Below, in pieces: positions 1 through 25,634 of a DNA stretch of 25,634 nucleotides. Positions within the stretch are counted from its first letter, which is position 1; the number at the start of each line of letters is the position of its first letter. The notes below the pieces were generated by a model, which did not search any database, was not told where the DNA came from, and was given only the letters and a program-made list of their open reading frames with translations. Origin of the DNA: a virus; the IMG/VR virus record IMGVR_UViG_3300045256_000840, positions 1-25,634 of that record; one strand, 5' to 3'. Position numbers and translations under genes: made by a program.

Positions 1-1251
1 GATCCTTATTTTTCAAAACAAACCTTCATCAATAGTGATGGCACTGAAAAAACTATTGAAGGACATTTTGATTCAGAGACAGGTGAATCATTGATAGAAA
101 GCGAAGAGGACTTTTTTGAACTTGTCACTAATGCTAAAGTAACCGCAGACAACGCAGAAGAGATTAAGAACCTTTTGGAACGAAAGAAAACGATCTCCCC
201 TGCTCAAGTATACAAAGAAGGCATTTATAACAAAAACGATATATTCGAGGTTATTGGCAGATACAAATTCTTAGATAAGAAATTTGCTGGGGATTGGATT
301 GTAATTCGATTCTTCGATTATAAAGAGCGGGGTCTCCCCTCTTCTAATATTAAAGACTTCAATTATAAATGGATATATAACCTCTGCGACTTTCTGTTCC
401 AGAACGGGGTGAGCGATTTCTCAAGCAAAAACTTCAACCCATTCAATTATGATCGTAACAGAATATTAAACGCAAATATCATTGAGTACACTGATCCCTC
501 GTTCGACAAATTTTTGAAATGGATCAGAAAATTATGCAAACTACTGCGTGATGACAACATTCTAGCAATTAGTGAAAAAGAAATACAAACATTGACTCCG
601 CGAACTTGGGGGATAAAGAAAATTCACCACAAGACTAGAAAGCAAGACAACTTATACAAGGATGAATTTGATATTTTGTTTAAAGCAAAGTTGAAAGATC
701 AGGGCGAATTTAAAGCAAAGGAACTTGAGAGAAGTCGTGATATATTCGTGTTGATGACTTGGTTCGGGGGATTACGGCCTGTGGAGTACACCAAAGACAA
801 CTTGCATTTATCAAAAGACGGAAAGGGTAATTACTACGTGAACTACTTTACTTCCGATAAGAACTCCAATGAAATCGATAATCCGGTTCTCAATTACTCA
901 TACGACATTTTAAAAAAATACAATTTCAAAATCCCATTTTTTGAAAATGTGAGACCAGATGTTTTTATTGAGCACCTTCGTGCTATCTGCGAACAACTCA
1001 ACTTGAATAGAGAATTCGTTAGAAACCTATCGTATAAAGGAAAATTAGTGCGTGAAAAAAGGACATTAAACGAGAATATTAATCGCTACTTCGCACGTAA
1101 AACGTTTATTCAAATTTTACGTGATGAAGGAATTTCCCTTGATGACATACACGCCTTCACAGGGCACGAAAGCGGTGAGATGATAAGCGCGTATTATACT
1201 AATTCATTAAAATGGAAGATTGAAAAAATCGAAAAGATAAAATGTAACTAG
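1..1251 (+). CDS. Tyrosine recombinase (phage integrase), 5' end cut by window edge
   Basis: This is a site-specific recombinase of the tyrosine family, expected to integrate and excise the phage. The reading frame is open from base 1 (beginning DPYFSKQTF), so the true start lies left of the window; the TTG at 91 is internal. Numbering from that TTG, the catalytic box I arginine is R229 (GGLRPVEY) and the box II lysine is probably K257 (TSDKNSNE). The second arginine is R336 (YFARKTF), followed by H359 (FTGHES) and the nucleophile Y368 (SAYYTN), nine residues after H359 as usual. The first residue of the HxxR motif is Y333 instead of His. The N-terminal half is the arm/core-binding region and is weakly conserved. 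The gene is on the opposite strand to nearly all others and converges on the end of the late operon. The family call is firm; the attachment site is not identifiable. Confidence 0.93.
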   Translation, partial: DPYFSKQTFINSDGTEKTIEGHFDSETGESLIESEEDFFELVTNAKVTADNAEEIKNLLERKKTISPAQVYKEGIYNKNDIFEVIGRYKFLDKKFAGDWIVIRFFDYKERGLPSSNIKDFNYKWIYNLCDFLFQNGVSDFSSKNFNPFNYDRNRILNANIIEYTDPSFDKFLKWIRKLCKLLRDDNILAISEKEIQTLTPRTWGIKKIHHKTRKQDNLYKDEFDILFKAKLKDQGEFKAKELERSRDIFVLMTWFGGLRPVEYTKDNLHLSKDGKGNYYVNYFTSDKNSNEIDNPVLNYSYDILKKYNFKIPFFENVRPDVFIEHLRAICEQLNLNREFVRNLSYKGKLVREKRTLNENINRYFARKTFIQILRDEGISLDDIHAFTGHESGEMISAYYTNSLKWKIEKIEKIKCN

Positions 1252-1264
1252 ATTGCGATGCCCA

Positions 1265-1306
1265 TCCCAATCCGTCCCGTGCCCACTAGTTGAGTATGGG
1301 ATTTTT
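1265..1306 (+). terminator. Possible rho-independent terminator after the integrase
   Basis: About 15 nt downstream of the integrase stop, ATCCCA pairs with TGGGAT across a long loop (an inner CCCA/TGGG with an 11-nt loop is also possible). It is followed at once by TTTTTTATTT. The stem is short, so this is tentative. No matching T-tract is seen for the opposing minus-strand operon. Confidence 0.4.
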
Positions 1307-1309
1307 TAT

Positions 1310-1543
1310 TTAATCCCCTTTAAGAACATTGTAGATACGTTTAAATCTCCGTTGTTTCCCTAAACCATCATTGAAAATAATTTGATCTTCACTTATACAA
1401 AGAGGTTTATTGTTCACCAAGACTTCAAAAAAAAGTCCGTATGGTACATCTGTTATCACTTTCGTAACCTCCCCAAACATACTCCCAGTGTAATGTCTAA
1501 AATGTATTAGATCTCCTACATCGATATTTTCTTTTTCTGCCAT
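1310..1543 (-). CDS. Small basic protein, paralogue of the upstream gene
   Basis: I do not recognise a family for this 77-residue protein. The ATG at 1543 (MAEKENIDVGD) is preferred over a TTG three codons upstream. The sequence alternates short hydrophobic stretches with turns, as expected for a small beta-barrel or SH3-like fold. It ends in RRFKRIYNVLKGD, nearly the same as the tail KFKRIYNILNGN of the neighbouring gene at 1571-1783. The two share an 'N/DVGDLIHFR' versus 'VNDEVYFR' start and a central 'G..(T/L)' strand pattern, so they are a diverged tandem duplication. It is the last gene of the minus-strand operon, next to the convergent integrase, where lysogeny or accessory proteins often sit. 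The function is unknown. Confidence 0.7.
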   Translation of the reverse strand: MAEKENIDVGDLIHFRHYTGSMFGEVTKVITDVPYGLFFEVLVNNKPLCISEDQIIFNDGLGKQRRFKRIYNVLKGD

Positions 1544-1570
1544 ACTTCTCAAAGCATTAAGAAAACGACT

Positions 1571-1783
1571 TCAATTTCCATTAAGAATATTGTAGATGCG
1601 TTTGAACTTTACTTGTTTATCTTTACCGTAAACACTTTCTTTCGAAACATCCTCGTGAATACACTGTCCGACTTTAATGGTATACGTAGTTTTCCCACTA
1701 CAATTAAACGATAAAATAGTTCCATAATAAACCTCACGGCCTACTCGAAAGTATACTTCGTCATTTACAGAAAACTTTGCCAT
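1571..1783 (-). CDS. Small basic protein, paralogue of the downstream gene
   Basis: This is a 70-residue protein of unknown function, starting at ATG 1783. Its opening 'FSVNDEVYFRVGREVYYGTI' has the rhythm of a small SH3/KOW-like beta-barrel, and it closes with the basic segment KFKRIYNILNGN, shared with the next gene. Twenty-seven bases separate it from its paralogue. The conserved basic C-terminus suggests contact with nucleic acid or with an acidic partner, but that is inference only. Confidence 0.7.
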   Translation of the reverse strand: MAKFSVNDEVYFRVGREVYYGTILSFNCSGKTTYTIKVGQCIHEDVSKESVYGKDKQVKFKRIYNILNGN

Positions 1784-1853
1784 TTTAAACTATTAAAAGG
1801 TAAAACAATCGCCTACTTAATGCGACAACAGAATTAGCATTCAAGTAGTTCAA

Positions 1854-2009
1854 TTACCTCTTATTACGCTTGTATTGCGAAATATTCTTCTGAATCCAAT
1901 ACCCCAGAGTCGCAAGCAATATGATAGTAGTAAGTACTTCATTAATGCCCATAAAATTTATAACTATGGCGAAAACGGTGCTGATATAAGCCAGAGGTTC
2001 TTTATTCAT
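1854..2009 (-). CDS. Small two-helix membrane protein (51 aa)
   Basis: This is a short gene, easily missed. It starts at ATG 2009, inside the last codons of the preceding gene (8-nt overlap), and stops at TAA 1854-1856. It begins MNKEPLAYISTVFAIVINF and contains two hydrophobic stretches (about residues 6-20 and 24-38) joined by GINE, then a basic tail, QYKRNKR. The overlap and its position after another two-helix membrane protein suggest the pair is translated together. Small two-helix proteins with charged tails in this place are often holins, but nothing specific proves it. The call rests on a good start overlap, membrane-like composition and the fact that it fills an otherwise empty 218-nt gap. 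Confidence 0.65.
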   Translation of the reverse strand: MNKEPLAYISTVFAIVINFMGINEVLTTIILLATLGYWIQKNISQYKRNKR

Positions 2010-2244
2010 TATCATCATTTTTATTCTTCTTATCAGTTAATTTAATCTCATTTCCGAGGAAGTATTTCTCAAGGGCATTGATATATTTATCACGGGCAAA
2101 TAGTAAGCCTACACCCGATACTATTAAGAATATCCATAGTTCTATCGATCCAATACCAGTATAGGCGAATGTCAAAGCAGCAATTACAAATGCAATGCCG
2201 AGCACGGTACTCTTTATTTCTTTAATAACGTTTTTAGTTAGCAT
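2002..2244 (-). CDS. Two-helix membrane protein, holin-like
   Basis: This 80-residue protein is read from ATG 2244 (a GTG lies one codon upstream). An N-terminal polar/basic segment (LTKNVIKEIKS) is followed by two membrane helices (about residues 14-31 and 35-50), then a long charged tail ending KKNKNDDNE. This topology and size fit a class II holin, which would form the membrane lesion that lets the lysin reach the peptidoglycan. The CHAP lysin, however, is 17 kb away at 19.4-19.8 kb rather than adjacent. It overlaps the stop of the adaptor gene by 11 nt and the start of the 51-aa membrane protein by 8 nt, so all three are probably translationally coupled. The holin role is inferred from shape only. 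Confidence 0.7.
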   Translation of the reverse strand: MLTKNVIKEIKSTVLGIAFVIAALTFAYTGIGSIELWIFLIVSGVGLLFARDKYINALEKYFLGNEIKLTDKKNKNDDNE

Positions 2245-2737
2245 CACCTAAATAAATTGAACTTGAATAATTATTATTATTAATACGACAAGTCGAACGA
2301 TATAAAGGATACATATCGTGATTATCTTCGAGATACTTTTTTAACCTGTCTTGAAAGAAACTTAATTTATCTTTCAACGCCTGTCTTTTATAACTAACAA
2401 TGTCAATTGCTGGTGTTGATGAGTTATCACTAAATTGAGATACTTCGCCCTTCTGTGTGCTCTTAACATAACTGAATGGGATGTACTCATGCCAAGCACC
2501 GTAACCTACCACTGGTCTTACATACTGTATCAATAAGGTCTTATTTAAATCCGATAATGTATTGCCTGTTAACTGATTCTTAAATTCACTTACTAAAGCA
2601 TCCCCCAAAATTGGATACACAAAAAACTCCTCTGCTACAAGCAAGTAAGGTTCAAGAAGTTCTGATTGAATATTCTTGCTTATGCTCGTAACCTCTTTAA
2701 GATCATCTACAGTCGTTAACAATATATCGTTCATCAT
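2234..2737 (-). CDS. Head-tail adaptor, DUF6712-like
   Basis: This 167-residue protein resembles the DUF6712-type proteins of Bacteroidetes phages, which sit beside the portal gene and are thought to be head-completion/adaptor proteins on the portal ring. Visible features are the N-terminal 'DDLKEVTSISKNIQSELLEPYLLVAEEFFVYPILG' pattern (an ELL.P....A...Y..P.LG helix pair), the central 'YVRPVVGYGAWHEYIPF', and a C-terminal helix ending 'RLKKYLEDNHDMYPLY'. It starts at ATG 2737 (or the adjacent ATG 2734), overlapping the portal stop as TAATG. The C-terminus carries an asparagine run (RINNNNY) encoded by an AAT/ATT microsatellite. The family assignment is from pattern memory; the role follows from the family and its neighbour. 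Confidence 0.75.
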   Translation of the reverse strand: MMNDILLTTVDDLKEVTSISKNIQSELLEPYLLVAEEFFVYPILGDALVSEFKNQLTGNTLSDLNKTLLIQYVRPVVGYGAWHEYIPFSYVKSTQKGEVSQFSDNSSTPAIDIVSYKRQALKDKLSFFQDRLKKYLEDNHDMYPLYRSTCRINNNNYSSSIYLGDAN

Positions 2738-4008
2738 TATTGAATTGGTGGATTGTTATTATTATTATTAATTACCTTTTGCTGATCTTCTGCTAAAGGT
2801 GGAAGACCAAAGACGATCTCTCTCCTTTCAGTTCTTGTAAGATCATTCAAATCAGTTACAGGCTGTTGAATCTTCAATGAGTCATTATTAACTGTTACTT
2901 TACCCAATTGATTCACTGCAAGAATTTTATTTATCCCGTTAAGCAACAAATTCTGGTAATTCTTGATCACTGTATCAATGAAGTAAAGACGTGTGATATT
3001 AAGTTTATTTGCATCAGCATTCGTACCGAACGAATCTCCGTAGTCGATGCCTAACAATGATAAACTACCTCCGTGAGATATAGCGATTTGAAGTTGAGAG
3101 GTTGAAATAAATTCCTTTGTGAGATTATTACCTAGGTCATCCGTTAATTTTAAAAATTCTGGTTTACCTTGAATATTATCTCCGAAAACAAAAATAATTT
3201 TACCTGCGTTGGTTGCTCCTTCGTGTTTACGTCTGAAGTCTTGAATGAATTTATCCTGTTCTTCTTTTGGCATACTACTGTTCAAGTAGAATATACCTGA
3301 TGGATAATAACCTCCAGAAATTTTATTCACCAAATATGAAGATAAAACTGATTCAAGTTCAATGAAATTCAACGATGCCACGTATTGGGGCTGTGGGTAT
3401 ATATCGTTTGTGGAGGTATACTTCTTAATATACAACAATTGTCTACCGTCTTCAATCCCTCTCGATGGATCAAAGGTTGGAATCACTACAGCATTAGCAA
3501 CATCATTTGCCTTTCGTTTGTCTATTTTATTAACAACGTCACCCCAAGTTTGAGAGTAGTACCATTTATTAATCTTTCCAAACTCATCGGGTGCTTCTGC
3601 CCGTATGTTTGCGGGGTTAGTATGATATACTTCTGCAATTTTACCTTCAACGTTATACACCACTTGAAGACTTGCTGATTCATACATCGAGAAATCGAAA
3701 CAAGCCTTTTGAAATACTTCATCTAACGTCTGCCCTGCCCTATTCTGTTGTTGAAGGAAAGATGTTAATTCAGCGTTAGTTTCATCAACTTCATAGAGAC
3801 CAGTAGCATAGGTTAGATTTGCCTTCAAGTTAATGAAGTTCGAATGAACTGCTGACTTCCTGTATGCGTCTTGAAGTTTTAAAGGAAATGCATTATCCTC
3901 TTCCTGATCACTGGAATTGAAATAAACAATCCCCTTATTATTAGTCGTTATATTCGGCTGATATGCCTTATAAAATTGCTCAAAGTTTAAAATCTTATAA
4001 TCGTTCAC
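2737..4008 (-). CDS. Phage portal protein
   Basis: This is the dodecameric portal that forms the DNA entry vertex and docks the terminase. The 423 residues have the layout of HK97/PBSX-type portals. An N-terminal alpha/beta part (to about 110) and a clip/wing region are followed by the stem motif region 'YPQPQYVASLNFIELESVLSSYLVNKISGGYYPSGIF' (about 205-245; only fragments are diagnostic). After 'GDSFGTNADANKLNITRLYF' there is a C-terminal helix, then a low-complexity tail with six asparagines. The GTG start at 4008 follows an in-frame TGA directly, and the next Met is about 108 residues in, so the start must be near here. The gene has its own leader, with a TAATTATATA box and an ATAACCTTA box. 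It lies about 17 kb downstream of the large terminase, which is unusual. Confidence 0.88.
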   Translation of the reverse strand: MNDYKILNFEQFYKAYQPNITTNNKGIVYFNSSDQEEDNAFPLKLQDAYRKSAVHSNFINLKANLTYATGLYEVDETNAELTSFLQQQNRAGQTLDEVFQKACFDFSMYESASLQVVYNVEGKIAEVYHTNPANIRAEAPDEFGKINKWYYSQTWGDVVNKIDKRKANDVANAVVIPTFDPSRGIEDGRQLLYIKKYTSTNDIYPQPQYVASLNFIELESVLSSYLVNKISGGYYPSGIFYLNSSMPKEEQDKFIQDFRRKHEGATNAGKIIFVFGDNIQGKPEFLKLTDDLGNNLTKEFISTSQLQIAISHGGSLSLLGIDYGDSFGTNADANKLNITRLYFIDTVIKNYQNLLLNGINKILAVNQLGKVTVNNDSLKIQQPVTDLNDLTRTERREIVFGLPPLAEDQQKVINNNNNNPPIQ

Positions 4009-4027
4009 TCATCATTTCCATTCGAGA

Positions 4028-4055
4028 TAAGGTTATTTACTCACATATATAATTA
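4028..4055 (-). promoter_or_regulatory. Composite leader element in front of the portal gene
   Basis: On the minus strand, TAATTATATA is followed 9 nt later by ATAACCTTA, which ends 19 nt before the GTG start. The same pair with similar spacing precedes the tape measure and large terminase genes. The TAA of the first box is also the stop codon of the upstream fibre ORF. It could be a phage promoter or a translation leader. Confidence 0.5.
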
Positions 4056-4640
4056 ACTGATGATATTTCGATCAGTTACCCTTCTCCAATTTGTACCGTC
4101 ACTGAATGCAACAACAGCACCACCTACATCATTACTCACATAAATTAACCTTCCGGGCGTTGATGGCGATGGTAAGGCAAGTTTCGATTTAACTGACAAC
4201 TGATGTAAATCAACATAGGATTTAGGGACTAAAGTATCGTCTGTAATAATTACATTGAAGCCGGGATCATAGGTTATTCCTTTGAAACCGGGATCATAAC
4301 TCCAAATATTTATCCCTTTACTTTCCATAAAACAATTTAAAGTGCCACCTGTGCTTGTAGTAGTGATTTGGTAACCGAATGGAAATTGTAAAAATGTTGA
4401 AGAATTGCCTTCATTCGTATCAGATATATTAATGACATTCGAAGAAGTGGTGATCTGCATTCCGGAAGAAAAATTATTAGCATAATCATACGTACTGTAA
4501 CCAAATGAATTGAAGCGCACATCTAATGTACTGCCCCAATTGTTCACGAGATCATTGCCGGTAAAATACAAACCATCTGGACTAAATTGGAAATCACTAT
4601 TTGAATTACTTAGACTAGTACTTTGTAGGTTTAACTTCAA
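4053..4640 (-). CDS. Tail-fibre C-terminal part, out of frame with the upstream ORF
   Basis: The ORF of 195 codons has only a TTG to start from (4640) and overlaps the preceding fibre ORF by 26 nt in the +1 frame. Residues 119-148 (beginning FKGITYDPGFN, with VPKSYVDL) are a third copy of the module-end motif found twice in the upstream ORF. That ORF ends just after the start of its third module, so this looks like the continuation of the same fibre protein after a +1 shift. The last 45 residues (LALPSPSTPGRLIYVSNDVGG, then SDGTNWRRVTD) form a cap typical of the C-terminus of Bacteroidetes phage fibres. It may be a frameshifted gene, a programmed shift, a sequencing error or a separately started subunit. 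Confidence 0.75.
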   Translation of the reverse strand: MKLNLQSTSLSNSNSDFQFSPDGLYFTGNDLVNNWGSTLDVRFNSFGYSTYDYANNFSSGMQITTSSNVINISDTNEGNSSTFLQFPFGYQITTTSTGGTLNCFMESKGINIWSYDPGFKGITYDPGFNVIITDDTLVPKSYVDLHQLSVKSKLALPSPSTPGRLIYVSNDVGGAVVAFSDGTNWRRVTDRNIIS

Positions 4641-5856
4641 AGATTGATGCTTGATTCGTTATCGTGTTCGTGTATCCATTGTCTACATCAACTGTAGTTC
4701 CACCGAGTGTAACGTTTCTTCCAACTAACTGAACACCATTTGTTGCACCAGTTAGAAAATTATATGTTAACCCGGTTACGAAACCTGCGTCAACTAAACT
4801 TCGTGCATTGTAATAATTAGAATAATCTGCAAAGTACTGTACACCAGTAGGGGTTGCACGGTTATCTATTAAATATAAAGCATTTGACTCATCAAACGAG
4901 ACTCTCAAATTTTCGCTACCTATGTCTAAACGAGTTGGATGTTCAATCGTGAAAATACCTGAACCACCTCCATCTGTTTTAATACTTGCATTGGTTGATG
5001 TATAAACATTAAACACCGACAATGGATTATTCAACCCAAATAATAATGCATGATTACCATCAATAAATGTATCTCCTGTAAGTGTACCTCCTAAACCAAT
5101 ATTACCGCCAATTCTTTGAAGACCATTATTTGCAAATACAGAACTTCCACCAGAAACATTAATTAAACTTCTAACAAAACCAACATCTGGAATAGACCTA
5201 TCTACAAAGTTCTCAGAGTGATCGCCCGAATAGACCATTCCTTTGCTTTTTGGCGAATAGTCGTATATGGTAATACCTGATATAGGCCCATTGCTTACAA
5301 TACCAATTCCAAGTATGTCACTTACTACAGTACCTAGACTCGCTTCCGCATAGTCATCACCAGAGGTAATAGTCAAAAACGAACTCTTATTAAAATTCTT
5401 TGAACTCGAAACTGTTGTTGAGACTGTGTTTGCTTGAATTGTCTTCTGCGAGTATGCATTGTTTGCATCATCAGTAAAACTCCAAGTATTAGTTGCACTC
5501 TGTCCAGTCGCAGTAAATGTTAAATTATGAGATTTCTGATTAATAAGAGTATCACCTGTCAATGCTCCACCGAGACGAATGTTATTTCCAATTTTCGTTA
5601 AAGCATTGGTCGCAGTAACGTTTGATGTACCACCAGAAATTGATTTAAGGACTAAACTCGAATTGGTTGTGCCTGTCTTGAACCAGTACTCATTGTTATT
5701 GACGTTGACGGTTAAACCGATGTGCCTTTCACTTGAAGGTATCTGACTTAGAACTTGAGAAGTGCCTGTATAAGGCAGGTTGTTAAGATTCAAATACCTG
5801 TTATCCGAAGGCTTAGGTGCCTGTGTTCTTATATTATCGTTTAGACTTATAGCCAT
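4615..5856 (-). CDS. Tail-fibre/baseplate protein with tandem modules
   Basis: This is a virion surface protein, probably a receptor-binding fibre. The N-terminal 75 residues (AISLNDNIRTQAPKPSDNR, then a stretch ending NEYWFKTG) match the attachment domain common in Bacteroidetes phage fibres. Three module starts follow: IGNNIRLGGALTGDT (89-103), IGGNIGLGGTLTGDT (249-263) and VGRNVTLGGTT (378-388). Two module ends are seen: SKGMVYSGDH...PDVGFV (204-228) and PTGVQYFADY...VDAGFV (336-360). The third module has no end within this ORF; its end motif is found in the next ORF in another frame. Composition is rich in Gly, Ser, Thr and Asn, as in beta-structured fibres. The start is ATG 5856. Confidence 0.8.
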   Translation of the reverse strand: MAISLNDNIRTQAPKPSDNRYLNLNNLPYTGTSQVLSQIPSSERHIGLTVNVNNNEYWFKTGTTNSSLVLKSISGGTSNVTATNALTKIGNNIRLGGALTGDTLINQKSHNLTFTATGQSATNTWSFTDDANNAYSQKTIQANTVSTTVSSSKNFNKSSFLTITSGDDYAEASLGTVVSDILGIGIVSNGPISGITIYDYSPKSKGMVYSGDHSENFVDRSIPDVGFVRSLINVSGGSSVFANNGLQRIGGNIGLGGTLTGDTFIDGNHALLFGLNNPLSVFNVYTSTNASIKTDGGGSGIFTIEHPTRLDIGSENLRVSFDESNALYLIDNRATPTGVQYFADYSNYYNARSLVDAGFVTGLTYNFLTGATNGVQLVGRNVTLGGTTVDVDNGYTNTITNQASIFEVKPTKY

Positions 5857-5888
5857 ATTAATTGATCAATCATCTTTTTTATATGATG

Positions 5889-7229
5889 TTATGAATTTCT
5901 CATTTCCATCGCACTAGCGGTTGTTGTAGCGTAATTGCTGATATATACTTTATAAAGTATGCCATTCCATAATACTGTGTTCACAGTTACGCTATCTGGA
6001 TCGGGAAATAAATTACCACCAGCACTAACTATACCTCCAATTGAACCGTTATTCAATGCAGAGACATACCATACCGTCTTCGAAGTTGACGCTGCCGGTA
6101 TTGCGAACCATATAAACTCACTTGATGCATTGTAGGTTATAGAGATAGTACCGTTTGACGATGAAACTACCTTCGTTCCGCTATTGACTAATGAACTACT
6201 TGCCGTTGGTCTACTTGAAGACTTACCGTAGAAATAAGGGTATATACCGGTAATAGTTGTTTGAGCAACAGCAGTACTACCAGATGGAAGTGGTGAACCA
6301 AAATCTCCACCTGATGAATTTTTAGGCTGCACACCACCAGCATAAGCAACATACACACCCCAAGTGTTAGCACCTGCCACCAATATTGTTGCACCTGTTG
6401 CAGCACTTGTGTTCGATGTAGATGTCGAATTAACCTGTCTTGAATTACCGCTACCACTAAATACATATTTAGTGGGTGTACCTGATCTAAACGGAGATGC
6501 TGAAGTATATTGTGGGGAAATCGATCCACGAGAGAAGTTCACAGTGAATGTTGGAGTCACTGATACACCTACTTCTTGAGTAGATGCTAAGTTCTGAGTA
6601 AATGAGGTAATGGAAGGTGCTGTCAATGTTGGATTCAATGTAGGAACCAACAAATCTTGAAATAGTTGAGTGTATGTCTTACCAGTAAGAACGTATCCAC
6701 TATTAATTCCTCCAAGGGTGATTGAAGCGGGACTAAGACCATCATAGATATTACTAGTTGAACCGGATTGAGTTGTTCCTCCTGTTATTACCGCTACACT
6801 TGATTTTACTTTAATTCTTATTGGTTGTGTCGTAGGTACATCTTGTTCAACCTCACCGTAGGATTGATCATAAACATAAAATCTCCCCCTTAAAAATCCA
6901 CGTTTTTCATCAGCACTCGTTAAATACATCTCATAGACATATTCACCAGACTTGATGTTCATTTCGATCGCAGATTTTGACAAGGTGAACTCACCGTTTT
7001 CGCTCAATACAATTGAATTGTTACTTGTATTGAATTCGATTATGGTATTGAAGGAATTAGCCTTTGTTTTTACAGTTAATGAAGCACCTGTATAAGCCGA
7101 AAACGGGAAGTAACCTTTAAAAACATTGTCTTGATCGTATATTTCACATTGAAAAGTCTTATTTAATGTTTTATTCTTTTCCACTGTAAGTGAAAAAACT
7201 ACGCTATCTGTTAAATCTATATTGAGCAT
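5889..7229 (-). CDS. Baseplate/tail protein with BppU-like N-terminus
   Basis: This 446-residue virion protein has two parts. Residues 1 to about 125 (MLNIDLTDSVVFSLTVEKN and following, with GEYVYEMYLTSADEKRGFLRGRF) resemble the N-terminal beta-sandwich of BppU-type upper baseplate proteins, which anchors to the tail. A linker rich in Ser, Thr and Gly leads to a C-terminal region (about 320-446: FYGKSSSRPTASSSL, then EFIWFAIPAASTSKTVWYV, then VLWNGILYKVYIS). That region recurs as a terminal domain in Bacteroidetes phage structural proteins. It is 4 nt from the upstream tail gene and 32 nt from the fibre gene. I take it as a baseplate or side-fibre component; which partner it holds cannot be read from the sequence. 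Confidence 0.75.
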   Translation of the reverse strand: MLNIDLTDSVVFSLTVEKNKTLNKTFQCEIYDQDNVFKGYFPFSAYTGASLTVKTKANSFNTIIEFNTSNNSIVLSENGEFTLSKSAIEMNIKSGEYVYEMYLTSADEKRGFLRGRFYVYDQSYGEVEQDVPTTQPIRIKVKSSVAVITGGTTQSGSTSNIYDGLSPASITLGGINSGYVLTGKTYTQLFQDLLVPTLNPTLTAPSITSFTQNLASTQEVGVSVTPTFTVNFSRGSISPQYTSASPFRSGTPTKYVFSGSGNSRQVNSTSTSNTSAATGATILVAGANTWGVYVAYAGGVQPKNSSGGDFGSPLPSGSTAVAQTTITGIYPYFYGKSSSRPTASSSLVNSGTKVVSSSNGTISITYNASSEFIWFAIPAASTSKTVWYVSALNNGSIGGIVSAGGNLFPDPDSVTVNTVLWNGILYKVYISNYATTTASAMEMRNS

Positions 7230-7233
7230 TCAA

Positions 7234-7668
7234 CTAGTTGATCAAAGTAAAATTATCAGGGTCAATTCTCTGGAATTGCAAGTACGAGTTCTGAACTAAT
7301 GTCACATCAACTTTATTGTCCGTTCCTGCTATCGTAGAATCGTTCTTATCGAGGGTAAATACTTGCTCCATCCCCGTTATAAATAAGTTACCTGAACCAT
7401 CCTCAAAGATCACTATGCCTTGCTCACCAGTAAACATCAAATTATTGAAATCGACTAATGTCAAGTCAAATTGCTTTTGGTAATAGGTGCCTTTTGAGTC
7501 GCTAACGAGTTTTTGTGTGAACGATGCAGATTCAAAATCAATTGTATTGAATTCAATATCACCGGATAACAGAACTGTGCTACCGGAGGTTAAATAATAA
7601 TCTACTGAATCAGAATCAACTGATGCGAAATACAGTTTCGAAATTGTTAAATAAAAATCGCAAGCCAT
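7234..7668 (-). CDS. Putative minor tail/virion protein
   Basis: This 144-residue protein, with ATG 7668, is mostly beta-strand-like (alternating hydrophobics, for example 'FYLTISKLYFASVDS' and 'GIVIFEDGSGNLFITGMEQVF'). I do not recognise a defined family. It sits between the capsid/tube transcription block, from which it is separated by a strong terminator, and the baseplate/fibre genes, so a small virion or tail-tip role is likely. A TAATTATA box lies 10 nt upstream of the start, suggesting its own promoter after the terminator. Confidence 0.65.
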   Translation of the reverse strand: MACDFYLTISKLYFASVDSDSVDYYLTSGSTVLLSGDIEFNTIDFESASFTQKLVSDSKGTYYQKQFDLTLVDFNNLMFTGEQGIVIFEDGSGNLFITGMEQVFTLDKNDSTIAGTDNKVDVTLVQNSYLQFQRIDPDNFTLIN

Positions 7669-7677
7669 TTACAACCA

Positions 7678-7685
7678 TATAATTA
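7678..7685 (-). promoter_or_regulatory. TAATTATA box upstream of the 7.2-7.7 kb gene
   Basis: Minus-strand TAATTATATG lies 10 nt before the ATG at 7668 and directly after the terminator at 7693-7730. It is one of eight copies of this box, each upstream of a minus-strand gene. Confidence 0.4.
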
Positions 7686-7692
7686 CTTAAAT

Positions 7693-7730
7693 AAAAAAAG
7701 GTTGCTCATCATTTGTTGATGAACAACCTT
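7693..7730 (-). terminator. Rho-independent terminator after capsid/tail-tube genes
   Basis: On the minus strand, AAGGTTG / CAACCTT (7 bp) and GATGA / TCATC (5 bp), with one A/C mismatch between them, form a hairpin with a 7-nt loop. A TTTTTTTATTT tract follows directly. It lies 44 nt past the stop of the tail-tube-like gene. This would let the capsid and tube genes be read at a higher level than the fibre genes beyond it. Confidence 0.85.
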
Positions 7731-7773
7731 ATACACAACGTTCTCTTATTCAAATAAAACCTAACGTTAACCC

Positions 7774-8280
7774 TTACGCTAAAATTGAGGTTAATGCAGA
7801 AGACAACACTTCGTTAGCAAATCCAGTTGAACCTCCTACAAGGCTAACAGTAGAACCATTTAGGTCACCGATTGACGTACCACTATCAATTGATAATGTG
7901 GTTGCCTTTAGTCCCGATCCAAACTGACCTGCCAAATAGTACGTCCCGTCTTGCATTTGAACAATTGCACTAACCTTTGCAAGGCCAACCGATTCAAGAA
8001 TTTCCTTTTTTGCAGGAGTAATGTTAGCAAGAGTAAAATTCAATGTCTGCTGAATAAATTTACTTGCATTTCCTGCTTGAAGTTCTTGCAAAAATTGACC
8101 TGATTCAGGTTCAAACTCAAAGCGATAAAACTTTGAACTATTTGTTACGGTAAAACCAGTGACCTGTTGTGAAGCATTCATCTTTGCGCTGATATAGTCC
8201 TTGTTTCCAAGGTAAATTTTATCAACGCCACCGAAAGAATACCCACAGGTTCTAGTGATACCAGTTGGAATTAAACACAT
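7774..8280 (-). CDS. Tail-tube-like or other major virion protein
   Basis: This 168-residue protein, ATG 8280, lies directly after the major capsid gene and before the terminator, so it is probably abundant. The N-terminus (CLIPTGITRTCGYSFGGVDKIYLGNKD) follows a pattern seen in Bacteroidetes phage proteins next to the capsid gene (a short start, then 'R.C..S.GG(V/I)..IYL'). The rest is beta-rich: 'FYRFEFEPESGQFLQELQAGNASKFIQQTLNFTLANIT' suggests the extended strand pair of tail-tube proteins. The C-terminus is Ser/Gly/Ala-rich. Tail tube is the best guess from position and strand pattern; a capsid decoration or neck protein is possible. Confidence 0.65.
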   Translation of the reverse strand: MCLIPTGITRTCGYSFGGVDKIYLGNKDYISAKMNASQQVTGFTVTNSSKFYRFEFEPESGQFLQELQAGNASKFIQQTLNFTLANITPAKKEILESVGLAKVSAIVQMQDGTYYLAGQFGSGLKATTLSIDSGTSIGDLNGSTVSLVGGSTGFANEVLSSALTSILA

Positions 8281-8311
8281 CGTTATGAAATTCTTTTAGA
8301 TAATGTAATTA

Positions 8312-9211
8312 TTAGAAGTTGTACAACACTGTCTGAGCAACGTTCGACATCGCAGGAGTGTACAACCACTCGGCTTCTATTCTCGCGTTACGCTCAAGAG
8401 TTACAGGGTACATATCCTTAACGTTGATTGAAGCAGAATCAAGAGCAATATTACTTGCAACGTGGTATGATTCACGAAGACCTGCACTAATGACGTTATC
8501 GAAAATACCAACACCACGAACTTCAATGCCCAAATAATCAAGTGGCTTATCCCCCACCGATGTATTGTTACCCATACTGATTTGGGCTTGTCTATAAAGT
8601 CCCTCTGCCTTAAATGAAACGAAAATTACCTTCTGATCATTTGGCTTTGATTTAATTGCATCAGGAAGGGCATTATACACCTTACCGAGTTCGGCAACGA
8701 TGTTTGATGCTGTTAGTACAGTACCACCAACCGAAACCGCTGTACCTTTTTGAGTTTTTAAATAACCATTAAAAAGGTTTTTAGTCATCGTGTTACCAGA
8801 AATTGTCTCAGAAGCAGTTGAACTTCTCCAAAGGTCTCTCTCTGTTTTATCTCTAATTGAATCAGCAGTCTTTTGTTCGAGTGCTGACATCACATCAGCA
8901 GGAAGACCGTCATTACCAGCAACACCGTTCCAAGAGGTCTTATAATCCTTGTAACATTCAGTTTTATTTATGTGGAAAGGTTGAACTTCAACCGGAGATT
9001 CGGTAATAGTAGTGTTCCCCGCATCGCTCCAGACACAAGTTGAACCTGTTACAATGATGTTGCTCATATCGAAACCACGAGGAATGTATTTGTATTGTAC
9101 CTCATTATCGATAGTAATACCTGCTGTTGCTAAGGTCTTACTCTCAAGCAATGCTGATAAATAAAAATCTGTTGCTTTACCTGCAAAAGATGATGTAATA
9201 CTAGTTGCCAT
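8312..9211 (-). CDS. Major capsid protein
   Basis: This is the HK97-fold capsid subunit, in the 300-residue form found in Bacteroidetes siphophages. The N-terminal 'ATDFYLSALLESKTLATAGITIDNEVQYKYIPRGFDMSNIIV' region and the central E-loop/A-domain stretch with 'VEVQPFHINKTECYKDYKTSW' fit that pattern. So does the C-terminal 'NIALDSASINVKDMYPVTLERNARIEAEWLYTPAMSN', which has the final beta-strand layout of such proteins. No N-terminal delta domain is visible, in line with a separate protease-scaffold gene immediately upstream (23-nt gap). The start is ATG 9211. Assignment is by position and overall pattern, without a search. Confidence 0.85.
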   Translation of the reverse strand: MATSITSSFAGKATDFYLSALLESKTLATAGITIDNEVQYKYIPRGFDMSNIIVTGSTCVWSDAGNTTITESPVEVQPFHINKTECYKDYKTSWNGVAGNDGLPADVMSALEQKTADSIRDKTERDLWRSSTASETISGNTMTKNLFNGYLKTQKGTAVSVGGTVLTASNIVAELGKVYNALPDAIKSKPNDQKVIFVSFKAEGLYRQAQISMGNNTSVGDKPLDYLGIEVRGVGIFDNVISAGLRESYHVASNIALDSASINVKDMYPVTLERNARIEAEWLYTPAMSNVAQTVLYNF

Positions 9212-9234
9212 AACTTTTTATAAAAATTGTTTTA

Positions 9235-10320
9235 TTATTTTTTGATGTTATACTTCAATCTGAATTTATCAGCGTTTGAAAGTTTTGATAAATCGACCTC
9301 TTGGGTCTTCTCTTGTTTAAAAACAGGATTTACCAGAGGTGTTTTTTTTAATTTTTCGATCTCTTGTTTGAGAGTGTTGATTTCTTTTGAAAGATTTTCC
9401 TTCTCTTCCTTTACCTTTTGCAATTCATTTTTCACCTTTTCAAATTCCCCATCTTCCTTACTTTGCTGTACAGGTGTTTCAGTGATTGCAGTTAAAACGC
9501 CCGATGCAACAGAAATAGTAAAACCGTTGTCGAGAATATAATCTCCATCAGGAGCAGGTGAAGTTGAACCGTCATCAGCAACTACAAGAACAGGTTCACC
9601 AACAACTGTATATTGAACTGTGGCACCGTCTTGATTTTTTGCTGTTTCAAATTTCTTACTTTCATCTTCTTTACTATTTTGTTCGAGTTCAGAAAGCAAT
9701 TCTTTGAACTTCTTTAATATGTCATTCATTTGTTCATTGAAATTATTTATCAAATTATTTTTATCTATTACTCTATGAAATCTCTGTAAGAAGATTTCCA
9801 CTGAGAAGCCTTTTAATTCACCGTTCAAAACACGTTGGAACGTTTCTTTATCTTCAATCTTGTAAGCGACATACCAACTGCCTATTGTCGCCTCTTCAAT
9901 TCCTTTTGCTTTCACATCGCTTAATCGTTCCTCACTGTCTATGATGAATGATTCGATCAAAAAAGCATCTATGTAATTGTTGGAATTATGATCTGTGTTA
10001 ACCTGATTTGTTAATAGTTCTTTGTGAAACTTATTTCTGATTTGCTCGATACTATCTTTTGTGAAGTAACCAAAATATGGTTCTCCAAGATTATCAAAAC
10101 GTAAAATATCCTTGTCGGGAATTAGCGCAAGGCCGGCAACAACCTGCTTAAAGTTTTCGCCCTTCAATTCAATGAACTTATTCTTACTTGCCTTATTGAA
10201 GAATATAAAATCGCTCTCTATTGCTGGTTCGTCAACAAGTGATATTGTTTTAACACCGTTCAACGGATCATCACTATTAATTTCGAAACGGACACGAGGT
10301 ATTACTATATTATTATTCAA
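9235..10320 (-). CDS. Capsid maturation protease fused to scaffold (XkdF-like)
   Basis: Residues about 55-180 follow the XkdF-type putative serine protease (VAGLALIPDKDILR, GYFTKDSIEQIRNKF, NTDHN with H111, IGSWYVAYKI with S148, and GFSVEIF with S173). H111 and one of the two serines are likely catalytic. After a short helix with an internal Met at 198 there is a small beta insert (230-282, centred on TSPAPDGDYILDNGFTISV). Then come a strong coiled coil (about 287-326) and a tail (DLSKLSNADKFRLKYNIKK), as in scaffold proteins. The enzyme would cleave scaffold and capsid during head maturation. No ATG exists in frame near the start; TTG 10320 is used, and an in-frame TGA lies eight codons upstream. 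It sits directly before the capsid gene, as expected. Confidence 0.85.
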   Translation of the reverse strand: MNNNIVIPRVRFEINSDDPLNGVKTISLVDEPAIESDFIFFNKASKNKFIELKGENFKQVVAGLALIPDKDILRFDNLGEPYFGYFTKDSIEQIRNKFHKELLTNQVNTDHNSNNYIDAFLIESFIIDSEERLSDVKAKGIEEATIGSWYVAYKIEDKETFQRVLNGELKGFSVEIFLQRFHRVIDKNNLINNFNEQMNDILKKFKELLSELEQNSKEDESKKFETAKNQDGATVQYTVVGEPVLVVADDGSTSPAPDGDYILDNGFTISVASGVLTAITETPVQQSKEDGEFEKVKNELQKVKEEKENLSKEINTLKQEIEKLKKTPLVNPVFKQEKTQEVDLSKLSNADKFRLKYNIKK

Positions 10321-10353
10321 ATCTGCTTTTGAGTTAATTCAATCATATAATTA
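10317..10353 (-). promoter_or_regulatory. Leader of the protease gene: TAATTATA box and 9-codon mini-ORF
   Basis: A minus-strand TAATTATA box (10346-10353) overlaps an ATG (10346) that opens a mini-ORF, MIELTQKQI. Its TGA overlaps the TTG start of the protease as TTGA. This could couple translation by termination and re-initiation; it could also be chance. Confidence 0.35.
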
Positions 10354-10358
10354 CCATA

Positions 10359-10376
10359 GTTGCAAAAGTTGCAAAA
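10359..10376. repeat. Two tandem copies of GTTGCAAAA
   Basis: An exact 9-bp direct repeat lies between the tape measure stop and the protease leader. No function is evident. Confidence 0.7.
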
Positions 10377-10384
10377 GTTTATTT

Positions 10385-12640
10385 TTAGAGACTTGATCTC
10401 GATTCAATAAAGTCCACGGTATTGCTGACGTCTCTTGCTTCGGTCCACGATGCATATATTTTAATATTGCTAAATGCTTGTGTTAATGAAGCGGTACTAA
10501 GTGAATTGACACTTGATGTATCTATGCTAACAGGTATCGAAGAGGTAAATCCACCATCTGCAAATGTTGGCATCCCTTGTCTCATCGCTTCCAGCGTTCT
10601 TACTAACTCTGAACCAGCATTACTTCTCAATATATGTTGTGGAACAACATATTCTCCTTCGTGGACGACTCCTGCAACTCTATATCCCGTGTTATCGGCA
10701 GGGCCTATTGGAGTAGTAAAACCACCTTCTGCATATCCGGGTATTTGTGATGGCTTATTACTAGAAATTACACCTATCTCGATGCCACCAGCAGCAGCAA
10801 CCAAGGCTGCTAAAATAAACGAGTACGGTGGTGGTGCACTACTTAACGCTTGTGTTACACCTAATGCAGTGTTCGTTGTTGCATTCACTAACGAATTCAA
10901 CCAGTTTATTTCGTTCTGCTTATTTTGAGCCTTTATTTTTTGATTTTCAAGTTTACGCTGCTGCTCATATAAGCGTTGGGTATTAGTTCTTTCCTCATCA
11001 ATACCTGCAAGTAGTTCATCACGTGCTGCTCCTTGTGCATCTGCCAATTGTGCCTCTAATGCTTTTCTATTCTCGATAGATTGTGTGTATTGATTGTCTA
11101 TTGTCTCCAACTGAGTGTCGATAGAATCAATCTGACGTGATAGAATGTCCGTAATTGCACCAGTTATGTCATTGAAACTTGATTGAACCTGCTGAACAAT
11201 AGGCAAGACATTGTTCAACTTCTCTATGAACAGATCAAATTTCTTAGACTGTAGATCACTTAATGCTTGCTCTTGTTCTTCTGTTAGCGTTGATAACGAT
11301 TTGTAGTAACTTATTGCAGCATTTAAATTGTTTTCATAATTCTTCTTCTGTTCGATCTCTTGTCTTTTTGATGCTTGAAATCTGATTCTGAACAGTTCTT
11401 GTTCTGATAGATCAACATTATCAACCTTCTCTTGCTCTTGTTCAATATCGAAATTGACCTCTTCAACCTTTAACTGCTTTTGCTTCTCAAAATATTCATT
11501 TGACAACTTCAAGGAATAGGCAAGCATCTCGTCTTGTGCTTCTTTTTCAATGGACTGCTCATCTTCTACTCGCTTTGCTGTTGCTTTATATCTTTCTACC
11601 TGATCGAAGAATGCCTTCTTTCGTTGTTCTTCATTGAATTTATCTTCTTGTGCAGACAGTACTGATAATTGATTAGATAGATTTACTACACCTTTAGATG
11701 CTTCATCAAATTCCTTCTTTAAACGAGTAACATTGTCATTGATACTTCCTCCGTTTTTTTCGAGAATTTTTGAGATTTCGAAGTATTGTTCTTTAGTTAA
11801 ATTGGATATGTCAAATTGTTGCTTTTGAACATTGTATGCAGACAGCAATAAATTAAGTTCTCGCTGTAATTCGTCACGTAATGCTTTCTGATTTACTAAC
11901 TGAGCATTAAGACCTGCCCTTCTATTTTGAAATATTTCACTTTCTTTGTAACCGATCACAGAAAGCAACTCGTTCTGTGAAGCAAGTTCTGTATTGTATT
12001 GTGTAAGTGAGTCCTTAACTTTATCGATATTCTCTCTTGAGATTTCAAAGAATTCCTTTTCCTTCTCTGAAGCAAGACCAATGGCTTTTGCAATGTCATC
12101 CCAATAGGCGACTATTGTTCCAAGGGCAATTACAAATAACCCTATACCCGTTGCCGTTAACGCTGCTCTCGTAGTAGTGCCAAATAGTTTTGCTCCAATG
12201 GCCGATTGCTGGAAACCCTTAATAAGTTCAGTGAATGCTCTTCGATTGCTTGAAGTTAATCCTTCGGTGATCGGTTTAATTGCACTTATGACCGCACCTA
12301 AACTTGTAGCAACTTGAATTGCTTTCTGTATTTCTTCATTTGTCTTTGACCCGAAGGCAGTAACCGCTATTGTAGCAACACTCATTGCTGCTGCTATACT
12401 ACCACCTAACTTTGCAACACTATCCAATTGTTTCTCGTTAGAGATTCCTCTGAGGTCATCTTTGATATTCTTCAATTGGCCATCTGCCTTTTTCGCAGTA
12501 TTGGACAATTCAGTGAATGCCTCACTGTTAACGTCAATCTGCTTTAAATCTGCGTTGATTTCTTTCAAAACAGACTCTAAATCAGAAATAGATTTTGCGT
12601 TTGTTAGTTTTAATTGCAGTTCAACGGAACGTGTAGCCAC
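10385..12640 (-). CDS. Tail tape measure protein
   Basis: This is the 751-residue protein that sets tail length and occupies the tail tube. The N-terminus (VELQLKLTNAKSISDLESVLKEINADLKQIDVNSEAF) and the hydrophobic segment 'ALTATGIGLFVIALGTIVAYW' (about 160-181) match tape measure proteins. So do the long coiled-coil middle (about 340-600, rich in Glu, Gln and Lys) and the C-terminal 'GYAEGGFTTPIGPAD', 'VVHEGEYVVP' and 'FADGGF' motifs. It is short for a tape measure, suggesting a tail of roughly 110 nm if the usual 0.15 nm per residue holds. The GTG start at 12640 directly follows an in-frame TAG. In transcription order it comes after the two distal tail genes, the reverse of the common order. 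Confidence 0.9.
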   Translation of the reverse strand: MATRSVELQLKLTNAKSISDLESVLKEINADLKQIDVNSEAFTELSNTAKKADGQLKNIKDDLRGISNEKQLDSVAKLGGSIAAAMSVATIAVTAFGSKTNEEIQKAIQVATSLGAVISAIKPITEGLTSSNRRAFTELIKGFQQSAIGAKLFGTTTRAALTATGIGLFVIALGTIVAYWDDIAKAIGLASEKEKEFFEISRENIDKVKDSLTQYNTELASQNELLSVIGYKESEIFQNRRAGLNAQLVNQKALRDELQRELNLLLSAYNVQKQQFDISNLTKEQYFEISKILEKNGGSINDNVTRLKKEFDEASKGVVNLSNQLSVLSAQEDKFNEEQRKKAFFDQVERYKATAKRVEDEQSIEKEAQDEMLAYSLKLSNEYFEKQKQLKVEEVNFDIEQEQEKVDNVDLSEQELFRIRFQASKRQEIEQKKNYENNLNAAISYYKSLSTLTEEQEQALSDLQSKKFDLFIEKLNNVLPIVQQVQSSFNDITGAITDILSRQIDSIDTQLETIDNQYTQSIENRKALEAQLADAQGAARDELLAGIDEERTNTQRLYEQQRKLENQKIKAQNKQNEINWLNSLVNATTNTALGVTQALSSAPPPYSFILAALVAAAGGIEIGVISSNKPSQIPGYAEGGFTTPIGPADNTGYRVAGVVHEGEYVVPQHILRSNAGSELVRTLEAMRQGMPTFADGGFTSSIPVSIDTSSVNSLSTASLTQAFSNIKIYASWTEARDVSNTVDFIESRSSL

Positions 12641-12660
12641 CTATGATATAATGAAAGGGA

Positions 12661-12687
12661 TAAGGTTATTATTCGTGTATATAATTA
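12661..12687 (-). promoter_or_regulatory. Composite leader element in front of the tape measure gene
   Basis: On the minus strand, TAATTATATA is followed 8 nt later by ATAACCTTA, ending 20 nt before the GTG start. The leading TAA is also the stop of the upstream tail gene. The layout is the same as before the portal. Confidence 0.5.
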
Positions 12688-14712
12688 CGTCTTTTTCATC
12701 AGTGTGATTTCAGCAGATTGCTTCACCACATCATAGTTTTTCAACGATACTAATTGAAAATATTCACCATTATACTTGATAGGTCTATCTATTCTCAATT
12801 CCTTCCAGTCAACAGCATTGCATCTCATGGATGCTGTTAATACATAACCGTTGCGAATATTCTCGTACTTACGTTGATGGAAGTATGAATAAAGATTTGG
12901 ATAACTTAAATCAGGATTGTCAGAAAATGTAAGGCTAAAATTTGTTGGTGTATGAGTGTTACCCGTGTTCGAACTATTGTACCAAGTCATCATCAAAACT
13001 TGTGCTTCAATGCCTACTTCACTACCCATTTGTTGAATAGAGAATGATGCTGCTCTTGAAACAAGATTTGCTTTTTCTTGATTAGACATTAGTTTAAATG
13101 GGGATGCAATAGGTACTCGAACTCTCGCGAATGTGGGATTGTTTACCGTCCCACCCGTAGCGATTGCAATCCAAACGAGATCTCTATATTTGATATTACT
13201 AGTAGTACCTGTCAGTAGCCAGTCATAATTATAACGGCCGTAGTAATACATCATCTTCAAACCACCATCGTAAGTCCAGTTGTCCGTGTTATTTCCTTCA
13301 AGCCAAGTTGTACCACTATCGCTTGCATACACATTTCCCCCGTTGTCTTTAACTGTTTGGGAAGAAATATGTGGGATTGAAACGCAAAATGCCTTGGTAG
13401 GGTATTTTGATGATGAAGGTGTTAGATTCGTTACACTTCTATCATTATATAATGCATAAGCATTGAAGTTTACTGGTGTAAAACTGAGATCAATGCTCTT
13501 ATCACCACTGGTCTTATTAAATAATTTCGCATAAGAACCTTTCTCATATTTTATCCGGTTGTCTGGATTAGTGGTTGCCGGATAAAACGTCTTTGATACA
13601 TCAACAACTCGTATTGGGTTGGGTTCATTAGCCAAAAATCGACCATAGTTCATTGATCTACCGTACACGAGTGCAGTATCATTGTTGTCGTCCTCATCGA
13701 AGGTTATCTTAGTCTCAGTTTCAGGTTGAGTTATCTCAACTGTTGAGAAATCTAACTTGTCTGTAAGATCATAAGCATCCACGTTGCTTGAAAAAAGTGT
13801 GTTGTATGTTTCAAACTTCAACACTTTGTTACTTACATCAATATCAAAGTATAGATTGAAAGCATTTACAACCGACTTCAAGAAACTGGTCTGATCGACA
13901 TCGGGTAATGTCTTATTAATGTTTAATGTTGCTGTTGTGCCCGAAGTAATCGCTGCTAAGTAGTCAGACCCATTGCCTACGAATGGAATAATAATCTTCT
14001 TTATATCTTCCCGTTCAAAGAACGAACCTCCCAAACTCCATCCTGCATCTTGAAGTATTGCTTTTACTATTGCAGTGAGATAGACTGCTGGTGGTAGTTG
14101 ACCAAAATATAGGGGGTTGCTATAGACTATTAATCCAACCGGAAGTATTATATAGTTGTAATGCCAACTTAAATTGTTCTCTGGCGTGTTCTCTGTATCA
14201 CCAGACAATCCTCTCATGAAGAATGTTCTATAGAAGATTAATGGATGTTCAACTTGTGTCGAATACTTTGTGCCATTTATGTGATCAACAATAGATTTCT
14301 CGTAGTTCCACGATACCACATCTAATGATTGAAGTTCATTTAATTTTTTGTTCTTAATAGAATCTGCAAACTGTGTGAACTTTGAATAAAAATTGCATTT
14401 AAAACTACTCTGATCGAATGATGATAGTTCAATGATGCCATCAAGAATCAAGTTTGAATGATCGTACAACTTACATTCGAATTGTTTGCCATTAAAAATT
14501 CGTGTTCGTCCCTTAACATCTGGATACTCGAATGCCTTTCGATTATTTTTTGTTTTAGGTAGTTTGAATGAATAACTAAAGTCCCCAAAACGTTTGCCCG
14601 GATCACTATAATCTTCTACTATACGATTAAGTTTTATGTTTAAATCACCAGCATTCTGATAATCTAACTCCAATCCGTTTTCGAGAACTATCTTAATATT
14701 GCTTTGAATCAC
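12685..14712 (-). CDS. Tail hub / tail-associated protein
   Basis: This is a 675-residue distal-tail protein. The N-terminal region (RIVEDYSDPGKRFGDFSYSFKLPKTKNN, then 'FECKLYDHSNLILDGIIEL') is the pattern of a Bacteroidetes phage tail protein in which the phrase 'R...fSysf.lP.tk.N' opens a beta-barrel hub domain. Later segments (SFLKSVVNAFNLYFDID, ALVYGRSMNYGRF) fit baseplate-hub-like folds. The C-terminus (VDWKELRIDRPIKYNGEYFQLVSLKNYD) resembles the last strands of such hubs. It starts at GTG 14712; no in-frame ATG lies between it and the upstream in-frame TAG. An ATG mini-ORF (MLK) overlaps this start as GTGA. It pairs with the 859-residue tail gene just upstream. Confidence 0.75.
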   Translation of the reverse strand: MIQSNIKIVLENGLELDYQNAGDLNIKLNRIVEDYSDPGKRFGDFSYSFKLPKTKNNRKAFEYPDVKGRTRIFNGKQFECKLYDHSNLILDGIIELSSFDQSSFKCNFYSKFTQFADSIKNKKLNELQSLDVVSWNYEKSIVDHINGTKYSTQVEHPLIFYRTFFMRGLSGDTENTPENNLSWHYNYIILPVGLIVYSNPLYFGQLPPAVYLTAIVKAILQDAGWSLGGSFFEREDIKKIIIPFVGNGSDYLAAITSGTTATLNINKTLPDVDQTSFLKSVVNAFNLYFDIDVSNKVLKFETYNTLFSSNVDAYDLTDKLDFSTVEITQPETETKITFDEDDNNDTALVYGRSMNYGRFLANEPNPIRVVDVSKTFYPATTNPDNRIKYEKGSYAKLFNKTSGDKSIDLSFTPVNFNAYALYNDRSVTNLTPSSSKYPTKAFCVSIPHISSQTVKDNGGNVYASDSGTTWLEGNNTDNWTYDGGLKMMYYYGRYNYDWLLTGTTSNIKYRDLVWIAIATGGTVNNPTFARVRVPIASPFKLMSNQEKANLVSRAASFSIQQMGSEVGIEAQVLMMTWYNSSNTGNTHTPTNFSLTFSDNPDLSYPNLYSYFHQRKYENIRNGYVLTASMRCNAVDWKELRIDRPIKYNGEYFQLVSLKNYDVVKQSAEITLMKKT

Positions 14713-14743
14713 TTTAGCATGAAGAATCTATATCTAAGGTTAT
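14709..14743 (-). promoter_or_regulatory. Leader with ATAACCTTA box and mini-ORF before the tail hub gene
   Basis: ATAACCTTA (14735-14743, overlapping the TAA stop of the upstream gene) is followed by ATG CTA AAG TGA (14709-14720). The TGA overlaps the GTG start. Confidence 0.35.
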
Positions 14744-17319
14744 ATCGATACATTATTTTCGTTGATTGTCTTAATGAACGTGCATTCAAGATTGTATTCG
14801 TTTGATTGATTGTTCTTTGTGTACTTATATGAATCAAGTTTGAGGTAGTTCATATCGTCAACCGAACGAATCTCATTCGATGACATTAGTTCGATCAACC
14901 AATCAAACGTTTCTTTATTCAGAAATCCTGAATTGACAATGATCTTCTTAGTTACACGGGTATCATAGTTAGCATTGTATTTATAACCACTCGCAAATTC
15001 CCCGTAATCACCATATTGAATTGGATAGGTTATCTCACTTGTGTCACGATCAATAGTCTCTTCCTTCAATCCTTGAAAATTAAACGTATCGTAAGTGCCA
15101 ACCTTGTTTTGAAAGAGTACTCCATAAGTCTTTTTGTCTAAGTATGGGAATACATAACCCTTAGTTACCGTGAACTCATCAAAATTATTAGTCGCCTTGA
15201 TAGATACTTTGTTCAAGTAGACGTTTTGATTTGTACCACCGCTATTGGTGAACCAGAATCGAACACGATAAACTTGCGGTGCAATTGCTGCTGATATAAT
15301 AGTTGTACCTGTATGCAATCCAGTACCACCACTATATAAAACTTGTTGAGATAATAGTGCCCCTACACTATCAAAATAAGCAACGTGCAATGCTGTATTT
15401 GAAGTATTGAAAGTGGTGCTATATGAGAGTATATGATCCGTTGGAGGCAAGTTCAAGTTTGCACCATCGTTCAATATGATCTCCTGATCATATTGTTCTA
15501 AGTATGATGATTGATAGAATGTGGTCGTCCCTGTGGTCACTATCTCAATCTCACTTACAGATATTGTATCTCCTGCAACGAAGTTTGTACTACCTACACT
15601 AAGTAGGAAGTGATCAGCATTCGTCCATATAGTACTTGAAGTAATGTGAAATGTTGTCGTTCTTAATGTACCGTCTTTAATAGTTTGAAACTGTTGGTTA
15701 AACAATTGGCTATTGCTGCTGTTACGTATCAAGAACGATGATGACAGCAATGTTGATGCAGGAGCGTTATTTATACTCCATTTTATGTTGACATCGAAGG
15801 CCTGTTGAGGCACGTGAACATTTGATAATCGAAGTATTTTACAACCACTCGTAGTCGTTGTAGCCTTTGCACATCCACCGAAATCTGATGACCATACCCA
15901 ATTGCCTGTCGTACCTCCGGTTGCTGGAGTTACACCGTTACTAGTGTTGAACCATCCTTGAAGATCGGTATTAAACGTTGTTACACCTGACTGAATGATA
16001 CCCGTTGTCGTCCCAAGAACCGCTCTTGCTGACCCACCGTTTGTTGATGACCAAGAAAACGGTGCCCCAGCACCAGATTGAGTCCATCCGGTAATTGATG
16101 TTGTGAAATCATTATTTAATAGTCTTTCATCCTGCGCATATTTGCTAGCAATAAAGACATATAGGTTCTTTATTTTCTTATTCCTTGAAGATTCAATCTG
16201 TTCGAGTCCTAAAGCATCATAAGAGACATTAACACAAACCATACCACCGTAATCAAGATTTGATGTATTAAGATTCGCTAATTGAATATCTTGTTCAATT
16301 GATGAATCCCAATACTTAATATTTGCATAGATGTATAAATTTTGACTCACATTTTTTGAAACAAGAAAGTACAATAACTCTTTTTGATCTCTATTCGTGG
16401 TCTTTAATTCTGGACTGTTGGTCACAAATCTTCGAGGGTTCAAAGAAATAATACTATGATCATTCGGTGAAGAATAATCAAGGGAAGCATTTGTAACCCA
16501 AAAAAAGTTTGACTGTCCTGCTGCAAATTTCTTTTTCGTATTCTCGTTGATAACAACAGGATACATTTGACCATAACGAACTCCAAATGGTTTAATGTAA
16601 TCTGCAACAGTTGTCAAACCAGTCACATTTAAATTTGGCAATGATGTAGACAAAAATGATTTACAAATATTGCTAAGTTCGAATTGATGCTTATTGTCAT
16701 TCGAAAACGGCAATTGTAATTCTGTTATTCTGTTGAAGTCACTTAGATTCAAAGATTCACCATATTGCTTGTCACCTTGAAATAATTCCACGTACAAATT
16801 AAAATCTTGTACCTGTGATCCTTGATACCTATCAGCACCATCTGTTATTTTATTGAATGTTATCAAGGAACCATTTGTCACACTGATATTACTTGAATCT
16901 AATTTGAACCGTGCAGAAGGTTCCTTCGCAGTCAATGTGACCACTGTATCGCCTGTGTTCTGGATATAGTAATACTTTGAAAGAACTAAATCAGATTGAA
17001 AGGCTTGGGCTAAACTCCCTGCAATTTGGCTTAGAGTGATGCCCGTTTGAACCGTGTTCCCATAGCGATCTTTAATGACGTTGGTCAAAAAATAATTATC
17101 TGCGTTCGGAAAGTCTTTGGCGTAAAATGCTTTTACATAATAATCTGGTTCAGTAAGAACAAAATTTATTTTAAACCCGTCTCCCGGATTGTTATTTACA
17201 ACAAATCTTGTCTTTGAATATTGAGGACTTCCAACGGTTCCTGTACTAAGACCGATAATAATCGGGTTCTCACCAGCAGAAATTAATGAAGGTTCTTGAG
17301 TTAGATATACGTTTGCCAT
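14740..17319 (-). CDS. Large distal tail/baseplate protein with carbohydrate-binding-like insert
   Basis: This 859-residue tail protein consists of beta-rich flanks around an insert. The first 395 residues hold the tail part (QEPSLISAGENPIIIGLST at the start, NLYVFIASKYAQDERLL at the end of the block). Residues about 403-600 look like jelly-roll carbohydrate-binding modules. Two related halves begin NNDFTTSITGWTQSGAG (402-418) and FNTDLQGWFNTSNG (449-462), and each has a W-S-S/G-G-x-A motif (FSWSSTNGGSARA, WVWSSDFGGCAKA). The block returns at about residue 605 (SYLEQYDQEIILNDGANLNLPP), and the C-terminus (FDWLIELMSSNEIRSVDD) is typical of these tail proteins. It may bind cell-surface glycan. 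It starts at ATG 17319, 11 nt from the preceding stop. Confidence 0.75.
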   Translation of the reverse strand: MANVYLTQEPSLISAGENPIIIGLSTGTVGSPQYSKTRFVVNNNPGDGFKINFVLTEPDYYVKAFYAKDFPNADNYFLTNVIKDRYGNTVQTGITLSQIAGSLAQAFQSDLVLSKYYYIQNTGDTVVTLTAKEPSARFKLDSSNISVTNGSLITFNKITDGADRYQGSQVQDFNLYVELFQGDKQYGESLNLSDFNRITELQLPFSNDNKHQFELSNICKSFLSTSLPNLNVTGLTTVADYIKPFGVRYGQMYPVVINENTKKKFAAGQSNFFWVTNASLDYSSPNDHSIISLNPRRFVTNSPELKTTNRDQKELLYFLVSKNVSQNLYIYANIKYWDSSIEQDIQLANLNTSNLDYGGMVCVNVSYDALGLEQIESSRNKKIKNLYVFIASKYAQDERLLNNDFTTSITGWTQSGAGAPFSWSSTNGGSARAVLGTTTGIIQSGVTTFNTDLQGWFNTSNGVTPATGGTTGNWVWSSDFGGCAKATTTTSGCKILRLSNVHVPQQAFDVNIKWSINNAPASTLLSSSFLIRNSSNSQLFNQQFQTIKDGTLRTTTFHITSSTIWTNADHFLLSVGSTNFVAGDTISVSEIEIVTTGTTTFYQSSYLEQYDQEIILNDGANLNLPPTDHILSYSTTFNTSNTALHVAYFDSVGALLSQQVLYSGGTGLHTGTTIISAAIAPQVYRVRFWFTNSGGTNQNVYLNKVSIKATNNFDEFTVTKGYVFPYLDKKTYGVLFQNKVGTYDTFNFQGLKEETIDRDTSEITYPIQYGDYGEFASGYKYNANYDTRVTKKIIVNSGFLNKETFDWLIELMSSNEIRSVDDMNYLKLDSYKYTKNNQSNEYNLECTFIKTINENNVSI

Positions 17320-17325
17320 CGAATA

Positions 17326-17333
17326 TATAATTA
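17326..17333 (-). promoter_or_regulatory. TAATTATA box upstream of the large tail gene
   Basis: The box is only 6-7 nt from the ATG at 17319, and its TAA is the stop of the preceding gene. So short a distance argues against a simple -10 box for this gene unless the message is leaderless. Confidence 0.3.
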
Positions 17334-17807
17334 ATCATTAACCACGAAGGCAGCATACAACGAATCTGCAACGAACTCTGATAGTTCCTCAGCAAGAGGA
17401 GGTTCAGCAGTATCAAGAACCGAATCCTCAACTGCTTTTATAAAGTTTTTACCCTTAATACCTTGCTTATAAATTGAATTTTGAATGACAAAGGCCAACC
17501 TATTTATATCCGTGTACTTATTATTACTTCTTATATTCTTCTTTCGAATCCAACTTATCAAATCTTGGATAGGTATTTTGCGAGTGCCGGGTTTTCTACC
17601 TTTTGATAATGCTTCATAATAATCTTTCACGTACATAAATAGAGAATCACGGCTGTTATCCGCTGTGAATTCTACACTCTTAACAATATCTGAATTCTTA
17701 TCCACACCTTTATTGATCAGCACCGCTTGTACAGTTGCTTGAAGATCAGCAATAAATTGCTTTCCAAGCGAGGTGAACGGATTTTCGAAGCGTTTACTGT
17801 CTGCCAT
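17331..17807 (-). CDS. HK97-gp10-like neck/tail-completion protein
   Basis: This 158-residue protein has the core pattern seen in Bacteroidetes HK97-gp10-like proteins: 'SLFMYVKDYYEALSKGRKPGTRKIPIQDLISWIRKKNIR' (about 55-93; the Y-x-x-GRKPG...I..WI part is diagnostic) and 'LAFVIQNSIYKQGIKG' (about 104-119). These proteins sit at the head-tail joint or help complete the tail. The neighbouring tail-terminator-like gene fits. It starts at ATG 17807, overlapping the upstream stop as TAATG. The role is inferred from pattern and neighbours. Confidence 0.75.
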   Translation of the reverse strand: MADSKRFENPFTSLGKQFIADLQATVQAVLINKGVDKNSDIVKSVEFTADNSRDSLFMYVKDYYEALSKGRKPGTRKIPIQDLISWIRKKNIRSNNKYTDINRLAFVIQNSIYKQGIKGKNFIKAVEDSVLDTAEPPLAEELSEFVADSLYAAFVVND

Positions 17808-18067
17808 TACTTAATCGATTTAACTAATGATGAACTATCATTAACGACAACGGTAATGTTGCCAGAAATTTGTGGGGAATATGTAAAGGATTTTATACCC
17901 TTGATCTTGTTTGGTTGCAAGTTATTCAACTCCAATTTTGCTGCTGGTGGACAATTGCAAGAAGGACAAGCAGGAATAACTACTTTTTGTTGTAATAACT
18001 TTGCATGGAATACTATTCCAAGAAGGAATCCGACAACGATCAATATTATGTAGACGTACTTATTCAT
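17807..18067 (-). CDS. Small single-pass membrane protein with a Cys-Pro cluster
   Basis: This is an 86-residue protein. MNKYVYIILIVVGFLLGIVF is a signal-anchor helix, followed by a short basic stretch, a cysteine-proline cluster (IPACPSCNCPP, about 32-42) and a beta-rich outside domain. Similar short anchored proteins with 'CP.CNCP' occur in Bacteroidetes phages between tail genes, without known function. A spanin-like lysis role is possible because it has an anchor and a periplasmic domain, but there is no lipobox and no overlapping partner gene. It overlaps the next gene by 1 nt and follows the tail-terminator gene by 9 nt. Confidence 0.7.
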   Translation of the reverse strand: MNKYVYIILIVVGFLLGIVFHAKLLQQKVVIPACPSCNCPPAAKLELNNLQPNKIKGIKSFTYSPQISGNITVVVNDSSSLVKSIK

Positions 18068-18076
18068 ATTGAGTTA

Positions 18077-18526
18077 TTAATTAAATTCATCTTGATAGTT
18101 CTTATTACAATAGGAGCGAAATACTCTCCCTTGAATTTCGAGCCGAAAACCTGATACGTTGTCATCACTATACTCACGAAGAGAAATACCGTTTACGTTA
18201 TTGATGATAAATCCAAATTGTTTTACTTCATCTTGAAATCTGGTGATAATAGCATCGCAAATCTGTTCTGCTTCACTGATGTTCTCGTGGTCGTCTTTAA
18301 TATCATCATCCGTTGGAGTCATTAAAACATTAAGTGCGAATGATAATGTTTTGAATCTATTGTCAGATTCATAATTGATCGAATACGGAAGTTCAAGAAA
18401 CACTAATGGGTAATCCTTACCCTTGCCAGTGGCTAATAGAAAATCTTCGCCATAATCGAAGTCTCTGATTTCCTTATGAGATAGGGATATGTTTTTAATA
18501 GTATGTCTAAGTTCTTCAAGTGTCAT
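18077..18526 (-). CDS. Tail-terminator-like protein
   Basis: This is a 149-residue protein with the alpha/beta layout of tail-terminator/tail-completion proteins of Bacteroidetes phages. It has an N-terminal helix (EELRHTIKNISLSHKEI), a strand pair around 'DYPLVFLELPYSINYES', 'FALNVLMTPTDDD', a helix 'EAEQICDAIITRFQDEV' and the final strands 'LREYSDDNVSGFRLEIQGRVF'. Such proteins cap the tail tube and make the joint with the head. The start is ATG 18526, 3 nt after the stop of the -1-frame product of the gene upstream. Assignment is from pattern and context. Confidence 0.7.
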   Translation of the reverse strand: MTLEELRHTIKNISLSHKEIRDFDYGEDFLLATGKGKDYPLVFLELPYSINYESDNRFKTLSFALNVLMTPTDDDIKDDHENISEAEQICDAIITRFQDEVKQFGFIINNVNGISLREYSDDNVSGFRLEIQGRVFRSYCNKNYQDEFN

Positions 18527-18529
18527 ATA

Positions 18530-19353
18530 TCAATGCCTTCTATTATTATTACTGTTTATTTTCTTTCTTGTTTCCTCATCAATTACTTTTTGAACATCGG
18601 CATCAAGTTTCATCTTCCTTTGTTTAAGTTGATAGAACCATAATAACGTTTCCAGTTTTTCAGTAAGAACTTGACGTAAGCGCGTAATATCACCCGATGT
18701 AAGTGCATAAATAATCCCCCATAATTTGACTTCTTTGGAGTATTCAGTATAGAGTTTATCTGCTCGTGCATAACCTGATCCGCTTGAATAAGAAGCGTTC
18801 GATAATCTATCGTATATAACTTTGCGATCAGAGCAAAAAAAAACCAGATATTATTTGCAATGGTTATTTGTAAATCTTCAAAGTGTTTCGCTCGGTCTTC
18901 AATATTGAAGTCAGATAGTGATTCAAATGTGGAATCATCTTTTTTCCTCTTGGCAAGAATAGCAACAATGATCGGCAATGCTTTATACTCTTTACCTTGG
19001 TATTGATCCAATATTGATTCAAGCGATATGAAGTCTTGCGTCTCTGCCTTCAATAATGTCTGAACTACACTATATGTATCGCCCTTGTAATTGAATTCTG
19101 TAACTTGTTTGTTAACAATTGGGGTTGAAATAAATGAAAGACTGTCTAGCAAGATTTTGATGTCAGTGATCTTCATCTTCTTCACCACATCTAGTGTAAC
19201 ATCACAGTAAGCAGCGACAACGCACAAAGATTTATAATCCGTGTTCGATGATGAAGTTAGTTCTTCAAGTAACATTTGTTTCTTTATCGTAATCTCTTCC
19301 CAAGATTCAGGGACATTAATAACACCGTGTTCTTCTATTTCTATTTGCTTCAT
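18530..19353 (-). CDS. Predicted -1 frameshift product of the tail-chaperone-like gene (274 aa)
   Basis: Residues 1-173 are read in the zero frame. Slipping back one base on the T9 run (18835-18843) enters a frame open for another 101 codons, to TGA 18530-18532. The new C-terminus contains LWGIIYALTSGDITRLRQVL, ETLLWFYQLKQRKMKLDADV and QKVIDEETRKKIN. This is helical and charged, and reads more like a normal phage protein than the zero-frame alternative. It ends 3 nt before the next ATG, matching the tight packing of this operon; the zero-frame stop leaves an 83-nt gap. The site T TTT TTT is a canonical -1 slippery heptamer. G/GT-type tail chaperones use this kind of shift. A real or sequencing-made indel in the T run is the alternative. 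Confidence 0.7.
18610..19353 (-). CDS. Tail assembly chaperone-like protein, zero-frame product (247 aa)
   Basis: It starts at ATG 19353, directly abutting the lysin stop (TGAATG). The N-terminus (EHGVINVPESWEEITIKKQ) is a pattern found in Bacteroidetes phage proteins of about 250 residues in the tail module. The next 150 residues are mostly helical. At residues 171-173 the codons are TTT TTT TTT. After them the zero frame continues for 74 codons (ending GSINLNKGR), rich in Leu, His and Arg. I infer a chaperone of the tape measure because of its place in the tail block, its helical character and the likely -1 frameshift; no motif proves it. Which of the two C-termini is the main product cannot be settled from sequence. 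Confidence 0.7.
   Translation of the reverse strand: MKQIEIEEHGVINVPESWEEITIKKQMLLEELTSSSNTDYKSLCVVAAYCDVTLDVVKKMKITDIKILLDSLSFISTPIVNKQVTEFNYKGDTYSVVQTLLKAETQDFISLESILDQYQGKEYKALPIIVAILAKRKKDDSTFESLSDFNIEDRAKHFEDLQITIANNIWFFFALIAKLYTIDYRTLLIQADQVMHEQINSILNTPKKSNYGGLFMHLHRVILRAYVKFLLKNWKRYYGSINLNKGR
18835..18843 (-). other. Slippery site T TTT TTT (nine-T run) for -1 frameshift
   Basis: On the minus strand, codons TGG TTT TTT TTT GCT contain nine consecutive T. Both the zero and -1 frames stay open well beyond it (74 and 101 codons). I did not identify a clear downstream stem-loop or upstream Shine-Dalgarno-like stimulator by eye. Confidence 0.65.
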
Positions 19354-19845
19354 TCAATCTATGGTTATAAATCCTAATACATTTAAGCCGTTCTTTTTCT
19401 TTCCCGTTGATCTTGTCTTCTCTGCAACTATATATCCTTCACGTCCACCGTTGTCATTTGTATTGCCTTCAATAGATTGAAATGAACTATCAGAAAGTCT
19501 TTTTGAAACAATACCAGCATGACCAGTCCAACCCGGTTTACCGTTTTCATAGTACTGCCATATCACTAGAGCACCGACAACGGGAGTTGTTGAAACCTTA
19601 TATTTCGCATCAGTAAAATTCTTGAACGTCTGGACTGCACTTGCGCTAAATAGTTTATCTAGTTCTTCAAACTTGTCTGGATATGCTTCCTTAAATACTA
19701 ACTCTGCAAAATATGAGCACCATGCCTGACCTTTTTGAAAGCCCACGGCAATCATTTTCGTCTCATATTCAAGATCATTGAACCCTTGATTATTCGGTTT
19801 TTCTGTTTGCCCTAAGTATTTTTTTGCTGTTTCGACAACGCCCAT
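19354..19845 (-). CDS. CHAP-domain peptidoglycan hydrolase (endolysin)
   Basis: This is a 163-residue cysteine amidase/peptidase that would cleave peptidoglycan at lysis. The CHAP core is visible: C43 in QAWCSYFAE, H109 in WTGHAGIV and the acid/amide triad member in SIEGNTN (E126/N128). The N-terminus (VVETAKKYLGQTEKPNNQG) is the usual lead-in helix of single-domain lysins. There is no signal peptide or cell-wall-binding repeat, so export would need a holin. No holin is adjacent; candidates lie at 1.85-2.24 kb. The start is ATG 19845. A tail-associated muralytic role is possible since it sits among tail genes, but its single-domain form favours a lysin. Confidence 0.88.
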   Translation of the reverse strand: MGVVETAKKYLGQTEKPNNQGFNDLEYETKMIAVGFQKGQAWCSYFAELVFKEAYPDKFEELDKLFSASAVQTFKNFTDAKYKVSTTPVVGALVIWQYYENGKPGWTGHAGIVSKRLSDSSFQSIEGNTNDNGGREGYIVAEKTRSTGKKKNGLNVLGFITID

Positions 19846-19871
19846 TTATATAGATGTTTTCTATATAATTA
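19846..19871. promoter_or_regulatory. Divergent promoter/operator region with inverted repeat
   Basis: TTATATAG (19846-19853) and CTATATAA (19861-19868) form an 8-bp inverted repeat with a 7-nt spacer, in the 56-nt gap between the divergent lysin and the plus-strand membrane-protein gene. TATAAT on the plus strand (19864-19869) could be a -10 box for the plus-strand pair. The same bases carry the recurrent TAATTATA box for the minus strand. Confidence 0.5.
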
Positions 19872-19901
19872 CGTTTCTTTAAATTGAGAAGAAAAAAGGT
19901 A

Positions 19902-20483
19902 ATGACTATCGATATTATTTACTACGTATTTTCTGCCCTCACATTTTTGATGATCGCATATCAGACATACATTCAAAGAACACAAATAAATGTTTCAAAA
20001 GACATAATGGACAAATTCAAATCATTTAACGAAATATTTGATCTTAACAAATTAAAGCAGTACTCGGAATTGGTGTCAGAGAACAGCAGACTTGAATACG
20101 AAAATCGAAGAATTCAATTTGAGCAAAGTTTTTTAAACGATCTCAACGAACTCAAGAAAAACAAGGAGGCATACGAGCAAACAAATTTGGAACTTAATAA
20201 AGTATTCTTCATGCTTATAATGTACGAATTTACTCATGATGGCAGGAGGAGATTTATACAGGACTATTTGCCAACAAACAGTGAACTATATTTGAAATTG
20301 CTTGAGGAGCATGAAAGCAAATGGGTAGAGTCAATAGATAATGGAGCCTCTACAGCCATTTCATACCTCACAGGATGGGATCCGTTTCTGAACTATAGAT
20401 CATACTATCAAATTTTGAAATGGACTACATTTAATATGAAATTTAATCCGAACGATGACATAAATAGAAGCAACAATAAGTAA
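19902..20483 (+). CDS. Membrane-anchored coiled-coil protein, function unknown
   Basis: This is a 193-residue protein. The ATG at 19902 (MTIDIIYYVFSAL), after AAAAAAGG, is preferred over a TTG six codons upstream. One N-terminal membrane helix (about residues 4-22) is followed by a long charged coiled coil (about 35-110: LKQYSELVSENSRLEYENRR, then FLNDLNELKKNKEAYEQTN) and a C-terminal part with several aromatics (LTGWDPFLNYRSYYQILKW). The predicted topology puts the bulk in the cytoplasm. It is on the plus strand inside a minus-strand late operon and is followed 19 nt later by a second membrane protein. It is probably an accessory (moron) gene, perhaps lysogenic; no family is recognised. Confidence 0.8.
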   Translation: MTIDIIYYVFSALTFLMIAYQTYIQRTQINVSKDIMDKFKSFNEIFDLNKLKQYSELVSENSRLEYENRRIQFEQSFLNDLNELKKNKEAYEQTNLELNKVFFMLIMYEFTHDGRRRFIQDYLPTNSELYLKLLEEHESKWVESIDNGASTAISYLTGWDPFLNYRSYYQILKWTTFNMKFNPNDDINRSNNK

Positions 20484-20502
20484 TAGCGTTCTGACCGATT
20501 GC

Positions 20503-20904
20503 ATGAAATCAAAAAGCGAAAAAACACATTTGGTCTTTAGGATACTCGAATACGGTCAATTCAAAGAGCCGTTTACATTAGAAGAACTTATTGAAGACCT
20601 CCAATTACAGGATTATGAACAGAGATATGTTACCAATTCATTGGTCTCAAGAAACGGTCAGACATCTGACCCCAACCATATACTTGTTAAAGTTTTCGGG
20701 CATGGTAAAATAATTGACAATAAACAGTATGAGGTTTTTGCTCTATTGCCATCTGCGGTGATGCAGTATGTCGATTATTTGGAGATATTAGAAGCAAGGG
20801 AAAACTCTAAGAAAGCATATATAATCTCTATGTGGGCATTAGGTATTTCCTTAGGTGTTGGATTGATTCAAATTATATTGCAGGTTATATCTATGGCAAA
20901 ATAG
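20503..20904 (+). CDS. Winged-helix-like domain plus C-terminal membrane helix, function unknown
   Basis: This is a 133-residue protein from ATG 20503. Residues about 5-65 (LVFRILEYGQFKEPFTLEELIEDL...RYVTNSLVSRNG) have the spacing of a small winged helix-turn-helix. A short beta part (KIIDNKQYEVFALLPSA) and a helix of charged residues then lead to one membrane helix (about 105-130: AYIISMWALGISLGVGLIQI). It is therefore likely a membrane-tethered cytoplasmic domain. It follows the coiled-coil protein by 19 nt and stops 4 nt from the end of the convergent large terminase. The pair may be a two-component membrane system; neither protein can be given a function from sequence alone. Confidence 0.78.
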   Translation: MKSKSEKTHLVFRILEYGQFKEPFTLEELIEDLQLQDYEQRYVTNSLVSRNGQTSDPNHILVKVFGHGKIIDNKQYEVFALLPSAVMQYVDYLEILEARENSKKAYIISMWALGISLGVGLIQIILQVISMAK

Positions 20905-20908
20905 AGCG

Positions 20909-22360
20909 TCACATATACCAACTAATGGTTCCTCTTTGATTCAATAGTTGATCAACACACATTACAAGAGTATCTATTTGGTCGTCACGCTTCGAGTTGG
21001 GGAACAATGAGCATTGCTCCAAGAAACTTTCGTTCCACAAGCCTTTTATAAGTTTAACCCTTCTTGATTGAAGTTTTGCCGTGATCGAATTCACACGCGT
21101 TAATTTTGAATCTTTTGGTGGTGGTATCTCTAATACGTTATAGTGTGTCTCAAACCTGAGTTGTTGTGCGATAGATTTACCGGATGCCTTCGGTTCTATA
21201 TATATTTTGCAGTTATAGTTAGTGTCGGTTTCAACAATTTCCTTGATCTTCTTAATAAGTGAGGGGAATTCAAGGAACAACTCGTAAACCTTCTTCACAT
21301 ATATGATATTGTCTTTAATACCAGCAACCGTAATTGCAGTAGCATCATTACGCTTCTTATCAGTGTAGGCACTATCAATAAATAAATGATATTGAATGTT
21401 ATTTATATCGTTATCAATGATCTCAAACCAGTCTTTTTTGATAATCCCCCCTGCCAATGGAGCAGGTCGTTGAAGGTACTGTGTGGCAAATACATAATCG
21501 CTAGTAGTTAAGTCTGCAAACGATGATGAAGGAAAACGACTGTTCCATAAACACCCATCTACATAATATTTAGATAGTTCCTTGGGTTCAATATCATTCG
21601 TCAATTCAATAGGAAGTACTATGTGACGATAACGGTTATTACGATCATTTGCCTTTATCCAACCCGACAGATCATTCTCGTGTATTCGTTGCCCGATTAT
21701 CACCCTCAAATCAATTGAAGGGTTATTTAACCGGTTATATATGGTCTCTTTATACTTACGAATGGTGTTCTCAAGATTTATGTCACTGATGTTATTAGCG
21801 TCTAATGCGTCATCAATGATGATCATATTAGCACCGAACCCCGTAATACTTGAGAACATAGAGGTCGATACCCGTTGTCCACCTAAAGTATTTTTGAAGT
21901 TCGATTTCGCTTGTGTGTCCTGACGAATAATTACGTGTGGGAATAACGTTCTATACCAATCAGACTCTATTAAGTCCTTTGTCTTAGCAGCAAGTTCAAC
22001 TGTGAGACCTTCACTATGTGAAATGCACAAGAAGTTCAAATATGGGTTAATACAACCCCAAGTCCAGGCGTTAAGGCAAACAGAAACAATAAGTGACTTG
22101 GAGGTTCTTGGAGGGACATTGATATTGAAATCTTGTGTCTTGCGCTTCTTATCGTTTATTCGAACTACCTCTTGTTGCAATAAATTTGCGATATACTGGT
22201 GATGCCAATTCCAATCGAAGTCCGTAGAGTGTTCAAGTATTTTTACTGCATCTTGAATGAAATCAAAAAAGGATTGTCTATAGAGATTTCTATACAGTTC
22301 AAGTTGTATTGCTTCTTGATGTTCTTCACGCTTTTGTTTTATTGATGTTGACGAGTTCAA
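20909..22360 (-). CDS. terL: Terminase large subunit
   Basis: This is the packaging motor and nuclease. In the 483 residues, the ATPase has an adenine-side helix (WHHQYIANLLQ), a Walker A variant PPRTSKS (83-89) and Walker B MIIIDD (179-184). The coupling region is 'VIIGQRIHENDLSG'. The RNase H-like nuclease carries D329 (LFIDSAYTDKKRNDATA), probably E389 (IYIEPKASGK) and D463 (RDDQIDTLVM). All are intact. No ATG is available. The frame has a TAA directly before TTG 22360, which is therefore the likely start, preceded by a six-codon ATG mini-ORF whose TGA overlaps it. Composite leader boxes lie upstream. Confidence 0.93.
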   Translation of the reverse strand: MNSSTSIKQKREEHQEAIQLELYRNLYRQSFFDFIQDAVKILEHSTDFDWNWHHQYIANLLQQEVVRINDKKRKTQDFNINVPPRTSKSLIVSVCLNAWTWGCINPYLNFLCISHSEGLTVELAAKTKDLIESDWYRTLFPHVIIRQDTQAKSNFKNTLGGQRVSTSMFSSITGFGANMIIIDDALDANNISDINLENTIRKYKETIYNRLNNPSIDLRVIIGQRIHENDLSGWIKANDRNNRYRHIVLPIELTNDIEPKELSKYYVDGCLWNSRFPSSSFADLTTSDYVFATQYLQRPAPLAGGIIKKDWFEIIDNDINNIQYHLFIDSAYTDKKRNDATAITVAGIKDNIIYVKKVYELFLEFPSLIKKIKEIVETDTNYNCKIYIEPKASGKSIAQQLRFETHYNVLEIPPPKDSKLTRVNSITAKLQSRRVKLIKGLWNESFLEQCSLFPNSKRDDQIDTLVMCVDQLLNQRGTISWYM

Positions 22361-22377
22361 TTATTACTATTTATCAT
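22357..22377 (-). other. Leader mini-ORF (MINSNN) overlapping the terL start
   Basis: ATG ATA AAT AGT AAT AAT TGA reads into the TTG start of terL with the overlap TTGA. It may be a translational-coupling leader or chance. Confidence 0.3.
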
Positions 22378-22386
22378 CGATAGAAA

Positions 22387-22419
22387 TAAGGTTATGTGTA
22401 TTACATATATATATAATTA
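22387..22419 (-). promoter_or_regulatory. Composite leader element in front of terL
   Basis: Minus-strand TAATTATATATATATG is followed by ATAACCTTA, which ends 26 nt before the TTG start. It has the same two boxes as the portal and tape measure leaders. Confidence 0.5.
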
Positions 22420-22546
22420 CCAATGTTCGATCCTTAAAAAACGCATATTGAAGAAAAGTGAACGGGTTTTGAAAAAGAATAATAATAACTAAGTACACAT
22501 ATAGTACGAAAACGGATCGGGTTTATAAAAAAATTATATATACGTT

Positions 22547-22568
22547 ACCCCCACCCAAGCGCGACCCG
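22547..22568. other. GC-rich island, candidate cos/packaging site
   Basis: Twenty-two bases with 17 G or C (ACCCCCACCC, then AAGCGCGACCCG) stand out in strongly AT-rich DNA, just upstream of terL. The call rests on composition and position only. Confidence 0.25.
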
Positions 22569-22789
22569 TTCAAAAATTTTTTGGTGGAAAACTTAAACAC
22601 GAAATGTTGTTCCGTTTTCGCTCCTTCCATCCTATCTTAACCGTGTTCGATAGTACAAAATAAGATTCTGTTTGAACCGTATAATTGTTGATTATGAGAT
22701 TGATAACAAACTGCTGTGTTCGTTGAATGAAATATAATTGAACCTTGAAATCGAATAACTAACAATATGTTAAGTAGACCAGCATAACA

Positions 22790-22802
22790 ATTGATTATCA
22801 AT
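22790..22802. repeat. Short palindrome ATTGAT-T-ATCAAT
   Basis: A 6-bp arm palindrome with one central base, in the terS-terL gap, 18 nt from the 13-bp inverted repeat. Confidence 0.5.
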
Positions 22803-22820
22803 CACTTACAACAGTTATAT

Positions 22821-22850
22821 AATGTTATGAATTTCATAATTCATAACATT
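22821..22850. repeat. Perfect 13-bp inverted repeat
   Basis: AATGTTATGAATT (22821-22833) and AATTCATAACATT (22838-22850) are exact reverse complements with a TCAT spacer. No T-tract follows on either strand, so it is more like a protein-binding site or cruciform than a terminator. Confidence 0.85.
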
Positions 22851-22914
22851 CTGTTATTCCATCTAACGAACACGGCCATTGATTGAAAATTTGATAATAG
22901 ATATTTCAATCTGC

Positions 22915-22931
22915 ATTATGAAAATCATAAT
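22915..22931. repeat. Inverted repeat ATTATGA-AAA-TCATAAT
   Basis: A 7-bp arm repeat with a 3-nt spacer directly abuts a CGAACACGG copy (22932-22940). Its core resembles part of the 13-bp repeat (TTATGA / TCATAA). Confidence 0.6.
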
Positions 22932-22978
22932 CGAACACGGTATAATGTAGAGTTCGAAAACGGCAGTTCAGGAGAATA

Positions 22979-23476
22979 TTATTCTGTTGAATCAATATCA
23001 ATGACCGTGTTCGATGGGTTACGATTAAGCACTTGCCTTAATTGTTCAATGCTCATTGAAGGCAGATTGATGTTGTTAGTCTGTTTCAAGGATACGTGTT
23101 GTTTAGCCTTCTCGTGAATCTTGTATAAATCCTCTATGTGCTTCAATGCCTTCAAGGCAGTACCTAAGTTACCCTTACTCATAGCGAGTTCGTAAACGCG
23201 ATTATAACGGTCTGTATGCCTTTCTATTATTGCTTGCGTCTCATATTCACCTTGCTTACGCAATGCCGTGTTCGTCCACAGTACATCCTTATCGTAGGAG
23301 GCATCGCTAAGTTTATATAGTTGTTTGTACTCCTCCCTAATCTGAAAAGGCAATCGGCCATCTAAGTATTGCTCTAGTACCCATTGTTTTCTTTTTAATG
23401 AAGAGTAGTCGGACACGGTAGGTTGAACAACCTCCCTACTACCATTATTATCACTTATTGTCATTCCACTTACCAT
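22979..23476 (-). CDS. terS: Terminase small subunit (putative)
   Basis: This 165-residue protein lies upstream of terL in the same direction. The N-terminal half (about 25-75: LKRKQWVLEQYLDGRLPFQIREEY...SDASYDKDVLWTN) looks like a helix-turn-helix DNA-binding region. The following helical hairpin (NRVYELAMSKGNLGTALKALKHIEDLYKIHE, about 92-121) matches the central oligomerisation domain of small terminases, and the tail (PSMSIEQLRQVLNRNPSN) would contact the large subunit. Small terminases bind the pac or cos DNA. The CGAANACGG repeat lies within and around this gene. The start is ATG 23476, or ATG 23464 four codons in. Family identity is inferred from layout and position. Confidence 0.78.
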   Translation of the reverse strand: MVSGMTISDNNGSREVVQPTVSDYSSLKRKQWVLEQYLDGRLPFQIREEYKQLYKLSDASYDKDVLWTNTALRKQGEYETQAIIERHTDRYNRVYELAMSKGNLGTALKALKHIEDLYKIHEKAKQHVSLKQTNNINLPSMSIEQLRQVLNRNPSNTVIDIDSTE

Positions 23477-23505
23477 AAATTTTTCTTAATAACGAAATAA
23501 TATTT

Positions 23506-23597
23506 CGAACACGGATGAACACGAACACGGAAGAATATTCTGCATTGAAAACAAAATAGGTCGTGCCTCCGTCTTCGATACTTCATATCCGTTTTCG
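23506..23597. repeat. Cluster of four CGAANACGG 9-mers upstream of terS
   Basis: Exact copies are at 23506-23514 and 23522-23530 (direct, 16 bp apart), and at 23569-23577 and 23589-23597 (inverted, 20 bp apart). They lie in the 206-nt gap between the methyltransferase and terS, which has no gene. Confidence 0.7.
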
Positions 23598-23611
23598 ATT
23601 CTACCAATGAA

Positions 23612-23631
23612 GTTTATAAAAATTTATAAAC
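23612..23631. repeat. 9-bp inverted repeat GTTTATAAA / TTTATAAAC
   Basis: A perfect palindrome with a 2-nt spacer, 15 bp from a CGAANACGG copy, in the gap upstream of terS. It could be an operator; there is no T-tract. Confidence 0.7.
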
Positions 23632-23654
23632 CCCCAGTTCATCATACCATTTCG

Positions 23655-23668
23655 TATATATATAATTA
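23655..23668 (-). promoter_or_regulatory. TAATTATATATATA box upstream of terS
   Basis: It lies 15 nt past the methyltransferase stop and about 180 nt before terS. It is the most upstream copy of the recurrent box and a candidate promoter for the packaging genes. Confidence 0.4.
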
Positions 23669-23682
23669 ATTAATGATGATCA

Positions 23683-24372
23683 TCACAATAGATTTAACTG
23701 TGATCGAACTCGGTCAACCCCAACGTTGTAATAGTGTTCATCTTTCTCTATACAGATAAAATTGCGATTCGTATTTAAACAAGCAATCGCAGTCGTGCAA
23801 CTACCTGCACAATTGTCCAGAACGATGGCACCCTCGTTTGTATATGTCTTTATGAGGTATTCGAAAAGGGCAACAGGTTTCTGCGTTGCGTGTAGACCGC
23901 GTTCAACGTCAAACTTGAAAACCGATTTTGGATAGTTCGTATGCGTTTGATAATACGTCTCACCAGTAACGCCATCGATATGGTTGATTCGTGTTCGATC
24001 TGTTCTATTCTTATGGATTTTAGGTTTATCAAGTTCGATCAGGCCTTGGGGATTATAGACTCCCTTTTTTTTATAAAACACCAAAACCGATTCGTGGTGC
24101 TTGAGAGGTTGATTCTTTGCATTTTGAAAGTTGCTATTGATATTCTTTTCCCATATCCATTCGTAGCGAAATAATTTCGCGTTGCTCATGACCAGTTGGG
24201 AGGTAAAGGGCTGCGATGCTGTCAGTACTATTGTACCATTCGTTTTAATGATTCTTTCGTATTGGTTCCACAGTTGGTCAAAGGGAATTACAGTATCCCA
24301 ATTGCATCCAGTAATTGCATAAGGCAAATCACATAGTATCAGGTCAATTGACTTGTCGTCAATCTCATTCAT
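23683..24372 (-). CDS. DNA adenine-type methyltransferase (N6/N4 class, beta order)
   Basis: This is a 229-residue AdoMet-dependent DNA methyltransferase. Motif IV (catalytic) is DLPY at residues 15-18, in place of the usual DPPY. A variable target-recognition stretch follows (about 78-150). HATQKP (161-166) is the conserved approach to the cofactor site, and motif I is VLDNCAGSCTTA (184-195). The order IV, recognition region, I is the beta class. No restriction endonuclease is beside it, so it probably modifies phage DNA (protection from host restriction) or regulates expression or packaging. It starts at ATG 24372, only 14 residues before the catalytic motif, as in other compact phage enzymes. 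An ATAACCTTA box ends 18 nt upstream. Confidence 0.9.
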   Translation of the reverse strand: MNEIDDKSIDLILCDLPYAITGCNWDTVIPFDQLWNQYERIIKTNGTIVLTASQPFTSQLVMSNAKLFRYEWIWEKNINSNFQNAKNQPLKHHESVLVFYKKKGVYNPQGLIELDKPKIHKNRTDRTRINHIDGVTGETYYQTHTNYPKSVFKFDVERGLHATQKPVALFEYLIKTYTNEGAIVLDNCAGSCTTAIACLNTNRNFICIEKDEHYYNVGVDRVRSQLNLL

Positions 24373-24384
24373 TAATTTAGGACA

Positions 24385-24645
24385 TTATTTTAAGGTTATA
24401 AACTGATCATCGTACATCAGTATCGTTCTTTTCATCTGCAGCAACGAAGGAAAATTATCATCAATTCCTGTGATCATTGAATAGACCTCCTTAATTCTTG
24501 TTGGTTCATCCCAGCCATTTTCGAAAATTTGTTTTTGACAATCTTTGATCATTTTTGTTCGTTGTTCTTCAACAGTTAATGGTTCTTCCTTTTTCTTGAA
24601 CCTGCCCTTGTTGTCCTTCTCTTGTTCATTATGCTTGTAGTTCAT
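24385..24645 (-). CDS. Small charged protein, unknown
   Basis: This 86-residue protein (ATG 24645) is very hydrophilic in its first half (NEQEKDNKGRFKKKEEPLTVEEQ), suggesting a disordered lead, followed by a helical part (IKEVYSMITGIDDNFPSLLQMKRTI). No family is recognised. It stands between the small unknown gene and the methyltransferase in the same transcription unit. Its last codons (ATA ACC TTA AAA) double as the ATAACCTTA box in front of the methyltransferase. Confidence 0.65.
   Translation of the reverse strand: MNYKHNEQEKDNKGRFKKKEEPLTVEEQRTKMIKDCQKQIFENGWDEPTRIKEVYSMITGIDDNFPSLLQMKRTILMYDDQFITLK
24391..24399 (-). promoter_or_regulatory. ATAACCTTA box upstream of the methyltransferase
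   Basis: The box lies inside the end of the preceding gene and ends 18 nt before the ATG. Because it also encodes I-T-L it may be coincidental here. Confidence 0.3.
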
Positions 24646-24671
24646 ACTTTATATTTTTGTTTTAATTATGC

Positions 24672-24857
24672 TTATGATATAATCCCCCGTCTTCGTGCAG
24701 CATTAGTTATGGCATTGAATACGTCTGCACTTATGCAATTGCACTTATGATTCAAGGGTAGTCTATTGAATAGATATTTATATGCCTCCTTATATTCATC
24801 GAACTTCGAAGACAAATACCCGTTTTCGATAAGTGCTTTTACTTTTTCATCGCTCAT
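24672..24857 (-). CDS. Small protein, unknown
   Basis: This is a 61-residue protein from ATG 24857, 3 nt after the stop of the sigma-like gene. It is predicted to be mainly helical (KALIENGYLSSKFDEYKEAYKYLFNRL), with two cysteines (NHKCNCISAD) and a basic end (NAARRRGIIS). The 'YKYLF.R.P....CNCIS.DVF' pattern occurs in small phage proteins of Bacteroidetes, without known function. Confidence 0.65.
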   Translation of the reverse strand: MSDEKVKALIENGYLSSKFDEYKEAYKYLFNRLPLNHKCNCISADVFNAITNAARRRGIIS

Positions 24858-24860
24858 TTC

Positions 24861-25634
24861 TTAAATGGTTCTTCTACAAAAATTATGAATATCCTCCCTC
24901 TTAAATATTGCTTCTTGAAGTTGTTCAATTGATTTCTCTTTCATCACCTGTTGATCATTAACAAGGTTATAATACCCGTCTTCGTTCTTTTCGACTTCTT
25001 TACCAGTTAATATTTCAATCACCTTCCCCTTATTGGATATCATATACTTACTATAGTTGTTCACTGTTCTATAGACCTCCTCGCTGTATTGGTGCTTAGT
25101 GTAATTAATTAAGTTCAATCGAATATCCTTCTTCATTCGGGATATAACACTCTTTATAGTCCTATAATCGAGTCTCGAATGTGCAGCAAGTTTATTGTAC
25201 GTGTTATTAGTTGTTAAATAGTAAGTCTTGAACAAAAATGAATATCTCTCATTATAGTATGTATCTAAATACTTGAACAACGACTTCACCACAAGATCTA
25301 GGTCATCGTAAAACAATTGTGAAGAGTGATCTACATTTGATAATGCTGATTCTACCTCATTGAAATGATCTTCATCATTAATCGATATATATCTCTTCCT
25401 CGCCTGTCTCTTCTGTTTTAACTTAAAGTCATTGAACACTGAAAAATATAGGTAACCACCGAAGTTTTGATTTTTTGTGAATCCGCTATTTATTATCCTG
25501 TTTCTTACTTTAACTATGTTGTCTTGAAAAATATCCTCGTAAGCAAAATCATTCCAACACGCTCTTTGTGCATCGGACTTTAACTTTGAATAATTATCAT
25601 TGATGTATTCATCAAATCTTTCGACAACGGTCAT
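24861..25634 (-). CDS. Phage sigma-70-like factor fused to a NUMOD4-like domain
   Basis: A 257-residue protein read from the ATG in the last three bases of the window; it could begin further right. Residues about 15-80 follow sigma region 2: KLKSDAQRACWNDFAYEDIFQDN for 2.1-2.2, then GYLYFSVFNDFKLKQKRQ for the DNA-melting helix. Residues about 144-172 (NTYNKLAAHSRLDYRTIKSV) form the region 4 helix-turn-helix. A C-terminal part (about 186-245: VNNYSKYMISNKGKVIEILTG, then KSIEQLQEAIF) resembles the NUMOD4-type DNA-binding module usually attached to HNH endonucleases. It could direct host RNA polymerase to the phage late promoters. It lies first in the visible operon. Sigma identity is good; the NUMOD part is moderate. 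Confidence 0.75.
   Translation of the reverse strand: MTVVERFDEYINDNYSKLKSDAQRACWNDFAYEDIFQDNIVKVRNRIINSGFTKNQNFGGYLYFSVFNDFKLKQKRQARKRYISINDEDHFNEVESALSNVDHSSQLFYDDLDLVVKSLFKYLDTYYNERYSFLFKTYYLTTNNTYNKLAAHSRLDYRTIKSVISRMKKDIRLNLINYTKHQYSEEVYRTVNNYSKYMISNKGKVIEILTGKEVEKNEDGYYNLVNDQQVMKEKSIEQLQEAIFKREDIHNFCRRTI

Follow-up and report, generated by a model that had tools for sequence, protein, structure and literature searches.

The gene and its surroundings in the window

The window, which is the whole stretch of 25,634 nucleotides that was analysed, contains a minus-strand gene that is predicted to encode two proteins with a common N-terminus and different C-termini. The following features are referred to in the text.

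19353-19351, minus strand: ATG start codon of the frameshifted gene, from the ORF reading of the window
18610-19353, minus strand: zero-frame product, G-like, 247 aa, with the predicted N-terminal chaperone domain, FFF at the slip site and a 74-codon tail
18844-19353, minus strand: putative chaperone domain common to both products, residues 1-170, distant kin of Phage_TAC_7 and P2 gpE via its homologues
18835-18843, minus strand: slip site, T9, in TGG TTT TTT TTT GCT, with T TTT TTT in the X XXY YYZ register
18613-18834, minus strand: candidate dual-coded overlap, in which the zero-frame tail and the -1 domain both seem constrained between the window and its nearest relative, L005
18530-18835, minus strand: -1 frame C-terminal domain, T-like, 101 codons plus stop
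18077-18526, minus strand: next tail-module gene, 149 aa, starting 3 nt past the -1 stop
10385-12640, minus strand: tape measure protein (TMP) gene, 751 aa, PHROG 3336 with an E-value of 1.9e-14

The gene very probably codes for a tail assembly chaperone and yields two proteins via a programmed -1 frameshift at the T run. A reading made from the sequence alone had drawn attention to nine T's followed by two open frames, and all of its figures are correct for the minus strand. The zero frame continues for 74 codons after the T9 and stops at 18612-18610, and the -1 frame is open for 101 codons and stops at 18532-18530. The ATG of the next gene at 18526 leaves a gap of 3 nt from the -1 stop and of 83 nt from the zero-frame stop. 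The GT-like fusion is 274 aa long. The T9, which reads as A9 on the plus strand, is the longest homopolymer in the window. An A9 or T9 was present somewhere in 87% of first-order Markov simulations of 25.6 kb at 36% GC, and the argument that the run is improbable in itself was therefore dropped; the case rests on the comparison with homologues.

The minus-strand gene order of the window is unusual, with terminase, endolysin, chaperone, tail genes and TMP preceding capsid protease, major capsid protein (MCP), a likely tail tube protein and portal, and an order much like it is also found in distant relatives. An integrase-like gene at one end of the window (1-1251) suggests a temperate phage, and a CHAP-domain endolysin gene (19354-19845) is located directly upstream of the chaperone gene. 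The TMP gene lies ~6 kb downstream of the chaperone gene in the same strand block, with five genes between them, and the TMP is presumed to be the client of the chaperone.

Homologues and the frame under selection

Direct searches of isolated phages with the window protein, the TMP, an 859-aa protein, the MCP and the next gene gave no match, and scans of viral contigs with the chaperone gene, the MCP and the 859-aa protein found one relative only. Twenty-two more distant contigs were reached with an alignment of two capsid protease sequences. Searching with profiles of the chaperone fusion then added the split gene of 12 further viral records and of one Bacteroidetes MAG. The complete Nonlabens phages P12024L and P12024S were reached via the protein of a distant relative and are included in the ~16 further phage records with the split gene, referred to here as the T9 group. 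Every split copy read in this group has its N-terminal and C-terminal parts in different frames that are joined at the T run. The run is T9 throughout, except for T10 in L038 and L039, and occurs in codon phases 0, 1 and 2. T TTT TTT is in register in the window and in all split homologues, and the alignment of the fused proteins features two invariant columns only, which are the FF at the slip site.

The nearest relative, IMGVR_UViG_3300025298_000065 (L005), has the gene order of the window, and the fusion proteins of the two are 44% identical. Its slip site, GCT TTT TTT TTG, also has nine T's, however, the codon phase differs from that of the window. Past the run both frames are open, for 98 and 111 codons. 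In L005 and L042 the -1 stop overlaps the start of the next gene as ATGA.

Two isolated phages carry more distant relatives. In gp3 of Elizabethkingia phage TCUEAP1 (L110, 2147-2689) a related C-domain is in the same frame as the N-terminal part and there is no T run, so that fusion of this domain does not require a shift. The sequence-only reading had looked to a homologue running in one frame without a T run as evidence against a shift; TCUEAP1 gp3 is such a homologue, yet it leaves the case for the shift in the split copies intact. Flavobacterium phage 6H gp10 (L111, ~10048-10927, minus strand) is a weak structural relative with T TTT TTC near its end. A stop directly after T TTT TTC in the -1 frame led to its rejection as a clear family member. 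A C-domain-like ORF is located in an unannotated gap beyond this stop, which may reflect another mechanism or an error.

The T9-group profile also matched prophages in other Bacteroidota genomes, which form a T7 sister group. Of 401 genomes from one Bacteroidota order, 91 were found to have the split gene with a profile built from these prophages. Thirty T7-group loci were read (L080-L109) and 28 were aligned, and all 28 have a CAT TTT TTT site (24 with T7 and 4 with T8) in the X XXY YYZ register. L093 has CAT TTT TTT too, but stands outside the 28 aligned loci, and in the prophage copy L089 unrelated DNA interrupts the gene right at the slip site. The T7 and T9 groups align with an hhalign probability of 97.4% and an E-value of 1.2e-11 through the slip site, and their homology is judged secure from this alignment.

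Differences between homologues were sorted by codon position, the second position of a zero-frame codon being the third in the -1 frame. In a marine cluster of seven sequences the fractions at positions 1/2/3 are 0.27/0.08/0.65 upstream of the run and 0.09/0.67/0.25 in the overlap, and in the T7 group they are 0.26/0.19/0.55 upstream and 0.15/0.55/0.30 after the T run. This switch at the run indicates that the encoded protein passes from the zero frame to the -1 frame there in both groups. Purifying selection, as read from these differences, is passed from the zero to the -1 frame at the T run in two independent groups. Conservation of the T run and the rates in both frames after it had been proposed as checks, and both bear out the shift: the run is present at the junction in every split homologue read, and the frame under selection changes at the run. 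All of these homologues (~16 records and 28 prophage loci) also have a -1 frame that is open and encodes a conserved domain, and the conservation of the frameshift and of its site is shown by this sequence comparison.

The overlap behaves differently in the lineage of the window. Between the window and L005 the differences in the overlap are flat by codon position (25/32/32). When the -1 proteins were fixed and synonymous codons were resampled, the zero-frame similarity was 19 ± 18 compared to the observed 100 (z ~4.4), and the reverse resampling with the zero-frame proteins fixed gave 31 ± 18 compared to the observed 124 (z ~5.1). The zero frame stayed open over 65 codons in just 0.4% of the resamples for the window and 3% for L005. 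As a control, the same statistic averages 0.4-0.6 and never exceeds 3.2 in 33 blocks of ordinary genes from the window and L005. Because the resampling scores are far above those of ordinary genes, both C-termini are probably functional in the window and L005, a suggestive result from two sequences. The proposal of two alternative C-termini is thus sustained for the window and L005, where both frames appear constrained, and does not extend to the wider family. Dual coding as a family-wide property was rejected, since the marine and T7 groups show an overlap that evolves in the -1 frame alone.

Probable ribosomal and possible transcriptional slippage

The T7 group features a conserved element upstream of its slip site. 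GGGTAACGGAGGCRCTGCCCAT, which spans codons -10 to -4 before the slip, is near-invariant in the 28 prophage copies at synonymous positions as well, with ACG, GAG, CTG and CCC kept in 28 of 28 copies and GTA in 27 of 28. The usual Glu codon of the T7-group gene is GAA, yet GAG is fixed in GGGTAACGGAGGCRCTGCCCAT. This codon conservation makes GGGTAACGGAGGCRCTGCCCAT look like a cis-acting 5' regulatory element. It holds GGAGG, 19 nt from the T run; classic stimulators sit 10-14 nt from the slip site, closer than the GGAGG here. Additionally, 22 IMG/VR contigs carry GGGTAACGGAGGCRCTGCCCAT plus T7, and the element is absent from the window. Stimulatory RNA structures 3' of the site accompany many, though not all, programmed -1 ribosomal shifts. 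Structure z scores gave no signal for a 3' stem-loop or pseudoknot (mean z near 0 in the T7 group and -1.5 to +1.1 in the others) or for RNA structure on either side of the T7-group slip site, and an RNA stem-loop as stimulator was rejected for want of support from these scores. The constant X XXY YYZ register of the runs in the T7 group speaks for slippage by the ribosome, which is near-certain in this group.

The assignment is less firm for the T9 group. The slip in the window is most likely ribosomal and located on T TTT TTT, which we hold with modest confidence. The serious rival is slippage of RNA polymerase on the T9, which would produce mRNAs with ten or more U's that are translated normally into the fusion; this is possible, and for the window a transcriptional or mixed slip is a tenable, if tentative, reading. 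One observation in its favor is the length of the run. Nine T9-group lineages have 9, 9, 10, 9, 9, 9, 9, 9 and 9 T's in three codon phases, and at least eight of nine at exactly nine has a probability of ~1e-5 if only the heptamer is selected, under a simple flanking model that ignores shared ancestry. A fixed length of nine regardless of phase is not required by ribosomal slippage alone, and bacterial RNA polymerase is reported to slip efficiently in vivo on runs of nine A's or T's (PMC5009743). Slippage at T9 or A9 in Shigella mxiE/spa13 and Thermus dnaX shares the run of nine and its independence of phase, however, these are other genes, and a T7 sister group exists here (PMC5009743). A homopolymer of at least nine with a phase-independent length is a feature of the T9 group only, not of the T7 group, and no ribosomal stimulator was found in the T9 group. 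Against polymerase slippage, the sister group uses T7-T8 that is always in the ribosomal register, P2-type chaperones use T6G (PMC3931495), and any T9 holds an in-register T TTT TTT. The lineages also share ancestry, so that the length may be partly inherited. The original claim of a programmed -1 shift holds as to the change of frame at the T run, and transcriptional slippage is a serious rival to ribosomal slippage in the T9 group.

Nature of the products and significance

The AF2 model of residues 1-173 of the window protein has a pLDDT of 91.6. A structure search of BFVD with this model matched many uncharacterised phage proteins, and the functionally named matches with E-values below 0.07 are all chaperones, for tail assembly or for the tape measure (5e-4, 0.044 and 0.06). 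No PDB entry matches the N-domain model, and a fold search with the C-domain was uninformative. Neither Pfam nor PHROG gives a match of note for the window protein itself, which falls below all family thresholds. Three of ten family members match PF10109 (Phage_TAC_7, the P2 gpE and Mu 41 type of tail assembly chaperone), with the best at 7e-4 and 20 bits, below the 25-bit cut-off, and five of ten match PHROG 166, with the best at 2.8e-7; P2 gpE, used as a control, matches both. No match to PF06894 or PF06223 was found. The proposed identity as a tail chaperone is supported by these distant sequence matches, which are shared with P2 gpE, and by the structural matches of the model.

The nearest known system is from phage P2, which makes an E+E' fusion by -1 slippage at T6G; the site in phage Smp131 is T7G (PMC3931495). 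The P2 sequence as read here has the site GGT TTT TTG. The P2 gpE and gpE+E' proteins resemble this family in matching the same Pfam and PHROG models, in the -1 shift on an in-register T run, and in an extension that ends at the next gene. However, P2 E is 91 aa, whereas the G form here is about 175-260 aa and the GT form about 230-280 aa. The P2 extension is located immediately before the TMP gene, whereas the TMP gene here is several genes away, and the sites here are T7-T10 with a zero frame that continues 20-98 codons past the slip. Phage lambda also makes short and -1-extended chaperone forms, with a small C-domain added by the shift, at a G:GT ratio of ~30:1, and the virion contains neither of them (PMC5009743). 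In lambda, G and T are flanked by the major tail gene and the TMP gene, whereas the TMP gene here is ~6 kb away, and the lambda zero frame ends ~6 codons past the start of T. In addition, the proteins here do not match PF06894 (Phage_TAC_2) or PF06223 (Phage_tail_T), and the fold model is without a PDB match. The sequence-only reading, which saw a Bacteroidetes-phage equivalent of G/GT, is supported as to the kind of gene, but its closest known counterpart is P2 E/E+E', not lambda G/GT.

In the proposed mechanism most ribosomes would stay in frame across the T9 and yield the 247-aa G-like protein, and a minority would enter the -1 frame and yield the 274-aa G-T-like fusion with a helical C-domain. 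In analogy to phages lambda and P2, the N-domain common to both products would, in the short form, coat the TMP and the C-domain of the long form would recruit the tail tube subunit, and with these two roles the ratio of the two proteins would matter for tail building. From the same analogy we infer the client proteins, a tuned product ratio and a role in tail length.

A frameshifted structural gene of another kind, such as a neck or packaging protein by TerL, is improbable. The gene is located directly downstream of TerL in several relatives and the TMP gene is not adjacent, which would suit such a protein, but the PF10109 and PHROG 166 matches are common with P2 gpE, the structural matches are chaperones, and the gene heads the block that runs to the TMP gene. 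The chaperone likewise opens this block in L020, L030, L034 and L035, with 4 to 7 genes between.

The two Nonlabens phages bear on whether the C-domain is a gene of its own, as P12024L_41 is annotated, that is translated through re-initiation or internal initiation. Their _40 and _41 genes share the two-part layout, the T9 and the -1 domain with the window (PHROG 32199 and 38404), but the annotation, directly after TerL, lists a separate hypothetical protein for each, and their zero-frame tail is 25 codons only. The halves are 175 and 55 aa, which are the lengths of PHROG 32199 and 38404. An ATG does sit at the zero-frame stop in P12024L and P12024S; however, conservation of the -1 frame begins at the slip site itself, ahead of any start codon, and TCUEAP1 carries such a C-domain in one continuous frame. 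Several members, L050-L052 and L056, have no ATG, GTG or TTG in the -1 frame at all, and in the window none occurs ahead of codon 74. The frequent lack of a start codon before the conserved motif argues against internal initiation, which was rejected; in the window no usable -1 start precedes the motif, and a separate gene is very improbable overall. Weaker still is a sequencing or assembly error in a single-frame gene with 8 or 10 T's, to which we give almost no credence: long homopolymers are error-prone and the contigs are metagenomic, but a second assembly, IMGVR_UViG_3300045107_000220 (IMG/VR taxon 3300045107), is identical to the window over 12.5 kb, T9 included, which counts only against assembly error as it may be the same phage population, and the same split is present in the complete P12024L/S genomes and in dozens of prophages with T7, a far less error-prone length.

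Frameshifted tail chaperones are a known kind of gene from phages lambda and P2. A family that extends across the Bacteroidota, with all-T sites of 7-10, a candidate 5' element in one branch and a probable dual-coded end in another, looks new, and no publication on this family or on a tail-chaperone frameshift in Bacteroidota phages was found in the part of the literature that was covered. The preferred reading of a frameshifted tail chaperone gives a large set of Bacteroidota phages and prophages a named tail assembly chaperone; where annotations are visible, their gene is entered as a single hypothetical protein or as a pair of them (PHROG 32199 and 38404, 'unknown function'). PHROG 32199 and 38404 would then be one frameshifted gene. 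The dual-coded C-terminus is likely to be an instance of overprinting. Shine-Dalgarno pairing is not known to be much used for initiation in the Bacteroidota, and here an SD-like GGAGG is under extreme synonymous constraint in this phylum. T7 with the 5' element and T9 without it form a natural comparison for slippage by the Bacteroidota ribosome and RNA polymerase. A further proposal, which we regard as unlikely, is that the fusion is made wholly or partly by RNA polymerase in the T9 group and by the ribosome with GGGTAACGGAGGCRCTGCCCAT in the T7 group, and that in the lineage of the window the zero-frame tail has also become a second C-terminus under selection of its own. If this is true, two decoding mechanisms would have been interchanged within one gene family.
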